A DNA stretch of 62,151 bases from positions 1 through 62,151 of IMG/VR virus record IMGVR_UViG_3300008107_000088; one strand, given 5' to 3'. The translations under genes were made by a program, and so were the position numbers. The stretch is from a virus. Position 1 is the first letter of the stretch. Every line of letters begins with the position of its first letter. Under the pieces are notes generated by a model. It ran no database searches. It saw nothing but the letters and a program-made list of their open reading frames with translations, and was not told the origin of the DNA. This document shows, piece by piece, positions 1 through 62,151 of the stretch.

Positions 1-920
1 ATCCTGATTTGGCCCTTGGTGTTATCGACAGAGTCACCACACGTGGCTATGGTGTTCGCACTGGTTACACATTCCTTGACAACATCTGGAAGAATGGTTG
101 GGCGCCTGGTTGGTTGATTGTGCCACTTGCGCCACCCAAACGGTTCAAAACCACATTCTGTATTAACATAGCCCTGAACATTGCTGGACCATCTATTGGT
201 GAGGATGTGCTCTATTACACTTGCGAAATATCTGATGAGTTGGCTGCAGTCAGAGCGATGTGTAATGTGGCTCGTGTTCAGATGGACGTGATGTACCAAT
301 CACCTGAAAAGTTCAAGATTCAGGTTAAGAATGAGATGCAGGCCTTGATGCACGGTGAGATCCTTGTGAAAGGCTATGCATCCAGAACAGCCACTATTGC
401 GGATCTAAAAGCCCATGCAAAGATGGCTATTCAACAGGGACTTAGGCCAAAAGCAATCATTATCGACTATGCTGATACAGTAAAGCCATCGTCGTCCCAC
501 AAAGAGAAGAAAGATCACCTCCTTCAAGCTGATGTCTACACAGAAGCTAGAGCAATGGGAGCTGAATTAGGTTGCTGTGTGATCATGCCTGATCGTTGTA
601 CCAGAGACACTGTATCACAGCCAGTTCCAAGCATGCAATCCTTCCAAGGTGCATTCGAAAAAGCTGGTATCGTTGATATTGCCATTGGTCTTTGCGCAAC
701 TGAAGCTGAGTTGAAAAACAACATCATTCGACTCTTCGTCTTTCTTAATCGACATGGCGCGGCACTTCAACACTTTCAGGGAGCTGTTGATGCTGCAACG
801 TACAGAATGGAGATTCTAAAAGAAATCGAGTACGATCCTGATGACACGGGCGAGAGCAAGGGTAAGGGCAAAGGCAAGGGCAAAGGTGTGGCCAACCTGC
901 CTGATGACATCGAGGAATAA
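1..920 (+). CDS. DnaB-like replicative helicase, 3' part (5' end outside window)
   Basis: RecA-fold ATPase core of a DnaB/gp41-type helicase, which would unwind DNA at the phage fork. The reading frame is open at the left edge, so the TTG at 9 is probably internal and an N-terminal domain lies outside. Numbering from that TTG, a P-loop-like segment APPKRFKTT is at 41-49. It keeps Lys-Thr but lacks the usual glycines. The family's acidic motif is seen as YTCEISDE (70-77) and Walker B as AIIIDYADTV (149-158), a typical DnaB IDY pattern. The protein ends in a Lys-Gly repeat (about 283-292) encoded by GGYAAR-like hexanucleotides, then an acidic tail. Helicase versus a non-helicase RecA-like paralogue cannot be decided from the fragment. 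Confidence 0.75.
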   Translation, partial: PDLALGVIDRVTTRGYGVRTGYTFLDNIWKNGWAPGWLIVPLAPPKRFKTTFCINIALNIAGPSIGEDVLYYTCEISDELAAVRAMCNVARVQMDVMYQSPEKFKIQVKNEMQALMHGEILVKGYASRTATIADLKAHAKMAIQQGLRPKAIIIDYADTVKPSSSHKEKKDHLLQADVYTEARAMGAELGCCVIMPDRCTRDTVSQPVPSMQSFQGAFEKAGIVDIAIGLCATEAELKNNIIRLFVFLNRHGAALQHFQGAVDAATYRMEILKEIEYDPDDTGESKGKGKGKGKGVANLPDDIEE

Positions 921-921
921 G

Positions 922-950
922 TTTACAAAGTTTACCTCAGATCATAACCT
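922..950 (+). promoter_or_regulatory. Candidate promoter of the amidoligase gene
   Basis: TTTACA (922-927), a 17-nt spacer and TAACCT (945-950), with the ATG at 959 only 8 nt downstream. The geometry matches the clearer promoters at 17289, 21723, 41418(-) and 52537(-). The -10 is the weakest of the set. There is no Shine-Dalgarno sequence in the 8 nt before the ATG. Confidence 0.5.
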
Positions 951-958
951 AAACTTCC

Positions 959-1954
959 ATGGGAAAAGTTAGTGCCAACATCAGTTTTGGCTTGGAGCTT
1001 GAGTGTGTTCGATTGCACCCATTGGCTGGCCAAATCATTGAGCAAATGAGTTTTGGTCACCATCTGGACCATTCGATTAAAGGCGATAATGGTGAGACCC
1101 TTCCTCGAAGTTGGCCAGGCGCAGGCCACGAGATTGTGACTAGACCCACAAACATTGCTGTCTCAATGGGCAGTGATGGAGCTCGTATGCAAATGGAGTT
1201 TGAACCCGTTCGCAATCTCATTTTTCAACTCGCGTCATGCTCAGAGCATGTCAATAGATCTTGTGGTGTTCATCTTCATCTTGGAAAGCCAAAGGGCTCA
1301 ACCACTGTATCTCGTTGGTCACCTGACGAGGTCAGAACCATGTTGATTATTGGCCAAATTCTCGAGCAGCGTTTGACATCCATGGTTCACCCCTCACGGT
1401 TGAACAATGATACTTGTGAGCTTATCTCAAAGAGATACACCAAAAATGACTTGGGCCAATTCTACCCAATGGGTCGAGTTGATCCTAACAAGTACACCAA
1501 CAGAAAGAGGTACTGCTGGCTAAATCTAATTGAGACAGCCAGGCAGGGAACCAGATCCGACAATGGCTATGGATCTTCACCAGCCACTGGCACAATTGAG
1601 ATTCGTTTCCTTGGTGAAACTGACTGTCCAAGTTACATCTTCATGTGGACTCGTCTGTGGCTTAAGATTGCTGCACTTGTAGCCTATGTCCCTTCAACCC
1701 TTGCAATCGCACAAGTGTGTTACTCTGACTTGCTGGAGCAGGACTTCTTCGCCTTGAAGACAGCAGCAACAATTGATCTAAAGAAAAGGTCCACAGGTCC
1801 AACACCATCGACAAGTGGAGGTGTGGAGTTCACCACGGGCAGTTCTATGGATGGTCGTCTAAGAAGGTCAGGAATTGTTAGGCGAATTCAAACCTCAAAC
1901 ACGACCTCCTCCGCGGTGTCGTACAATGAACCTGAGAACCAATCTCCATTCTGA
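959..1954 (+). CDS. Putative amidoligase (ATP-dependent COOH-NH2 ligase, GS-like fold)
   Basis: 331 aa with the full motif set of the Amidoligase_2 family (glutamine-synthetase-like fold, ATP-dependent amide bond formation). Motifs: FGLELE at 10-15, HEIVTRP at 57-63, CGVHLHLG at 102-109 (metal/ATP-binding His pair), RYCWLNL at 184-190 and TIEIRFLG at 212-219. The C-terminal 60 residues are Ser/Thr/Arg-rich and look disordered. The start is ATG at 959, directly behind a promoter-like element and without Shine-Dalgarno. Known members join amino groups to carboxylates of peptides or small molecules, and phage members are often linked to glutamine amidotransferases; one is found at 51789-52529. 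The substrate here is unknown: cell wall, protein or metabolite are all possible. The next gene overlaps by ATGA. Confidence 0.8.
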   Translation: MGKVSANISFGLELECVRLHPLAGQIIEQMSFGHHLDHSIKGDNGETLPRSWPGAGHEIVTRPTNIAVSMGSDGARMQMEFEPVRNLIFQLASCSEHVNRSCGVHLHLGKPKGSTTVSRWSPDEVRTMLIIGQILEQRLTSMVHPSRLNNDTCELISKRYTKNDLGQFYPMGRVDPNKYTNRKRYCWLNLIETARQGTRSDNGYGSSPATGTIEIRFLGETDCPSYIFMWTRLWLKIAALVAYVPSTLAIAQVCYSDLLEQDFFALKTAATIDLKKRSTGPTPSTSGGVEFTTGSSMDGRLRRSGIVRRIQTSNTTSSAVSYNEPENQSPF

Positions 1955-2325
1955 TGAGAGTAGGCCACATCATAAGTTTCGATTTTCAGGGCCACAAAAA
2001 GTGGGTTGTGGTCAATATCAATGACTGTAGGGCATGTATTGTTCCACTTGCCAACAGAGACCCAGATAGCCCTGAGGAGGTGTTCAATGAATCTGACTCT
2101 GGATCCACAGGGATAAGCCCAAACAGTGGTTGCCCAATTCTCGGTAGAGTGGCTGGACAAATACAAACGAGAGCCTCTATGTCCTTTAAGCGACCAACAC
2201 AAAGTCTTTCTTTGGTCCAAAAACCTGTAAAGCCGGTTTTACCCCTGCCGTCAATCCCTGATGACCCAAAGTCTTCAGACCCAATGGTCGAAGCAGTTAT
2301 CTCCGCCACTTCGCGTCTCTTTTGA
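1954..2325 (+). CDS. Hypothetical protein, 123 aa
   Basis: Start codon overlaps the stop of the amidoligase gene (ATGA), so it is probably co-transcribed and translationally coupled. The N-terminal 45 residues alternate hydrophobic and polar positions like a small beta barrel (HIISFDFQGHKKWVVVNIND); the rest is Pro/Ser-rich and probably disordered. No family recognised. The coupling suggests, but does not prove, a role with the amidoligase. Its 3' end overlaps the convergent minus-strand gene by 29 bp with no terminator between them. Confidence 0.55.
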   Translation: MRVGHIISFDFQGHKKWVVVNINDCRACIVPLANRDPDSPEEVFNESDSGSTGISPNSGCPILGRVAGQIQTRASMSFKRPTQSLSLVQKPVKPVLPLPSIPDDPKSSDPMVEAVISATSRLF

Positions 2326-2560
2326 GAAGCTCACTGATAGCATTTAATACCAGTTCGGGTTTGGCTTGGATGTTCATCACTTGCATCCATTTCTTCAAAG
2401 CTGGTCTTAGGTTATTCTGCTGAACCATGGCTGCCAGATTCTCACGCCAACGATAGGTTCCAACCTGTTGTTCAATGAAATCAGAAGCCAAGTCGTTGTA
2501 AAAGCCAGAGCTGGGTGCAGGTGGCAACACCATTTGACCTGGAACTTTTTGTTTGTCCAT
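2297..2560 (-). CDS. Hypothetical protein, 87 aa
   Basis: Single small gene on the minus strand between two plus-strand blocks. The ATG at 2560 is preceded by GATAACTAAGAT, with no Shine-Dalgarno. The C-terminal half (residues 35-87) is predicted helical and basic, ending DAKWRR; the N-terminus has a Pro-rich stretch. It overlaps the 3' end of the preceding plus gene. No family recognised. The compact coding frame and the 28-nt divergent spacer to 2589 argue that it is real. Confidence 0.5.
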   Translation of the reverse strand: MDKQKVPGQMVLPPAPSSGFYNDLASDFIEQQVGTYRWRENLAAMVQQNNLRPALKKWMQVMNIQAKPELVLNAISELLKRDAKWRR

Positions 2561-2588
2561 ATCTTAGTTATCTTTGTTCTATACAGCT

Positions 2589-2765
2589 ATGGACAAGAAT
2601 CCAGAAAAAGACAAGAAGACATTTGTTGTAGTTCGATCTGACAACAACCAGAAGATTGCTGGTCCATTTACTGAGTCTGAGGCCCACAAGAAGGCCAATG
2701 ACAAGGGACTGAAAGAATCCTCTGGCAATGTTGGTCTCTCGGTGAGACAAGTGATTCATGGCTGA
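2589..2765 (+). CDS. Hypothetical small protein, 58 aa
   Basis: Starts at ATG 2589 (MDKNPEKDKKTFVVVRSD...); an upstream in-frame TTG at 2574 is less likely. A beta-strand-like KTFVVVRS followed by a short helix resembles many small phage proteins, but no family is recognised. The last codons overlap the ATG of the next gene (2758), so it appears to lead the packaging operon. Confidence 0.5.
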   Translation: MDKNPEKDKKTFVVVRSDNNQKIAGPFTESEAHKKANDKGLKESSGNVGLSVRQVIHG

Positions 2766-3462
2766 TCTTGTGCCCAAGACTGGGCCAGGGTCAAACCCTG
2801 AAGATCCTGTCCCTGTAAAATTTGAGCAGACCGATCTAGCCAACATGCTGACTGGTGCGGCAAGGGTCATGAATGACCTTGTCACCCGTCACATGATAGA
2901 TGTTTTGAACGGCGAGGTTGAAGCTCCTCAAATGGAGCCTGATGCCTCTCTTGTCGTTCTCAATGATCTTGTACACGCATTCAGTTCTGGTGAAGGCCTC
3001 GACAAGATCAAGCCAGACGTAGACCGTCTGACCATGGCCCAGGAGGACCGGATGACTCTGGTCAATTCTCTGACAACTCAGCATAGTCTCATAAGAATGG
3101 TGAGACTAATGATGGCCAGAGATAGACTGGAGCGCTTCATGCTATCATCATTGGAGCGTTCCGATCTGACGCCTAACGAAGCCTTGCTCTTCATGAAGAT
3201 GATTCAGACCGACATGGCTGAATTACAAGTTCATCTTAAACCTACACCCATCAAAGATTCCAAGGGTCTTGTGGACAAGGTTGACTATGCTCAGAAGAAG
3301 GCCGTGGGTGATTCACTTTCTCGTTATGACAAGACATCTCCTCAGGGACGAGAAATCATACGAAAGATAATCCATGGACTCCTCAAAAAGGATGGCGGAT
3401 CGGGAAAACCCACTAGTCCCACTGGATCTGGGGATAGTGATAAAAAGCCAGACCTCGAATAG
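2758..3462 (+). CDS. Hypothetical protein before terminase (small terminase candidate)
   Basis: 234 aa, mostly helical and charged, with a Gly/Pro/Ser-rich C-terminal tail (KDGGSGKPTSPTGSGDSDKKPDLE region). It sits directly upstream of the large terminase gene, 26 bp apart, the usual place of a small terminase subunit. No helix-turn-helix or other terS signature could be confirmed by eye, so the terS assignment is positional only. It overlaps the preceding gene by 8 bp. Confidence 0.5.
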   Translation: MADLVPKTGPGSNPEDPVPVKFEQTDLANMLTGAARVMNDLVTRHMIDVLNGEVEAPQMEPDASLVVLNDLVHAFSSGEGLDKIKPDVDRLTMAQEDRMTLVNSLTTQHSLIRMVRLMMARDRLERFMLSSLERSDLTPNEALLFMKMIQTDMAELQVHLKPTPIKDSKGLVDKVDYAQKKAVGDSLSRYDKTSPQGREIIRKIIHGLLKKDGGSGKPTSPTGSGDSDKKPDLE

Positions 3463-3488
3463 AATAGATCTTCCAGACGAAGCTGATC

Positions 3489-5546
3489 ATGCAAATGCTG
3501 ACAGAGAGGGTGGACTCCACCCTGGAAGAAATAATGATAGCGGACAGTCAGGAGTACGTTCACCTGATAGCGTCCCTTAACGACCACGAGAAAAGACTGT
3601 TTGAAGAGTTGGTTACCAAACTTAGAAGTGGTGAGTTTGGTGACATTGACATTCTTGAGAACTTTTGGAAGGTTGACTACGTTAGACGGCCACCTTCCAT
3701 CGAGGAGTTTATCACCGACGACTACTGGCTTGGTTCAAGAACCAGACCGTCTGAAGACAACGAGGGTATCTTCCCTGGCTGGCGTGACATTCTTCTAAAG
3801 GATTTTGACCTTAACTCTCAGGTCCATAACACTGTCGTCACAGGATCTTTGGGCATTGGTAAATCATGGGTGTGCTGTGTTATCATCCTGTATCGAATAG
3901 CGTTGTCTCGTTTGCTGAGAAATCCAGGCCACTTCTTCGGCATGAGCCGTGGCACTGAGATCTACTTCTCAATCCTGTCAATTACTCGTGCGGCAGTTCG
4001 TGAAACAGTCTTCGGTGATGCGATGGAGTTCATGGGCCAAAGCCCGTTCTTTCGCGAGGTCTGCGGCTTCAATCCGGATAAGAAGTACACAGACAACCTT
4101 ATTGATCTAGGCAACAACATCACTGTCAATGCTGGTTCGAAAGGATGGCACGTCATTGGCAAAAACATGATGGGGATTCTGCTGGACGAAGGTAACTTCC
4201 GTCTTGAGAAGAATCCAAATCTAAAGGCATACAGTCTGTACAACAACGTCAGAGCTCGTATCCAAAACCGGTTTCAAAAGTTCAAAGGCTTTTTGCCAGC
4301 TATTAGCTTGCTGGCCTCATCTGCAGCGGACGAGTCTTCCTTCACTGAAAAAGTCAAGAAGGAGATCCTAGACTCTAATCAGCCAAGACGCCAAACAATC
4401 TACCAGTTTGCAGTCTATACAATCAAAAAGCACACTCTTCGCCTCAGCCACAGATACTTCAAAGTAAGCTATGGTTTGAAGAGTGAGGAACCACGAGTTT
4501 TAAGTGGCTGGTATCTTCATGATGGCACACCCATTGAAGGGGCCGGTCCACACGAAAGTGCTTCGTCTGGTGCTAGAACTGAACTAGTTCCAGAGGACTA
4601 TTACGACGGTTTTAGACGATCAACCAAGCAATATCTGATGGACATTGCTGGCATATCGGTGGGTGGCTCTCACAAGCTGCTTCCATCCACTGTGGATCTT
4701 GAAAGATGCCTTGATCTTTCTGTGGCTGATGGCATAGTGAATCCATGTAAGCTTAAAACTGTTACTCTGGCCACTGATGATAAAGCAGAGCTCTATCAGT
4801 ATTTGGACCAATCTTCATTTCTCACCAGAAGATTTAGTCGTGTCATACCAGCAAGACACCCTGAGGCCCTAAGATTTGCCCACGTTGATTTGGCCACACA
4901 GACCATGGCTGGTGTCTCTGTTGGCCACCTTGTCGGCAGACAAAAGGTTGAAACGTACAGGGCCGGTGAAGTATTTCAAGAGTACAGGTTAGTCTTCGAA
5001 TACGACTTTATTCTCACCATAACAGCAGGTGAAGCCGCACCCATTTCACTGGGTAAGATACAGAATTTCTTCTTTTGGCTTAGAGATTATGCTGGTTTCA
5101 AATTTGGCCTAATAACCGCTGACCAATGGCAATCAGAAATGCCATTGCAAACTCTCCAAGCCGGTGGTTTCAACGTGGACAAGCTGTCCATGGATCGCAC
5201 CAAAACGCCATACTATGAGTGGAGATCTGCCATTCAGGAATTACGGTTGCGTTTGTTTAGACAAGACCAGCTGATGTATGAGGCTGCAGAGCTGCTTGAT
5301 CTTCCAGACAAAATAGATCACCCGCCAGAGGAAGAAGGTGGCAGCAAAGATACTTCAGACTCTGCAGCTGGAGCATATTACAACGCAATCTCATATACCT
5401 CAAAAACAGGTTCGAATGTGGCCATAGACGCCACCATACCAGCCATAATGCCAGACTCAAACGTGGCTGAAGAGGAGAAGCCACCCATTAGCATCGTGCT
5501 ACCTCAAAGTTTGGGTGCCCGGCCGAATAGTGTTTTTGAGGCGTAG
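3489..5546 (+). CDS. terL: Terminase large subunit
   Basis: 685 aa DNA-packaging motor that translocates DNA into the prohead and cuts concatemers. ATPase domain: Walker A GSLGIGKS at 119-126 and Walker B MMGILLDE at 227-234, followed by a coupling-type segment LLASSAADESSF (about 274-285). Nuclease domain (RNase H-like): HVDLATQ from 465 supplies the first catalytic Asp, and FGLITADQWQS near 540-550 is the typical later motif with Asp. Length is normal for jumbo T4-like terminases. ATG at 3489 is chosen; ATG 3495 is an alternative. The C-terminal 70 residues are low complexity. It is followed 8 bp later by the gp53-like gene. Confidence 0.93.
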   Translation: MQMLTERVDSTLEEIMIADSQEYVHLIASLNDHEKRLFEELVTKLRSGEFGDIDILENFWKVDYVRRPPSIEEFITDDYWLGSRTRPSEDNEGIFPGWRDILLKDFDLNSQVHNTVVTGSLGIGKSWVCCVIILYRIALSRLLRNPGHFFGMSRGTEIYFSILSITRAAVRETVFGDAMEFMGQSPFFREVCGFNPDKKYTDNLIDLGNNITVNAGSKGWHVIGKNMMGILLDEGNFRLEKNPNLKAYSLYNNVRARIQNRFQKFKGFLPAISLLASSAADESSFTEKVKKEILDSNQPRRQTIYQFAVYTIKKHTLRLSHRYFKVSYGLKSEEPRVLSGWYLHDGTPIEGAGPHESASSGARTELVPEDYYDGFRRSTKQYLMDIAGISVGGSHKLLPSTVDLERCLDLSVADGIVNPCKLKTVTLATDDKAELYQYLDQSSFLTRRFSRVIPARHPEALRFAHVDLATQTMAGVSVGHLVGRQKVETYRAGEVFQEYRLVFEYDFILTITAGEAAPISLGKIQNFFFWLRDYAGFKFGLITADQWQSEMPLQTLQAGGFNVDKLSMDRTKTPYYEWRSAIQELRLRLFRQDQLMYEAAELLDLPDKIDHPPEEEGGSKDTSDSAAGAYYNAISYTSKTGSNVAIDATIPAIMPDSNVAEEEKPPISIVLPQSLGARPNSVFEA

Positions 5547-5554
5547 TTAGTGTG

Positions 5555-5872
5555 ATGGACCAGCGAGTCACACTGCCACCATTTTCAATGTTGTCTCAGA
5601 CGCCAGTTTACAGCGTCAATGGCAATATCGTCACTGGTTTGCTCAACCCTCCTATCGTGCCAGATGCGTCTGACACTCTCTACAGGGTAACCCTAGCTGG
5701 CGAGAGACGTCTGGACCTCATATCTCAGCTACATTATGGCACTCCAGAGCTGTGGTGGGTCATTGCACTAGTAAACAATCTTATCGATCCAATTGCGGGT
5801 GTAGCATCTGGAGCTGAAATCCGCATTCCACTAAGATCAAGATTGTCTGCACTTGGAATTCTAAACGTATAG
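5555..5872 (+). CDS. Baseplate wedge protein, gp53-like (LysM-like)
   Basis: 105 aa. The segment ERRLDLISQLHYGTPELWWV followed by ALVNNLIDP and a final EIRIP is the typical LysM-like pattern of T4 gp53 and related baseplate wedge proteins, in which an initial DxIA...G.p.lWw.I...N...dP is followed by a short beta strand. It would join the wedge to the hub. ATG 5555 is preceded by GTG 5552 in frame; either could start. TAGTTAGT lies just upstream. It is followed by two small structural-type proteins. Confidence 0.7.
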   Translation: MDQRVTLPPFSMLSQTPVYSVNGNIVTGLLNPPIVPDASDTLYRVTLAGERRLDLISQLHYGTPELWWVIALVNNLIDPIAGVASGAEIRIPLRSRLSALGILNV

Positions 5873-5875
5873 TCT

Positions 5876-6391
5876 ATGTTCCTCACAACTCAAGAGTTAG
5901 AGTCAATTATTGATTTGCCCATATCAATGCCAAGCACCCTGGTCCGTTCAGGCGATTGGCTTGTGGTTGCAACATTCAGCCTGAGTGAAGGCCAGACTCT
6001 TGTCTACAAGGACATGAATCTGACAGTCACTAGTGCTTCAATTGCTGGCGTGGATCTTCCTTTGGGAAATCAATGTAACCAGTTTAACATCAAGCTGCTG
6101 AACAACAGCTATGGTATTTCATACATTGGCATTGCAAAGGACTTCTCTGCAACAACTGATCCTCAGAGTGTTACGTGGGTTGGTACTGCGGCTGATGTGA
6201 TTTCAGCCGATTCGGTTGGCACATACGTTAGAGCCAGCTCTGCTGCAGAGTTGGAGATCACTGAGCCTGGTTTCTATTCGGTGGTGATTGTGAATAACTG
6301 TGAAAGCACCACCTCAACAGTGACCACATCACAGCTATACAACGTTGATTTGAAGATGATTGTGTCATCTCAGATTCGGTTAAAGCTATGA
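5876..6391 (+). CDS. Probable virion structural protein, 171 aa
   Basis: Low-charge, beta-rich protein dominated by Ser, Thr, Val and Asn, as in baseplate, fibre or decoration proteins. It has no recognised family motif. The junction TAGTCTATG with the previous gene is also seen at 20071. Position in the terL-gp53 structural operon supports a tail or baseplate role. Ends overlapping the next start by 4 bp (ATGATAA region). Confidence 0.55.
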   Translation: MFLTTQELESIIDLPISMPSTLVRSGDWLVVATFSLSEGQTLVYKDMNLTVTSASIAGVDLPLGNQCNQFNIKLLNNSYGISYIGIAKDFSATTDPQSVTWVGTAADVISADSVGTYVRASSAAELEITEPGFYSVVIVNNCESTTSTVTTSQLYNVDLKMIVSSQIRLKL

Positions 6392-7065
6392 TAACGCCAC
6401 AACAATTTAGCAGCATAAAGACCATTGGTGGTTGTCTACCTGAAACCGTCATAAGTCCTGGAAAATCAGTGATAGTTTCACTGGTTCAGCTGGCCTATCT
6501 GGATGCCTTGTCAGTACCATGGATTTGCATGCACGTCACTGATCTGGTTGGTGTTCAAAGAAATAGCTTGCTGGTTACAGCATCAAAAGCAGTTGATACA
6601 TCACCTGGTGCCACAATGACTGTGACGTCAAATGAGCCATTCTTTCTCTCATCTGATGTGGGTTCCATGATAACGTGGTCCAATAACCAACAGTCCTACG
6701 TAACTGGGTATCTGTCATCCACTCAAGTTCAAGTGGTAAACTCCACGGGCATCACAAACCCTGCCACTGGAGCTCAAGATAGCTATTTCATTTTGACACC
6801 CACGGTGCCCAACATCATAAATAAGTCTATGGGCGCTGCAGTCTGTGGCATACAGTCAACATCGCCTGACAAGTTCAATCTTCCTGGCGGCTATCCTGAG
6901 TCGATTCTGACAACATCCTTGATTGGTGTTGTAGCCGGATCACCTTTTCAACCCAGACGATACACGGGCCCAGATAAGATTGCTGTCTCTGTTCTTAACA
7001 ATACCAGAAACTTTGAGTTGCATGTCGCTGTGAATACCGCCATGCGATACACTCGTGGCATATGA
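6388..7065 (+). CDS. Probable virion structural protein, 225 aa
   Basis: Beta-rich, few charged residues, Ser/Thr/Val-rich; no catalytic motif seen. The middle part (VTGYLSSTQVQVVNSTGI) looks like repeated beta strands common in tail proteins. The start overlaps the previous gene by 4 bp and the end overlaps the next by 4 bp (ATGA), so the three genes are translationally coupled. The specific role is not recognised; baseplate or fibre-attachment protein is the inference from context. Confidence 0.55.
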   Translation: MITPQQFSSIKTIGGCLPETVISPGKSVIVSLVQLAYLDALSVPWICMHVTDLVGVQRNSLLVTASKAVDTSPGATMTVTSNEPFFLSSDVGSMITWSNNQQSYVTGYLSSTQVQVVNSTGITNPATGAQDSYFILTPTVPNIINKSMGAAVCGIQSTSPDKFNLPGGYPESILTTSLIGVVAGSPFQPRRYTGPDKIAVSVLNNTRNFELHVAVNTAMRYTRGI

Positions 7066-9374
7066 TCCAACAGCTTAAGATTCCACCTCAGATTCCTGAT
7101 GCCATAGTTGACACCACTGGAACGATTTTGTACAATCGTCCAGCTTCAAATGTCCTCTATGTCAATGGCACACTTGTGTCAGAAGGTTTAGTTGTTCCAA
7201 CAGGTGGTACTCTTGTTGAGACATCCACTCTGATAAACCCATATGGTCTTTTTGACTGGTATGATTATCAGAAGAGAGATTTGGAGCTGATTGGACGTGA
7301 CCACGCAGTGGCCGCAGCAGTGGTTACAGTGAGCTCTAATGCTGCCACAGTTTTTGGCACTCGTGTTGAGAGACCTCGTCAGTTAGGCATGACCTATCCA
7401 GTGCTACCTGACTCATCCGCAGATAGGTCCATAACAGTTAATCAATTTGGCACAGTTTCCTATGTGGTTCCTTCGTCTGTTCCCTATGATGAGGTGACAG
7501 CTGATAAAGATCTCTATGGCAGAGATCTTTTGCTACATGAAACTCTAGCCAGAACGTCCAATATTTTTGTCAACCCACCTGTGATCAGTGTTGATACCCA
7601 TGGCACGGCAGTGGGTAGTATCAATGATGTTTGGTCATTCGCAGACGGAAGTCCAGTCAATGAAGGTATCAACCCAGTTTTACGTTTAGACGTTGATCTG
7701 TTCTCAAAGCCGGATAAGACCTTGGCTTTTAATGACAACAGTCTTGGTGTCTATGTTGCCAACGTAGAAAACTTCTTAAAGAACCCGTTCATTACAGCTG
7801 AACAGCTGATAATTCAAGTAGTTTCTAGTGGCACTACAGGCCTAGAAGCAGAGTGGTATAGCCACGATCCCTCTCAAGACACGGCCCATACTCGTGTTTG
7901 GGTCGCTGAGCCAAGACTGACAGGAAGATACAAGATCGTTTACTACACTGACACTGGCTTGCTGAGGTGGTATCCTCCTAGTGCTAACACAATTCATATA
8001 CCACAACCTCAGCCTTTTGTAAATAACTCCACGGTTATTAGTGGACCTGGAACTGACCAAATCGATTTCGTAGTAAACACATTGGCCAAGCAAGACAGTG
8101 CATTTTACGCTCAAAAAGCTGGCCAACTAGTGTTAACTGAAGGACAGTCGAAATCTTCTCTTCTTTCCGGAGCCTACTGTGCGGCTATAGACCAAGGTGG
8201 TTTGGTGCAAAATGTTCAGTTGACACTAACCAACGCCATACGGCTCCAGTCCCTTCCTGCCATAACTGCGGGTGATGTCTATGTGGGCATGACAATCATA
8301 CCACAGTCTTACTATGAAGTGCTTGGATGCCAACTGAATGGCCTCACACCCACTCAAGACTCTGGTGGATTGTTCCCAGCTGCGGTATCTACCACGGCTG
8401 ACTACTCGTTTGAACTGTTGCCTGGAAACTATCAGTTTGAGGTCTCTTACACAAACTATGGCGGTGACACCCCTAATGATTTCCCTGTGCTGATCTCATT
8501 TGGTGGTTCCATAGTCAGCACATCTCCACTTGTTTTTGGAGCAGAGGGTTATCAAGATGGTGATGTTGTCAAGAAAACATTCAATCTTTTAGCCACTGGC
8601 ACAAATGCCCAACTGTCTATTTCGTGGACGGGCCCAGCAGCTTCCACATCACAGCTAAAAGTGCTTGACATTCGTTTTGTATCGTCTGATGTGACTCCAC
8701 TGTCCATCAAGATGAATGCAGCATTGATGAATGGAAACACAGAAGTGGGATCGGCCTTGTTTGAGTGTAATGGACTCAGAAATAGACCCGATGTAGCTGT
8801 GTTCAAGTTTAGTCCAGGGTCTACAGTTTCTAATCCTTCTATCCTTGTAAATCTCGTACAGAATTCAAATCTTCCAGCTCTCGCAATCAACCAAGTACAG
8901 CTTGGAAGAAGCAAGAATCTGGCTCTATCACAGAATGTTCACGGCCTTGGAAACTATCCATGGTCTATGCTTAACAGGGCTTTCAATAGCGTTGTGGATT
9001 CTTTCAATGCTATTGCCGACTATCAAGACCCAAGAATAGAAGTGTCTTCAACGTTGTATCAGTGGAATAGGTCTTCAACGCAAAATTGGATTTCACAGTT
9101 GGAGACCCAAGAAACGCGATTCAACCTCGCTTTTAGGCCTGCGGGTCCCCTTGATGTTGGAAACCCTGCTATTATTCCAAATGGTCTTCAGTACCTTACA
9201 TCTGGCACGCTTGGACTAAGTGATGGGTCTGTCCTTTCTCTTTCTGAGATAACCAGCCCACAATTGCTGTCTGCCACAGCATGGATGTTGACGCAAGGTT
9301 TCTACGTGGCAACTGACGCATTTCTTGGAATTGGCCCAGAAATAATGCCACCGACCAGCAGTGGCACAATATAA
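7062..9374 (+). CDS. Large baseplate/tail structural protein, 770 aa
   Basis: Largest protein of this structural group. Long beta-rich sequence with many aromatic-Asp/Asn turns, low Lys content and no transmembrane segment or enzyme motif. An N-terminal region (about 1-260) and a middle jelly-roll-like region (about 420-560, LLPGNYQFEVSYTNYGGD) appear distinct; the last 150 residues are more helical. Likely a baseplate wedge or fibre-type protein by its position behind gp53-like, but no homologue is recognised. It ends 2 bp from the convergent helicase gene, with no hairpin terminator between them. Confidence 0.55.
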   Translation: MIQQLKIPPQIPDAIVDTTGTILYNRPASNVLYVNGTLVSEGLVVPTGGTLVETSTLINPYGLFDWYDYQKRDLELIGRDHAVAAAVVTVSSNAATVFGTRVERPRQLGMTYPVLPDSSADRSITVNQFGTVSYVVPSSVPYDEVTADKDLYGRDLLLHETLARTSNIFVNPPVISVDTHGTAVGSINDVWSFADGSPVNEGINPVLRLDVDLFSKPDKTLAFNDNSLGVYVANVENFLKNPFITAEQLIIQVVSSGTTGLEAEWYSHDPSQDTAHTRVWVAEPRLTGRYKIVYYTDTGLLRWYPPSANTIHIPQPQPFVNNSTVISGPGTDQIDFVVNTLAKQDSAFYAQKAGQLVLTEGQSKSSLLSGAYCAAIDQGGLVQNVQLTLTNAIRLQSLPAITAGDVYVGMTIIPQSYYEVLGCQLNGLTPTQDSGGLFPAAVSTTADYSFELLPGNYQFEVSYTNYGGDTPNDFPVLISFGGSIVSTSPLVFGAEGYQDGDVVKKTFNLLATGTNAQLSISWTGPAASTSQLKVLDIRFVSSDVTPLSIKMNAALMNGNTEVGSALFECNGLRNRPDVAVFKFSPGSTVSNPSILVNLVQNSNLPALAINQVQLGRSKNLALSQNVHGLGNYPWSMLNRAFNSVVDSFNAIADYQDPRIEVSSTLYQWNRSSTQNWISQLETQETRFNLAFRPAGPLDVGNPAIIPNGLQYLTSGTLGLSDGSVLSLSEITSPQLLSATAWMLTQGFYVATDAFLGIGPEIMPPTSSGTI

Positions 9375-9376
9375 GC

Positions 9377-10957
9377 CTAACGCCTAATCATAGCTGACAA
9401 CCACCACTTTGGGAAGAGGTTAGAGTTGTAGTCTAGCAGTCTGTTGATATCAGAGTCCATGATGTAGGTGGTACCCTTATCGGTCTCTGATCTGACAATT
9501 CGTCCACAAGCTTGGACTATGGTCTTGATGGTTTCCATCTTGTACCAGTTGTCATCCACGTCCTTTCGTTTGCATGTGTGCTTGTCTCCCATATTTGGGA
9601 ATGGCACTTTAGCAATGATCTGCCACTCAGCCAATGTGCCAGCAAAGTCAAAACCCTCCGTCATGGATGGGCTGATTATCACTGTGGGCATCTTTGAGTT
9701 TGCGTGGTCATTGAATGCCTGCTCTCTTTCTTCGGCACTCTTGGGATAGATGATACGATTGCTATGTGCAGTATCATTCAAAGCATCATATAAGGCTTGA
9801 CCAACTTTGTACGAGTTGCAGTGTATGAGTCCCTTCTTGTCATGGAATTTGTCCATGATTCGAATGGTGTATTTTATCAAGACTGGCAAAGTGGCATCAA
9901 TGTTTCTCATGCTCATCGACCCTACAGAGGCGATGTGGATTGGTCGATTTTCCACTGGAAATGTTGAGCCAAGACCAATCCATGCAACGTCATTAGGATC
10001 CAAACCTAATGACTGACAGTAGGTGATTTTGTCGCCTGGGAAAGCTGACATGTGCAAGATTACATCAGAGTCTCCAAAGAGTGATGATGTGAACTCATGG
10101 GCATAGAGTGGCCTGGCGATGTACTGCTTACCTTTGATCTTCTGGTCTTCTTGACTCCAAAACACCCAATCCTGTGGATTGGCATTCATTGAATCCAGAG
10201 CCCTACATAGCTTTTGAAGCTGCATGGCCAGCTTCATAGCCTTATTGATGTCCTCAACTGCTTCACTGCTGTGGGCCACACTGGCCATGTTTTCAGCTTT
10301 TTCTTTTAGACGGGGTTTATACACGTTGTTACACCACAAAATGAAATGATTTATGCTAGAAAATTCAGGGATCCTGTCCAATACTTCAACATCATCCATC
10401 TGTTCTTGGCCAACTGTAATGTCAAAGAATCTAACAAGAAGACGTTCGATGTTGTGACACTCGTCCAGCACCATAACTCTTCTAGTGGGCATCTTGCCCA
10501 CGTTCAACTTCTCGGTGATAAAGTAGGAATAGTTAGTAACTCCAATGGTAGATGTCAAGAATTTTTCTTTGAGTGGATTGTACTTTGTGCATCCGCCACA
10601 CTTGTTCTTTGTACGACCAATCTCACAATTCTTAAATCTGGGTTCATCACACTCATAGGCCGCGGCTGACTTGAGTGACGCACACCCGAACTGTGGATGC
10701 TTTACGAAGTCTTTCTCAAGCTGATCTTGTAGCATCTTTTGAGTTACCAGATAGTATCCTCCTGGCTCACCTCTCAGACTTGATGCATTTTGACTGGCTG
10801 CCCATAGGCACAAAGTGGCACCAATGGCTGTTTTACCCGTTCCAGTGGGAGCCGAAACAACAATGTGCTTGTACCCGCGTTCTATTGCAGCTTGGATGAA
10901 CTGAACGGCTTTGACTTGTTTTTCTCTGGGTTTAGACAGAGGGAAAAAGTCAAGCAT
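9377..10957 (-). CDS. XPD/DinG-like superfamily 2 DNA helicase with Fe-S cysteines
   Basis: 526 aa from ATG 10957 (ATG 10975 would add 6 residues). SF2 motifs: P-loop SAPTGTGKT at 35-43, DECH box at 165-168, PSMTEGFDFAG, and QACGRIVR (motif VI) near the C-terminus. Between motifs I and II are Cys 92, 103, 111, 120 and 123, the region that holds the 4Fe-4S cluster in XPD and DinG. Such enzymes are 5'-3' helicases that unwind forks, D-loops or R-loops. A recombination or repair role is likely given UvsX, RuvC-like and gp46-like genes in the window. It is alone on the minus strand, divergent from the next gene by 22 bp. Confidence 0.88.
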   Translation of the reverse strand: MLDFFPLSKPREKQVKAVQFIQAAIERGYKHIVVSAPTGTGKTAIGATLCLWAASQNASSLRGEPGGYYLVTQKMLQDQLEKDFVKHPQFGCASLKSAAAYECDEPRFKNCEIGRTKNKCGGCTKYNPLKEKFLTSTIGVTNYSYFITEKLNVGKMPTRRVMVLDECHNIERLLVRFFDITVGQEQMDDVEVLDRIPEFSSINHFILWCNNVYKPRLKEKAENMASVAHSSEAVEDINKAMKLAMQLQKLCRALDSMNANPQDWVFWSQEDQKIKGKQYIARPLYAHEFTSSLFGDSDVILHMSAFPGDKITYCQSLGLDPNDVAWIGLGSTFPVENRPIHIASVGSMSMRNIDATLPVLIKYTIRIMDKFHDKKGLIHCNSYKVGQALYDALNDTAHSNRIIYPKSAEEREQAFNDHANSKMPTVIISPSMTEGFDFAGTLAEWQIIAKVPFPNMGDKHTCKRKDVDDNWYKMETIKTIVQACGRIVRSETDKGTTYIMDSDINRLLDYNSNLFPKWWLSAMIRR

Positions 10958-10979
10958 GGTTGTAGTAGTTACCATAGAA

Positions 10980-11642
10980 ATGAAAGACCTTAAGGCTTTA
11001 ATCAACTATCTGTACGATGCTCAGGAGGACAACGATTTTCGTGATGATCTCCTTAATTTAGCTGAGCAAATCAAGACGGAGAACAGGATAGAAGTTAAAA
11101 AAGGACCCTTAAATAAGGCCCTTTCTGCCATCGGTGTCAGTGTGCCAGATGACAAGCTTGTGCCTGAGTATGCGTCTGTGGTTGCTCATTTTGATTCTGC
11201 TAAAGATTACCAGGCTGCTGTAAACAGCCTCGAGTCTCCAGATGGAATGGAAAAGTTGGCCGAACTTGGCTGGGTGATGAATATCTGTGGAGATTCTGAT
11301 CCAAACCAGACAGATTATCGCATCAGATTCCTTGAGCTAGATCTCCACGATGGCCCTCTTAAGAATGACCAGAAGGATGTCAACCTCGACAAGATGATGA
11401 GAGATGTGGCTGACACCTTCAGCCACGATGAGGAAGACCCCAAGAGAAAACTACAGGCCAAGGAGACCAATGAGTCCATCATAAAGGCTGAGAATCTAAT
11501 CAAGATGGTCTTGGAGTGCGAGGACGAGGTCAGAGCCTTAAAGAGGCTTGAAACCTCAGAAATTGTAAAAAGAATGAAAGCCAAGGGTTACAAAGTTGAT
11601 GCTGCGAAGGTCAATGACATCCTTGGTCGTTCTTCCAAATAA
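10980..11642 (+). CDS. Hypothetical helical protein, 220 aa
   Basis: Start taken at ATG 10980 (MKDLKALINYLYDAQ); the frame extends upstream to 10911 but that part overlaps the divergent helicase. Highly charged, predicted all-helical; residues about 145-200 (KRKLQAKETNESIIKAENLI) could form a coiled coil. No family recognised. First gene of the plus-strand run to 16777 that contains the proteins with capsid-targeting-like N-termini; it does not carry that peptide itself. Confidence 0.55.
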   Translation: MKDLKALINYLYDAQEDNDFRDDLLNLAEQIKTENRIEVKKGPLNKALSAIGVSVPDDKLVPEYASVVAHFDSAKDYQAAVNSLESPDGMEKLAELGWVMNICGDSDPNQTDYRIRFLELDLHDGPLKNDQKDVNLDKMMRDVADTFSHDEEDPKRKLQAKETNESIIKAENLIKMVLECEDEVRALKRLETSEIVKRMKAKGYKVDAAKVNDILGRSSK

Positions 11643-11643
11643 C

Positions 11644-12183
11644 ATGAGAGACTACGACTCAATTGCCTATCTTTCTGAATCTGTACGAGACAACCATCTT
11701 GTAGAAGTCTATTCTGGAGAAGGCATTGTTGGTTGGCACGGCAACATAGAGCGTCAACTTGACAGAATGCTCACAACATATGAGGCGGCCAGAAACCGTC
11801 CATATACTGACAAGCTGTCCACATATCTGAAGATATGGAGAGGCAATCCTCTGTCTGGGTCCATCAACATTGAAGATGTCAATACGCTGGCCAGCGGAGC
11901 AGAGGTTCTGGCTGTCGATAACTGGAACCTAAAGGACTACTTCTCAAACCTAAGAGACCAGCTGAACAAGCTTAAGGCCTCAGAGGAAGAGTTGCCGAGA
12001 TCTGCTGCTGGTATTCAACCGGGTCCAACACCTCGCATGGGTTCAATTGGTAAGGAGCTTACTTCAGACTTTGGTGCTGATGCTGACAAATTGGCCACAC
12101 CCCCAGCTGAACAGCTTCCACCGACCCCTGGAAGTACAACACCCCAGCCCGCCACGCCACTTACCCCTACTAGAAAACCTTAA
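11644..12183 (+). CDS. Hypothetical protein, 179 aa, Pro-rich tail
   Basis: ATG 11644 lies 1 bp after the stop of the previous gene. The N-terminal 120 residues look folded and helical; the C-terminal 60 are Pro/Thr/Ala-rich and probably disordered. An L-S-E tripeptide occurs at residues 10-12, which could be a prohead protease site, but the residues before it are not basic as in the clearer examples at 12183 and 15000. Function unknown; a head-internal protein is possible from the neighbourhood. Confidence 0.5.
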   Translation: MRDYDSIAYLSESVRDNHLVEVYSGEGIVGWHGNIERQLDRMLTTYEAARNRPYTDKLSTYLKIWRGNPLSGSINIEDVNTLASGAEVLAVDNWNLKDYFSNLRDQLNKLKASEEELPRSAAGIQPGPTPRMGSIGKELTSDFGADADKLATPPAEQLPPTPGSTTPQPATPLTPTRKP

Positions 12184-12698
12184 TGAAAACGTCACAGATA
12201 GCCAAGAAGATTCTCGAGGTACGCAAGCGTCCATCACCATTTATCATGAATGGTGAGTTGATTCTTTTACTTGGCCCAGATGGCTTCCAGGAAGCCCTGA
12301 ATCGTCGCTGGCTCATCCAAGACAGTGACAACGGTGCAATGCTCATAACTCCTCTTGAAGCGTTTATTGAGCAAATGAGAACGCTGGCTGAGGAGGATGA
12401 CTCAGACTATGAGCCAGGTGTGGGCGACTCAGTCGTTGTGGCTTCTGATGGTGCAACCTACACAGCCACTGTTCAGTCAAAAGAGGGCGAAGATTACAAG
12501 CTTAGCTTTCCTCCTGGCAAAGGACCTAGCAGAGCTGAAACCTCTTACAAGAAGAATCAGCTTAGAAAGTTTGCCCAACCTGAGCAGAAGATTCAACCAG
12601 GCTCAGTGCCAGTGAAACAAAAGCCTGCCTCTGGTCCAACAGTTCCTTACAACCCTGGACCGGGTATGAACCAGACGATTAGACAAATACCTCAATGA
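12183..12698 (+). CDS. Putative head-internal protein with capsid-targeting-like N-terminus
   Basis: 171 aa; starts in a TAATG overlap. The N-terminus MKTSQIAKKILEVRK is a short basic amphipathic helix with I-L-E at 10-12, like the T4 capsid targeting sequence cleaved after [I/L]-x-E by the gp21 protease (a gp21-like protease is at 37660). Residues about 77-120 (GVGDSVVVASDGATYTATV...) resemble an SH3/Tudor-like barrel, and the C-terminus is Pro/Gln-rich. Inference: packed into the prohead and processed. No enzyme motif seen. Confidence 0.6.
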   Translation: MKTSQIAKKILEVRKRPSPFIMNGELILLLGPDGFQEALNRRWLIQDSDNGAMLITPLEAFIEQMRTLAEEDDSDYEPGVGDSVVVASDGATYTATVQSKEGEDYKLSFPPGKGPSRAETSYKKNQLRKFAQPEQKIQPGSVPVKQKPASGPTVPYNPGPGMNQTIRQIPQ

Positions 12699-13360
12699 CC
12701 ATCGAGGAAATCTCTTCGACACTGAACAAAGTCCTCGAAAACGCGGGCTACAAGCCTGTTCGCGTTGTCATTGAGACTAACTCAGCGACTGGTCGTGATG
12801 TCAGTATTACCTTTGATGGCCAGTCACTGCTGGTTCACATCTACCCAGTCCTCATCAAGAAGACATCTTTTGAGGCTATTAAGGCCATACTATTCGAGCT
12901 GGGTGACTTCCTGCTTGGCCAGTGTGGCGAGCACTCACAAGATCTCTGGGAGAAACGTCTTGTAAAAGCAAGACTTGACCAGGTAAACTTGTTCCAAGGT
13001 AAGCTTTCAAGTGGTGAGTACCCATCATTCCAAGCGATTGTTCAGTCCATTGAACGAGCAACAGATCGGTTGGTTGCCATTCACTTATCAAATGGCCTGC
13101 TGTCCAATGGTCAGACGGTCGTATCATCTAAAAACATAAACGTTTTGCAGTGGGGAACCACATCAGAGTTTGCCACAGGCCAGAAACCTTACAGCCTGAT
13201 ACCACTGGTTTCTGTCTACGCACCCGCTGATGTCTATCAGCACTTCAACGCAGCTTTTGCTGATTGTATTTTATCTGGACTTAGTAGTGTTGCAGAGACA
13301 TCTGTGCGAACGGCTTACATGTCTTTGGTGCACAAAGTAACTGAAGCTTTTAGAAAATGA
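12695..13360 (+). CDS. Hypothetical protein, 221 aa
   Basis: Overlaps both neighbours by 4 bp. Mixed alpha/beta sequence with balanced composition, so probably a folded globular domain. No motif or family recognised. Its place between two putative head-internal proteins suggests a virion or assembly role, which is inference only. Confidence 0.5.
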   Translation: MTIEEISSTLNKVLENAGYKPVRVVIETNSATGRDVSITFDGQSLLVHIYPVLIKKTSFEAIKAILFELGDFLLGQCGEHSQDLWEKRLVKARLDQVNLFQGKLSSGEYPSFQAIVQSIERATDRLVAIHLSNGLLSNGQTVVSSKNINVLQWGTTSEFATGQKPYSLIPLVSVYAPADVYQHFNAAFADCILSGLSSVAETSVRTAYMSLVHKVTEAFRK

Positions 13361-14997
13361 CAACTTGGGAATACATCATTGATGGCATTTTGGCTGGTAC
13401 ATCAGCCAAAATGCTGATTGAGCAGCTTAGCCAACTCAAGTCTGATAGAGCTCGTGGCTTAGCCAAGAGAACAGGCCTACCAATTGAGCAGATGACAGCC
13501 ATAGCTGAGATTGACCCAACAGCTAATGGATCCTACATGGATTGGTTGGCCAAGATTGTAAAGAATGCGGGTGGCAATCTCCCTGCGGAGCCTGATCAAA
13601 TCAGAAGTGCGATCGTTGGCTTTGAAGCTGCGAAGAAGATTCCAGCTTTCCAAGGAAACAAAAACATCCTTCAGTATCCAACATTTGATGCTTTAGCTGA
13701 TGTAGTAAATCAGTCTCAAAACCTAGCTTCAAATGCCAAGAAAGAGGCTGAAGTTAAGAAGCTTTTTGCTGAGATTGACAAGCGTTTCCCACTGAGGTTG
13801 ATCGATCCTACAACAGGCCAACTGGGCAATAAACCTGTGTTGAAGTCTGGTTATTTCCCGTGGTTGATGGGCTTGATCAAGAAGGACGACATTATTCTGC
13901 CAGAGGATAGCGCTCAGATCTTGGATGCAATCACCAAGTTTGAGGCCAAGCGTCAAGATGCAAACTTCACCGGTGCCAAGAGCATCGAGAGATACCCGAC
14001 CCTTGCATCACTGATCAGTGCCGTTACACGTGGTGAAAAAGGTGAGGAAGTCACCAAGTCTCGTGATCGTCTACCCGATGAGCCTGGAATCAAGTTTGTT
14101 TCAGCCACTGAGAAGTATGGTCACTACTATGATCTCTATGCAGTGACCACACCTGATCAAGCTTCCAAGAATTTTAACCCAGCTGGCATGGGAAGAAAGT
14201 CTGATGGTGGTCAGTTCCGTGGCTGGTGCGTTAAAGACCCTAATTTCTTCAAGAACACCTACCACATGGGTCCAGAAAACCCTGCCTACATGTTTAGAAA
14301 GGATGGCATTCCCTACGCCCTTTCAGACATCAGATCAGGCAGTGTAAAAGACCGTGATGACAATGATGCCAATGCTGCCCTATCAGTAGAGTTGCTTGGC
14401 CTTGAAATGCCAGATAAGCTGAGAAAAGCTATCATCAACAAGAACCCTTGGACCAGAAGCCACGCTGACTTGATTGAGAAGGAAGGCATTGATCAAGCTG
14501 TAACGACTATCTTCAAGAAAGCTGCAGGTGAGTTTGGTGGCTCCAGCACGGCTGCACAGTTGGCTGCTAAAGATGCCATCGAGTTCATGAAAAACTTCGG
14601 TTGGAAATATCCAACTCAAGAGGCTCTTTCATACATCTACTCTAACCCATGGTTGGCAATGGGTTATGCTGCTCGATCCATTAAAGATTGGGTGCCTGAT
14701 CTCCATCCTATCATTGAGCAAACTCCTGCTGCTTTGGCTGCCTACTATAGCATCATGGTTAAGGAGCTGAAGAAGGATCCAAGCGGTTTCCCAGACTACA
14801 AGCAGAAGGCTTTTGAATGGGCCTCAAAAGGTAATGGACAATCAGAGGATGGCATCATGTGCTATCTGCCTCTGGCCATGTATGTTCGTAACACTGGAGA
14901 CACCAGTGGTATTACCCCTGAGCTAACCCAGCGCATCAAGAAGGATGCTCCAATTGTCTGGAACTTTATCTCAAAGTCGATGGAACAAAACGCCTAA
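13357..14997 (+). CDS. Two-repeat protein with W-C domain, 546 aa
   Basis: Contains two diverged copies of a repeat of about 90 residues: residues about 45-125 and 130-222 share DPT.(N)G.Y..WL..(I/L)(V/I)K, then LP.(D/E)..QI..AI..FE, and YPT...L...V. A following domain (about 230-345) contains GQFRGWCVKDPNFFKNTYHMG and AYMFRKDGIPYALSDIRSG, a W-C...Y...F..DG pattern similar to a domain found in large phage proteins without known function. The C-terminal 150 residues are helical. No capsid-targeting peptide. Could be a large head-internal or ejected protein, or an enzyme of unknown activity. Confidence 0.55.
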   Translation: MTTWEYIIDGILAGTSAKMLIEQLSQLKSDRARGLAKRTGLPIEQMTAIAEIDPTANGSYMDWLAKIVKNAGGNLPAEPDQIRSAIVGFEAAKKIPAFQGNKNILQYPTFDALADVVNQSQNLASNAKKEAEVKKLFAEIDKRFPLRLIDPTTGQLGNKPVLKSGYFPWLMGLIKKDDIILPEDSAQILDAITKFEAKRQDANFTGAKSIERYPTLASLISAVTRGEKGEEVTKSRDRLPDEPGIKFVSATEKYGHYYDLYAVTTPDQASKNFNPAGMGRKSDGGQFRGWCVKDPNFFKNTYHMGPENPAYMFRKDGIPYALSDIRSGSVKDRDDNDANAALSVELLGLEMPDKLRKAIINKNPWTRSHADLIEKEGIDQAVTTIFKKAAGEFGGSSTAAQLAAKDAIEFMKNFGWKYPTQEALSYIYSNPWLAMGYAARSIKDWVPDLHPIIEQTPAALAAYYSIMVKELKKDPSGFPDYKQKAFEWASKGNGQSEDGIMCYLPLAMYVRNTGDTSGITPELTQRIKKDAPIVWNFISKSMEQNA

Positions 14998-14999
14998 CA

Positions 15000-15239
15000 A
15001 TGAACGCCAAGCAAATTATCTCTCGAATCCTCAATGAGGCTCCAGCGGCCCCAGTTGAGGAGCCTGTGACTAAGCCAGCGACTAAGCCGATGCCCGGACC
15101 AGCCAGGCCTGAGACTAAGCCACAGCGCAAGCACCCCAATCCTTTCAGAGGACCACAGCGTGGACCCAAGCCAGCACCCAAGGCCATTGAGGTCGAAACT
15201 GGAACCACAGCTCCAGGCGTCTGGCCTGGTTTGAGCTAA
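15000..15239 (+). CDS. Small Pro-rich protein with capsid-targeting-like N-terminus
   Basis: 79 aa. Residues 1-14, MNAKQIISRILNEA, form a basic amphipathic helix with L-N-E at 11-13. The rest is almost pure Pro/Lys/Arg/Ala low-complexity sequence (pI strongly basic), suitable for binding DNA inside the head. This is the clearest T4 internal-protein-like architecture in the window: targeting peptide, protease site, basic cargo. The next gene starts in a TAATG overlap. Confidence 0.6.
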   Translation: MNAKQIISRILNEAPAAPVEEPVTKPATKPMPGPARPETKPQRKHPNPFRGPQRGPKPAPKAIEVETGTTAPGVWPGLS

Positions 15240-16387
15240 TGAAAAAAGCCAAAACACTAGTTGAGATGGCCATGGATCCAGGTGAGGGTGGCCATCTTAT
15301 CAACCCACAGAAGCGACAGAAGATTGACACCCGTCAAACTCCACTGTCAACTAATCCAGCTTTTCCAGAGGGCGAGTATGGTGAGAAGGCCGCCACACAA
15401 GCCTATGGAAAGGTTTTGCAGGGTGTAAGTCGTTCCATGGGTCGAGATGTAAGAAGTCTCAGACCACACGAGATTATGAACACTCTTATGAACACAGTTC
15501 AAACTGTCGTTCAAAAGGAGGAAGACTATCGATCAGAGCTTGAGGAGTTGGCCGTGGCCATTGTCCTTGATCTGCCTGAGTTCAAGGATGCTCGTGAGGC
15601 CTACATCGACGGCAAGTTGAGAATCAATGCTCGACTCATGCCTGAGATGCCTGAGGAGATGAATGCCCAAAACATGGACAACATCGATCCAGAGGAGCCT
15701 AGTGATGAGGAGGTCTCTGACTTGGGCTTGGATGTTCCTGAGATAAAAGCTCAGTTTGATCAAGAGGTCAACAAGCGTAAGTTCATCAACTTTCTAATTC
15801 AGGGAGCTGCGGTCAACAAGACGCATGCTTACCACCTTGCGGCCGAAAGACTGAATGAGATAGACCCGGATCTCATAAAGCTGTATGGCAAGATGACAGC
15901 TTTGGGTGACTTGTCCTACTGGATGAAACCAGAGGACGTTTTTGGTGGAAAGCATGGTGGCCAAGAGTCCATCGGGGTTGAGCAGGATGACGATGGTGAG
16001 GACGTCTACACCATCAATGCCACAGCCATAAACTTCCCCTTGCTCATTCATGAGCTTGCTAAGGGACTCTACGAGGTGGTATTTCACAACGTCATTGAGG
16101 ACCCAAGTGTTAGAGCCAGAGTCTATAAAGACGCTGACACCTTGAGCCAGGAGGAGTGGGGTATCATGAAGGGACCGGCAGTCTGGATGCACTTCAATCA
16201 CTTGGTCAACAAGATTGATGCGGCTGAATACATCCCACGCATTCTCAACCACATCACTTCACTTTCGGCTGATGAGTTCGCTGGAGTCGTACGTAGTATT
16301 TTCAGCGAGACACCTGAGGGTCTACAGTATCTCAAAAATTTAGTGGACGAGATCAAAGCTGAAGATGAATCCCAGAGTGAAGAATGA
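15239..16387 (+). CDS. Hypothetical protein, 382 aa, possible head-internal protein
   Basis: Starts MKKAKTLVEMA, again basic with an L-V-E tripeptide at 7-9. Mostly helical; an acidic stretch (about 130-160, PEMPEEMNAQNMDNIDPEEPSDEE region split by Asn/Met) separates two helical domains. The segment INFPLLIHELAKGLYEVVF in the C-terminal half is strongly patterned and probably conserved in related phages, but no function is recognised. TAATG-coupled to the previous gene; the 3' neighbour has the same kind of N-terminus. Confidence 0.55.
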   Translation: MKKAKTLVEMAMDPGEGGHLINPQKRQKIDTRQTPLSTNPAFPEGEYGEKAATQAYGKVLQGVSRSMGRDVRSLRPHEIMNTLMNTVQTVVQKEEDYRSELEELAVAIVLDLPEFKDAREAYIDGKLRINARLMPEMPEEMNAQNMDNIDPEEPSDEEVSDLGLDVPEIKAQFDQEVNKRKFINFLIQGAAVNKTHAYHLAAERLNEIDPDLIKLYGKMTALGDLSYWMKPEDVFGGKHGGQESIGVEQDDDGEDVYTINATAINFPLLIHELAKGLYEVVFHNVIEDPSVRARVYKDADTLSQEEWGIMKGPAVWMHFNHLVNKIDAAEYIPRILNHITSLSADEFAGVVRSIFSETPEGLQYLKNLVDEIKAEDESQSEE

Positions 16388-16390
16388 TCT

Positions 16391-16777
16391 ATGAATGTCA
16401 AGACAAAGGCTGAAAGAGTAATTCGTAGACTGCTAGGAGAGCACATCTACCACCCCAGTGGCGCAAATATAAAGGTTGTGGCCATAGTAAACGATGGGGA
16501 GGTGGTTCGTGTGGGTGATAGTGAAGGCGGTAACTACGTCTACACCACTGGCTACAATGGGAGTGATTCCCACACAACGTCTATCATCATAGACGCCGAT
16601 AACCCTCTTAATGAGTTTGATGAATTCTACGGGGACCCGAGGGACTATCCAGTGATTGGTCAGATTAGCACAGCTCTTGAAGCTGCTGGATTTGACGGAT
16701 TGAAGGGTTTTGGGGCTGGATCACTTAAGAAGTCACTGTCGCAGTCCATTATTTCTGGCAACGCCCTGGATTACTGA
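16391..16777 (+). CDS. Putative head-internal protein, 128 aa
   Basis: N-terminus MNVKTKAERVIRRLLGEH is basic and amphipathic with L-G-E at 15-17, matching the targeting-peptide pattern. The body has a small beta domain (VVAIVNDGEVVRVGDSEGG) and a C-terminal segment containing LEAAGFDGLKGF. That last segment is repeated, in the same frame, after the TGA stop at 16775 (see 16781-16818), so the protein may be truncated relative to its ancestor. Confidence 0.55.
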   Translation: MNVKTKAERVIRRLLGEHIYHPSGANIKVVAIVNDGEVVRVGDSEGGNYVYTTGYNGSDSHTTSIIIDADNPLNEFDEFYGDPRDYPVIGQISTALEAAGFDGLKGFGAGSLKKSLSQSIISGNALDY

Positions 16778-16818
16778 ATCCTTGAAGCTGCCGGATTTGA
16801 AGGGATGGAGGGTTTTGC
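16676..16818 (+). repeat. In-frame 38-bp diverged direct repeat spanning a stop codon
   Basis: Copy 1 at 16676-16713 (CTTGAAGCTGCTGGATTTGA...) and copy 2 at 16781-16818 (CTTGAAGCTGCCGGATTTGA...), about 80 percent identical by eye and exactly 105 bp (35 codons) apart. Copy 1 encodes LEAAGFDGLKGF inside the gene; copy 2 would encode LEAAGFEGMEGF in the same frame just after its TGA stop. It abuts the tRNA gene. Confidence 0.7.
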
Positions 16819-16827
16819 GGAAGTAAG

Positions 16828-16915
16828 TGGCGGAGAGGGAGGGATTCGAACCCCCGGTGGAGTTACCCACTGCGGTTTTCAAGACCGCTGCATTAAACCA
16901 CTCTGCCACCTCTCC
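16828..16915 (-). tRNA. tRNA-Ser (anticodon UGA)
   Basis: Read on the minus strand: acceptor GGAGAGG pairs with CCTCTCC before discriminator G and an encoded CCA end. The D arm has TGGCAGAGTGG, the anticodon arm GCGGT-CTTGAAA-ACCGC gives anticodon TGA, then a long class II variable arm (AGTGGGTAACTCCAC) and the T arm GGGGGTTCGAATCCCTC. 88 nt, typical of serine tRNAs. It is the only tRNA found. It reads UCA-type codons. Confidence 0.95.
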
Positions 16916-16921
16916 ACTAAC

Positions 16922-17281
16922 TTACTTTGACTCGATGCTACACTCCCTCTTGCATGAGGGACACTCTTTTATCAAGAATGTCTGATCATCGTGTGACTCG
17001 CTACGAATGATTTGAGCTCTAGCTAAGTCCTCACCACAGAATTCACAGGAAGGTGCTGTTGGTCCTTGAGATCGACGGCGCCTTCTTGGTTTGTCCTCGG
17101 CCATCTCATAGGCTGGGACCAAGGAGAGAGTCGGCTGGTTTGAAGGCACAGTGACTGGGTTGTGAGGCGGACCCTTGAAGATGTCTTTGATCACGCGGAC
17201 CGTTGCGGCCACAATCACGGCCAGACCACAGGACACCACGCCAAAGGTGCAGACCAGAGAGATAATTTCGATTTTGTCCAC
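16922..17281 (-). CDS. Membrane-anchored zinc-ribbon protein, 119 aa
   Basis: GTG start at 17281. Residues about 5-33 form one hydrophobic membrane segment ([20 protein letters not shown]). An Arg-rich stretch (PRRRRRSQ near 66-73) follows, then a C-terminal C4 zinc ribbon: CEFC at about 79-82 and CPSC with CKRE at about 107-110. Probably a membrane-tethered protein with its zinc domain in the cytoplasm. Function unknown. It is divergent from the LigA operon and lies just downstream of the tRNA on the same strand's opposite side. Confidence 0.6.
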
Positions 17282-17288
17282 TTTTTTG

Positions 17289-17318
17289 TTTACAAATTTT
17301 AAGGTCCTGAGGTATACT
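17289..17318 (+). promoter_or_regulatory. Sigma70-like promoter of the LigA operon, near-leaderless
   Basis: TTTACA (17289-17294), 18-nt spacer ending AGG, TATACT (17313-17318). The ATG at 17326 begins 7 nt after the -10 hexamer, so transcription should start at or next to the start codon. The core CTGAGGTATACTCA is almost identical to that at 21741-21754 (AGGAGGTATACTCA) and to the minus-strand copy at 52535-52548. Confidence 0.75.
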
Positions 17319-17325
17319 CACCCTC

Positions 17326-17493
17326 ATGTCAGCTACTCTTCAAGAACAGACTTTATCCGCCACGCTTCTCGACAAGGAATTTCCCATGGGCGACGATGAA
17401 CAGACTGTCATCGACCTGATGGACGATTGGCCCATGCTTGAGGCCATGCATCACGAAGTTCTTATGAGAAACATCGAAGGATTCTACGCATGA
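17326..17493 (+). CDS. Small acidic protein, 55 aa, leader of the LigA operon
   Basis: First ATG after the promoter, 7 nt beyond the -10. Encodes an acidic helical peptide (residues 22-41 are GDDEQTVIDLMDDWPMLEAM) ending EGFYA. Its stop overlaps the LigA start in a GCATGA junction, so LigA is probably translated by coupling to it. No family recognised. An alternative view is that it serves mainly to load ribosomes on a leaderless message. Confidence 0.6.
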   Translation: MSATLQEQTLSATLLDKEFPMGDDEQTVIDLMDDWPMLEAMHHEVLMRNIEGFYA

Positions 17494-19475
17494 GCGCTCA
17501 ACGACTCCACCAGCTCCGTAGCGAGCTTCACCAGCATATCCACAACTACCATGTGCTTGCTCAGCCGACTATCACTGACGAGCACTACGACCAGCTTTTC
17601 AAGGAGCTTCAGACTCTTGAGGCCCAGTTCCCTGAGTTGGCAGATCCCAACTCACCGACCGCTCGTGTGGGCAGCCAGTCGATCGACAGCTTCGAGAAGG
17701 TCAAGCACTGTGTAGCCATGCTCTCACTCGAAAACACATTCGCGGCTGAGGAAGTGGTCGGCTACTTCAAAGGCAAAGTCCGTGATCAAGCCAATCCCTT
17801 GGGTGTGGTCGAGCCAAAGATTGATGGCCTCTCGATGTCCTTGATCTACAAGGATGGTCAGCTTGTAAAAGCCATCACACGTGGTGACGGTTCGGTGGGT
17901 GACGATGTCACAGCAAATGCTCGCACGATCAAGTCCATCCCTCTCACTCCTCAGTTTAGTGGCGAGGTTCGTGGTGAGGTCTACATGCCCAAGAAACAGT
18001 TTGAACGACTCAATGCTAAGCTGGAGAAGGAGGGCGACGAGCTGTTTGCCAACCCTCGCAATGCGGCTGCTGGATCGATGAAGCGAAAAAACCCGGCAGA
18101 TGTGGCTGAACGTGGCCTGGCTTTCTTGGCTTACCATGTCGTAAAGTCTGACTACGTGGGCACAGCTGATGCAGTAAGCCAGCATGAACGTTTGAAACAG
18201 TTGCAGGCTCTCGGCTTCAGGACTCCTCTAGAAAATGGAGTTCCTGTCATCAATCTTTTTGATCTTGACCAAGTAAAATCCGCTATCGAGGGTTGGTCTA
18301 TTGGACGAAGCACATTGGACTATGATATCGATGGGCTGGTTTTCAAGGTCAACGACATTAAGACACAGGTCACCCTGGGCCTCAACAACCGTGCTCCAAA
18401 CTGGGCCACATCCTACAAGTTCCCACCTGAGCGGAAGGTCACCAAGCTCCTTGGTATCACAGTACAAGTTGGTCGACTGGGCACACTGACTCCAGTGGCT
18501 GAGTTGCAGCCCGTAAATCTGGCTGGCACAGTTGTAAAGCGTGCCAGTCTTCACAATGCTGACGAGATCCAACGACTGGGCCTCAATATCGGCGATGAAG
18601 TCATCATCCAGAAGGCTGCTGAGATCATTCCACAGGTTGTGGGTGTGGCAAACAAGCTAAGCCGAGGGGTTTGGTCTATGCCGGATAGGTGTCCATGCTG
18701 CAACTCAGCCGTCGATCGTCTCGCCAACAAGGTGGCCATTGTCTGCACTGCTCGTATGTGCAAGGACCAGGTGTTTGCTCGTCTCGAGCATGCAGTCAAG
18801 AAGCAGTCATTGGACATTGATGGTTGTGGTGAGCAGAGCATCAAGGCAATGGTTGATCGAGGCATCAACAGTCTCTCAGACTTGTTTGCAGCTGATGATC
18901 TTTCCTTTCTAGGTGTTGCAGCGTCCAAGCGTGTTGCTGCTGGTTTGAAGAAGGCCAAGACTGCACCCCTGTGGCGTAAGCTTCATGCCCTTGGAATTGA
19001 TGGCATTGGAGTCACCACTTGCAAAGAGCTGGCCAACCGGTGGAATTCACTGCCAGACATGCTTGATAATTTGGATGAAGTTTCGAAACTGTTGGGACCT
19101 GTGACGTTCTCTAACTTTCGAAATTACTTCGAACATGATGACAACATGGCCGAGCTTGAGAAACTCATCGGCCTTGGTTTTGTCTTTGAAGATGAGAAGA
19201 AGTCTGGCCCTCTGGTTGGCAAAGTCTTCTGTATCACGGGTGGTATGTTGAGTGGTTCTCGTGATGAAGTGTCAGCTAAGATTGAGTCCCTTGGTGGGTC
19301 AGTTAAGTCCTCAGTCAGTAAGAAGGTCCACTATCTGGTGGTGGGTGATGGTGCTGGCAATAACAAGTCGGCTGATGCTAGAAAGAATGGCACACAGTGC
19401 ATCAGTGAGAAAGAGCTCTACGACATTATGGGACTTCCAATGGAGATTAAGATGTCTGACAACTTCGAAGAATAG
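17490..19475 (+). CDS. ligA: NAD-dependent DNA ligase, full length
   Basis: 661 aa, seals nicks using NAD+. Ia domain signature YHVLAQPTITDEHYDQLF at 20-37; adenylation site KIDG with catalytic Lys110; RGDGSVGDDVT follows. The OB fold is followed by a four-Cys zinc finger (CPCC ... C..RMCKDQ near 400-425), helix-hairpin-helix repeats (LGVAASKRVAAGLKKA region; LHALGIDGIGVTTCKELA) and a C-terminal BRCT domain from about 575. This is the complete bacterial LigA layout, unlike the ATP ligase of T4. Codons are more C-ending than in neighbouring virion genes. Translationally coupled to the 55-aa ORF. Confidence 0.95.
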   Translation: MSAQRLHQLRSELHQHIHNYHVLAQPTITDEHYDQLFKELQTLEAQFPELADPNSPTARVGSQSIDSFEKVKHCVAMLSLENTFAAEEVVGYFKGKVRDQANPLGVVEPKIDGLSMSLIYKDGQLVKAITRGDGSVGDDVTANARTIKSIPLTPQFSGEVRGEVYMPKKQFERLNAKLEKEGDELFANPRNAAAGSMKRKNPADVAERGLAFLAYHVVKSDYVGTADAVSQHERLKQLQALGFRTPLENGVPVINLFDLDQVKSAIEGWSIGRSTLDYDIDGLVFKVNDIKTQVTLGLNNRAPNWATSYKFPPERKVTKLLGITVQVGRLGTLTPVAELQPVNLAGTVVKRASLHNADEIQRLGLNIGDEVIIQKAAEIIPQVVGVANKLSRGVWSMPDRCPCCNSAVDRLANKVAIVCTARMCKDQVFARLEHAVKKQSLDIDGCGEQSIKAMVDRGINSLSDLFAADDLSFLGVAASKRVAAGLKKAKTAPLWRKLHALGIDGIGVTTCKELANRWNSLPDMLDNLDEVSKLLGPVTFSNFRNYFEHDDNMAELEKLIGLGFVFEDEKKSGPLVGKVFCITGGMLSGSRDEVSAKIESLGGSVKSSVSKKVHYLVVGDGAGNNKSADARKNGTQCISEKELYDIMGLPMEIKMSDNFEE

Positions 19476-19486
19476 TTCTGTCCTGC

Positions 19487-20071
19487 ATGACAGTTATGGG
19501 AATAGACGCCGGTTATGGCCGACCAGGCCTAAGCGTTGTCAAATTTACTGGCGACAAGTGGGATCATCGCCAGTCAAAACTTCTATTCTCGGGATTCTTT
19601 GAAACAGAGAGACAGTCTGACAAAAACACTAAGGTTGCTGTGGATGATGCTCGACGTATTGGTGAGAGCTGCACATGGATGCGCTCCCTTGTTCTTCAGC
19701 ACTGTCCAGACTTAGTAGTTGTAGAGATGCCACTCAGTGGTGCAAAGAGCGCCCTGGCTATCAAAGGGATGGCTATGGCCGCAGGTTACACTGTGGCTTT
19801 GCTAACTCTAATGCAGGCTGATCTTCAGTTCAAAGTCTTGTATTATTCCCCATATGATACTAAGCGTATTTGTACTGGTAACCACCATGCGGAGAAGGAA
19901 GAGATGGTAAAAGCTGCTATGGATGCTTGGCCAGATGTTAACTTTCCCATAAAGAAAACCCGTAAAAACGGTGTATTTAGTATACATCCAGGCCGCTCTG
20001 AGGCCATGGCAGACTCTCTTTGCGCAATTTTGACACATGTTCGTTTGAATCTCGGAAAATCTATTCTTTAG
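19487..20071 (+). CDS. RuvC-like Holliday junction resolvase
   Basis: 194 aa RNase H-fold nuclease. Catalytic residues fit RuvC: Asp7 in MGIDAGYG, Glu80 in LVVVEMP, then SGAKSALAIKGMAMAAG (glycine-rich helix region) and acidic residues Glu172 and Asp176 in SEAMADSL. It would cleave four-way junctions during recombination-dependent replication and before packaging. ATG 19487 is used; ATG 19496 would remove three residues and also leave the core intact. Lies 11 bp after LigA. Confidence 0.82.
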   Translation: MTVMGIDAGYGRPGLSVVKFTGDKWDHRQSKLLFSGFFETERQSDKNTKVAVDDARRIGESCTWMRSLVLQHCPDLVVVEMPLSGAKSALAIKGMAMAAGYTVALLTLMQADLQFKVLYYSPYDTKRICTGNHHAEKEEMVKAAMDAWPDVNFPIKKTRKNGVFSIHPGRSEAMADSLCAILTHVRLNLGKSIL

Positions 20072-20074
20072 TCT

Positions 20075-20905
20075 ATGTCTGACACTACAAACATTGGTGG
20101 GTACTTTAACGGCAACACCTTCCCAATACAGATCAATATATCTGCTATTGGCCAGACCTACACCTTAGCTCCAGGTGAGTTCATCACAGCGTTAAACACC
20201 GCTGGCCAAAAGGTTCGCATCAATGATCCTTTGTTTGATGCGTATGTTGGCAAGAACCGTCTTTCAAAAGAGGTGTTGAAAGATAAGCAGGTTCATATTT
20301 ATAGGGTTATGTCACGTGATGAACGTGGCCAGGTGCCTGTTATCCAGACGGCTCCAATCAAGAATGCTGGTGACGGCAAACTTGTTACTCCCACCCTGGC
20401 ACCACCATCGCCTGCCACTGGGCCTAACTCACCCATCAAGGGGATGACCATCCAAGAGGCCATCAGCCTTGGACTGATTCCTAAGCCGAGGATCTCCACG
20501 GAGAAGTCTGGTGTTATTGAAACAGAGGGCGCACCATTCAGAGGTGAGTCTATACCTGAGATCCAATATGATGACGCCGATGTTAAGAATTACAAGCCCA
20601 AATCCAAACTGGACAACTCTCTGTTGAATGAGAAAGTGACTCTTGACACTGCTGGCCAGAAAGCCTCGATACCTCTCCCTCCTCCGCCTACCTCCATCCC
20701 AACGCCAAATGTGCCGGACATTGTGATGCCAACATTGGAGGATGCTAAAGAGCAGCTTGAGTCTAAAGAAGCCACTGTCTTTGTGTGTGATTTGGAGAAT
20801 CCACCCAAAAATTTCCAGTTCCGTTCTCAGCTTGAAAGCTACCTTCGCAAGAAGTATCCTACTCAGGTTGATAGCTACATGGCTCGCTATCCAAAGAAAA
20901 AGTGA
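20075..20905 (+). CDS. Probable virion-associated protein, 276 aa
   Basis: TAGTCTATG junction with the resolvase gene. The N-terminal 100 residues are beta-rich (FPIQINISAIGQTYTLAPGE), the middle is Pro/Thr-rich (about 100-230) and the last 45 residues form a small domain (VFVCDLENPPKNFQFRSQLE). This resembles head or neck accessory proteins of large myoviruses, but no specific family can be named. It precedes a neck-type protein gene. Confidence 0.5.
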   Translation: MSDTTNIGGYFNGNTFPIQINISAIGQTYTLAPGEFITALNTAGQKVRINDPLFDAYVGKNRLSKEVLKDKQVHIYRVMSRDERGQVPVIQTAPIKNAGDGKLVTPTLAPPSPATGPNSPIKGMTIQEAISLGLIPKPRISTEKSGVIETEGAPFRGESIPEIQYDDADVKNYKPKSKLDNSLLNEKVTLDTAGQKASIPLPPPPTSIPTPNVPDIVMPTLEDAKEQLESKEATVFVCDLENPPKNFQFRSQLESYLRKKYPTQVDSYMARYPKKK

Positions 20906-20923
20906 TGGCTGTGTAGTTAGTTT

Positions 20924-21670
20924 GTGCCGAACCCTGAAGTTCCATTGGCCGTCGGTCCAACTCTACCTCTCTATGGGTACAGTGCCGACCAGTTGAAAGA
21001 TTGGATTTTCCGTCAATTGGGATCTCCAATCTTTAACGTTGAGCTGCATGAGCAGCACGTCTATGACAGCATTCAAGAGGGTCTCAACAACATTTCCTTG
21101 TGGAGGCCCAGAATCAGATATGGTGCCATACGGCTTTTAGCTAACAAGACGATCTACTTGCAGGGTGTAGACGTTGGTGCTCAAGGAATTGTCAATGTTG
21201 ATTTCGTTGACAATGTTCCAAGTCCAACAGAAATTTTCTACGGTAACCTTATATCACCAGCTCCTCTTATTCGTACCGGCCTTGATGAGTACGATAACTT
21301 TCTAAGATGGAGAAAAACATGGCAGCGCGTCACCTCTGTGATGCCTGATTGGATGTATGACGTGTTCACAAAAACGCTATACATCCACAACCCAATTGAG
21401 CGTTACCATGCCGGTGTTACTGCTTTTGAGAATTTCAATCGTACGCAAGATCTTCCTCCGTACGAGGCCAAGTGGGTGCGTGATTTCTCTTTGGCACGGT
21501 CACGGTATCTCTACGGCGACATCCTCAACAAATTCAGTGGCGCCATCCCAGGTCCAGTCAAGGACCTGACATTGGACATCAACAAGCGAGCTGATGGCGA
21601 GAAGCAAATGAACGAGCTACTTCAGACTCTTAAGAATTCTCAGTATCTTACAGCCATCTCGACAGACTAA
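20924..21670 (+). CDS. Neck/head-tail connector-type virion protein, 248 aa
   Basis: GTG start at 20924, preceded by TAGTTAGT. The N-terminal part (residues about 20-75) has the pattern of T4-like neck proteins: QLKDWIFRQLGSP, then a helix ending VYDSIQEGLNNISLWRPRIR, then a strand-rich YLQGVDVG segment. The C-terminal KWVRDFSLARSRYLYGDILNKFSG-type segment (split: KWVRDFSLARSRYLYG, DILNKFSGAIPGP) and final EKQMNELLQTL match the conserved ending of this phage structural family. It would act at the head-tail junction. Ends before a 90-bp gap holding the SNF2 promoter. Confidence 0.65.
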   Translation: MPNPEVPLAVGPTLPLYGYSADQLKDWIFRQLGSPIFNVELHEQHVYDSIQEGLNNISLWRPRIRYGAIRLLANKTIYLQGVDVGAQGIVNVDFVDNVPSPTEIFYGNLISPAPLIRTGLDEYDNFLRWRKTWQRVTSVMPDWMYDVFTKTLYIHNPIERYHAGVTAFENFNRTQDLPPYEAKWVRDFSLARSRYLYGDILNKFSGAIPGPVKDLTLDINKRADGEKQMNELLQTLKNSQYLTAISTD

Positions 21671-21722
21671 AAAGCGCATTTCGCTGCGTCTGGCACGCTC
21701 TAGAAATTTTTTCAAAAGATTG

Positions 21723-21752
21723 TTTACATTCGTCCCAGCCAGGAGGTATACT
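21723..21752 (+). promoter_or_regulatory. Sigma70-like promoter of the SNF2 gene, near-leaderless
   Basis: TTTACA (21723-21728), 18-nt spacer ending AGGAGG, TATACT (21747-21752); ATG 21761 follows after 8 nt. The AGGAGG is upstream of the -10 and therefore should not be in the mRNA, so it is not a usable ribosome binding site if this promoter is used. The preceding 50 bp (21671-21722) hold a weak AGCG...CGCT hairpin and a T-run, possibly a poor terminator. Confidence 0.75.
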
Positions 21753-21760
21753 CACCCCTG

Positions 21761-23716
21761 ATGACTGCGACGACTATGACAATCAACATCCTCAACCTCC
21801 TGCCTTGGAGCCAGCCTCGACTGGTCGACACCAGCCGCGGTTTGCGCCAGGTTCGCAACGCCATTCCTGACCGTAACTTCTGGGATCTCTGGAAGACGAA
21901 CAAGGAGAAACTCAAAAATCACGGCGTTAGCATCAAAAAGGTCGATACCACAGGTGAGTGGACAGCTTGCCTCTGGACTGATCCTTCTCCAGAGTACATC
22001 GAGAAGCTGGCTGCTAGCCAAGCTGAAGACGCCAACATCACCGTACCTGCTCCTGAGGGCTTCGACTACCTTGGCTACCAGCGAGCCGGTATCTTGTATG
22101 CCCACACTGACAGCTCGCTGACCACGCTGAAACGGGGCGTTCTTATCGGCGACGAAATGGGTCTGGGCAAGACCATCGAGGCGATTGGTATCATCAACCT
22201 TCATCCAGAACTTCGCAAGGTTTTGGTGGTTGTGCCCTCCTCCCTCAAGATCAACTGGAAAAACGAGCTCACTAAGTGGCTCACTGACGACCGAACAGTT
22301 GGCGTTGCCAAAGGTTCTAAGGTTCCTGACACTGACATCGTCATCATCAACTTTGACATCCTCAAGCAGAATCATCACGCTCTTCTAACCCGTAGCTTCG
22401 ATCTGATGGTCATTGATGAGGCCCACAACATCCGTAACGTTCGTACTCAACGCTACGCTTTTCTAAAGCCACTGGTTGCCAAGCACGTTGTCGCTTTGAC
22501 TGGCACACCTATCTGGAACAAAACTGATGACCTGTGGGCGTTGCTTACCCTTCTCTGCTCCCCAGAGGAACTGAATGAGAAGTGGTCAGACTGGCGCAAG
22601 TTTAAGTACTGCTCCACTAAGCCTAACCTTCAGGCCCAACTCAATCGTCGTCTCCGTGAGAATCTGATGATTCGCCGGATGAAGGCTGAAGTCCTCAAGG
22701 AGCTTCCGCCTAAGCTTCGTCAAGTTGTTGAGTTGCCTGCCACTGGTGCAGCCTACGAGGCGGTTCAGACTGAACTTGCAGCCTATGTTGCCCGTCAATC
22801 TCGTCTCATTGAGCTTCGCTCCGCTCTTCTGCTGGCCAAAGTAAATGAGGACAAGGAGGCCTATCACAAAGCTCTGGAGGCTCTTAAGTATGAGGCCCGT
22901 GTGTCTTTTGACGAGCTCTCCAAAGTTCGCCACAACACGGTGCTTGCCAAGTTGGACCACATCATCGAACATCTCAAAGATCTCCATGAGGAGAATCCTG
23001 AGCGCAAGATCATCTTCTTCGCCCACCATCGAGACGTGCTTGAGACTATCTCGAGCCACTTCGCTGGTGCTCCCATTGTTATGGGCGGTATGACGCCAGA
23101 GGCCAAACAACAGTCTGTTGATCGTTTCAACAATGACCCGAATACTTGGTTGATCTGTGGTTCGATTCGTGCCATGGGCCTTGGCTTCAACATGACCTCC
23201 TCCTCGTGGGTGGTATTTGGCGAGTTGGACTGGACGCCAGCTACTGTTACCCAGTGCGAAGACCGTACACATCGTATCGGTCAGACTGCATCCAACATCA
23301 TGGTTCAGCATCTGACTCTTGAAGGTTCACTGGATGCTCGCATGGCCCAAATCATCCTGGAAAAGCAGCGAATCATGGATGGAACTGTCGGCCAGCTTGA
23401 AGCTGAGGAGCCAGCCATTATGGATCCCAACGTTGAACTGGTCACTGTTTCTAACAAGGAGCTTGATCGCGCCCAAGGTATGCCTGAGGCGCAAATCTCC
23501 GCCATTCATACCGCTTTGCGAATGTTGGCCGGTGTCTGCGACGGTGCCCATCAGCGAGATGACATTGGCTTCAATGGTTGTGACACTATCATTGGACACG
23601 CTTTGGCCGGTTGCCATGGCCTAACCTCCAAGCAAGCTCTGCTTGGCAAGAAGATCCTTAAGAAATATCACCGTCAAATCCCTGGTGATATTTACGCCAC
23701 TATCTTTAATTCATAA
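21761..23716 (+). CDS. SNF2-family DNA helicase/translocase
   Basis: 651 aa SF2 ATPase of the SNF2/SMARCAL1-like group. Motif I DEMGLGKT at 131-138, DEAH box at 219-222 (IDEAHNIRN), TGTPIWN (motif III) shortly after, and the C-terminal RecA domain with QCEDRTHRIGQ (motif VI). The N-terminal 100 residues are accessory and may bind forks. Such proteins translocate on dsDNA and remodel forks or displace proteins. It is transcribed from its own strong promoter without a leader. C-ending codons are frequent, as in LigA and the capsid gene. The last 100 residues contain a helical domain with Cys/His of unknown role. Confidence 0.92.
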   Translation: MTATTMTINILNLLPWSQPRLVDTSRGLRQVRNAIPDRNFWDLWKTNKEKLKNHGVSIKKVDTTGEWTACLWTDPSPEYIEKLAASQAEDANITVPAPEGFDYLGYQRAGILYAHTDSSLTTLKRGVLIGDEMGLGKTIEAIGIINLHPELRKVLVVVPSSLKINWKNELTKWLTDDRTVGVAKGSKVPDTDIVIINFDILKQNHHALLTRSFDLMVIDEAHNIRNVRTQRYAFLKPLVAKHVVALTGTPIWNKTDDLWALLTLLCSPEELNEKWSDWRKFKYCSTKPNLQAQLNRRLRENLMIRRMKAEVLKELPPKLRQVVELPATGAAYEAVQTELAAYVARQSRLIELRSALLLAKVNEDKEAYHKALEALKYEARVSFDELSKVRHNTVLAKLDHIIEHLKDLHEENPERKIIFFAHHRDVLETISSHFAGAPIVMGGMTPEAKQQSVDRFNNDPNTWLICGSIRAMGLGFNMTSSSWVVFGELDWTPATVTQCEDRTHRIGQTASNIMVQHLTLEGSLDARMAQIILEKQRIMDGTVGQLEAEEPAIMDPNVELVTVSNKELDRAQGMPEAQISAIHTALRMLAGVCDGAHQRDDIGFNGCDTIIGHALAGCHGLTSKQALLGKKILKKYHRQIPGDIYATIFNS

Positions 23717-23734
23717 TTTGCTGTTCTAAGCAGA

Positions 23735-24415
23735 GTGACTTACTCGCTCTGCTACACATCAAGGCGTCCACCAGCCATTGGACCCATGGCTGATCTATGG
23801 GTAAAAATGGCAACGGATACCTCATGCTTTGAGATAATCATTGCAGTCGATCAAGATGACTCGGCCAGCATTGAATCTGCCTGCAAGTGCCATGAATCAT
23901 TGAAATCAAAAGGCATCGTGAGTCAGGTAGTCATCCAGCCTGACATTCCAGGGACCTGTGTAAAAGGCTGGAATGCTGCAGCCAAGAAAGCCAATGGAAA
24001 AGTACTTATAGCCATATCTGACGACTTCTACCCCATCAGAAGTTGGAACGAAAGGATCTTGGCGGTCTCTGACAAAGACTGGATCAATCGTCGTCATGTT
24101 GTGATGGTAAATGATGGCTATGTTAAAGACTTGTGTACATTGCCCATAGTCACGAAGGAACGGCACGATGAACTGGGTTATCTCTTCTATCCCGGTTACA
24201 AGTCAATGTACTGTGATACTGAGCTTACATACCATGCTATTCAAGATGGCATCATGATTAAAGCTCTTCACCTTGTTTTCAGCCACTATCACCCAGACAA
24301 TAATATGCGAATGAAGGATGTAGTCGACATGAATCATTCCAATCCTGAGAGATACAAGTCTGGCCAATCTTTGTTCGAATATCGTAAGTCCACTGGTTTC
24401 CCAAAAGATCTATGA
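23735..24415 (+). CDS. Glycosyltransferase, GT-A fold (family 2-like)
   Basis: 226 aa; GTG start at 23735. Begins with a typical GT2 pattern, a beta strand SLCYTSRRP followed by EIIIAVDQDD; the nucleotide-sugar/metal motif is ISDDFYP near residue 91-97 preceded by GWNAAAKKANGKVL. The second half holds CDTELTYHAIQDG (the acceptor-side ED-like region). It would transfer a sugar from a nucleotide donor. First of a cluster with 24412 and 25542. Overlaps the next gene by 4 bp. Confidence 0.72.
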   Translation: MTYSLCYTSRRPPAIGPMADLWVKMATDTSCFEIIIAVDQDDSASIESACKCHESLKSKGIVSQVVIQPDIPGTCVKGWNAAAKKANGKVLIAISDDFYPIRSWNERILAVSDKDWINRRHVVMVNDGYVKDLCTLPIVTKERHDELGYLFYPGYKSMYCDTELTYHAIQDGIMIKALHLVFSHYHPDNNMRMKDVVDMNHSNPERYKSGQSLFEYRKSTGFPKDL

Positions 24416-25236
24416 AATACGCTGCATACATTCAAGCCACCAAAGATGACTTCTGCCTTTTTGAGGTTTGTAAGCGTCTTCTGGATGAAGGTCTTCAAGA
24501 CTTCTTTTTCTGCGTTCCAGATGAGTACTGGAATGGCAGAATCACACCGCCTGAGGACTTGCTTCAGGTTGACAATGTGGCCAAGGAACTTAACAATCTT
24601 GGGGCTAATGCGAGAGTCAAGACTTTTGGCGTATCAAAATACAGAAGGCCAGGCAGAAGTCTGATCGAGGTTGAGACCCACATCAGAAATGAATCAGTTC
24701 AGTGGATCAGAGAATCTGGTTTTGAGCACATCATAATCGTCGATGGCGATGAGCTGTGGAAGAAGAATTACTTCCTTAATATGAAGAGGTTTGTGGCCGA
24801 TTACAAGCCCACCTCCATAGCCCTTGGAATGATACCCACCATTGGCCTTCCAGGGTATCCCATCGAAGGTGCAAAGGACATGGCCACAGCTTACATTGGG
24901 CCAGGAGTTTCTTTTGTTGAATGTCGCAAGCCCGATGGTCACAGAGGCGTTGAACTTGTGGATGTAAGAGGCATAATCCACTTCACAGCGACTCGAAAGA
25001 CCATGCAGGAGATCATCGATAAGCATCGTACTTCAGGACACTATGATGACCCCTCTTATGATTTTGAAGGGTGGATTGCCAACACACTGCCGAATGTTAA
25101 ACCTGGTATGTTGAACGCTCACATGTATCGTCCATACCAAATTTGGCCCAGAGTTCGCAAGTGGACCAAGGCTGAGATAGACCAGATTCCAACGTCCATT
25201 CACCCATATTTAGACACTACTGACATTGATGCCTGA
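24412..25236 (+). CDS. Putative glycosyltransferase (GT-A-like), 274 aa
   Basis: Rossmann-like start (MKYAAYIQATKDD) and a central IIIVDGDELW motif (about residues 107-116), in the position of the DxD metal site of GT-A enzymes, followed by a hydrophobic strand SIALGMIPTIGLPG. Typical conserved ends such as a catalytic Asp are not certain. ATGA-coupled with the upstream glycosyltransferase, supporting a shared glycan pathway. The acceptor is unknown: modified DNA base, virion protein or host surface are possible. Confidence 0.6.
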   Translation: MKYAAYIQATKDDFCLFEVCKRLLDEGLQDFFFCVPDEYWNGRITPPEDLLQVDNVAKELNNLGANARVKTFGVSKYRRPGRSLIEVETHIRNESVQWIRESGFEHIIIVDGDELWKKNYFLNMKRFVADYKPTSIALGMIPTIGLPGYPIEGAKDMATAYIGPGVSFVECRKPDGHRGVELVDVRGIIHFTATRKTMQEIIDKHRTSGHYDDPSYDFEGWIANTLPNVKPGMLNAHMYRPYQIWPRVRKWTKAEIDQIPTSIHPYLDTTDIDA

Positions 25237-25621
25237 TGTTACACGATCATTGAGTCCAGCAGTAATTGAGAGGTCCATTCTCAATTATTTGCGAAGACAG
25301 AGAGACTGGACCGGTTATCACCAGATGATCTATCGGGTCTCTAAGGAGTTAAGACCATTCACTTACAAGGTGGATGGCACAAAACTTGCTGTCTTTAGAT
25401 GTTGTGCCGACTTGCTTAAAAGCCACATTATCTTTAGAAGAAAAGCCAGAATAGGAGCTAGAAGCTGTTGTCGTAAGACTGATATTAAGCTGCCGGACCA
25501 AGTTAGACTCAACGCTCTTTACTTGCCGAGTTCTAGTCAGCATGAAAGAGTCTTTGAAGTTTTCCAATCCCCGGTGGCTCGTAATGACAATGGCCAAGCC
25601 CGTCTTGTGGCCACGATGTGA
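25229..25621 (+). CDS. Hypothetical basic protein, 130 aa
   Basis: ATG 25229 within the end of the previous gene. Basic, with an N-terminal helix-rich part (IERSILNYLRRQRDW) and a Cys/Arg-rich middle (RKARIGARSCCRKTD). Overlaps the glycosyltransferase family 9-like gene by up to 80 bp depending on that gene's start. No family recognised. Possibly a DNA- or RNA-binding protein; confidence in the product is low though the frame looks coding. Confidence 0.45.
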   Translation: MPDVTRSLSPAVIERSILNYLRRQRDWTGYHQMIYRVSKELRPFTYKVDGTKLAVFRCCADLLKSHIIFRRKARIGARSCCRKTDIKLPDQVRLNALYLPSSSQHERVFEVFQSPVARNDNGQARLVATM

Positions 25622-26759
25622 TCAAGAGACGTGGTCTCTTACCCCTCCAAACAGATATGTAGTAAACGCTGAGTACTCCAGCCGTTTCTCTGAAGATCAG
25701 GTAGAGGAAGTTTCTGATCTCAAAGGCAGTGCATACCACAAGCCTTTTGTTGGACTGATCAACCTTAATAACTCTAAGATACTGGTTGAAAGACACCGCA
25801 GCCGTGGCATCGGTGATCTTCTTTTTCTGTCTGGTCCACTATCTTACCTCCATCACATGTCTGGTGGCACGGTAAAATTCTTTCTTAAAAGCTTGGTTGA
25901 TAGAGGTTCCGTGCTGTACAACCATCCAGCCTTGCATCTTAAGACTCCGCTCTATGGACCAACAGTCTATGACACCCTTCCTCTGTATGACTACCACTGG
26001 TTTATTGAGTCAGTGACTGAATTTAACGAGGACCGAGAACAGCCTAACGTCTACGATGTGCTCTACAGACAGATTGGCTTTGATCCAAAAACAATCGATC
26101 CAGTCTACAAGAGACCGTCTGTGGGTTTTGATGAGTCAGACACTCGTGGCTTACACGCTTTCTATCACGCCATCTGGTCTGAGAAGCAAATAGACCTTAG
26201 GTCTGAGCCATATTATGTTGTAGCTCCGTTCTCTCATGGAGTCGTAAGATCAGCTCCTTATGGTTTGTGGTTGAACCTAATCCACGAACTTTCCCAGAAG
26301 CATCCCGTGCTCATCATTGGTTCATTGCGCCATGAGTTGCCAGACATGGACATGCCTGCTGGTGAATTTGTTCAACGGCTAAGAATGATGAGTCAACAGC
26401 AGGCTAAGATCATCAACCTCATAAGTGATCTTCCCTTGCGTTCTGTTCTCACCATAATTTCAAAGTCCAAGTGTGTCTTCTGCCTGGACTCAGCACCACT
26501 TTACATGGCACAAGCCTGTAGAGTTCCAGCTATTTCTGTGTGGGGACCTCATTCACCTCGTGTCCGTATAGGCTATGACAAGGCCTACATGGACTTGGCT
26601 ATCCATGCAAAGGAGGCCTGTCCAAACAGTCCCTGTTTTGCATATTCAGGATTTCCTGAGAGAAAGTGTCCCGAGCAGGAAGCCCAGAAATTTTGTGCAG
26701 TTCTCGCTAATGTTGGTGTCAACGACATCATGGAAAAACTAAGTCTGTTAGAGCAATGA
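25542..26759 (+). CDS. Glycosyltransferase family 9-like (heptosyltransferase-type)
   Basis: 405 aa GT-B-like protein. N-terminal RGIGDLLFLSGPL matches the GDllxtxp loop of heptosyltransferases; YYVVAPFSHGVVRSAPYGLW marks the start of the C-terminal domain; KCVFCLDSAPLYMAQACRVP with SVWGPHSPRVRIGY is the donor-binding segment (D/SxpxHlAaalgvPtvaLFGpt in the family). A Cys-rich end (CPNSPCF, KCPEQEAQKFC) resembles that of known GT9 enzymes. The start could be ATG 25542, 25584 or 25590; the first overlaps the upstream gene heavily. Last of the first glycan cluster. Confidence 0.72.
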   Translation: MKESLKFSNPRWLVMTMAKPVLWPRCDQETWSLTPPNRYVVNAEYSSRFSEDQVEEVSDLKGSAYHKPFVGLINLNNSKILVERHRSRGIGDLLFLSGPLSYLHHMSGGTVKFFLKSLVDRGSVLYNHPALHLKTPLYGPTVYDTLPLYDYHWFIESVTEFNEDREQPNVYDVLYRQIGFDPKTIDPVYKRPSVGFDESDTRGLHAFYHAIWSEKQIDLRSEPYYVVAPFSHGVVRSAPYGLWLNLIHELSQKHPVLIIGSLRHELPDMDMPAGEFVQRLRMMSQQQAKIINLISDLPLRSVLTIISKSKCVFCLDSAPLYMAQACRVPAISVWGPHSPRVRIGYDKAYMDLAIHAKEACPNSPCFAYSGFPERKCPEQEAQKFCAVLANVGVNDIMEKLSLLEQ

Positions 26760-27214
26760 GTGACCACACTCTTCCTGAATTGGGAATCATAGATCTAGGT
26801 TCTGAGTTTACTCTGAACCTAGATGTCTTCCTAAAGCATCCATACGAAGAGATTGGCGAAGCTGCAGTCGAGCTTCCAGCCATCATCGAATGGGTCAATC
26901 AACAGTTGCAGTGGGTCATTGAACAAAAGGGAATCAAGAAGCAAGAGGTCAAAACAGTAAGAGCTCAGGCCTTTGTTCGACTTAAGAATGGAAAAGCTCA
27001 AGATGAGATTCCAGGAAAAGTCTCTGAGAACGCCATTGAGCAATTGATAGAGATCGACGCTGATGTGATTAGAGTCAATGAGGAACTTTCCAAGATCTTG
27101 GGATGGTCATCCAGACTCAGCAATCTCCTATATGTTCTGCAAGCCAAATTAGACTTAGTCCGTTCAACTGAATCGACACGTAGAAAACTAATAACAGGAA
27201 ACGACGATGAGTAA
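26756..27214 (+). CDS. Hypothetical protein before the ssDNA-binding gene, 152 aa
   Basis: Overlaps the end of the GT9-like gene by 4 bp and the ssDNA-binding protein gene by 8 bp. Helical with heptad-like stretches (residues 45-75 and 100-145), so a coiled-coil dimer is likely. Acidic at both ends. No family recognised. Its position suggests a recombination or replication accessory role, which is inference. Confidence 0.5.
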   Translation: MSDHTLPELGIIDLGSEFTLNLDVFLKHPYEEIGEAAVELPAIIEWVNQQLQWVIEQKGIKKQEVKTVRAQAFVRLKNGKAQDEIPGKVSENAIEQLIEIDADVIRVNEELSKILGWSSRLSNLLYVLQAKLDLVRSTESTRRKLITGNDDE

Positions 27215-28574
27215 CCAGTACAGTCCAGACAACTACGGCGATGACATCTTTGATGACATCGAGAAGGAGCGTAAAGCAGCCTCTAACAAGCGTGATGACA
27301 ACCAGATCAAGCTTGAGAAAGAGGGCGATTTGTGGATGATCAGATTCCTCCCAGCACTTCTAGGTGAGCGCAAGACTTTCTTTGCCCGTATTGCTCAACA
27401 TTGGGTCAACAAACGCCCGCACTTCTGTGCTCGCTCCACTCCTCCTGAGTGTGGTGGCAACCCAGATTCTCACTGCCCACTCTGCGATCTCAGTGAGCAG
27501 TTTCGTGAGAACTCCAATCGTGATATCTCGACTGTTGGCTACAAAGCTTCGGCTAACAGCCAGTGGCTGACTTACGCTTTGGTGTGGTCTAAGGAAAGCA
27601 AAGGGCAAGAGCCATTCTACCCAGAGGGTGATGAGCAGTGGACACCCTATCGTTTCTGGCTGAACAAGACCAATTTCACTGAGCTTGTTGAGTACTGGAA
27701 GCGGTATCGTGATCGTCTTGCCAAAGACAAAAATCCGTCGGCCAACAACAGCATCTTGGATCCAGAGATCGGTGTTGACTTTGTGGTCAAGCGAGCTAAC
27801 AACAAGATTAGCCTCCAAAAGGATGAGTCTCGTTCGATCTTCCCTCAAGACTATACCAGAGAAGATCGCGTTAACTTGATGGCCTACATCCACAGCCGTA
27901 TCAAGATGCCGACTTACCGACCTCTTGGCTCGGACGAAATGGATGCTGCTTGCCAAAAGCTTGAAGAGGCCGTGAGACGAGTTGAGATTGCCACTCCAAC
28001 CCGTAGACCAGCCCCAAGACACGTCGATGATGCTCCGGCTCCTCGTCCTTCAGCCAGACCTCCGGCTCCTCGTCCTTCGGCTCCGGCTCCTCGTGTTCAA
28101 CAGCATGATGATCTGGATCAAGAGGAAGCTCCAGCTCCAGCCCCTCGTGCTTCAGCTCCAAGAGTTCCAGCTCCTCGTCCTCAATTGCCACCAGCAGCTC
28201 CTCGCTCTGTACCGTCAGCTCGTCCTGCCCCTAGAGCTCAGGCTCCAGCCCCAGCAGATGATGACGATGTTCCATTTGACTTCCAGGAACCTGCTGAAGC
28301 TCCAGCTCAAGCGCCAGTTCAAACACCATCCAATCGTCTGCGTCAAGCAGCTCGTCAGGTTACTGAGCCAGAAGCGCCCAGATCATCCGGAGTATCATCT
28401 GTTGATGATGACGATGATGTGACTGATGAGGTCCGTGATCCTGTGCCTCAAGCTCACGTGGACGATATCAGCATCGAGGATGCTCCTCCTGCCCCAGTTG
28501 AGAAGGTCCAGACACGTCCTTCGTCTCGCATGTCGGACAAACTTCGCAGTGCAATTAGCCGTACTCAGCAATGA
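27207..28574 (+). CDS. Single-stranded DNA-binding protein, gp32-like
   Basis: 455 aa. Residues 35-260 resemble the T4 gp32 core: KLEKEGDLWMIRFLPA, a zinc site with Cys74, Cys82, Cys90 and Cys93 (ECGG...HCPLC), and an aromatic-rich YRFWLNKTNFTELVEYW region. Residues about 265-390 are a long Pro/Ala/Arg low-complexity linker with APRPSAP-type repeats, followed by acidic clusters (VDDDDDVTDEV) and a final basic helix DKLRSAISRTQQ. The acidic part fits the gp32 tail that recruits partners, but here it is not at the extreme C-terminus. It is followed by uvsX in a 4-bp overlap. Confidence 0.85.
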   Translation: MSNQYSPDNYGDDIFDDIEKERKAASNKRDDNQIKLEKEGDLWMIRFLPALLGERKTFFARIAQHWVNKRPHFCARSTPPECGGNPDSHCPLCDLSEQFRENSNRDISTVGYKASANSQWLTYALVWSKESKGQEPFYPEGDEQWTPYRFWLNKTNFTELVEYWKRYRDRLAKDKNPSANNSILDPEIGVDFVVKRANNKISLQKDESRSIFPQDYTREDRVNLMAYIHSRIKMPTYRPLGSDEMDAACQKLEEAVRRVEIATPTRRPAPRHVDDAPAPRPSARPPAPRPSAPAPRVQQHDDLDQEEAPAPAPRASAPRVPAPRPQLPPAAPRSVPSARPAPRAQAPAPADDDDVPFDFQEPAEAPAQAPVQTPSNRLRQAARQVTEPEAPRSSGVSSVDDDDDVTDEVRDPVPQAHVDDISIEDAPPAPVEKVQTRPSSRMSDKLRSAISRTQQ

Positions 28575-29878
28575 AAAAACCGTCGCTACCCCAAGTCAAG
28601 GACAAGGTCCTTGCAGCCCTTCAGAAACTTACTTCAGACAAGAAGGGTGATCCACTGGCCGAATTCGGCCGTATGTCTTCGTCTATCCTATCAGACGTTA
28701 GGCATGTCCTCATGATTGACAACAAGGTGTATGATGCCGTGACAGGCGCATTGCCTTTTGGTCGTATCATTGAGGTTTATGGAATCGATGCGTCAGGCAA
28801 GACAGCATTGGCCAAGAAGGCTGGCATCAGTGCTCAGCTTAAAAACATCTATAAGCGTGTGGTAACCTTTGGCACTGATAATGTCAAGAGGACGACTTAT
28901 GAAAAGCTGGATCCAGAGAAAATTGACACCCATGTGCTCTATATTGACAATGAGCAATCTTTCTCTGATGACAACTCATTGACCATTGATGGTGTCAAAG
29001 CTGACTTCATTCTTGGTCGTTGTGACACCATTGGCCAGATCTTCGATGCCATTGAGCGTATCGTCAAGGTTGTTGAGGAGAGTTCCAAGGACACAGATCG
29101 TGAACAGTTCATCTTTGTGGTGATCGACACGATCGCATCAACATCCACTGAGCAGGAGCTTAACCAGGAATGGGGACAGCAGGACTTCTCAAGACATGCA
29201 AAGGAGCTACGCTCTGCGTTCCGGAGAGTCTCCAGAGCGATCAATAAGCACAATGTCTGCCTGCTCTGCATCAACCAGGTCTCTGATTCTTTTGCTCAAA
29301 AGATGAAGAAGAACCCAAATGCTCTGCCAGATGAGAATGACTATGCTACATTTGGTGGCAGAGCCTTGAAGTTCTACGCGTCTCAGCGTATCTTCGTGCA
29401 AAAAGTGCCTAAGAAGTACAAGCTACACCCAGACAATAAGCTTGAGGATGGTCTCTTGATTGAGATGAAGACGGTCAAGAATCGAGTCAAGAAGCCATTG
29501 AGAAAAGGCCGAATGGTTTTGTTGTTTGGTGATGAGAATAGCGCGGGTGGTGGTTTCAGCGAAACCTTCTCCATGCTAGAAACCTTCATCATGCTAGACA
29601 TGGCCAAGGATGAATCTGGAACTATCTCTTTCAGATTCCAAGCAAATGGAGTAACACCAACCACATTTGAGTCTAAGAGGGCCAATCCTTCCATAGACTC
29701 TCGAATTGACTGGCCTGCATTCTACAACGAGCACAAGGTCGACTTTGATGCCTTGTGGGCTGCTACAGAGAAAAAGATATTCTCCTCTGAAGCCCAGATT
29801 GATGCGTTGGCGTCTGATGACGACGATGATGAAATGTTTGGTCGCAAGAAAACTGATGATGACGAGGACCTTATCTAA
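28571..29878 (+). CDS. uvsX: UvsX-like RecA family recombinase
   Basis: 435 aa. Walker A GIDASGKTA at 71-79, the conserved Glu in LYIDNEQSF (about 123-131), Walker B IFVVIDTIAS at 181-190, and loop LLCINQVSDSF (motif with Gln sensor, N-Q). The C-terminus is acidic (DDDDDE, TDDDEDL), like UvsX and RecA. It would form filaments on ssDNA and drive strand invasion and recombination-dependent replication with the gp32-like protein upstream. TAATG junction with the next gene. Confidence 0.92.
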   Translation: MKKPSLPQVKDKVLAALQKLTSDKKGDPLAEFGRMSSSILSDVRHVLMIDNKVYDAVTGALPFGRIIEVYGIDASGKTALAKKAGISAQLKNIYKRVVTFGTDNVKRTTYEKLDPEKIDTHVLYIDNEQSFSDDNSLTIDGVKADFILGRCDTIGQIFDAIERIVKVVEESSKDTDREQFIFVVIDTIASTSTEQELNQEWGQQDFSRHAKELRSAFRRVSRAINKHNVCLLCINQVSDSFAQKMKKNPNALPDENDYATFGGRALKFYASQRIFVQKVPKKYKLHPDNKLEDGLLIEMKTVKNRVKKPLRKGRMVLLFGDENSAGGGFSETFSMLETFIMLDMAKDESGTISFRFQANGVTPTTFESKRANPSIDSRIDWPAFYNEHKVDFDALWAATEKKIFSSEAQIDALASDDDDDEMFGRKKTDDDEDLI

Positions 29879-30345
29879 TGCCTACTGAGTACGAACAAAG
29901 CTCTGAGCTTGAACAGCTTGTCAACGACGTGCTGTCTGAGTCAGATTTCACAGCTCTGGTAACCCACGGAGTTTCAATCACGTCTTGCCTAAAAATCAAG
30001 ATGAACAGCGACAACGAGTATGTGGCCAGCAAGGGAGATCCTGCTCAGCTAAAGAAAGTTGGTGCACCATTCAATGCTTTTATTGACAAGCATTACATCG
30101 TAGTTTTTGATGCCTATGCGTGGCAAAACTTTCCAGCTAAGCGTGAGGCGGCCATTCATAAGGCTTTGATGCGCATATCCATCAAGTTGACAGACAGTGG
30201 TGAAGTAAAGCTTGGAAGTCGATCACCAGATGTACAGGAGTTTACAGCCACCGTTCGTCGATATGGCAACTACAACCCAGAGCTGGAAGCACTGTCGATG
30301 GCCAACGCTGAGCTTAATCGTATCATGGGAAACAGCAATAGTTGA
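29878..30345 (+). CDS. Phage metallopeptidase-like domain, catalytic motif lost
   Basis: 155 aa. Overall pattern follows the putative phage metallopeptidase family: MPTEYEQSSELEQLVNDVL start, central hydrophobic strand HYIVVFDAYAW, FPAKREAAIHKALMRI, then SPDVQEFTATVRRYGNYNPELE. In active members the helix is HExxH; here it reads IHKALMR, so the Glu and second His are missing. Probably a non-catalytic, structural or binding derivative. Located directly after uvsX (TAATG overlap). Confidence 0.6.
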   Translation: MPTEYEQSSELEQLVNDVLSESDFTALVTHGVSITSCLKIKMNSDNEYVASKGDPAQLKKVGAPFNAFIDKHYIVVFDAYAWQNFPAKREAAIHKALMRISIKLTDSGEVKLGSRSPDVQEFTATVRRYGNYNPELEALSMANAELNRIMGNSNS

Positions 30346-30402
30346 GTATTTGGGTTTACCCAACGCCACAAGTCACTAGGATCAAAAACGAAGTAAACAA
30401 AC

Positions 30403-31017
30403 ATGGACAAGAAAGAAAACGTAGTCACATTCGCCACTGTGTCAAAGATTGAAGAAATTCTTCTTAACACAGATGAGCTGAAAGGTAAGATCAACAAGTC
30501 TGAAAAGATTGATGTACCCAAGCGTGGCAGCCCCACCCCTGTAAAGGTGTTGAAGTTGGCTGCTGAAGTCACCAAGAAGGTTGAGAATGCTTACGCTCCA
30601 CGTAAGGACGAGGTTGTGAAACTAGCTCTTGAGCTTTTGGCAGAAGCTCAGCCAGCCACGCCAACAGAGGCTGAAGATGAGGCCCCATCGACTCCTTCGG
30701 TTGTCAAGTCCTCGGGATCCACCGCCAAATCTTCGGGAGTTCCAACAGGTACTGTTGAACACTCTGAGATTTCCAAGCGTATTGCAGCTGACCTAGAGCT
30801 GGATTTGGCCCTGGTTGAATCCATCACTGGTGCGTTCGTAAGCCACGTTTCTGGCAGTTTTGTGCTGGGTTTGGTGGCTTTGTCCAACAGCCTGCATTTT
30901 ATTGCGTCATCACACGACAAGATGCCAGGTCACGAGGCTCGGGTAAAAGCTATTGATGACATTCGTCGTCAATATGTTGAGGCTGGAACGTTGACTTCCC
31001 GAAAGTCGCGTTCTTAG
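30403..31017 (+). CDS. Hypothetical protein, 204 aa
   Basis: Preceded by a 57-bp gap with a perfect inverted repeat TTGGG-TTTA-CCCAA (30350-30363) and a weak promoter-like pair (TTTACC 30355, TAGGAT 30377). Helical N-terminal half with Lys-rich segments, a Ser/Thr/Pro-rich linker (about 85-120) and a C-terminal hydrophobic helix (SFVLGLVALSNSLHFIA). No family recognised. The gene precedes two sigma-like genes by 4 bp and may be part of their regulation, an inference from position. Confidence 0.5.
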   Translation: MDKKENVVTFATVSKIEEILLNTDELKGKINKSEKIDVPKRGSPTPVKVLKLAAEVTKKVENAYAPRKDEVVKLALELLAEAQPATPTEAEDEAPSTPSVVKSSGSTAKSSGVPTGTVEHSEISKRIAADLELDLALVESITGAFVSHVSGSFVLGLVALSNSLHFIASSHDKMPGHEARVKAIDDIRRQYVEAGTLTSRKSRS

Positions 31018-31021
31018 TATC

Positions 31022-32062
31022 ATGCCGAGAGTCGCCAAAGACACAAACCGAACTAAGGATGAGCACATCTTCCCAGAGTCAAAAATTCGACCATTGGTCC
31101 TTAATTGGAAAAGACTGATAGACGAAGACAAGACCTGGGAAGCAATGGACCTCCTTGAGGTTATCATTGCCGACTCCACCGAGATGTTTAAGCGTCTCGC
31201 ACAGCATGAAAAATTCCATCATACCGTACCACTAGACTCATTGGTGGTAGCAGCACAGGAGAAAATTCCTAAATGGCTCATGAAATGGGACCCCGCTAAG
31301 GGGTCCCTTTTTTCGTGGCTGTCTACTTGTGCTAAGAATGTCTTCAGATCCGAGCTAGTAAAGACCACAACATTTACCAAGCGTGTTCATTGCACAGACG
31401 ATGATGCTGCGCTTGAGCGACTTTCTGGGTTTACAGATGACGGTCAAGACGCCAAAGATAGATCAGACGCCATTCTGACTAAGATCCGAGGGATCAGTGC
31501 TCCATGGGCGTCTGAGGAGATGAGGGGTGCCATACGTTACATGATTGAATGTATCATGGAAGATGATCACAGAAGACAAGACTGCATTCGTGGTGCAGCT
31601 TTTGCCTGGGGTCTTAGCATGGACACATCCAAGTTCCTCTACTCTTGGACTCACGTACAGATCAAAACTGAGCTATACGATGAAAAGTATGTACGTTTCA
31701 CAGATCAAGATCTATTCATGGCCCAGTACCGAAATACCATATGGCCACAAGTCATTGATATTGTCGGTTGGAAGCCAGCCCTAAAGTTATTTGCTTGTGT
31801 TGGAGGCCAGAGATTGAAAGTCCTAACCATTGCTGAGATAGCTCGGATGAAGCAGCAGGGTCAGATGGTTCAGGAGATACTAAACTCTGACAAGGATCCA
31901 GATGCTATCGCTAAGATAGCAAAACGCTTTGGTAAAACAGAAAAATCTGCTACAGATGTCTTTGTGACCATGACAGGTATCATGAATCCAATGATGTCTG
32001 GAGAGTTCCCCGTATATGATGACTACCCACCCGAAGACAGAGAAGAGGATGACCTCCTATGA
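31022..32062 (+). CDS. Putative sigma factor (region-2-like; possible late sigma, gp55-type)
   Basis: 346 aa. Residues 86-122 (LMKWDPAKGSLFSWL, STCAKNVFRSELVK) match the core of sigma70 region 2, the FDp.kG..F.tw....irn.i pattern seen also in T4 gp55. The C-terminal part (LTIAEIARMKQQGQ and AKIAKRFGKTEKSATDVF) resembles a helix-turn-helix that could be region-4-like. It would direct host RNA polymerase to phage promoters. The coding sequence contains a perfect intrinsic terminator at 31287-31313. Overlaps the next gene by 14 bp. Confidence 0.55.
   Translation: MPRVAKDTNRTKDEHIFPESKIRPLVLNWKRLIDEDKTWEAMDLLEVIIADSTEMFKRLAQHEKFHHTVPLDSLVVAAQEKIPKWLMKWDPAKGSLFSWLSTCAKNVFRSELVKTTTFTKRVHCTDDDAALERLSGFTDDGQDAKDRSDAILTKIRGISAPWASEEMRGAIRYMIECIMEDDHRRQDCIRGAAFAWGLSMDTSKFLYSWTHVQIKTELYDEKYVRFTDQDLFMAQYRNTIWPQVIDIVGWKPALKLFACVGGQRLKVLTIAEIARMKQQGQMVQEILNSDKDPDAIAKIAKRFGKTEKSATDVFVTMTGIMNPMMSGEFPVYDDYPPEDREEDDLL
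31287..31313 (+). terminator. Intrinsic terminator-like hairpin inside the sigma-like gene
   Basis: GGGACCCC (31287-31294), loop GCTAA, GGGGTCCC (31300-31307), then six T (31308-31313). A perfect 8-bp GC-rich stem with U-tract, as good as the true terminators at 40702 and 58503, but located about 90 codons inside an open reading frame, in the codons for WDPAKGSLFS. Confidence 0.6.
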
Positions 32063-33557
32063 GGATGTCATAGACTACAAAATGTTAGACAGGGATGCAC
32101 GACTTCATTGTGTGCATCCATGCGATTTCGAAAATCGCCCAACTGTTTTTGAAGAGATTTCCTCAGACACTGAGAATCTGATTCAAAATGTAATTCGGCC
32201 ATACATTGATCCTGGCTGTGTCAACCTCACCGAAGAGGAGTTGAGGTCAGAGTGTCGTGTCAAAATTGGTGTCTTGTTCCACAATGGAAAACACATGGAA
32301 ATTAGCAGCCGGTTTGAATTTTTCAAGTATCTCAAAACTGCTCTGAACAACCATGTTAAGGGACAAGTTCAACGCCACAGATTTACATTGAAAAGAACTG
32401 GCATTCGTCCACCGGAAAAGGGTGACTTCCTTACTGAACACCACAAGCCTATTGAGATTTCCATCGATGATCCTGAGGCACGTCTGCAAGTTGAGTCACG
32501 TCTGGAGTGTCCAGAGTCAGACAATCACTTTGGGTCATTTGGTGCTGAACTTCTTGAGGACTTGCGTTCTGTGTTGACACCCCTTGAATCGCTGGTTGTT
32601 CAACAGCTTAGCGCACCAAACGCGGCAGCAGTTCTATCCGCTAAGTATGAGATGTGGGGCGACATGGCCAAACATGGCCGTAACTCCAATCTTAAAGTCC
32701 ATTACTCCCATATGGCCAGTGGACTGGGTATGTCCACTGAACATTTTATGGAAGTACGCAAACAGGTTATAGCTAAAATCAAAGTCTTTATGTCAACATC
32801 CTCTGAAGATTATTCATGGAATGCCTCAGTCGCTTTTCTATCAAAAGTGTTTGGGGTTGAGGTTCCTCGTAGCACAGATAAAGTCGTTGTAAGACGCCTT
32901 TTTAGTTTAGCCGCCCGTAACATGTTGAGTAAGATCAACGAGGAGGTCAAGCACCATCTGTCAGTCGTCAACGCCAGACTTCCAGTCGATCAAGGACTCG
33001 CGTTGAGCTGCTTCGGTATCATGTACGAAGATCAGCATCCAAAGTGTATGGGCTGTGGAGTTAAGTCAGCCTGTGTGGTTGAGACGAGGTCTTTGGGCCT
33101 GGACAAGATCACTCCACATCCATCTATTCTTGGAAGTCGCACAAACAGAATACCCGCAGTCAACATCGATTTGCCAACCAGTGACAGCCAAGCGCCTATC
33201 CGGGCTCTTCCAACCATCCCAGTTGATGACAGCGTGAATGAGCGAAGTGTTGAAATCATCAACTTCCTTAACTCTAATTTCAAGCGAGCTGAACAATCCA
33301 GAAAGGACAGCAGCCAGGAGAAAATCATATCCTATGCTTTGAAGCAGGGAAGCAAGTCACCTATCTTATGGTTGAGCAAGAATCCTGATGATGGTGAATT
33401 GTCTTTGCGTTTTACCCGGCCATCATCTCAGTTGAAGAAGAAGCTTGTGCAAGTGGCCAATGGCTATTACCTGGACAAGAATGCCTCTGTCAAGGACTCA
33501 ATCAAGCTCATTGAGCAGTTGGCCAATGAAAAAATCCAGAAAGGTGACCTCGAATGA
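32049..33557 (+). CDS. Second sigma-like or polymerase-associated protein, 502 aa
   Basis: ATG 32049 chosen (MTSYEDVIDYKML); ATG 32016 is in frame but overlaps more. Residues about 60-118 (EEELRSECRVKIGVL, FEFFKYLKTALNNHVKGQVQ, RHRFTLKR) look like sigma region 2 of large-phage sigma factors: a helix, an F..yl.tal.N core and a basic end. A central four-Cys cluster (KCMGCGVKSAC near 332) could bind zinc. The C-terminal 150 residues are helical and basic. Role as sigma or co-activator is an inference from pattern and from the adjacent sigma-like gene. Confidence 0.45.
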   Translation: MTSYEDVIDYKMLDRDARLHCVHPCDFENRPTVFEEISSDTENLIQNVIRPYIDPGCVNLTEEELRSECRVKIGVLFHNGKHMEISSRFEFFKYLKTALNNHVKGQVQRHRFTLKRTGIRPPEKGDFLTEHHKPIEISIDDPEARLQVESRLECPESDNHFGSFGAELLEDLRSVLTPLESLVVQQLSAPNAAAVLSAKYEMWGDMAKHGRNSNLKVHYSHMASGLGMSTEHFMEVRKQVIAKIKVFMSTSSEDYSWNASVAFLSKVFGVEVPRSTDKVVVRRLFSLAARNMLSKINEEVKHHLSVVNARLPVDQGLALSCFGIMYEDQHPKCMGCGVKSACVVETRSLGLDKITPHPSILGSRTNRIPAVNIDLPTSDSQAPIRALPTIPVDDSVNERSVEIINFLNSNFKRAEQSRKDSSQEKIISYALKQGSKSPILWLSKNPDDGELSLRFTRPSSQLKKKLVQVANGYYLDKNASVKDSIKLIEQLANEKIQKGDLE

Positions 33558-33874
33558 AAACTAATCTTGACTTGCCTCGTGAGCCAGAGAATCAATTTGA
33601 CTTCTTGGTTATGCTGGGCTTTTTGCGGTGGTTTGATGCACCATTCATACTTGGAATCATCACTTCGCCCATAGCAATCTTTGTGATCTACAAAGTGTGG
33701 CCAGAATCACTCACAAATGCACTTTTGGGAGGCATTCTTTTCTACTTGATGTGGATGTGTATCCTAATCTTTAGGTGCATGCACTTTGTCATTAAGAGCA
33801 TTGGAGAAACCAAGAACGTTGGTTTTGAAGCAGCCAGAATGGCTGCTACCTACCTGTCTGGTGGTAAACCATGA
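33554..33874 (+). CDS. Small membrane protein with two transmembrane segments
   Basis: 106 aa; two hydrophobic helices at about 32-48 (FILGIITSPIAIFVIYKV) and 56-78 (ALLGGILFYLMWMCILIF), joined by a short loop, with a basic amphipathic C-terminus. Overlaps both neighbours by 4 bp. It could be a holin-like or other inner-membrane protein, but no lysozyme gene adjoins it; the next protein carries a peptidoglycan-binding domain. Function not assigned. Confidence 0.6.
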   Translation: MKTNLDLPREPENQFDFLVMLGFLRWFDAPFILGIITSPIAIFVIYKVWPESLTNALLGGILFYLMWMCILIFRCMHFVIKSIGETKNVGFEAARMAATYLSGGKP

Positions 33875-35511
33875 AGCTCGACGTCAAAACGGCCCAGGAG
33901 TATTTGATTATTCTTGGATACAAAGTATCTAAGTCTAACAAATTTGAAACGTGTTTAAGGTCGTTTCAAATAGACAACGGCATCAATGTCACTGGACTGT
34001 TAGACGCTTCAACTTGTCAGCGGCTATACTCAAAAGCTGTTGGAAAAGTCAAGAAAGAACCTGAAACGATGACCCACAACGGTATGGTCGTTATTCCTTA
34101 TTCTGTTGACGCATTCAAAGTATCAACGGTGTTTCATGCTGTTGTAATAATAACAGACGAAAACAATGACCAAGTGAATCAATGCATAGCCAAACTTGAT
34201 TCACTTTTGAAAGGCAAAAGTTGGTTTCTTACCATTACACATCCTGGACGTGCGCCAATGTTGAATGCCACGTCGGCCAAGGAGACAAATGTTATAGACT
34301 ATGGCCAACACTGGTGGTCAGTTGGTGCGAATGAAGCCTTTAGACAGGCGAGGATTAAAAATATCCCAACTACTATGTATCCCATCATGGCTAGAGACAT
34401 GGTGTGTGATGACTTAGTGAATCGTATTTGGCCATTGATGGAGACCAACAACTACCTCTTCGTGGTTGCTGATTGGTACTGCAATGTCTCTAAGTCTGTC
34501 TGTGTCGCTAGAAAGGACAGTGTTCTGTGGGAACAATCACCTATTGGCAGTGTCCTTTTTAACGTGAGTCTTGTTCCTGTTGTGGTGATGAATACCATGC
34601 CAGTACTTCAGCACAACGCTGATCACGCAACATGGATGCATTGGACCATGTCAGGAATCAAGGTCAATCCAATAAATTGGACAGCCTGTAATATCACAAG
34701 GCCAAGAGTGGAGGAGACTGAGTGGACTCTATTTAGGGCCCAACTTTTCTCTGGGTGGAAAAAGCCCAAAGTATCAGCGCTGATGATCACTGGCAAGAAT
34801 GCTGAGCGTTACCCACTTGCCAGAGTTTCTCTTGGTTGCTTCTTGGACCAAACGTGGTCCAATAAGGAACTTGTCATCATAAACCATGGCAACGAAAAAG
34901 TGTGCAAAACCCCTGATGCTAGAATCAAGGAGGTGTTTGTTACTAAGGGCCAAGGAGTAACACTTGGTGATCTAAGAAACTGGTCGATAGAGAATGCCAC
35001 AGGCGACTGGTGTATGACGTGGGACGACGATGACTGGCACCACCCCACTCGTATCGAGAATCAGATGGCCAACACACGCGAGAAGCACATATCAACTTTC
35101 ATCTGGCAAATACGGTGTTCGTTGACTAACAACTGTGCTTTCTATGACAAGATGCCCACAGGCCAACAGATGTCAGTTATCTACGAAAGATCCACACCAG
35201 CCCGTTATCTTTCTCTTGAAGTAAGAGAGGACACAAAATTTCTGGAGTGGTTTTCAGACAGAGTTATTTGTGTTGATAACCATGTGGGTAACTGGAATTG
35301 TGACCCAGCACAATACGTTCGTTTCTATCATGGTCGAAACATCTGGGACTTTGGCCACATGATGAATGGTTCAGACGGTCTGTATGTGCCTGAGCAAAAT
35401 AAGATCGATCTGACTCCGTATCACAAAAATCTTCTAAACCAGATTGTCTCAAAATTCAAAGCTGAAGATGGCTTCAGTGTCTCACACACTCACCCAGGTG
35501 CTCCTGTTTAA
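33871..35511 (+). CDS. Peptidoglycan-binding domain fused to glycosyltransferase domain(s)
   Basis: 546 aa. Residues 5-52 form a PG_binding_1 domain (TAQEYLIILGYKVS, FQIDNGINVTGLLD, STCQRLY), normally found on lysins. Residues about 85-290 form an unassigned alpha/beta domain with ITDENNDQVNQC and a DWYCN segment, possibly a diverged GT-A fold. Residues about 293-520 are a family 2 glycosyltransferase: KVSALMITGKN, SLGCFLDQTWSNKELVII, LRNWSIENATGDWCMTWDDDDW with the metal-binding Asp cluster. An enzyme that binds murein and transfers sugars is unusual; a virion or cell-wall role is possible. TAATG overlap with the next gene. Confidence 0.68.
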   Translation: MKLDVKTAQEYLIILGYKVSKSNKFETCLRSFQIDNGINVTGLLDASTCQRLYSKAVGKVKKEPETMTHNGMVVIPYSVDAFKVSTVFHAVVIITDENNDQVNQCIAKLDSLLKGKSWFLTITHPGRAPMLNATSAKETNVIDYGQHWWSVGANEAFRQARIKNIPTTMYPIMARDMVCDDLVNRIWPLMETNNYLFVVADWYCNVSKSVCVARKDSVLWEQSPIGSVLFNVSLVPVVVMNTMPVLQHNADHATWMHWTMSGIKVNPINWTACNITRPRVEETEWTLFRAQLFSGWKKPKVSALMITGKNAERYPLARVSLGCFLDQTWSNKELVIINHGNEKVCKTPDARIKEVFVTKGQGVTLGDLRNWSIENATGDWCMTWDDDDWHHPTRIENQMANTREKHISTFIWQIRCSLTNNCAFYDKMPTGQQMSVIYERSTPARYLSLEVREDTKFLEWFSDRVICVDNHVGNWNCDPAQYVRFYHGRNIWDFGHMMNGSDGLYVPEQNKIDLTPYHKNLLNQIVSKFKAEDGFSVSHTHPGAPV

Positions 35512-36413
35512 TGTTGGTGGCTTCTTGCACATCAGGACTTTGCAATAGGATCCACTCACTGTTGGGTTCAAAAATAATCGCTGATAGTCTTAATCGTGAT
35601 TTTAAGATTTATTGGCCAAAAAACAGTGAGTTGGACGTTAGCTTTACGGACATATTTGATTCAGATTTAAGCATTATTTCTGATCATGAGTTGTCATACA
35701 GGCTACTAGATGCTAGAGTCACCTGTAAAGTCTACAATGCAGGTTTAGTTCCTCCTCACGAATACACCAACATACGAAGAGATGATCCACACGACATCAT
35801 AGTCATAAAGTCTTGGACTGCTCCAGTATTTTCAGGACAATTTCACACCGAAGATCACAGAGATGCACTTAAGACACTTCTGTCAAGTATTCCATTCAAA
35901 AGAGAGATCTTGGCCAAAGCGTCTCCTTCGAAATACTCATCTTACATTGGAATCCATCTCAGATATGGTGACTACAGGCCTGAAGGTGTAAATCACCTTG
36001 ACTGCTTTAGTGGAGCCTCTGAAGAGGCATTTAAGGCTTTAATGCACAGAATTGTAAGTGCAAGACCCACTACTAGATTCTACATAAGCTGTCCAAATTT
36101 ACGGATAAAACAATCTCTATCTGAACATTTTCATGCTGATTATCTTGACATAAATCCCTACCGCTCAGTGGATGGTGTTAAAGACGCTGTCATAGACTTG
36201 ATGAATCTAAGTGGATGTGCGTTTGTTTTTGGTTCGTCATCAAGCCAGTTTAGCCAGTTTGTAGGTCTTTTGTCCAACAAGCCTGTTGGAACAATAGGAG
36301 GTCCACCAAGTCGTAGGTTTGAATTTGTAGAAGGACCATTCTCACTTGAGACCAACGAGGACGAAATGCTTAGCTGTGCCCTAAATCGCCTAGATGGATG
36401 TATGACCCAGTAG
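35511..36413 (+). CDS. Fucosyltransferase-like glycosyltransferase
   Basis: 300 aa. N-terminal SGLCNRIHSLLGSKIIADSL matches the GNRL-type donor loop of GT-B alpha-fucosyltransferases (GT11/GT23/NodZ-like), and IGIHLRYGDYR in the C-terminal half is the diagnostic H-x-R-x-G-D motif that binds GDP-sugar. Later VFGSSSSQFSQFVGLLSNKP fits the final donor-contact segment. It would add fucose or a related 6-deoxy sugar. It overlaps the upstream glycosyltransferase by one base and converges on the minus-strand one. Confidence 0.72.
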   Translation: MLVASCTSGLCNRIHSLLGSKIIADSLNRDFKIYWPKNSELDVSFTDIFDSDLSIISDHELSYRLLDARVTCKVYNAGLVPPHEYTNIRRDDPHDIIVIKSWTAPVFSGQFHTEDHRDALKTLLSSIPFKREILAKASPSKYSSYIGIHLRYGDYRPEGVNHLDCFSGASEEAFKALMHRIVSARPTTRFYISCPNLRIKQSLSEHFHADYLDINPYRSVDGVKDAVIDLMNLSGCAFVFGSSSSQFSQFVGLLSNKPVGTIGGPPSRRFEFVEGPFSLETNEDEMLSCALNRLDGCMTQ

Positions 36414-37256
36414 GAATTCGGTCTGAATGCCAGCTTCATTCATAGAATCTGTCATTCTATTTCTTACTAAGGAAAAACCAAGGTATGGACTTGTAAATGG
36501 GTAGCGCTTAGACTTTTCTCTCATGGTTAAGCTCGCCACTCTGTCTAACTCTGGCTTTTCAGCCTGTGATATTGTTGAGTTAACCTCCTGATGTTTAAGC
36601 ACTGGGATTGATGGATTGATGTCCACACAATACTGCTGTATGCCCATGATGCTTTGGTGTCCAGCATAGCGAGCTCTTATGGTATAGTCACAGTGTTCCT
36701 CACCAAATCGGCCAAATTGAGGATCAAAATAACCAATACTTTCCACGAGCTTTCTCGTGATTGACATCATCATGCCAGTCATTCTGGAAAGCTTTTTAAG
36801 AGCAAATCCCCTATAGATCACAGGAGTGCACTTGTACTGTGTGCTTGTGAAGTCACAGAAACAAAAAAGCTCAATCTGGGTTCCATCATGAGCATCTCTA
36901 TAAGCTTTGGCTGCATTTCCAACAAACTCAATATCATCATTGCACAGCAGCAAATGATCGGCTGTGGTCTCCTCCATGAACCACTTAAGTGCTCTATTGC
37001 TGTTGCCAGCAACACCCAGATTGTCTGTTCCTAGAAATGCTTGAACAGTTCCACCACCAAGAATGTGCTGTGTGGCCATAAGATCTGGTCTTGGTATTTT
37101 GGGCAAGGTGGAATTGAGCCAAAAACGAGTGGTGTCCTGCTGTCCACAGTCCTCAAAAATAGCTATGTCTTTGACTTTGTTTTGATTCATGATGCTTTCA
37201 AGAATCTTTTGCAAGGCCGGAAGACGATTGTAAGTCAGAATGGCAATAGCAGTCAT
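36390..37256 (-). CDS. Glycosyltransferase family 2
   Basis: 288 aa; ATG 37256. GT2 hallmarks: AIAILTYNRLPALQKILESI at the N-terminus (residues 3-22 region), LGVAGNSNRALKWF (donor-binding helix), LLLCNDDIEF (DxD-type metal site near 110), and FGEEHCDYTIRARYAG near 197, the typical ED acceptor motif. It is convergent with the fucosyltransferase-like gene (24-bp overlap) and divergent from the 95-aa gene by 26 bp, with no clear promoter. Confidence 0.85.
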   Translation of the reverse strand: MTAIAILTYNRLPALQKILESIMNQNKVKDIAIFEDCGQQDTTRFWLNSTLPKIPRPDLMATQHILGGGTVQAFLGTDNLGVAGNSNRALKWFMEETTADHLLLCNDDIEFVGNAAKAYRDAHDGTQIELFCFCDFTSTQYKCTPVIYRGFALKKLSRMTGMMMSITRKLVESIGYFDPQFGRFGEEHCDYTIRARYAGHQSIMGIQQYCVDINPSIPVLKHQEVNSTISQAEKPELDRVASLTMREKSKRYPFTSPYLGFSLVRNRMTDSMNEAGIQTEFLLGHTSI

Positions 37257-37282
37257 GTGCTCAAGAACTTGTATCTAGATTG

Positions 37283-37570
37283 ATGTCGAATCAGCCACCT
37301 ATGGTTGAACCTCTGCCCGTTCAACCATCACAACCTCTTACTATTGAGCTGAGAAGAGAACCGGGCCTAGACTGGTTTGTGCTTAATGTTAGTGATGGCT
37401 CATCAGAGGAATTGGATCCAGAAGATGCCCGTAGTTGGTTTAGAATGCGTGGGGCCAATATGGACGCAGTTGAAAAGGCGTTAGACTACTGTTGGAACTT
37501 CTATAATGCAACAATTGTAATCAAGAACCCAAAGACGCCCAAGCGCTCACCATTAGAGCCATTGGTGTAA
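37283..37570 (+). CDS. Hypothetical protein, 95 aa
   Basis: ATG 37283 preferred over in-frame TTG 37280. Pro-rich N-terminus (residues 1-22), then a small alpha/beta domain (LTIELRREPGLDWFVLNV...) and helix ARSWFRMRGANMDAVEKALDYCW. It precedes the protease gene by 89 bp. In T4 small prohead core proteins (gp67, gp68) lie here, but no sequence similarity could be confirmed. Confidence 0.5.
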   Translation: MSNQPPMVEPLPVQPSQPLTIELRREPGLDWFVLNVSDGSSEELDPEDARSWFRMRGANMDAVEKALDYCWNFYNATIVIKNPKTPKRSPLEPLV

Positions 37571-37659
37571 TGTCCGAAGATTAGCTTTGAAGTTCAATCA
37601 TTTTAGCGCTGATAGAGATAAAACGTCTGAGTCATCGTTTACACCCTGGCTTTTAATAC

Positions 37660-39216
37660 GTGGCAAAGCAATACCTTGTTGATTCATGTGATTTCATCAT
37701 TGATAGACAGAAAGGTCTAGTCAATGAAGATCTCGGTGGTGGCTTTAAGGCCACAAAGGCCATAGGTCGCCTTGGCTTTTGTGACGAAGTCAATGGTAAT
37801 CGCCGAATCTATACGAGAAAGGTTTGGGAGGCCAACTTCAAGGATGGAAGTCTTCTTCGTAAGCGTTTAGCCGAGAATAAGACTTTCGGTCTTCTTGAGC
37901 ATCCATCTGATGGTCAGGTGACATTGCTCAGCCCAATCAGCCACATCGTTACATCCGCTCAGCTCAATGAGGACGGATCTATAACGGGTGAACTAGTATT
38001 CCTTGACACAGCTGAAGGCCGCAAGATGCAAGCGTTGATTGCGGCTGGCTACAACCCAACAGTCTCAAGCAGAGGCTATGGTAGCCTGGTTAAAAATTCA
38101 GAGGGTATTGACATAGTCCAAGAAGACTATATTTGCGAAGGCTGGGACGTTGTAATGACTCCCAGCTTTTCTAATGCCGTAGTTGAGCCAGTCGGTGAAT
38201 CCAAGATTTCGAAGCGCTCCGTTACTACTGTAACAGAGAGCTCGATTCAGGGAGCCAAAACTCCAGTAGCTAAACAAACACCAAAAAATACCATGGACGC
38301 GAATCAAATTCGTCAGTCATTGCAGTCATTCGCGGGCCTGGAAGTCAGCAAGCTGACTCCACAACGGTACGCTGAAGGCATGCGCCAGATGGAAACTCTC
38401 CATCAGCATGTTGAGGCTTGGTGCAGTGAGGATACAGCTAATCGTCGTTGGGACGGAACACGTCTCCACGAAGAGATTACAGCCATCCAGAATACCTGGA
38501 GCTCGGCTATTGCTGCCCCCACTGCCCAAGTTGAGCGTCTCAGCGTGGAGAAGCAGAAGCTGCTTTCAGTCACCGAGAAGATCGTTCAAACCGGCGTGAC
38601 CTTGAAGAACAAACTCAAGGAATCGCTTGACGCCAACACTAAGTTGATGGAGGTCAACCAACGTAACCTTGCCCGCGGCCGCGCCTGGAAGCAATTTGCT
38701 GAAAGCGTTCAAGCTGACCAGGGTACGCTGAATGAGAAGTATGATGTTGCTACCACTGCGCTGGAGATTCTGGCCAAGCGGTACAAGTCACTTCAGGCCG
38801 AGAGCAACGACTCTGTCGTTCGCCTTGGTCGTCGAGTTCTCGAGCTTGAGTTTTCTGATAAGCTCAAGACCGATACTGATTTTGCGGCTAAGTTGAAGGA
38901 AGCTAAGACTCCAGAGGCTCTTGCCTCTCTGCGTGAGTCTATCCAGCCAGCTAAGAAGGCTGAAGCTCCTAAGGCTGCCGCGGTTGAAACCCCAGCGGCT
39001 TCAACAACCACTGTCCCTGCGACGAATGAGTCTAAGGAGAATGTTGAAACCAAGGCCACTATTACTGAGGCCAAGGTTGAGACTTCAACCCCAGTCACTG
39101 AGTCAAAGGACACGGGCAAGCTCGGTACCATTGTGGTTCCGGTTGGCAATCCCCGTAACATTAGTGAGAGTATTGCCATTGCCCGTCGTCTCTCGACTTC
39201 GGGTTCACAACAATAA
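37660..39216 (+). CDS. Prohead protease fused to scaffold protein (gp21/gp22-like)
   Basis: 518 aa; GTG start at 37660. Residues 40-145 are the T4 gp21-type serine protease: NGNRRIYTRKVWE, FGLLEHPSDG with catalytic His81, HIVTSAQL, and PTVSSRGYGS with catalytic Ser136/137. Residues about 215-430 are helical and coiled-coil-like, as in scaffold gp22, followed by an Ala/Thr/Glu-rich tail. An internal ATG at 38293 (MDANQIRQSLQ) could start a separate scaffold. The protease matures the prohead by cutting after [I/L]-x-E; the same window has several proteins with such N-terminal sites. The 89-bp gap upstream holds no clear promoter or ribosome site. Confidence 0.88.
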   Translation: MAKQYLVDSCDFIIDRQKGLVNEDLGGGFKATKAIGRLGFCDEVNGNRRIYTRKVWEANFKDGSLLRKRLAENKTFGLLEHPSDGQVTLLSPISHIVTSAQLNEDGSITGELVFLDTAEGRKMQALIAAGYNPTVSSRGYGSLVKNSEGIDIVQEDYICEGWDVVMTPSFSNAVVEPVGESKISKRSVTTVTESSIQGAKTPVAKQTPKNTMDANQIRQSLQSFAGLEVSKLTPQRYAEGMRQMETLHQHVEAWCSEDTANRRWDGTRLHEEITAIQNTWSSAIAAPTAQVERLSVEKQKLLSVTEKIVQTGVTLKNKLKESLDANTKLMEVNQRNLARGRAWKQFAESVQADQGTLNEKYDVATTALEILAKRYKSLQAESNDSVVRLGRRVLELEFSDKLKTDTDFAAKLKEAKTPEALASLRESIQPAKKAEAPKAAAVETPAASTTTVPATNESKENVETKATITEAKVETSTPVTESKDTGKLGTIVVPVGNPRNISESIAIARRLSTSGSQQ

Positions 39217-39234
39217 CAACAACATCGACAAAAT

Positions 39235-40686
39235 ATGGTCATCATTGCACCTAGTGGCCGCCCTGAGCTGGCTACAGAAGGCGGTGGCGTAACACGCTTC
39301 ACCGAAATCTATGAGTGGGGCAAGCGCCTGGCGGATACTGACGTCGGAGTAGCAGAGGGGTCTGATCGTGGACTCTGGGAAGCTCTCGGATGGAAGCAGT
39401 TCGTCTCGCACATGCCGGAGTACAAGCGGCCCATCGCCGCTATCATGCTCGAAAACTGCCGTCGTAAGTTCGGTCGCCTCGATGAGGTTACCCGTACTTC
39501 CAACCTCGGCACTTTCGACAAGTGGATCTTCCCAGTCATCTCCAACATGGCTGAGAATGATGTCATCGACCAGCTCGTCGCCCTCCAGCCCATGGCTGGT
39601 CCGGTGTCCCAGATCGTCTACCTCGACATCATCACTGGTCGTCGTAAGGGTCAGACTCCTAAGGGTGCTCCGATGTGGCGCGCTCTCGGTGGTGCGGTTG
39701 ACCGCGATGACGATAGCTCTGAGCTCGTTTCTAACGAGACTGGTGCTCTCGCTGGTGGCGCTGCCACCCTCGAGTGGACTCCGCTCCGTCCTGGCACCGT
39801 CCAGCTGACGATCGGCAACGACACAACCACTGATGACGGCAACGGTGCGATTATCGCCACTGGTGCTATCACTGGCGGTACTGTGAACTATGTGAACGGT
39901 GCCTTCACTGTCACCGGCGTTTCCTCCACTGCTTCGTACTCGGTTACCTACCAGTTCAACTCGGAAGGTAATCAGTCGATCATGGACTACGAGGTCAAGA
40001 TCAGCTCCACCCCTGTCACTGCGCAGGTAATGAAGCTGAAGGCCGTGTGGTCCGAGGAAGCTGATCAGAACCTCTCCGCGATGTACAACATCCGCGCTGA
40101 GTCGATTCTGCTCAACGCCATCACCAACGCGCTTCAGTATCAGAAGCATCGTCAGGTCATCTTCGACCTGCGTGCCCGTGCTGACGCTGGTTTCGTTACC
40201 TGGGATGCTACGCCTCCCTCGAACGTCAACTACCAGACCCACAAGTACTCGTTCATTGATGCTATGGAGACTGCCTCCAACTTCATCTTTGGTTCGACGA
40301 ACATGGTTGCTGGTAACTGGGCGCTGCTCGGCCTCCAGTCCGCCACCGTTGTTGCCACGCTGCCGCACTTCGTGCCGCGTAACAACCGCGTTGAGATGCA
40401 GGGCATCACCTACATCGGTGACCTCGGCAACAAGAAGATCTTCGCTGATCCTCACTATCCGACCAACGAGTTCCTCGTTGGCCACAAGGGTGACCAGTTC
40501 CTCCGTACCGGCTACGTCCTAGCTGAGTACCAGAAGCTGTACACCACCCCTGATATCATGCTGCCTGACTTCCTCCATCAACGGGGCTTCGCGACCAGCT
40601 TCGCGAAGAAGATGATCAACTCGAAGTTCTACGCTCGCGGTATCGTTCAGAACGCCCCGAGCTCCTTCGGTCCAGTCATCGGCTAA
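39235..40686 (+). CDS. Major capsid protein, gp23-like
   Basis: 483 aa HK97-fold capsid protein. Placed directly after protease-scaffold as in T4; features include FTEIYEWGKRLADTD, FDKWIFPVISNMAEND (E-loop/spine region), QPMAGPVSQIVYLD, MKLKAVWSEEADQNL and NKKIFADPHYPTNEFLVGHKG near the end. Residues about 175-243 (VQLTIGNDTTTDDGNG..., VTGVSSTASYSVTYQF) look like an inserted Ig-like beta domain. Codon use is strongly biased to C in third positions, unlike virion neighbours, consistent with very high expression. No Shine-Dalgarno; the leader is AACAATAACAACAACATCGA-like. Ends at a strong terminator. Confidence 0.93.
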   Translation: MVIIAPSGRPELATEGGGVTRFTEIYEWGKRLADTDVGVAEGSDRGLWEALGWKQFVSHMPEYKRPIAAIMLENCRRKFGRLDEVTRTSNLGTFDKWIFPVISNMAENDVIDQLVALQPMAGPVSQIVYLDIITGRRKGQTPKGAPMWRALGGAVDRDDDSSELVSNETGALAGGAATLEWTPLRPGTVQLTIGNDTTTDDGNGAIIATGAITGGTVNYVNGAFTVTGVSSTASYSVTYQFNSEGNQSIMDYEVKISSTPVTAQVMKLKAVWSEEADQNLSAMYNIRAESILLNAITNALQYQKHRQVIFDLRARADAGFVTWDATPPSNVNYQTHKYSFIDAMETASNFIFGSTNMVAGNWALLGLQSATVVATLPHFVPRNNRVEMQGITYIGDLGNKKIFADPHYPTNEFLVGHKGDQFLRTGYVLAEYQKLYTTPDIMLPDFLHQRGFATSFAKKMINSKFYARGIVQNAPSSFGPVIG

Positions 40687-40701
40687 GCTTAGCTGATCAA
40701 C

Positions 40702-40736
40702 AAAACCCACCTGGAGAAATCCAGGTGGGTTTTTTC
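40702..40736. terminator. Strong bidirectional intrinsic terminator after the capsid gene
   Basis: AAAACCCACCTGG (40702-40714), loop AGAAAT, CCAGGTGGGTTTT (40721-40733) and more T. The A-run before and T-run after make it work on both strands: it closes the capsid operon and the convergent minus-strand gene whose stop is at 40735. Confidence 0.92.
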
Positions 40737-41409
40737 ATGCACGAATAACCTTACTTGCCTTGATGGAATAGTCCGTCGTTCCGTCTTTTCTCTTATATTT
40801 TACAACTTTACCCAATACGTAGACTTTTCTCCCTCCAATCAGTGGTTCAGCAACTGACCAAGCATTTGTATAGTTCACCCACACATGGTCAGCCAAAGTT
40901 GTCTTCTTGCCAAATAGCTTTACTTGACTCAACATCAAACTTTTATTTGATGTTCCGATGAATCCTCGATGACCGATGGTCACCGAGAAAAGGATCTTCT
41001 CTTGGCGCCCGCACAGCAGGGCCAACAACCTAGACGTATTTTTCTCAAAAAATTCCCTGAAATTTTTGACATTGTCCAGTTCAACTACTTTAACATCTTT
41101 TTCATGCTCAAAGTACTGAAGCAATGTTGTTCCACTCAGATATTTTCTGACAAGAAGATAGTGCTCATAAGCATCTAAGCATTCATCGTACTGATCACAA
41201 AGCCAATTGTTCGTAGTAACATCGTCTAGAGAATTTAAGCCACAATCATTTCTGATACAGGGTGGCCAGAATGGACCCCTAATTAGGGCATACATTGTTC
41301 CTAAACGACTTGGAGCCGATTCAACCTTTCTGACCCAAATTTCAGGTTTATTTTTTCTACCGACATCCTTAATCGATGTCACCAGGTTATGTCCATATGA
41401 GTTATTCAT
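40735..41409 (-). CDS. Hypothetical protein, 224 aa, possible OB-fold end
   Basis: Has its own promoter (41418-41446, minus) of the near-leaderless class. Mixed alpha/beta, basic. The C-terminal 60 residues (WVNYTNAWSVAEPL, GRKVYVLGKVVKYKRKDGTT, DYSIKASKVIRA) look like an OB-type or small beta-barrel nucleic-acid-binding domain. No family recognised. The promoter class suggests early expression. Confidence 0.6.
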   Translation of the reverse strand: MNNSYGHNLVTSIKDVGRKNKPEIWVRKVESAPSRLGTMYALIRGPFWPPCIRNDCGLNSLDDVTTNNWLCDQYDECLDAYEHYLLVRKYLSGTTLLQYFEHEKDVKVVELDNVKNFREFFEKNTSRLLALLCGRQEKILFSVTIGHRGFIGTSNKSLMLSQVKLFGKKTTLADHVWVNYTNAWSVAEPLIGGRKVYVLGKVVKYKRKDGTTDYSIKASKVIRA

Positions 41410-41417
41410 ATGGAAGC

Positions 41418-41446
41418 AGTGTACTCACCTCACCCTAAATTGTAAA
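41418..41446 (-). promoter_or_regulatory. Promoter of the 224-aa minus-strand gene, near-leaderless
   Basis: On the minus strand: TTTACA (41446-41441), 17-nt spacer, TACACT (41423-41418), then GCTTCCAT and ATG at 41409, 8 nt after the -10. Same arrangement as the promoters of LigA, SNF2 and the GlmS-type glutaminase. Confidence 0.7.
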
Positions 41447-41454
41447 CATTTTTC

Positions 41455-42138
41455 ATGGAAAGTATCAAGACGAAGGTAAAAGCTAAGAAGCTCGTTGACT
41501 TTGAGAGCTTGGACGAGATGGCTCTTCACGCCTGGTTAATCGTCCACGAGCACTGCCGTAAGGAGTTTTATGACAGCTGGAACTCAATTAGCTTGGCGTC
41601 TGTGGACGTGATCTCTGAGGAGTTTTTCTTTAGAAACTACCTCTGGTGCGTCTATGTCAGTGGTTTCTCAGCCAAGGCCGTGACAGCCAACTATGACAAA
41701 CTTCTTGTGGCCCATAACCTGGTCGATGGCCGTGGACGCTTTGTCCCGTCAGAGATTGCCAGTCCTCCGGACAAAGATCAAGTCTTTAAGATCTGGCGAA
41801 ACCATGCAAAGTTCAACGCTATCTTTAAGACCAGAGCTGAGGTAAGGGAGGGCTGGTCTCCTTTTAGAAAACGCTATCTGGAGGACAGAGATCCGTTGGC
41901 CATACAAAACATCGCCTTCATGGGTCCAGCGCTCTCCATGCACCTTGCACGTAATCTGGGAGCTGTCCAATTGGTAAAGCCTGATGTGCACCTTGTTAGG
42001 CTGGCCAAGAAGTTTGGATTTGATACGGCCCACAACCTTTGTCTGGGTGCTCGAGATGCCTGTCCTCGCATGGCTGACTGGCCACTTGGCAAAGTAGATT
42101 TGCTACTCTGGTACGCTGCTGCGACGATACGTAGTTAG
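41455..42138 (+). CDS. HhH-GPD superfamily DNA glycosylase-like protein
   Basis: 227 aa. Residues 155-190 hold the helix-hairpin-helix and catalytic loop of base-excision glycosylases: GPALSMHLARNLG (157-169), then LVKPDVHLVRLAKKFG with Asp177 in the place of the catalytic Asp (vD.Hv.R...lg). The last 30 residues have Cys (LCLGARDACPRM) but not the four-Cys Fe-S pattern. It would remove a damaged or foreign base. It lies next to virion genes, not a repair operon. Whether it acts on host or phage DNA is unknown. Confidence 0.68.
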   Translation: MESIKTKVKAKKLVDFESLDEMALHAWLIVHEHCRKEFYDSWNSISLASVDVISEEFFFRNYLWCVYVSGFSAKAVTANYDKLLVAHNLVDGRGRFVPSEIASPPDKDQVFKIWRNHAKFNAIFKTRAEVREGWSPFRKRYLEDRDPLAIQNIAFMGPALSMHLARNLGAVQLVKPDVHLVRLAKKFGFDTAHNLCLGARDACPRMADWPLGKVDLLLWYAAATIRS

Positions 42139-42141
42139 TCT

Positions 42142-45003
42142 GTGACGACAGCAGCCGCTCAAGCACAAGCACTAGCCAACGGGTTGGCCCAATCAAGTAA
42201 GTCGATAGCTGACAGTACAAAAGTTACTAGTCAGTACTTTGACTCTTTTGTCAAGCGCATCAAGGAAGCCGATGCGGTGTTCAACAGTGGTCAGATGTCT
42301 AAGACTCTGAAGGCAATCACTGGTGATGCTAGAACCACTGATCAAGCCAGAGTGGCAGTTAGTCGTCTGTCCAACGAATACCGTCAGCTTCAAGCCTCAG
42401 TGACAGGTGGGTTGGGCACTGCCATCACCGAGATTGGAAATGCCTTGGCCCAAGCTACAGCCGCTGGTATTCCTCTAGGCATATCTCAAATCAATGACGA
42501 GCTTACCCGGCTAAATGAGATTGCTGGACAGTCTGCTTTGTCTGGTGCAGTTTCTCAAGCCTTCAAGCTTAAGACTCTGATCACGTCAGCTCTCACTGAC
42601 ACCAGTGATTCAGCTGGTCAGAAGATCAAGAATATCGCGGCTGGCACCCTTAAAAACTTTGAGTCCTACGAGACAGGCCTCAATGCATTGAGCATTACCA
42701 TCAGCGCGGATGCTCAAACCATAGCCACTGACATCAAGAAGTTGTCCGACACCATCAGAACCACTCAAGCATCTGATGTTGAGAATCTTCGAGCCATGTT
42801 GCTCAATCTTGGCGCTCTTCAAGAGAGCTTCCAAGCTGAGATGGACAAGAGCAAGACTGTTGTCACCCAGTTCACCAGCCAAGCTGATTTGGTTGCGGCA
42901 AGTCTGCAACGCATACGAAATGCTGACCCAACAGGAGCACTCACTTCGACAATATCTGCATTTGAGGACTTAGTACAGAGGGCCAGGGATACATCTAAAC
43001 AACTTCTTACAAATGTTGCTGAAGACAGATTTAAGCAACTGCGTGACATCAGTTTCAGACTTATTGGTGAGATCAAGGACTCGTTGTTTGGCCAGTTGTA
43101 TGGTCTTGTAAAGACACAGCTTGACGCCTTTCAGAAAGGCTTTGAAACGTTTGCCAGCAACATTGGCACACGCAGTGTTCTCTTCGCTCAAGGTTTGAAA
43201 GCTGCCTTTCAAGGTGGTGGCACAGTGGCTACCACTGTTGAAGCCATGGCCACACTCGGCAGACTCAATTTCAAGGCTGGAACGGACGAGTTAACCACAT
43301 CTGCAGCCATGGCCGTGAAGATGGCTGAGGCTCTTGGAATCAGTGGTGACAATGCTGCACACCTGGTCTTCTACACCAAGCAAGCTGGTGTGGATCTGGT
43401 TCAGATGGGTGACACACTGGCCACCATTCGTGAGAACACTCGTCTCACAGCTGATGAGTTTGGCCGATTCACTAAGGACCTGGGCGAAGCCCTGATGATC
43501 ATGGGCAACATCAGCAACTATGCCCAAGTGATCAAGAGCACACTAAAGATTGATGATGCTCTTCGTCAATTCACTGGCATGTCTGGTGACTACGTCCAGT
43601 TTTTCAAGCGCATGGCCACAACGACTGAGGGCATGCAGACAGCCATGGCGTTGGGCATCAATCCTGAGAATCTTGGCAACGACACTGAGCAGAGACGATT
43701 CATCGCCAGCATGGGTGCCTATGTGGACCAGCTGACAAAGAATCAGCCAATGCTCCAGCAGATTGCTATACTCGAGGATCTTTCAGTTCAAACTGGTCTG
43801 TCTGTGGTGTCACTTCGTAATCTGTCTAAGGCCGCTGCAGAGTTGAACTCTCGTACAGAGGATTCTATATCGTTAGATCAACGATATGCCAACGAAGTAG
43901 CAAACCTTGGAAAGTCTGTTTCATCCATATCTGAGAGCCTCCAGAAGCTGCTATCCGCTGGAATGTGGCCATTTGTTGCTGTGCTTTCACAGGTGGCTGG
44001 TGGTGTTGCTTGGCTGCTTGAAAAACTCAGAGGTCTTCCGTTGGTGTTTGAGACACTCGCCGTTGTTGGTGGTGTTGTGGCCGTGGGTGCTTTAGGACTA
44101 CTAATCAACAGCATCAAGCAGTTGGCCATAGTTGCTCCTATTGCCATGGCTGGACTTCGGGCCTTAAATGCTCAACTACTGGCCACTAGCACTGGAGCAG
44201 CTGTTTCAGGAGCTATGTCAGCTGCGGGTGCTGGAGCTGGCGCAGCAGGTGCTGCGGCCTCCACAGGCATAGGGGCCATGCTAATGAATTTTCTGGTTAA
44301 CCCTCTTAAGGTAGTTTTCGTGCCTGTGGCCAAAGCCTTACTAGCCTTAGTCAATCCTCTTACACTAGTTGCTGCTGCACTAACCTTAGCTGCGGGTGGA
44401 ATCTACAAGCTTGTAACTGGAAGAAATCCTGTATCAGATTTAAGAGACGTAATTTCTCAAGGTAGAGAAAATGATGAAGCCAGAGGCCGTGATGCTGAAT
44501 CAATCCGAAAGGCCATTTTACGTCGCACATCTGAAGCGCGTGGCGCCTCAATAAGCACTGCTGAAGGATTAACTGACGCTGAAAGGTTGAAGTCAATCAC
44601 TGTTGAAGGTGCTGGTGGTCGTTCAACAAGTTTTGGCCAGATGCTTGCCACTCGTGAAAAAGACATTGCTGAAATGATGAGTGGAGCGAGTGGCGCTCAA
44701 ACCATATCTGCCGCTCAAGCCGCTGAGTTCAAGAGTGAGTTGGCTCAACGTGATGTTATCTACCTTAGAAATGCTATTGCAGCTAAGGAAAGCCAGCTTG
44801 TCACCGAGAGTCGTCCTCCTTCTAAGAATGAGACTGATCAGTTGGCCTTGCTAACTGAAATGGTTAAGTATCTCGAGAGACAAGTTTCGATCTCACAGAA
44901 TCAAGCTGATGATGCTCGTAAGCAACAGGACGAACGTGACCTCTACGAGCAGATGCAGCGAATCCAGAGATATGGTGATTACTCCACACAATCTGCTTTT
45001 TAA
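42142..45003 (+). CDS. Tail tape measure protein
   Basis: 953 aa; GTG start at 42142 behind TAGTTAGTCT. The longest tail gene in the window: N-terminal 600 residues are nearly all helical with low-complexity Ala/Ser/Thr/Gln, typical of tape measure proteins that set tail length. Hydrophobic segments follow (about 630-655 FETLAVVGGVVAVGALGLLI; 700-770 Ala-rich and VAKALLALVNPLTLVAAALT), as in tape measures that insert into the membrane during DNA injection. C-terminus helical. Next gene is a baseplate-type protein. Confidence 0.82.
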   Translation: MTTAAAQAQALANGLAQSSKSIADSTKVTSQYFDSFVKRIKEADAVFNSGQMSKTLKAITGDARTTDQARVAVSRLSNEYRQLQASVTGGLGTAITEIGNALAQATAAGIPLGISQINDELTRLNEIAGQSALSGAVSQAFKLKTLITSALTDTSDSAGQKIKNIAAGTLKNFESYETGLNALSITISADAQTIATDIKKLSDTIRTTQASDVENLRAMLLNLGALQESFQAEMDKSKTVVTQFTSQADLVAASLQRIRNADPTGALTSTISAFEDLVQRARDTSKQLLTNVAEDRFKQLRDISFRLIGEIKDSLFGQLYGLVKTQLDAFQKGFETFASNIGTRSVLFAQGLKAAFQGGGTVATTVEAMATLGRLNFKAGTDELTTSAAMAVKMAEALGISGDNAAHLVFYTKQAGVDLVQMGDTLATIRENTRLTADEFGRFTKDLGEALMIMGNISNYAQVIKSTLKIDDALRQFTGMSGDYVQFFKRMATTTEGMQTAMALGINPENLGNDTEQRRFIASMGAYVDQLTKNQPMLQQIAILEDLSVQTGLSVVSLRNLSKAAAELNSRTEDSISLDQRYANEVANLGKSVSSISESLQKLLSAGMWPFVAVLSQVAGGVAWLLEKLRGLPLVFETLAVVGGVVAVGALGLLINSIKQLAIVAPIAMAGLRALNAQLLATSTGAAVSGAMSAAGAGAGAAGAAASTGIGAMLMNFLVNPLKVVFVPVAKALLALVNPLTLVAAALTLAAGGIYKLVTGRNPVSDLRDVISQGRENDEARGRDAESIRKAILRRTSEARGASISTAEGLTDAERLKSITVEGAGGRSTSFGQMLATREKDIAEMMSGASGAQTISAAQAAEFKSELAQRDVIYLRNAIAAKESQLVTESRPPSKNETDQLALLTEMVKYLERQVSISQNQADDARKQQDERDLYEQMQRIQRYGDYSTQSAF

Positions 45004-45006
45004 GAT

Positions 45007-46008
45007 ATGCCCGCACAATACCCCATAAGCCAGAAACAAGGCTACATCAGTCCTCCGGTCAACACGCAACGACCGTTGGACAGACGTCCATCTGTTCTTG
45101 GTCGTCTTGTATCACTGGGCTCTACATACAATGGCGTGGCTGACTACTTGACGAGTAATCGAAGCAACGAGGCTTCATCGTCAACGGTTATCAACTTCCC
45201 TTCAATGCCTGAGATTGTGGAGTTGGCCAGAGAAGCTGACTACCGCCAAACTTCAGCTCCATATACTCCTGATGGCATACATCTCTACAAGAAAACCAAT
45301 CCTCTAAAGATTCCAATCTCTTTTTCACTGCACTACCAGGATCCATTCTGCAGTAAAGGTGGACTGTCTTTGCTGCTAATGTCAGCCAAGCTTCATTCAC
45401 TTTTGTTGCCAATAAACAACAGCGCTGATCGCTCCAACATATCTGTTACTGTTGGAAACTACTATAACTCTGCGGCTTCTGGCACAACTCATTCTGGTGG
45501 AGCTCCAAATCCACCAAAGGATTCATCAGCTGTTGGCACTCCAGCGTCAGTGGGCCAAGATGAATCGATTGCTTTTAATGGCAATGCTGGTCAAGCCACA
45601 ACTGTGTTTCCTCCAGCTTGTCTATTAGACTTGATATCGGTTGGTGATCGTAATGGAGCCCCTGGAATTCGGTGCTACGGCTATGTCAACAGTGTCAGTG
45701 TTAAGCTTAAAGGCCCATGGATGAGAGGTGCTGTGGAATATGGGCCAAATGGAATCAGAAACGTCCCAACATCTGCGGACTTTTCATTCATTTTCGTACA
45801 TGCTCCAGGCTTCTCAAACTACTTTGGTGGAGCTGCTACATCTCCATTCCAGCTCAGTGGTCTCAGTGCTTTTGCCCAAGACGTGCTAGGAAACCTCTAC
45901 AACACTGTGCCTTTAACTGAAGGTCAGCCACAACTCAACCGATATGTGGGCATTGGTGAGAATCCTAACAATCTTAATCAGAACACTGTGAGCAACCAAG
46001 GCATTTAG
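45007..46008 (+). CDS. Baseplate/tail-tube-initiator type protein, 333 aa
   Basis: Follows the tape measure gene by 3 bp, where T4 has gp48 and gp54. Beta-rich with PLKIPISFSLHYQDPFCSKG, a segment resembling baseplate tube proteins of large myoviruses, and a second conserved-looking block CYGYVNSVSVKLKGPWMRG. No enzyme motif or membrane segment. It overlaps the convergent gp46-like gene by 4 bp. Exact counterpart not certain. Confidence 0.6.
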   Translation: MPAQYPISQKQGYISPPVNTQRPLDRRPSVLGRLVSLGSTYNGVADYLTSNRSNEASSSTVINFPSMPEIVELAREADYRQTSAPYTPDGIHLYKKTNPLKIPISFSLHYQDPFCSKGGLSLLLMSAKLHSLLLPINNSADRSNISVTVGNYYNSAASGTTHSGGAPNPPKDSSAVGTPASVGQDESIAFNGNAGQATTVFPPACLLDLISVGDRNGAPGIRCYGYVNSVSVKLKGPWMRGAVEYGPNGIRNVPTSADFSFIFVHAPGFSNYFGGAATSPFQLSGLSAFAQDVLGNLYNTVPLTEGQPQLNRYVGIGENPNNLNQNTVSNQGI

Positions 46009-47360
46009 ACCCACGAGAAGGTCGTGACACCTTCTTTGCTTTTCGTGGCTCTAAGGACATGATCAGCATAGGCTGAGACTTCTGGGTGGTGATCAACCAC
46101 AAAGATCAAGATTCCTAGTCTATTCGCAGTCTCTTTGAGATATGACAGTATGCACTTGCGAACCTTGGGATCCTGTGAGTTGACCACTTCATCATACCAG
46201 CGAAATCCAATACGAGAGGAAACTCGTCCAACCTCAGTGATTGTTTCAGCCACAATCAGGTTAGTCAGGCCACTCTCACCTTTTGAGTTGCCCGTAACTC
46301 TGGATGCACCTCGTGAATTCTTCACCTTGATGTTCAGGCAGTTTTTCTCAGCTCCACTGGTCAACTCTTTGGTTGTCTCATAGGAGATGCCCAGGGTGCC
46401 ACCAGACATCCGGTGTGACAATGCCATGGACACTTGATTCAGTGGGTCCACTGACCTGGAAAGTACCATGTTTGGTATGCCAGAACTGTTGAAGGCCCCA
46501 GACCAATATTCCACCACCTTACAGAGCTCCTGATTCTCCTCTAGTTCAGCTGTCACATTGACTAGCTTTTCTTCGTACTCAACAAGGCTGGCTTGTTTGG
46601 AATCTAGTATTCCTTGGGCTTTTACAAGATTTGAGTCTGAGGGCCCTTTGTTTAGTAGAGCAATCTGTACCTCTAAGGATTTGCACTCATTGGAGGCTTT
46701 AACATCAAGCTTGTCAAGAGTATCCAACTCGTTTGAGAATCCTCTGACCTGGTCTTTTACATTCAGCTGTCGTTGCTTCTTCTGGTGCTCGTCAATCTCC
46801 AGCTGTTTGGTATCCTCACGGTCACGGATCTCATCAATCTGGGCTCTTACTTGTTTAAGCTTATCTGAAGCCTGTTGGACTTTGGTTTGGGCTTTCTCAA
46901 TGTCAGAATCAGATGGTCCTTTGTCCCAAGGTTTTTTGCATGTGGGACATTCTTTGGGCTTCAACTTTAGATTTTTGAGGTCCAGATCAGCTTTGTAGTG
47001 TTCATTGCTTGCCTGATTTTCAATCAGTGTCAGTGGCTTCTTTTCTTGAGAAATGTGAGCCTTCTCATTTCTAAGCTTCATCTCTTCAATCTCAAGAGCC
47101 TTATTTTGCTCTGCTAGGCTATCCTCAATCTTCTTGATACTGGCTTTGATGTCCTTACGTTTCTTAGCCCTTTCGTCAATCTCAATCTCTAGGCCCTTCA
47201 GCTTCTTCGTGGCTTCTTCCAGTTGTTGAGCCATCACAGCCTTTTGGTTCTCGAAGTGTGTCTTCTCTTTGTCTAGCAACTCGCCGGCTTTGATGATACC
47301 TTGCTTGGTTGTCTCAATCATCTCAAGCATGGTTTCTTTGGATGACTTTTTAGCAGCCAC
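46005..47360 (-). CDS. gp46/Rad50-like ATPase, C-terminal part (frame-split gene)
   Basis: 451 aa from GTG 47360; the frame is open further upstream to 47399 without a start, encoding ASAKKTLNELKSD before the GTG. Long coiled coil with a central zinc hook CPTCKKPW (Cys138, Cys141), then VTGNSKGESGLTN (ABC signature-like) and FRWYDEVVNSQDPKV with the Walker B/D-loop Asp-Glu. This is the second half of an SMC-type nuclease subunit; the first half is 47374-47916 in another frame. A single +1 shift near CTAGGCC would join them. No gp47/Mre11 partner is in the window. Confidence 0.78.
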   Translation of the reverse strand: MAAKKSSKETMLEMIETTKQGIIKAGELLDKEKTHFENQKAVMAQQLEEATKKLKGLEIEIDERAKKRKDIKASIKKIEDSLAEQNKALEIEEMKLRNEKAHISQEKKPLTLIENQASNEHYKADLDLKNLKLKPKECPTCKKPWDKGPSDSDIEKAQTKVQQASDKLKQVRAQIDEIRDREDTKQLEIDEHQKKQRQLNVKDQVRGFSNELDTLDKLDVKASNECKSLEVQIALLNKGPSDSNLVKAQGILDSKQASLVEYEEKLVNVTAELEENQELCKVVEYWSGAFNSSGIPNMVLSRSVDPLNQVSMALSHRMSGGTLGISYETTKELTSGAEKNCLNIKVKNSRGASRVTGNSKGESGLTNLIVAETITEVGRVSSRIGFRWYDEVVNSQDPKVRKCILSYLKETANRLGILIFVVDHHPEVSAYADHVLRATKSKEGVTTFSWV

Positions 47361-47373
47361 ATCACTCTTAAGT

Positions 47374-47916
47374 TCATTTAGAGTTTTCTTGGCGCTGGCC
47401 TAGTGCAGCCATCATTAGTTCAACTGCTTGAGTTTGTGAGAGTGAGCTGAAGTCCAAGTTATCTCCATCAATGTAGACAGACCACTTTGCTACTTCTGGA
47501 GTGATGCCGAGAGTCTGGCTCAACTCATTTCGAGTAAGGTCCACATGGGATCTTGAAATGACTGTCTCACCTGTCTTAAAACGAAGGCCTTCACCCGTCT
47601 TGGACAGGTCTTTGAACTTGTAACCCATCTCAATGACCAGGCCTTTGTCTTGGAAAGACCCCTCAACCATGACCAACGTATTGCCTTTCTCATTCGTGCT
47701 ATAATGGCCTAGGGAGGAGTATCTACCACGGATCCCACAGACCGCAATGCTTAGGGCTTCGCCCAGACTGGTTTTTCCAGAGCCTATGGATTCAAATTGA
47801 CTGGACTCATCGACACCTGAGACGAATACCAATCCTTGGTCTGGGAACTCAATCTCTTGGTCACGGATCGTCATCCAATTCTTAAGTTGGATTTTCCGAA
47901 GCTTGAACTGTGACAT
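47374..47916 (-). CDS. gp46/Rad50-like ATPase, N-terminal part (frame-split gene)
   Basis: 180 aa. Typical Rad50/SMC head start: KLRKIQLKNWMTIRDQEIEF, LVFVSGVDESSQFESIGSGKTS with Walker A at about 44-50, and a Q-loop-like VYIDGDNLDFSSLSQ. It ends after MMAALGQRQENSK at a stop, just as the coiled coil should begin; the other half continues in a different frame. Either a frameshift mutation, a sequencing error, programmed +1 shifting, or two separate polypeptides. Divergent from 47927 with 10 bp between starts. Confidence 0.78.
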   Translation of the reverse strand: MSQFKLRKIQLKNWMTIRDQEIEFPDQGLVFVSGVDESSQFESIGSGKTSLGEALSIAVCGIRGRYSSLGHYSTNEKGNTLVMVEGSFQDKGLVIEMGYKFKDLSKTGEGLRFKTGETVISRSHVDLTRNELSQTLGITPEVAKWSVYIDGDNLDFSSLSQTQAVELMMAALGQRQENSK

Positions 47917-47926
47917 CGTAGTTAGT

Positions 47927-48616
47927 ATGATGTTTTGTAGAACACCATTGATGGAGTCGGTGCCGTATGGGACTGTCTTTTTGACAGCAGGCCAGCACTA
48001 TATCGATGGAGGAAGCTTCTACTCGCCCATGGACTTAAACAGGTCTCTTGAGGCTTTTGTCGATGATTTGAGCAGTGGAAGTGACGTCCGTATCACTCAT
48101 TCTTCAAAAGAGCTTGTGGACCAGCTTGTGAAAAAGCATGGCCTAGTCATCGTCCACAAGAGTTCTTCCATGACTAAACCTGCTTCGAAGACTCTGAAGC
48201 TAGATGGAACGGATTACGTCTATCAGATCAATGGCGTTGATGGTGATTTCGACTTTAATCAGATACGCTCCTATGTGACGAGAGGGGTGATAAAGTTCGA
48301 CACAGGGATAAGAGTGCTTGACGCTGAGTACAAGCCGCTATCTGACTATATTCCAGCGTCTAAAATATCGTCCATACGACCGCTCTTCTCCACACTTGTT
48401 GAACCACCATCTGAAATAGCAGATGCTAAGCCGTCTGTGGTAATAGTGGCTGCCAATCCAGCCTCTGTGCGGGCCTTAAAAGGTCAGATCGAGAACTATT
48501 TTGACATCCAACCTGAAGACACTGTGCTCTATGGTCAAAGTCTCGACCAAGTGGCAGGTGACAGAGGTGTGGTAAAAACCTTCAAAGACATTGAAAAACA
48601 GCCTAAAAGAGCATAA
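47927..48616 (+). CDS. Hypothetical protein, 229 aa
   Basis: ATG 47927 (followed by a second ATG) directly after TAGTTAGT, in a 10-bp divergent spacer. Alpha/beta sequence; SSVLRALKGQ-like and VVIVAANPASVRALKGQIEN segments suggest a Rossmann-like domain, but no family is recognised. Followed 4 bp later by the SWIM-finger gene; both sit among baseplate and tail genes. Confidence 0.5.
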   Translation: MMFCRTPLMESVPYGTVFLTAGQHYIDGGSFYSPMDLNRSLEAFVDDLSSGSDVRITHSSKELVDQLVKKHGLVIVHKSSSMTKPASKTLKLDGTDYVYQINGVDGDFDFNQIRSYVTRGVIKFDTGIRVLDAEYKPLSDYIPASKISSIRPLFSTLVEPPSEIADAKPSVVIVAANPASVRALKGQIENYFDIQPEDTVLYGQSLDQVAGDRGVVKTFKDIEKQPKRA

Positions 48617-48620
48617 GCAC

Positions 48621-49763
48621 GTGGCGAAAGGATGCCTTTGTGAGGCTTTGAGCTTTGCCCAGCTCTTCAACCTCTCAGAGCCAAAAAGAATCGTCAGGTC
48701 AAATACTGTAAAAGGCCCACCTCTGGATGTGAAGGCCTTTGATGATGCGCAGTACCACATCTTCAACTTTAAGTCTAACCCATCTACCACGGGTTTACGT
48801 CATCATGGCTACATAAAATTCAATAAGCCAAAGAAGACAGAGGCTCTAACAGAGATACCCTGTTTAGTGGATTGCACGTGTCAAGACTATCGATACAGGT
48901 GGGCATGGACAAATAAGCAAAGAGGAGCCAGCAAGGTAGGAGCCGGCTCGATGAATCAGGCCCTTAACAGGGCCCCAAGAATCACAAACCCAACAAACAG
49001 ACCAGGTCTTTGTAAGCATATTTTGGCCTTAAAAAATTACCTTCAGGGTTTGATGTGGGATTTGCCAAAAACAGGAATCAAGACACCAGATGGTGTGCTA
49101 TCGAATCTTGTTACCTACGCTAATAATCGTTGGACTAATCTGCCACAGCAGATGGCTGCGGCTAGGGCCAGAGATGCAAGATTTGCTGCGGCCAAGGCGT
49201 CCTCTAGAGCTGGTCAACCTCAGCCTAACGCTGATGAGTTACCTGGCATACCAGCTACCGAGGAGCCGCAAGCCTCAGAATTGCCACAACCACCTGAGAG
49301 TGAGCAACCTGAGATGCCTGAAAACATTGAACAGGCCCAAAAAATTAAGCCACCAGCCATCAATCTTAAACCCGAAAAGGGTCGTCCCAATGAGTCTATG
49401 AATCGAGTAATGGTAGATAGTTTGTGCAATATGAGATCTCTAACTGAGGAGCTTTCAATAATCGGTCAGCTAATTGAGGACGCTGAGGCCCAAACACCTC
49501 CTACAGAAGGTGAAGCCGCCCACTCAAATGCTCTTGACTTGCTTAAGAGCATTGACAGTGGAATCAAGTCCTTGAACACTGGCATTCAAGCTCTGTCTGC
49601 TGAGATGAAGCCAGAAGCTGATGTGGCCAAGGAAGAGGAAGGCACAGAGGCTGAAGAGGAAGCTACGGCTGGAGCTGAGGAAGCTGGCGCGGTGGCGAAC
49701 CAGGCCGATGATGTTGCAAATCTTGAACAGGAACTTCAGAAGCTTGGAGTGCCACAACAATAA
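48621..49763 (+). CDS. SWIM zinc-finger protein with long disordered tail
   Basis: 380 aa from GTG 48621 (an upstream TTG at 48591 would overlap the previous gene). SWIM finger C-x-C...C-x-H: CTCQDYRYRW (C at about 85, 87) and GLCKHILALKNYL (Cys and His about 45 residues later). SWIM domains bind DNA or proteins. The N-terminus VAKGCLCEALSF has an L-C-E tripeptide at 6-8, weakly like the capsid-targeting sites. The C-terminal 200 residues are Pro/Glu/Ala-rich and disordered, with a coiled-coil-like piece. Possibly a head-internal protein. Confidence 0.65.
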   Translation: MAKGCLCEALSFAQLFNLSEPKRIVRSNTVKGPPLDVKAFDDAQYHIFNFKSNPSTTGLRHHGYIKFNKPKKTEALTEIPCLVDCTCQDYRYRWAWTNKQRGASKVGAGSMNQALNRAPRITNPTNRPGLCKHILALKNYLQGLMWDLPKTGIKTPDGVLSNLVTYANNRWTNLPQQMAAARARDARFAAAKASSRAGQPQPNADELPGIPATEEPQASELPQPPESEQPEMPENIEQAQKIKPPAINLKPEKGRPNESMNRVMVDSLCNMRSLTEELSIIGQLIEDAEAQTPPTEGEAAHSNALDLLKSIDSGIKSLNTGIQALSAEMKPEADVAKEEEGTEAEEEATAGAEEAGAVANQADDVANLEQELQKLGVPQQ

Positions 49764-49769
49764 TTCCAC

Positions 49770-50234
49770 ATGAATCCTGGAGAATATCCACAACCTTTAG
49801 CTCGTGTAGCTCCGCTAAACTTCACTGCGGTTAATGGCTATACGACACTTCGCCTTCGTAATTTGGCCATTGACAATCTGGCTCCTGAAGGTGTAAAGTC
49901 CAGACTGATTTTCCAGAATGTGGGTGATCAGACCGTTACTTTGCAGCTTAAGGGTGTTGACAATGCCTACGTCTCAAGTGGCACACGTACCAACGTTGGC
50001 TCACCAGTAACACTGGTTCCCACAGGTTTCAAGTCGTTGGACTTCACACCAACTCAGACTGTACTTGAGGTTGCTTGTACCAATGGCACAAGCACTGTGC
50101 GAGCTCAGATGGAAGCTTTGATCAACTGGGAAATCATGGCCAGCGTTAACATCAATGAGACAGGTGGAGTCAATCAGCTCTATCCTCCTTCATTTGATCA
50201 AAGTGCTGATCAGCTTCCGTGGAACTCTCTGTGA
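49770..50234 (+). CDS. Small beta-rich virion protein, 154 aa
   Basis: Low-charge beta-sandwich-like sequence (RLIFQNVGDQTVTLQLKGVD; NGTSTVRAQMEALINWEI). Begins 6 bp after the previous stop. Such proteins decorate heads or tails in large phages, but the site is not known here. The GTGA junction couples it to the next gene. Confidence 0.55.
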   Translation: MNPGEYPQPLARVAPLNFTAVNGYTTLRLRNLAIDNLAPEGVKSRLIFQNVGDQTVTLQLKGVDNAYVSSGTRTNVGSPVTLVPTGFKSLDFTPTQTVLEVACTNGTSTVRAQMEALINWEIMASVNINETGGVNQLYPPSFDQSADQLPWNSL

Positions 50235-50518
50235 GAGACGACATCCACAAGTTGAATTTGCCGGCTGACGCTAAGCGTTATGCCCGTCGTAGTGGGTTAA
50301 AACAGATGGGCCCCGCTGGTGTCAATCTGTTCCTGAAAGTTAATAAGCAGATCGTCAACCCCTCAAATGATGGGGTTATGAAGTCAAACGACGTATCAGC
50401 TAGCACGTCAGGTAAGCGTGGCCCTGTTCAACACCCAGGTCTTGCTGGTTCATCAATGCCCAAAGGTGGAAGAGGCCCACGACCAAATGTGACTAGTCGC
50501 ATTCTAGGTCAGAAATGA
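50231..50518 (+). CDS. Basic hypothetical protein, 95 aa
   Basis: GTG 50231 in a GTGA overlap is preferred to GTG 50219. Helical basic N-terminus (residues 1-40) and a Gly/Pro/Ser/Arg-rich tail ending TSRILGQK. Overlaps the hub gene by 4 bp. No family recognised; probably a baseplate or packaging accessory by context. Confidence 0.5.
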   Translation: MRDDIHKLNLPADAKRYARRSGLKQMGPAGVNLFLKVNKQIVNPSNDGVMKSNDVSASTSGKRGPVQHPGLAGSSMPKGGRGPRPNVTSRILGQK

Positions 50519-51792
50519 TTGAAAAGGGCCAACTACAAGTTGATGGAACATTTCAGGTACAGATTGATTTGGGCCTCCAGTTTGACGGTTACCTGACAGT
50601 TCCTGACTTGGTTCACGAACGATCAGAGATCACTCTGTCGATCAACAACACTGCTCGTCATTTACACCAGTTCACGACAGTCAATCTTTCCGTGGTGGAT
50701 GTTCTGACCAAGAACTCCATTCTTCAAACAACGCCAAATGTCAAGATTCGAATTGGCGTGTCACAGGGCCAAGGAATTTTTTGGTTTCCTTGGCAAAAAC
50801 ACATCCTAATGTACACGGACATTATCCCATTGGGCAAGGGATATTCCATCACATTTGTAACTAACGACTTTCTGGGAGCAGCCAAGCGTCAATACAAAAC
50901 ACGCTTCCACAACGGCACGATACAATCCATAGTTGAGAAGATTGCCATTGATAATGGCCTAAACTATCTGGTTGAACCCACTCAGGGATCCTGGTCTTAC
51001 ATTCAGAGCAACCAAACTGACTCTGATTTTCTTGCCAAACTAGCTGTTAGAGCCGTAAATAATTTTGGACATGGTGGGTTTCGATATTTCGTACAAGACA
51101 ATGTCTTGCACTTTCACACCTTAGACTACGTTGCTACCATACGTAATGCCAGTGTATTTGACCTTTCTGGCACCAAAGTTGTGTTGTCGAGTAGAGTTCA
51201 GGACGCTGTGGATGAAGGTGCTCCTGGAGTAAAAGTAGTTGGCATTGATCCATATGAGGGACAGGTATACGCTTTTGAATCTGATCCTCAGAAAGTTCCA
51301 ATTCATGGTAACCAATCACCAGATCTTCAGTCACTAAGTAAGCTGATTGTGGGTATTCACCCATCAGCCAATAGGTTTGATGAGTTAAAGGCCATGGCTC
51401 AGTCTGAATATGATTGGGCCAGAACTGACTTGTTAGAATGTGTGCTAACAGTTGAGAAGGGTTATCCAATTCAACTCAATGACATTATACGGGTCACCTT
51501 AAATTCGGCGTCATCCTCTCAATCACCATGGGGTGGAACCTATACTGTGGTGGCTGTTTCTCACGTAATCACAAAAGGCACGTCTGTCTCCACCATAAAA
51601 CTGCAACGTGGAGAATTTCTTGTTTCTAATATCAACAGGTCTCGTCCCGCGGATTCGATATCGACCTCTAACTATGAGGCTCCAGGTCAGCCTATAGATC
51701 TCTCTGACATATCATCCTCCTTGAGCACCAAAGGTCCTCTGGACTCATTTACAGATGGACGTTATGTCCGTGCTGTGGTGCCAACTACTTAG
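50515..51792 (+). CDS. Baseplate hub protein (gp27/gpD-like)
   Basis: 425 aa. The middle has the late-control-D/VgrG-type hub signature: TIQSIVEKIAIDNGLNYLVE, SYIQSNQTDSDFLAKLAVRA and a YFVQDNVLHFHT strand pair. The C-terminal 120 residues include LECVLTVEKGYPIQLNDIIR and GTYTVVAVSHVI, typical of the beta barrel that follows. It would form the central trimer of the baseplate at the tube tip. Convergent with the glutaminase gene by a 4-bp overlap, no terminator. Confidence 0.75.
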   Translation: MIEKGQLQVDGTFQVQIDLGLQFDGYLTVPDLVHERSEITLSINNTARHLHQFTTVNLSVVDVLTKNSILQTTPNVKIRIGVSQGQGIFWFPWQKHILMYTDIIPLGKGYSITFVTNDFLGAAKRQYKTRFHNGTIQSIVEKIAIDNGLNYLVEPTQGSWSYIQSNQTDSDFLAKLAVRAVNNFGHGGFRYFVQDNVLHFHTLDYVATIRNASVFDLSGTKVVLSSRVQDAVDEGAPGVKVVGIDPYEGQVYAFESDPQKVPIHGNQSPDLQSLSKLIVGIHPSANRFDELKAMAQSEYDWARTDLLECVLTVEKGYPIQLNDIIRVTLNSASSSQSPWGGTYTVVAVSHVITKGTSVSTIKLQRGEFLVSNINRSRPADSISTSNYEAPGQPIDLSDISSSLSTKGPLDSFTDGRYVRAVVPTT

Positions 51793-52529
51793 CCACCAAT
51801 GTAGCACCCATTTCGATGGGTCTGACGTACGAACTCCTTGGCTGAGCTTTGGTTATGCCAAGATTCCACCAGTCCATCGTTGGTGACTTCATAGGCCACA
51901 CCTTCCTTCAGTTCAATCAACGTCATGTTGTGAATGTGATTTTTTGGGAAGTGCTGCTGACGTGACGCGATCAACACTGCGGGGGTTAGTGTGCCAGAGT
52001 CACCAACTACCAGACCATGTGCAGCCAGCAAGCTTTGCTGGTGCCTGTAGATGAACATCTTCCACTGGCCATCGATTTGTTCAAACCAAGCCAGTCCAAC
52101 GGATCCCCAAGCTGGTGAAATATCACGTTGATGAATGAGTGGCCCAAGACATTCAGAGTCAACGATTGCATCAGACTTAATCTGACGATAGTTGCTGATC
52201 ACTCCGTTGTGGACGAAGTGCACGCCATTGTCTGAGAAAGGATGAGCATTCTCATCACAGATGCGACCGTGTGTTGCGTAGCGAGTATGGCCAATGCCCA
52301 TGCTATGAGTAGACATGCGATCTAGCCGATGGTTATGATTTCGAAGAGCAACACTCGCTGAGATCGCCTTCTTCCAGAGATCTAAGGTATAGTCTTCGCC
52401 ACCACGTCGACCTACGTTGTCAATTGTCATCAGCCCAGTGGACATGGGCCCAGATGGTTCTGCCCTTCGGAAAAACTCACGAAGAAGTGACTTGCCAATG
52501 TTTCCCTTCCAACCAATAATAGCACACAT
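51789..52529 (-). CDS. Class II glutamine amidotransferase (GlmS-type glutaminase domain)
   Basis: 246 aa Ntn-hydrolase that releases ammonia from glutamine. Catalytic Cys2 directly follows the initiator Met (MCAIIGW); GHTRYATHG (80-88), NAHPF (94-98) and VHNGVISNY (106-114) are the conserved glutamine-binding motifs of GlmS/PurF-type enzymes. No synthetase or isomerase domain is attached, so ammonia must pass to a partner; the amidoligase at 959 is the obvious candidate in the window. It has its own near-leaderless promoter (52537-52564), so Met and Cys2 are encoded at the very 5' end of the message. Confidence 0.9.
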   Translation of the reverse strand: MCAIIGWKGNIGKSLLREFFRRAEPSGPMSTGLMTIDNVGRRGGEDYTLDLWKKAISASVALRNHNHRLDRMSTHSMGIGHTRYATHGRICDENAHPFSDNGVHFVHNGVISNYRQIKSDAIVDSECLGPLIHQRDISPAWGSVGLAWFEQIDGQWKMFIYRHQQSLLAAHGLVVGDSGTLTPAVLIASRQQHFPKNHIHNMTLIELKEGVAYEVTNDGLVESWHNQSSAKEFVRQTHRNGCYIGG

Positions 52530-52536
52530 GATGCTG

Positions 52537-52564
52537 AGTATACCTGACTTGGAGTTTTTGTAAA
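52537..52564 (-). promoter_or_regulatory. Promoter of the GlmS-type glutaminase gene, near-leaderless
   Basis: On the minus strand: TTTACA (52564-52559), 16-nt spacer ending AGG, TATACT (52542-52537), CAGCATC and ATG at 52529, 7 nt after the -10. The AGGTATACTCA core is the same as in the LigA and SNF2 promoters. Confidence 0.75.
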
Positions 52565-52568
52565 CAAC

Positions 52569-53027
52569 TTATTCTCGAATAGTTGCTTTTTGCTCGATGA
52601 TGGCCCTCTCAACGTCTATGACCATATGGGGTCCAATGCGCACCCGGCGTAGAGTCCAACCTTTGTCGGCTGCATTTTTGTCCTTGGCTTGGTCTCTGAT
52701 TCTGTGCCTTTTGTGCATGTGGTACCTTCTTGAGTCTAGTTCGATCAGTAGACCCAAGTTTGGAACGGCAAAGTCATAGATGAATGGTCCCAGTTTGAAC
52801 TCAGCTGTGGCTTCCACGTTGTTTTCTTGAAGCCACATCCTGACCTCTTTCTCTGGTGGTGTCTCGTTGTTTTTACGATTCAACCGTTGAACTCTTGGTT
52901 TTGACAGGCACTCAAAACATGTAAAGATGTGCGTGTTGTATCTGTAACCCGGCTTGTGCTTACCAAGATTTGCTGCCTTGAGTTTTTTACACTGACAGCA
53001 AACATCAGGCATTCCTGGATAGATCAT
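52569..53027 (-). CDS. Vsr/DUF559-like endonuclease with N-terminal zinc finger
   Basis: 152 aa. The N-terminal 42 residues have CCQC (10-13) and CFEC (37-40), a likely zinc site. Residues 56-140 follow the DUF559/very-short-patch-repair fold: TPPEKEVRMWL (Glu60), FIYDFAVPNLGLLIELDS with Asp85, Glu96 and Asp98, RRYH and GWTLRRVR. Such PD-(D/E)xK-type proteins nick or cut DNA. Substrate unknown; mismatch-type or structure-type cleavage are options. Overlaps the upstream minus gene by 4 bp. Confidence 0.7.
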   Translation of the reverse strand: MIYPGMPDVCCQCKKLKAANLGKHKPGYRYNTHIFTCFECLSKPRVQRLNRKNNETPPEKEVRMWLQENNVEATAEFKLGPFIYDFAVPNLGLLIELDSRRYHMHKRHRIRDQAKDKNAADKGWTLRRVRIGPHMVIDVERAIIEQKATIRE

Positions 53028-53305
53028 ATCTCGTCAACCAACGCAAAAATCTCTTCAACAAGCAACCATACTTCATCTGACAGTCTAACATTATGCAACT
53101 CAAGACTTTCTGAACCTGAGAAACATTCTTTCAACCTTTCCAGATTTTCTGGGCTTCCAAATACTTTCTTGGCTATGTCCGGAGGGACATCAAACCTTGA
53201 ACCGTTTTCACAGATGATGGAAATCTCTGAGCCTGATGTCATCTTTATCCCATCATCTGGATCAAGATTTTCAGCTTCCTTACGTAGTCTATTTAGTGAG
53301 AACAT
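53024..53305 (-). CDS. Hypothetical acidic protein, 93 aa
   Basis: ATG 53305 (MFSLNRLRKEAENL) preferred; it leaves a 9-bp divergent spacer to the GTG at 53315, similar to the 10-bp spacer at 47917-47926. Acidic, with a helical C-terminus (LSDEVWLLVEEIFALVDEI). Couples by 4 bp to the nuclease gene. No family recognised. Confidence 0.5.
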   Translation of the reverse strand: MFSLNRLRKEAENLDPDDGIKMTSGSEISIICENGSRFDVPPDIAKKVFGSPENLERLKECFSGSESLELHNVRLSDEVWLLVEEIFALVDEI

Positions 53306-53314
53306 AGTTATGTT

Positions 53315-53890
53315 GTGAGATTCAATCAACGAAAAGAGTGGTTGTACGACCCTGAGATCTTCAAGCGCTATGATACTCAGACAGCCTTACGTATTCAGGC
53401 AGAATACGTGCGGAAGCATTCCCCAAGACCTTTTCCAAGGTTCATGGAAGTCAACAGAAATAACTCTCAAATCGATACTCTTTGGCACGTTCCGTTGCCC
53501 GAAAGAACCGGCTTTTCAAGACAGCTTGACATACCAGCAATAAACTATTTTGAAAAGCCGAATTGGACTCTTACAGCCCAAGGTTTGGTGCCTAAGAGGA
53601 ACGATAGATTCTGGTTGGCCAATAGCATCCTAGCAGAAGAGTGCATAGACTATTTTCCTGAAAGAGGAGACATGGTATTTTGGAATGGATACAGATACGC
53701 AATAATTAACGTTGTACTGCCACCTGAAGCATACTGGCAGCAGACAAATGTGTGGTTAGGAATGTATGTTGAATGCTCAATCGTTCCAGAGGGTGATGCA
53801 AAACCTCTTGTTAATGTCAGTTATGTTCATCCAACTGAGATGAGCCCAGCAGGCCAACTGGCTCAAGAATTTGTTAGAAAAGGTCTATGA
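53315..53890 (+). CDS. Neck-type virion protein, 191 aa
   Basis: GTG start at 53315. The segment ECIDYFPERGDMVFWNGYRY followed by AIINVVLPPEAYWQQTNVWL resembles the fP..GD..yf...(l/y)(f/y).I..v...pf.q pattern of T4-like neck/head-completion proteins. N-terminal half basic and Pro/Arg-rich. Role at the head-tail joint is inferred. Overlaps the next gene by 4 bp. Confidence 0.5.
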   Translation: MRFNQRKEWLYDPEIFKRYDTQTALRIQAEYVRKHSPRPFPRFMEVNRNNSQIDTLWHVPLPERTGFSRQLDIPAINYFEKPNWTLTAQGLVPKRNDRFWLANSILAEECIDYFPERGDMVFWNGYRYAIINVVLPPEAYWQQTNVWLGMYVECSIVPEGDAKPLVNVSYVHPTEMSPAGQLAQEFVRKGL

Positions 53891-54237
53891 TTGACATGGT
53901 ATCCATAGCAAATGATGCCTTGTCTGATACTTTGAACTCGGCCTCAGACTCCGAAAGAATGCTGATATCTGAGGCTCTTTTCAAAGAGTTTGTCGACTCC
54001 ACAAGAAAACTTCCTCTGTCTGATCTTGATGCCAGAGTGGCCAAGCTAAAGGAACAGATCAACAGCTTAGCCATAGACTTAAGGTTTGAAGTCAAAGTTC
54101 AAGACTCAGAGGTTGTTATTACTGCTGAAGGCTTCTCAGACGAAACCTTGTCACGATTAACCCGTGGCACGGATTGGTTTGAGGGCCGGGATATCGGGAA
54201 TGATATTCTGAAATCTATGTCTGGTACTAGTAGTTAA
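53887..54237 (+). CDS. Hypothetical protein, 116 aa
   Basis: Helical N-terminal 70 residues with coiled-coil-like spacing, then a short beta region (FEVKVQDSEVVITAEG). Overlaps the previous gene by 4 bp and lies 8 bp before the next gene with a capsid-targeting-like N-terminus. No family recognised; a tail or head accessory protein by context. Confidence 0.45.
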   Translation: MIDMVSIANDALSDTLNSASDSERMLISEALFKEFVDSTRKLPLSDLDARVAKLKEQINSLAIDLRFEVKVQDSEVVITAEGFSDETLSRLTRGTDWFEGRDIGNDILKSMSGTSS

Positions 54238-54245
54238 ATCGCAAC

Positions 54246-54512
54246 ATGAATGCCAAGCAAATCCTAGAGAAGGCCCTGGAGACAGTGGACCTGAAGAAGC
54301 CAAAGACCATTGTTGAGGCTGCTAACACGGCCCTTGGTCTTAACAACGTAAAGGTTGGTGGTGATGTGGCCATCATTGATGATCCCACATTCCCAACAGC
54401 TGGTCTCAAAGGCAAAGTCAAGAAGATTGACCTCGACAGCGGACTAGCCACCGTTCAACTCCATAACGGTGACGAGGTTCCTCTCCAAGTCAATCAACTT
54501 ATCGCCCTTTAA
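54246..54512 (+). CDS. Small KOW/SH3-like protein with capsid-targeting-like N-terminus
   Basis: 88 aa. N-terminus MNAKQILEKALETVDLK shares its first six residues with the protein at 15000 (MNAKQI) and contains I-L-E at 6-8 plus A-L-E. Residues 38-80 form a KOW/SH3-like barrel (GGDVAIIDDPTFPTAGLKGK, VKKIDLDSGLATVQL). Likely packaged in the head and cleaved by the phage protease; inferred, not shown. Confidence 0.6.
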   Translation: MNAKQILEKALETVDLKKPKTIVEAANTALGLNNVKVGGDVAIIDDPTFPTAGLKGKVKKIDLDSGLATVQLHNGDEVPLQVNQLIAL

Positions 54513-54513
54513 G

Positions 54514-55383
54514 GTGAATTCTGTTCGACGCATACTGGGTGAGTTTACTGGCACTGGTTCCATGGGCGCAGTTGAAGTTGTGCCTGTCATGGTTAACACA
54601 GCGTCGTCTACTCATCAGCAGCCTCGTCGAAAGGTGTTACCTCATCTGAGACGTAAGCGCAAACCCGTGTCTGAAACAGTCACGGCTGATGTGGCTCCTG
54701 TGCTGGTAAATCCAGCCCCAGAGCTCATGGCCAGACTGAGAGACAGAGTCAATCCTAAGGACAGGAAGAAGTCGGCCATCGAGTCAATTCTGGGAGAGGC
54801 TGAAGACAAAAGCCTAATACCAGCCGATGCTGACCCACTTCTGACCACAAAGGAAGTTGAGGATGCAGAGAAGGTAAAGCATAACACTGTCAACTTAGAC
54901 AAGGAAGACCTTCTTCAACCATCACTCGCTCTTGTCGCTCCAGACACCACTCCAAATGCGACTAAGGAACTTGATCCATCTCTAGTTCCAAATCGTGATC
55001 CGGCTTTGTCAACCATCTTGGGTGATAAGCCGTCTGCTGGTCCAACAAACACGGTTAGGACCGAATCTTCGAAGAAGGTCGAGACTCCAAAAATACAGGA
55101 GTCAGTGATCAATGAACCGAAGAGCATTGAGGAGAGTTTGCCTTCTTTTGAAATGCCCCGTCCCCCTGGAGAGTTTCTCCGGTCGATTGGTGACATTACA
55201 GGAGAGGGACGAGAAGAGAAGCCAAAGGTTGAGTTAGTCGTTGGCAACTCTTCAAATCCTGTCGGCGCTACAGTATCAGAAGGAATGTTAGGTGCTTCAG
55301 AGATGCCAACTCCTAAGGAGGCCAACATCGATAGAACCATGGACGCATTCCGAAGATTTCATCGAGTTAAAACACAAAAGTAA
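54514..55383 (+). CDS. Putative head-internal protein, 289 aa
   Basis: GTG 54514 is chosen because it lies right after the previous stop (TAAGGTG) and gives MNSVRRILGEFTGTG, a basic peptide with L-G-E at 8-10 like the neighbours. The body is Pro/Glu/Lys/Ser-rich and probably largely disordered (residues 30-250), ending with a basic helix DAFRRFHRVKTQK. No domain recognised. Targeting peptide plus disordered cargo resembles T4 internal proteins. Confidence 0.58.
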   Translation: MNSVRRILGEFTGTGSMGAVEVVPVMVNTASSTHQQPRRKVLPHLRRKRKPVSETVTADVAPVLVNPAPELMARLRDRVNPKDRKKSAIESILGEAEDKSLIPADADPLLTTKEVEDAEKVKHNTVNLDKEDLLQPSLALVAPDTTPNATKELDPSLVPNRDPALSTILGDKPSAGPTNTVRTESSKKVETPKIQESVINEPKSIEESLPSFEMPRPPGEFLRSIGDITGEGREEKPKVELVVGNSSNPVGATVSEGMLGASEMPTPKEANIDRTMDAFRRFHRVKTQK

Positions 55384-55397
55384 TTAGAACAGAATTT

Positions 55398-57833
55398 ATG
55401 GCTACCTCACCTACGACATTCCCGGGGTTTTATGCTTCTGTAATTGACAAGAGTTTCGCTCCTGTCACTCTCAGTCGTTTTCGTGGCGGACTCACTGGCG
55501 TTGCCAACAAGGGACCGTTCAACACTCCAACTCTGGTAAACTCTCTGACGGAGTTCGCCAACAAGTTCGGTGACTCGAATGTCACCAACGATGCTGGTTG
55601 GGCCGGTCAGTTGGCTGTGACCGCCGCTTCAGTTGCTGACTTCAGCGGCAGCAGCTTGATTGTCCGCATTGGCCATCAGTACGAGTCAACAGGCGTTGTT
55701 GACAATGCTAGCGGCGCTGCTTCTGGCACATCCACAATCACAGTCACAAATGCCAATCACTTTACTGTTGGTGATTACATCAGAATTATTGATGCTCAAG
55801 GCGAAGTTGAGACTACCTCCAACGCTGTAATCTCTAACGTTAATGTGGGTGCGGACACCATTACTATTGACACTCCTCTGCAGTACACCTACGCGAATGG
55901 TTCAACCATCTATCGTAGCTCTCAATCTGGTGCGGCGACCTCTGCTGAAGCATTCCTCTCAGCTTTTACCTTTGTTACCAACAGAGTGGGTTCTGGTTCC
56001 TCTGCTACTGTCTCTGGAACCAAGGGTGAGTTTACCTTGGAGTGCACTGCCGACCTAAGCAAGAAGACTATCACAGCTATCAGTGCTTCAGGCGGCACAG
56101 TGACTGCCACTACATCCTCTGCTCACAACTACGCGGTTGGTGACCAAATCAAAATCGAGAATGTTGTTGCTTCCAGTGGCAATGGTGTCTTTAACGGCAC
56201 ATACACACTTCTCACTGCCTCTGGCAGCACATTCACCTACGCCTCACTAACATCTTTCAGTGATACTGGCATATCAGCCACCGTTGGCGGTGTGATGACG
56301 GCTGCTGCCCTTTCTGCCGGTGATCTTATCAAGATCAGTAACTCTACCAACCCAACAGTTGGTCTAGCGACTGATACAGGTGAAGTGCTAGTAAAATCCG
56401 TGGTGGCCAACAATACCACTGGTGGATGCACAATCACACTGTATCCTTCAGGCGTAACCTCACTGGGTTATCAGTCTCTCCCTCTCCAAGCCAACTACAC
56501 CACCGCTCGCATCTACAAGGTCAAGCGCGCTGATGGCCTTGATAGTGGTGGCGCTTTCGACACATACAGAATTCTTCACCTGTGGGCTTCTTCTGAAGGC
56601 ACCTGGGCCAACTCTGATTCAGCCACCAACTCTAACCTGGTGGTTGGTATTGGCCCTGGCTCCGCGGCTGGTTCCAAGAAGTTGCTGGTTTTCTACAACA
56701 CTGAGTTGGTTGAGACGATCGACAACCTGACGTATTTGGATTCCACAGCGGACACCTTCTTCCCAACTAAGGTCAATGCCACATCGGCTTATGTTCGCGT
56801 TGGATATGATGGCATCGCTGACGAATTCTTGGTCAATGATGTTCCTCCAGCAAACACTCTTGATGGCTGGAACATTACTAACCTCGGTGGTAAGACCAAC
56901 GTTGCTAACTTCACTGGTGGCGACAATGGCGCTAACACTGAGAATTCTGACTGGGTGGGCGATCTCAATCCTACCACTGACCTCTACACTGGATTCCAGT
57001 CGTTCCGCAATGAGACTGACTACCAAGTCAACGTTCTCGCCATACCTGGTGCCACTGACACTGACTTGCAACAAAACCTTGTTCAAGTCGCTCGTGTGTT
57101 GAATGCTGTGGCCATCCTAGACGTGGCTGAAACCACTGTTCCTCGTCAGTATGCTGATTGGCGGAATGCTGCTGGTCAGTTTACCAATCGTACAAAGATT
57201 GATGACTGGCACGGTGCGTTGTTTGCCAACTGGGTTGACATCATTGATCCGTACACCACTGAAACTCGCCGCGTTCCACCTTCAGTTGAAGTGGTTCGCT
57301 GCATGGCTCGTACGTTCAACAACGACAAGCCATGGTACGCCACTGCTGGTGAGATTCGCGGTTTCTGTGACAACGCCCAAGGCCTCCAGTTCAGAACGAT
57401 TAACTTCGCTTCTAAGACTCAAGCCTATGAGAGCAACGTCAATCTGATCGTCAGCAACAACGGACGCATTCAGATCTACGGTGACCGTACACTACAGGTC
57501 GCTGACTCGAAGCTGATGGAGCTTCATGTGGCGATCCTGGTGAACTACATTGTTGCTAACATCGGTGTCATCGCTCGTCAGTTTGTTTTCGATCCGAATG
57601 ACACAGTCCTGTTGGCTCAGCTGAATCAAGCCATTACCCAGTTCATGGACGGTATACAGAATGAGCGGGGTGTTGAGCAGTACAAGCTCGTGGTTGATGG
57701 TTCAAACAACAATGCTGAGACCCGCGCCCTTCGTGAGGTTATCATCGATCTGGGAATCGTGCCTACCAGCACGGCTGAACGGATCTTCTTGAACCTCACT
57801 GTCAATCGCAGTGGTGCTCAGCTGAACGCCTAA
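55398..57833 (+). CDS. Tail sheath protein
   Basis: 811 aa, contractile sheath. N-terminus with FPGFYASVIDKSF and GGLTGVANKGPFNTP is the usual sheath start; the long Ser/Thr/Gly-rich middle (about 100-430) is an inserted domain exposed on the tail; the C-terminal 250 residues carry AILDVAETT, DIIDPYTTETRRVPPSVEVV, the helical NYIVANIGVIARQFVFDPN and the final GIVPTSTAERIFLNL, typical of gp18-like C-terminal domains. No Shine-Dalgarno (CAGAATTTATG). Confidence 0.92.
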   Translation: MATSPTTFPGFYASVIDKSFAPVTLSRFRGGLTGVANKGPFNTPTLVNSLTEFANKFGDSNVTNDAGWAGQLAVTAASVADFSGSSLIVRIGHQYESTGVVDNASGAASGTSTITVTNANHFTVGDYIRIIDAQGEVETTSNAVISNVNVGADTITIDTPLQYTYANGSTIYRSSQSGAATSAEAFLSAFTFVTNRVGSGSSATVSGTKGEFTLECTADLSKKTITAISASGGTVTATTSSAHNYAVGDQIKIENVVASSGNGVFNGTYTLLTASGSTFTYASLTSFSDTGISATVGGVMTAAALSAGDLIKISNSTNPTVGLATDTGEVLVKSVVANNTTGGCTITLYPSGVTSLGYQSLPLQANYTTARIYKVKRADGLDSGGAFDTYRILHLWASSEGTWANSDSATNSNLVVGIGPGSAAGSKKLLVFYNTELVETIDNLTYLDSTADTFFPTKVNATSAYVRVGYDGIADEFLVNDVPPANTLDGWNITNLGGKTNVANFTGGDNGANTENSDWVGDLNPTTDLYTGFQSFRNETDYQVNVLAIPGATDTDLQQNLVQVARVLNAVAILDVAETTVPRQYADWRNAAGQFTNRTKIDDWHGALFANWVDIIDPYTTETRRVPPSVEVVRCMARTFNNDKPWYATAGEIRGFCDNAQGLQFRTINFASKTQAYESNVNLIVSNNGRIQIYGDRTLQVADSKLMELHVAILVNYIVANIGVIARQFVFDPNDTVLLAQLNQAITQFMDGIQNERGVEQYKLVVDGSNNNAETRALREVIIDLGIVPTSTAERIFLNLTVNRSGAQLNA

Positions 57834-57857
57834 TACTTAATTTAACACCTTCCTGTT

Positions 57858-58487
57858 ATGGCCAAAATGAATACAAGAAACACCTGGGGTAGCATTGCTA
57901 CCACTGGTGGTACTGGCATCGATCAACAGCGCGCTGATTTGTTCAAGATCAGTCTGAATCTTCCTCCTTCCATCGGTGGCACTGGCACATGGGACGAGCA
58001 GGTTCAGTTCGCTGTGGAGTCATTCCCCTTCCCTGACATGAAGGTGCAGGGGTATGACACCAAGTACCTCAATCAGACTAACCATCAGATTGGTGCTGAT
58101 AATGCTACTGGTGAGATTATCATTCCTGTGAGATATGCTTTCTCACAGCAGACTGCTCAGATCCTCTACAAGTGGCAGTACTTGATCTCTAACCCTGTCA
58201 CTGGCGGTGTCGGCCTAACATCTGCTGTTAAGTGCAACGGCGAGTTCCGCTGGTTGGTACCTGATATGGCCAAGCAGATTGCTAATGCCAATGCTCTCGG
58301 TGGCAGTGACCAGTCCGACGTTCTAAAGACGGGGTTGGTCTACAAGCTCGAAGGATGTTTCATCACTGGCCTCAAGCCGACTGACGCTGACATGAAGACA
58401 GGCAACACGCCAGTCAATCTCAGTTTCTCACTGATGGTAGATCGTTACTACCCAATCCAGCCCAGTGGCTTGATCGTTACTCAGTAA
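57858..58487 (+). CDS. Tail tube protein (gp19-like)
   Basis: 209 aa directly after the sheath as in T4. FKISLNLPPSIGG, FAVESFPFPDMKVQGYDTKY and GEIIIPVRYAFSQQTAQILYKW (split over 21-residue boundary) match the tube beta-sandwich; VYKLEGCFITGLKPTDADM is the typical C-terminal hairpin. The gene ends at a strong terminator, so sheath and tube form the end of this operon. Confidence 0.88.
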   Translation: MAKMNTRNTWGSIATTGGTGIDQQRADLFKISLNLPPSIGGTGTWDEQVQFAVESFPFPDMKVQGYDTKYLNQTNHQIGADNATGEIIIPVRYAFSQQTAQILYKWQYLISNPVTGGVGLTSAVKCNGEFRWLVPDMAKQIANANALGGSDQSDVLKTGLVYKLEGCFITGLKPTDADMKTGNTPVNLSFSLMVDRYYPIQPSGLIVTQ

Positions 58488-58500
58488 TATCTTTACACCA

Positions 58501-58538
58501 AAATGGCCCAGAGATCACTCTCTGGGCCATTTTTATTT
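58501..58538. terminator. Strong bidirectional intrinsic terminator after the tail tube gene
   Basis: ATGGCCCAGAG (58503-58513), loop ATCACT, CTCTGGGCCAT (58520-58530), flanked by A-run and T-rich tail (TTTTATTTTA). It closes the tail operon and also faces the convergent minus-strand gene that ends at 58538. Confidence 0.92.
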
Positions 58539-58981
58539 TAGTGGATGTTCAGCAACTTGAACATCTCAGTGACTTGTTGAACAGTGGCTGGATGGCTCAA
58601 CTTGTGTTCGATCGGCTGATCAACACCAAAGATTCCAACGGTCAACTTGTCTCCACTCGCCGTCAGTGTAGACAATGCATTAGGCCAGATAAATGTCTTC
58701 TGGCTTGAAGACTCAATACATAGAATGGCTGTGTATGCGTCCTTAGTCGTCTCCAGGGCGATTTGTTCACCAACCCTTACGATGTTATAGCGGCTGCGAA
58801 TTGACTTCTCAAACTTAGACTGCTCTTCAGCAGTAATGTCTTCGAGTTCAAGGTCATGTTGAGATGAGAAGACCTCCATGCAGTTAGGACTCGTGACGAC
58901 CCTCTTAAGGTCAGATGAGTTAACTGCCACAGTGTATTCTGACTGGGCACTCTCTAAGATAATGAAAGCTGGCTTCTTCAT
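58538..58981 (-). CDS. Hypothetical protein, 147 aa
   Basis: ATG 58981 after ACAACTACT. Mixed alpha/beta: FIILESAQSEYTVAV at the start and AYTAILCIESSSQKTFIWP in the middle. Last gene before the bidirectional terminator. Its start overlaps the end of the AUC-started frame (58920-59294) by 62 bp. No family recognised. Confidence 0.55.
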   Translation of the reverse strand: MKKPAFIILESAQSEYTVAVNSSDLKRVVTSPNCMEVFSSQHDLELEDITAEEQSKFEKSIRSRYNIVRVGEQIALETTKDAYTAILCIESSSQKTFIWPNALSTLTASGDKLTVGIFGVDQPIEHKLSHPATVQQVTEMFKLLNIH

Positions 58982-59294
58982 AGTAGTTGTGGATGACTGT
59001 TAGTTTGTTGTGATGACCAACATCAATAGGTCTAGCAGCGCAGTAGTCTTTGAACTTCTGGTGCAGGTAGTCTTTGGCAGTGTCATTCTTGGGCAATTTC
59101 TTCTTATATCGACTGATGTACTCAAGAATTACACAGCGTCCATAGACAATTTGGCTTGAGACAATTCCAACAAACCAGATGGCTGGCAGTACTGAGACAA
59201 ACCAGACACCTTTGATAAGAAGGAATGCACTTACAAATGACAGTGGACCATAGACTACTTGGCCAATTTTGTTGATCAGCCTGAGTACTGAGAT
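58920..59294 (-). CDS. Membrane protein frame with no standard start (AUC in TAATC junction)
   Basis: The frame is open from 59540 down to a TAA at 58920-58922 but has no ATG, GTG or TTG until deep inside. From the ATC at 59294, whose A is the last base of the upstream stop (TAATC), 124 residues follow: ISVLRLINKIGQ, hydrophobic stretches VVYGPLSFVSAFLLI and VWFVSVLPAIWFVGIV (two likely membrane segments), then a basic cytoplasmic-like part RYKKKLPKNDTAKDY. Elsewhere in this window junctions of this kind read TAATG. A -1 frameshift from the upstream gene at GAAAAAC is an alternative. Confidence 0.5.
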   Translation of the reverse strand: MSVLRLINKIGQVVYGPLSFVSAFLLIKGVWFVSVLPAIWFVGIVSSQIVYGRCVILEYISRYKKKLPKNDTAKDYLHQKFKDYCAARPIDVGHHNKLTVIHNYYEEASFHYLRECPVRIHCGS

Positions 59295-59797
59295 TACTTT
59301 CCTAGTTCGATGACCGTACAGTTTTTCTTCAAGGTTTCGACGGAGAGAGGTGAGTTGTCGATGGTCGAGCCGTCTTTCAGGTGCAACGTCACTGTCTTCC
59401 CGTTGAACTCGGCAATCGAGATCGCACGCAGGTTCACTCCGCTCAACGTGAATGCTGGGGTGACCAGACGTCGCTCCACCTTTTGGGTTGGACCAGCCTT
59501 GCTCGTCTGGGTCTGAGGGACCGGTGGTAGACCCTCGCTCTTATCAATCCAAGAGTGGGCCTTCTCAGTCACAATTGGCTTTTCACCCATCAGCTTGGCA
59601 AAAAGCGGAGGGAGGTAACCGTGGTTCTTGGCCACCTTAAGCAAGGTGGCCTCAATGCCACTGGAATTGGGTGAACAGAGCTTCTGAGAAGCAAGTTCAG
59701 CCACGACAGCCGACTTAGTCGGCTTGACACTCAAAGCTTTCTCCACCTTGTTAAGGGTAGAAACTGCTTGGTCTTTGTTTAGATCACTTAGTTTCAT
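59294..59797 (-). CDS. Hypothetical protein, 167 aa
   Basis: ATG 59797 with a real Shine-Dalgarno-like AAAAGGAACCA just upstream, unusual here. N-terminal helical domain (residues 1-75) and C-terminal beta domain (TLSGVNLRAISIAEFNGK, TVTLHLKDGSTIDN). Codon use is richer in C and G than in its neighbours. A weak promoter-like pair (TTGTTT, TAATAA) lies upstream inside the neighbouring gene. No family recognised. Confidence 0.55.
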   Translation of the reverse strand: MKLSDLNKDQAVSTLNKVEKALSVKPTKSAVVAELASQKLCSPNSSGIEATLLKVAKNHGYLPPLFAKLMGEKPIVTEKAHSWIDKSEGLPPVPQTQTSKAGPTQKVERRLVTPAFTLSGVNLRAISIAEFNGKTVTLHLKDGSTIDNSPLSVETLKKNCTVIELGK

Positions 59798-60029
59798 TGG
59801 TTCCTTTTATTACACCTGTGCTATCCTGTAAACAAGTTTTTCTCCCCATGGTGACGTTTGACGTCGCCTTTACATCTTTATTCGTGAACTCCCAGATCTC
59901 TCCTGAGCTGTCCAGGATCACTGTGAAGAGCTTCTCAATCTCACTGCCATAGTCTGTCACAAGCCAGACTCTGCCACGACCTTTAGGCGTTTCAACTTGA
60001 AGTGATTGTTGTACCTCTAGTATTGTCAT
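59784..60029 (-). CDS. Hypothetical small protein, 81 aa
   Basis: Beta-rich small protein: GRVWLVTDYGSEIEKLFTVI, then LDSSGEIWEFTNKDVKATSN. Overlaps the carbamoyltransferase gene upstream by 4 bp and the next gene downstream by 14 bp, so it is in one minus-strand operon with them. No family recognised. Confidence 0.55.
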   Translation of the reverse strand: MTILEVQQSLQVETPKGRGRVWLVTDYGSEIEKLFTVILDSSGEIWEFTNKDVKATSNVTMGRKTCLQDSTGVIKGTNETK

Positions 60030-61762
60030 TGAAAGTTTCCAATGACAAGAATAGGAGCGGTCATTTGGCCATTTGAAGCCTCAACCTCTTTCAGGTTAAA
60101 GGCCATATCCTCAATGGCATCTTTAGCTGAGTAAACGATAGGAACACCATGAACATTCAGAGACGTGTTGATCAACGCTGGATGTTCTGGGTAGAGATTT
60201 CTCAGGATGTTCGAGATGGGCTGAATGTTGTTTGACTCAATCAGCTGAGGTCTCCCTGAGTATCCATACTTATTGCTGAACTTTGGATAGGGATGCATCA
60301 CACCTCTGAATCGCTCAACGTCCACAGTGGGGTGGTAGTCCAGCGTAAGGATCATGTAGTCTAGAGATCCAGCTACTCGACTGATGTCACTGTGGTTGAA
60401 GAAAGCATGGGCATGTTGCTTCAACATCACTGGAGCCATAGGCATAACGGTGTCACGACCATTCAGTGAATTGATAGTCGCCACATTGTCATTAAATGGC
60501 AATGAAAGAGTTGTCGTATTGCACAAGGCTCTTGGTCCAAATTCCATCGAACCTGTGACTGTATTGACAATCTTATTTTGCTTCAGCTGAGACACAACGA
60601 AATCAATGTAGCTCTGCTTGTTGTTGAAGTAGAAGTGTCCAGGCCTGAACTCAGTTCCATTAGCACAGATAATGCCAGGAACACGAAGATCTCTGTGGCC
60701 CCACAGGAGGCTGTCCAGACCCATCACAGATCCCTCATTGTATCTCATCAAGCCAATGGCTGCACCTTGATCACCAGCAAGTGGCGTGGCACAGAACTCA
60801 CCAGGAATCTTAGATAGAATGTGGTTGTTCAGCTTGACATTGTAGTGAAGTCCTCCAGTGACAATGATGTTGTCAATTGAGAAGTCGTCGATGATGTTCG
60901 TATAGTAGTTTTCGATGATGCACTGAACGAAGTGGCCAATGATCTTACGTAGATCAGTCTTGCCAAATGCTTCCTTATTCTTGCCAGTGATCTTCTCAAT
61001 CACTTCATCAAATCTAGCCCACAGCTTATTCTTTACGCTGATCAAGCGTTCTACACTGATATAGCTTGAGTTGGAGCTTGGATCAGAAGTACGTTTTTGG
61101 AATTCATCAGCCCATTTGTGGGCCTCTGTCTGAAGATTCTTGATCTCTGAGTTGGTCAGCACTTCATCAACCCAGGTCTCATATCCCAAGAATTTATACT
61201 CATCCTGGTTTTCTTTCATGCCACAATATGAGGTGGCATACTGGTAAAGCAAGCCTAGAGAGTTTTCATAGCCATACACGCGATGGATCAGAGACATTGT
61301 GTCTGCTGCTGCATTCCACTTGTAGATGGAGAAGACTTCTTCTTTGTTTCCAAAGCCATCAGCAACACAGATATGAATGGGGTCTAGTGCTGTGGAGTGA
61401 GCCTCATAGAAAGCTCTAGCAGCCCAAGCATGAGCATCGTGATGCGTAAACTGTGGGTTAAGAGTAACGAGTTTTAGCTTGTGAGTGCTGCAAAGTTCCT
61501 CCACAAAATGTGGGTTCCAGTGCTTGTCATTGAACCCATTCTTGTGGAAATCAAAGTCATCAAACCAGTGTGATACATAGAGATACTGGGAACCCAGGAC
61601 GTTGTTCTGGTGATTCTTAAGACACTCCTCGATTGAGAGCTGAGGAAACTGAGATGAGCTCTTGATTCGATTAAGACGCTCCTCTTCATATCCAGCCACA
61701 ATACGAAATTCATCCGTAGTGATAGCTGACGAGTTGTGTCCAAGCGTAAGTAGTAAGTTCAT
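60026..61762 (-). CDS. Carbamoyltransferase, NodU/TobZ family
   Basis: 578 aa. N-terminal Kae1/YrdC-associated-type fold of O-carbamoyltransferases: LGHNSSA (7-13), GYEEERLNRIK (24-34), THHDAH metal site (106-111), ICVADGFG, GGLHYNVKLN, and the C-terminal domain with FGPRALCNTT and ALINTSLNVHG. It transfers a carbamoyl group from carbamoyl phosphate (via carbamoyladenylate) to a hydroxyl. It overlaps by 4 bp the TS/dCMP hydroxymethylase homologue at the window end, suggesting that the hydroxymethyl of modified cytosine is the acceptor. Antibiotic or nodulation substrates are very unlikely in this setting. Confidence 0.88.
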   Translation of the reverse strand: MNLLLTLGHNSSAITTDEFRIVAGYEEERLNRIKSSSQFPQLSIEECLKNHQNNVLGSQYLYVSHWFDDFDFHKNGFNDKHWNPHFVEELCSTHKLKLVTLNPQFTHHDAHAWAARAFYEAHSTALDPIHICVADGFGNKEEVFSIYKWNAAADTMSLIHRVYGYENSLGLLYQYATSYCGMKENQDEYKFLGYETWVDEVLTNSEIKNLQTEAHKWADEFQKRTSDPSSNSSYISVERLISVKNKLWARFDEVIEKITGKNKEAFGKTDLRKIIGHFVQCIIENYYTNIIDDFSIDNIIVTGGLHYNVKLNNHILSKIPGEFCATPLAGDQGAAIGLMRYNEGSVMGLDSLLWGHRDLRVPGIICANGTEFRPGHFYFNNKQSYIDFVVSQLKQNKIVNTVTGSMEFGPRALCNTTTLSLPFNDNVATINSLNGRDTVMPMAPVMLKQHAHAFFNHSDISRVAGSLDYMILTLDYHPTVDVERFRGVMHPYPKFSNKYGYSGRPQLIESNNIQPISNILRNLYPEHPALINTSLNVHGVPIVYSAKDAIEDMAFNLKEVEASNGQMTAPILVIGNFQ

Positions 61763-62151
61763 GACTTAAAGAATTTCAAATCGTGGTACAGGTGGGTGCT
61801 TAGTGCAAAGGGACTTTCAAATGTGAATTCATCGTCAAAGAAGTGTCTTAGTTGTAGCATGTCGCCTAACTCATCTGGGTGGAATGTGGGCCACTCAATG
61901 AGCGTGGCATGCTCATAGGTAAGATTCTTGTATTCAATGTGGAGTGAACCCACATTGTGGAAATAAGTACCCACATCCAATCCTAAAAATGTGGCCATCA
62001 TCTCCTGCAGCATTGTGAAAAATACCACATCTGTTCTAAACCCAAAATGAAGTTCATTTGACCTCATTGTAGTGATTAGATTCAATCGGTTATTACGAAT
62101 CAGAAACTGCAATGAGGTTGTACAGATGTGGTCACTTGTTCCAGACATGGC
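61759..62151 (-). CDS. Thymidylate synthase/dCMP hydroxymethylase homologue, C-terminal part
   Basis: The frame continues beyond the right edge; the ATG at 62148 is probably internal. Numbering from it: Cys9 in HICTTSLQF is the catalytic Cys; Arg29-Ser30-Asn31 follow at the right distance for the phosphate-binding R-S; Asp40 in GFRTDVVF occupies the place of Asn177 of thymidylate synthase (31 residues after the Cys), the change that gives dCMP instead of dUMP specificity in T4 gp42; His70 in GSLHIEY matches His207. Family members methylate or hydroxymethylate the pyrimidine 5 position. Last 40 residues are divergent. It is coupled to the carbamoyltransferase gene. Confidence 0.82.
   Translation of the reverse strand, partial: AMSGTSDHICTTSLQFLIRNNRLNLITTMRSNELHFGFRTDVVFFTMLQEMMATFLGLDVGTYFHNVGSLHIEYKNLTYEHATLIEWPTFHPDELGDMLQLRHFFDDEFTFESPFALSTHLYHDLKFFKS

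Follow-up and report, generated by a model that had tools for sequence, protein, structure and literature searches.

Does a phage that couples a carbamoyltransferase (CT) gene to a gene of the thymidylate synthase (TS) family use this pair of enzymes to make 5-hydroxymethyl-dC (5hmdC) in its DNA and to carbamoylate it? Such a pathway was proposed from the letters of a single stretch of viral DNA, here called the window, a linear 62,151-base virus record that represents a fragment of a genome. The proposal, referred to below as the original prediction, was followed up by comparison with related contigs, characterized enzymes and solved structures.

Organization of the locus

As originally described, a complete CT gene of the NodU/TobZ type was found at the end of the window, as judged by Pfam and PHROGs matches, and it is joined through an ATGA overlap of 4 bp to a truncated TS-family gene (Table 1). 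The missing part of the latter was recovered from L002/G001 (IMGVR_UViG_3300005805_000056; 93,636 bases), which is 98-99% identical to the window, spans its positions 5695-62151 and extends about 37 kb past it, the shared end being 99.4% identical. L002 yields the entire TS-family protein of 274 amino acids (L002:7569-8393), of which the window encodes residues 145-274. The original prediction had also advised looking outside the window for a dCMP kinase, and a candidate of the AAA_28/dNK type was indeed present upstream of the TS-family gene in L002/G001. It is a P-loop kinase of 203 amino acids with matches to Pfam AAA_28 (E 3e-14), weakly to dNK, and to phrog_2107 'thymidylate kinase' (E 1e-15), and its gene overlaps the start of the TS-family gene by 4 bp. 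The gene order is kinase, TS homologue, CT and two short ORFs without assigned function, the 81-amino acid one being probably on the same transcript as the CT.

Table 1. Positions of genes, the gene junction and key codons at the end of the window (residue numbers are those of the 274-amino acid protein unless an enzyme is named)
Feature	Position	Strand	Remarks
Carbamoyltransferase (CT), NodU/TobZ type, putative 5-hydroxymethyl-dC CT	60026..61762	-	578 aa, complete
TS-family dCMP-type paralogue with altered cofactor-site residues	61759..62151	-	C-terminal 130 of 274 aa; start outside the window
ATGA overlap of TS-family gene and CT gene	61759..61762	-	4 bp; also in G002, G003 and G004
Catalytic Cys codon (C154; E. 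coli TS Cys146)	62122..62124	-	From full-length alignment
Asp185 codon, base-selecting position (E. coli TS Asn177, T4 gp42 Asp179)	62029..62031	-	From full-length alignment
Glu177 codon, replacing folate-site Asp169 (T4 Asp171)	62053..62055	-	Invariant in clade
Glu217 codon, replacing Tyr209 (T4 Tyr218)	61933..61935	-	Variable in clade
81-aa ORF, function not assigned	59784..60029	-	4-bp overlap with CT
167-aa ORF, function not assigned	59294..59797	-	Homologue after CT in distant relative L106 (30%, E 8e-15)

The phage is T4-superfamily-like, with a gp23 capsid protein and a prohead protease, and it also encodes a DnaB helicase and an NAD-dependent ligase. Neither a dCMP deaminase nor MazG nor a dUTPase_2-type protein was found in the fragments to hand, which does not prove their absence from the phage.

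The carbamoyltransferase resembles a proven 5hmdC-modifying enzyme

Both domains of the CT were recognized (Pfam Carbam_trans_N, E 1e-17; Carbam_trans_C, E 1e-24; phrog_1601, E 2e-63), together with the metal and nucleotide motifs HHDAHA, DGFG, GGLHYNVKLN, MEFGPRAL and NTS. A CT whose sequence is printed in the MetaGPA study (eLife 2021; PMC8670742) was found there by LC-MS to carbamoylate 5hmdC in DNA as well as 5hmdCTP. The window CT is 35% identical to this enzyme from end to end (E 2e-87) and the two have the active-site signature MEFGPRALCNTTTL (C-N-T) and NGRDTVMP in common. The same study named W408, G421 and R423 of TobZ as the positions most different in modified contigs (PMC8670742); judged from their spacing, these would be the W, G and R of GWxxGRxEFGPRALGNR, and they are T, C and T in the window CT and I, C and T in the proven enzyme. 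While the window CT has the two domains and the HHxxHA, GG, FGPRAL and NTS motifs of the TobZ, GdmN and novobiocin CTs, it carries T..C.T in place of their adenylate-pocket W..G.R. Cyanophage, pelagiphage and GdmN/novobiocin-type CTs retain the G and R at the positions of TobZ 421 and 423; those of cyanophages and pelagiphages carry ALGNRS, and the bacterial GdmN/novobiocin type has the same Gly.

Searching viral contigs yielded 56 loci with related CTs; together with five others they made a set of 61. A TS homologue was present in 56 of these 61 CT loci, the remaining five being truncated or short, and 64 of the 65 TS genes near such CTs encode Asp177. The closest CTs from outside the window clade, those of L094 and L100, are 45% identical to the window CT, and a dN/dS of 0.06-0.08 was obtained for the CT. 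Taken together, the end-to-end similarity, the signature and the Asp177 TS neighbours give good support to carbamoylation of 5hmdC by this CT, and it is highly probable that the operon is part of a pathway to 5-carbamoyloxymethyl-dC. So assigned, the CT and the class of its substrate would be of an already known kind, a reading which is likewise well supported.

The adjacent TS homologue has a cytosine-type base site and altered cofactor-site residues

The 130-amino acid fragment matched PF00303 (E 1.6e-9) and phrog_160 (E 7e-19). Its residues were assigned by aligning the full-length protein to about 50 relatives as well as to E. coli ThyA and T4 gp42, and E. coli numbering is used below unless stated otherwise. 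Position 177 of the TS fold selects cytosine. The original prediction placed a catalytic Cys in the fragment with an Asp 31 residues on; the full-length alignment has the same two residues, C154 and Asp185, at positions 146 and 177, and with Asp rather than Asn at 177 the idea survived. Thr is present at position 147, which also distinguishes modified from unmodified contigs (PMC8670742), and Ser167, His207, Tyr94, the phosphate-binding Arg, Gly173 and Trp80 are kept. A canonical TS was ruled out by Asp177 and Thr147 (Asn177 and His147 in TS), and by the separate ThyA of G001, G003 and G011.

The top match by both sequence and fold was the CMP hydroxymethylase MilA (PDB 5b6d; PMC5175136), which likewise has Asp at the base position. 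MilA, however, retains Glu68 and has Ala176 and Lys133 at its ribose pocket (PMC5175136), whereas the aligned residues of the window protein are Ser and Arg. This indicates a deoxyribonucleotide substrate, and a MilA-like ribonucleotide (CMP) enzyme was ruled out by these two residues of the ribose and phosphate pocket. With T4 gp42 (PDB 1b5e, 6a9b), a sister group in the tree at 27% identity, the protein has in common the fold, Cys148, Asp179, Ser169 and the Thr after the Cys (T4 numbering), but it differs in a longer C-terminus ending in FFKS and in three replacements, Glu60 to Gln, Asp171 to Glu and Tyr218 to Glu. Of the features of a dCMP hydroxymethylase, the TS fold, the Cys nucleophile and Asp177 are therefore present, and Glu58/60, Asp169/171 and Tyr209/218 are not.

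The first of these replacements, Glu58 to Gln76 of the window protein, has its codon outside the window and was seen only through the full-length gene. The other two had been read from the fragment as a Glu for the usual Asp after R-S-N and a Glu at the substrate-Tyr position, and both recur in the full-length alignment (Asp169 to Glu177 and Tyr209 to Glu217). The combination of Gln58 and Glu169 is shared by all six members of one clade (G001-G004, L106 and L134) and is absent from every other TS homologue in the alignment. Monophyly of this clade has an SH-aLRT support of 93-94 in a tree from which the key columns had been removed, and its two halves are 31-39% identical to each other; the Cys, Asp, Gln and Glu are invariant across it, while the Tyr209 position varies (E, K, R, Y). 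The TS gene of the clade is under purifying selection (dN/dS 0.03-0.14), which together with the four invariant residues ruled out a decaying pseudogene. A sequencing error at Gln58 was ruled out because the six sequences come from different contigs and metagenomes. Annotated phage records contained no close relative of the clade, and of 46 pattern matches among prokaryote genomes not one encodes a relative.

Glu60 has been described as conserved in all TS, CH and dCH members and as the catalytic acid for methylene-THF activation (PMC6400193), and the title of PDB 1bjg states that the cofactor ring is not opened by a D169N mutant. The window TS homologue is probably something other than a standard dCMP hydroxymethylase. 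Since Gln and Glu are conservative replacements at 58 and 169, and Gly173 and Trp80 have been retained, it may nevertheless have a functional folate site.

Relatives of the phage encode a separate, intact hydroxymethylase

G020, a syntenic genus-level relative, is colinear with the left end of the window (83% identical in nucleotide sequence across the 0.9 kb in common, and 91% in amino acid sequence). It encodes a TS homologue (G020:24360-25154) with Glu58, Cys, Thr147, Ser167, Asp169, Asp177, His207 and Tyr209, which by gene order lies about 18 kb before the point that matches the window start. The 230-kb phage G011 encodes the Gln58 paralogue, the kinase and the CT, plus an intact hydroxymethylase (L158:1423-2253) and a canonical ThyA (L165); canonical ThyA with Asn177 was also found in G001, G003 and G023. 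The intact genes of G020 and G011 group together (support 99) with the hydroxymethylases that are encoded next to the CT in L094, L100 and L104.

No sequence left of the window was found from the virus of the window itself, and the intact gene is thus seen only in relatives, of which G011 is a distant one. The contig L201, with an intact gene, and G003, with a Gln58 cassette, come from the same metagenome, but contigs could not be joined exactly. No exact end overlap linked G026 and G021, which come from one metagenome, so that the co-occurrence of an intact hydroxymethylase with the Gln58 paralogue in one virus rests on synteny and on G011. A search for the CT in 12 contigs with the intact hydroxymethylase found none; most of these are fragments, but two are of 153-177 kb, and on account of these two the intact hydroxymethylase type may occur also without this CT.

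A kinase accompanies TS homologues that lack Glu58

A second clade without Glu58, that of Bacteroides phage BF503P2 and its relatives, has the order CT, kinase, TS_a at 10 CT loci. In TS_a, position 58 is Leu, Met or Ile and position 169 is in most cases Asn. Of the 10 loci, 8 extend far enough to show the surroundings, and all 8 have a fully intact second TS nearby. An AAA_28 kinase lies beside the Glu58-less TS at 16 of 16 loci; where only Glu58 forms occur, one was present at 6 of 40 loci (Fisher p 2e-9, a value that is overstated since the loci are related, fall into few clades and are thus less independent than the test supposes). A profile built from these kinases found no further ones. 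In G008, a Glu58 hydroxymethylase directly behind the CT is fused to a kinase-like domain, which fits a kinase acting on the hydroxymethylase product.

A TS-fold enzyme deposited as flavin-dependent as a precedent

The predicted structure of the TS paralogue (pLDDT 83.6, pTM 0.84) was searched with Foldseek and matched MilA first, then T4 dCH, and then PDB 9iqu and 9iqc, whose titles are 'phage HY126 dCMP hydroxylase-AfhB' and 'Monooxygenase dependent on riboflavin with dCMP and FAD'; the function of AfhB is taken here from these titles alone. RB69p048 is near-identical to both entries. Like the window protein it has the TS fold, retains Cys, Thr147, Ser167 and Asp177, and has lost Glu58 and Asp169; it carries, however, Phe58, Asn169 and Val173 where the window clade has Gln58, Glu169 and Gly173, and the two are 21% identical. 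There is thus a cytosine-reading enzyme of TS fold that lacks both Glu58 and Asp169 and whose deposition describes it as flavin-dependent. Since Gln and Glu are milder changes than those of AfhB, we take it by analogy as a precedent for a change of cofactor and not as proof of a flavin in the window clade.

AfhB differs further in having no CT and a different kinase. A search for kinship of the window-operon kinase with the RB69-type phage kinase gave no match, and no homology between the two was detectable. The best tree resolves the Gln58 clade, TS_a and AfhB as three separate clades, and the AU test rejected neither a single origin of all three (p 0.14) nor one of the Gln58 clade and TS_a (p 0.39). 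The predicted folds are nearer to MilA and T4 dCH than to AfhB, and so the fold lends no support to a flavin; as a means of separating folate from flavin enzymes, fold comparison was uninformative.

Discussion

We favour, as the probable explanation, an operon for the carbamoylation of 5hmdC whose TS paralogue, next to the CT, carries out a further and probably non-standard step at the dCMP level. Beyond gene content, gene coupling, the identity of the CT active site and the TS residues, we infer the steps of this pathway. 5-Hydroxymethyl-dCMP would come from an intact dCMP hydroxymethylase whose gene is a separate one and lies outside the window, and the AAA_28/dNK-type kinase would raise this nucleotide towards the triphosphate. 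The CT would then move a carbamoyl group from carbamoyl phosphate, via carbamoyl-adenylate, to the 5-hydroxymethyl group of a nucleotide or of DNA, and the resulting 5-carbamoyloxymethyl-dC may shield the DNA from nucleases. Of the original prediction that the phage makes 5hmdC and carbamoylates it, the carbamoylation is well supported by the similarity, signature and neighbours of the CT. The hydroxymethylase role given to the window TS homologue has become doubtful, with Glu58/60 and Asp169/171 replaced throughout its clade and intact paralogues in G020 and G011.

Compared with the MetaGPA pair (PMC8670742), the locus has the same CT signature and an adjacent TS homologue with Asp177 and a residue other than His at 147. 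It differs in that its TS homologue lacks Glu58 and Asp169 and lies 5' of the CT and behind a kinase, and in that relatives of the phage encode a separate intact hydroxymethylase. Carbamoylation of 5hmdC, known from one enzyme in a metagenome study, can now be assigned to many defined phage operons with a kinase among their genes; two clades have in addition a TS paralogue without the folate-activating acid, kept alongside an intact hydroxymethylase.

An ordinary two-enzyme pathway to 5-carbamoyloxymethyl-dC, with the window TS homologue as a working dCMP hydroxymethylase in which another acid (Glu169 or a water network) stands in for Glu58, seems unlikely, though it is the strongest of the alternatives; the second hydroxymethylase of the relatives would then be redundant or serve another use. 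The retained Cys, dCMP-site residues and phosphate-binding Arg agree with it, as do the mild changes at 58 and 169, the CMP and dCMP hydroxymethylases as nearest solved relatives, and a hydroxymethylase near the CT in most CT loci. However, Glu58/60, which activates methylene-THF (PMC6400193), is otherwise invariant in the aligned folate users, intact paralogues occur in G020 and G011, and the Glu58-less paralogues of the second clade are always accompanied by an intact one where the sequence suffices. Very improbable, in turn, is a CT that acts on a small molecule or the cell surface, as NodU, TobZ and GdmN do, beside an incidental TS gene. The CT superfamily is diverse, and cyanophage and pelagiphage CTs without a TS neighbour exist; the cyanophage CT, however, is only 22% identical to that of the window, both of these types keep ALGNRS where the window CT has the signature of the proven enzyme, and an Asp177 TS lies near 56 of the 61 relatives.

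The favoured non-standard step has a specific form in which the paralogue is a flavin-dependent dCMP 5-hydroxylase like AfhB. The phage would then produce 5-hydroxy-dCMP in addition to 5hmdCMP, and either its DNA would have two kinds of modified cytosine or 5-hydroxy-dC would be carbamoylated by the CT. The AfhB of HY126/RB69, a TS-family protein with Asp177 and without Glu58 and Asp169 that was solved with FAD and dCMP, speaks for it, as does the single origin with the Glu58-less clades that the AU test leaves standing. The three clades of the best tree, the low identity to RB69p048, the different residues at 58, 169 and 173 and the first rank of folate enzymes in the fold search weigh against it and make it rather improbable. 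Slightly less probable still is a non-catalytic or regulatory paralogue, which might for instance pair with the intact hydroxymethylase as a heterodimer (in TS enzymes, Arg126/127 is contributed from one subunit of the dimer to the other) or carry dCMP or hmdCMP to the kinase and to the CT. Nucleotide-binding residues kept while cofactor residues are lost, and the company of an intact paralogue and a kinase in two clades, would suit such a partner, but neither clade shows any change at the Cys nucleophile or at Tyr94, residues for which a pure scaffold would have no use.

With a second catalytic step preferred, the paralogue, which keeps the Cys nucleophile and the dCMP-binding residues, would carry out a further dCMP-level reaction with altered or no folate use. 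More tentatively, it may do without the standard use of methylene-THF and act, in a previously undescribed reaction, on dCMP or a 5-substituted dCMP to give a cytosine modification beyond 5-carbamoyloxymethyl-dC. New chemistry in this paralogue, if true, would add to the phage DNA modifications that act against restriction and CRISPR. The TS-paralogue clades offer a natural test of a cofactor change in the TS fold, which the RB69-like flavin-dependent dCMP hydroxylase suggests to be possible. Candidate second reactions are a hydroxylation, or the swap of an activated 5-substituent via an exocyclic-methylene intermediate.

Kinase and kinase-like fusions at carbamoyltransferase loci

At two carbamoyltransferase loci of relatives (L093 and L094), a uracil-DNA-glycosylase-superfamily domain and a kinase are joined in one protein adjoining the carbamoyltransferase, and the sole TS homologue has an intact Glu58. 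This fusion is possibly an alternative second-step enzyme. On another carbamoyltransferase-bearing contig, G008, a TS of the hydroxymethylase type (Glu58, Asp177), encoded immediately 3' of a carbamoyltransferase, carries at its C-terminus a thymidylate-kinase-like domain that scores slightly below the Pfam cut-off.

Phages with an intact hydroxymethylase

In BF503P2 and related Bacteroides fragilis phages, genes for a carbamoyltransferase and a kinase occur together with two of the TS family: one for a paralogue that lacks Glu58, the other for an intact dCMP hydroxymethylase. These phages are a laboratory model at hand for such a paralogue beside an intact hydroxymethylase. The syntenic relative G020 encodes both the latter enzyme and an APS-kinase-like P-loop protein. 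Homologues of the intact hydroxymethylase (50-54%) were also found on two large phage contigs, L205 (176 kb) and L207 (153 kb), in neither of which the carbamoyltransferase family of the window had a match; these phages may decorate 5hmdC in a different way.

Other genes of cassette-bearing phages

Canonical thymidylate synthase (ThyA, Asn177/His147) genes are present in G001, the near-identical contig, and in the Gln58 phages G003 and G011. In G001 and G003, ThyA lies ~27 kb from the cassette and has insertions relative to E. coli ThyA. Directly after the carbamoyltransferase lies a small gene whose position is kept in distantly related phages (L106).

Coordinates of the features described
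Feature	Location	Match
B. fragilis phage locus (BF503P2 and relatives)	L016:13818-15262; L016:17336-18016	
APS-kinase-like P-loop protein	G020:11147-11578 (L183)	PF01583, E 6e-16
167-aa protein	window 59294-59797	L106:9802-10287, 30% identity
Canonical ThyA	L023:3619-4608 (= G001:83619-84608); L036; L165	
Kinase/uracil-DNA-glycosylase-superfamily fusion	L093:6670-7944; L094:10140-11414	
Hydroxymethylase-type TS with C-terminal thymidylate-kinase-like domain	L009:7560-9074 (G008)
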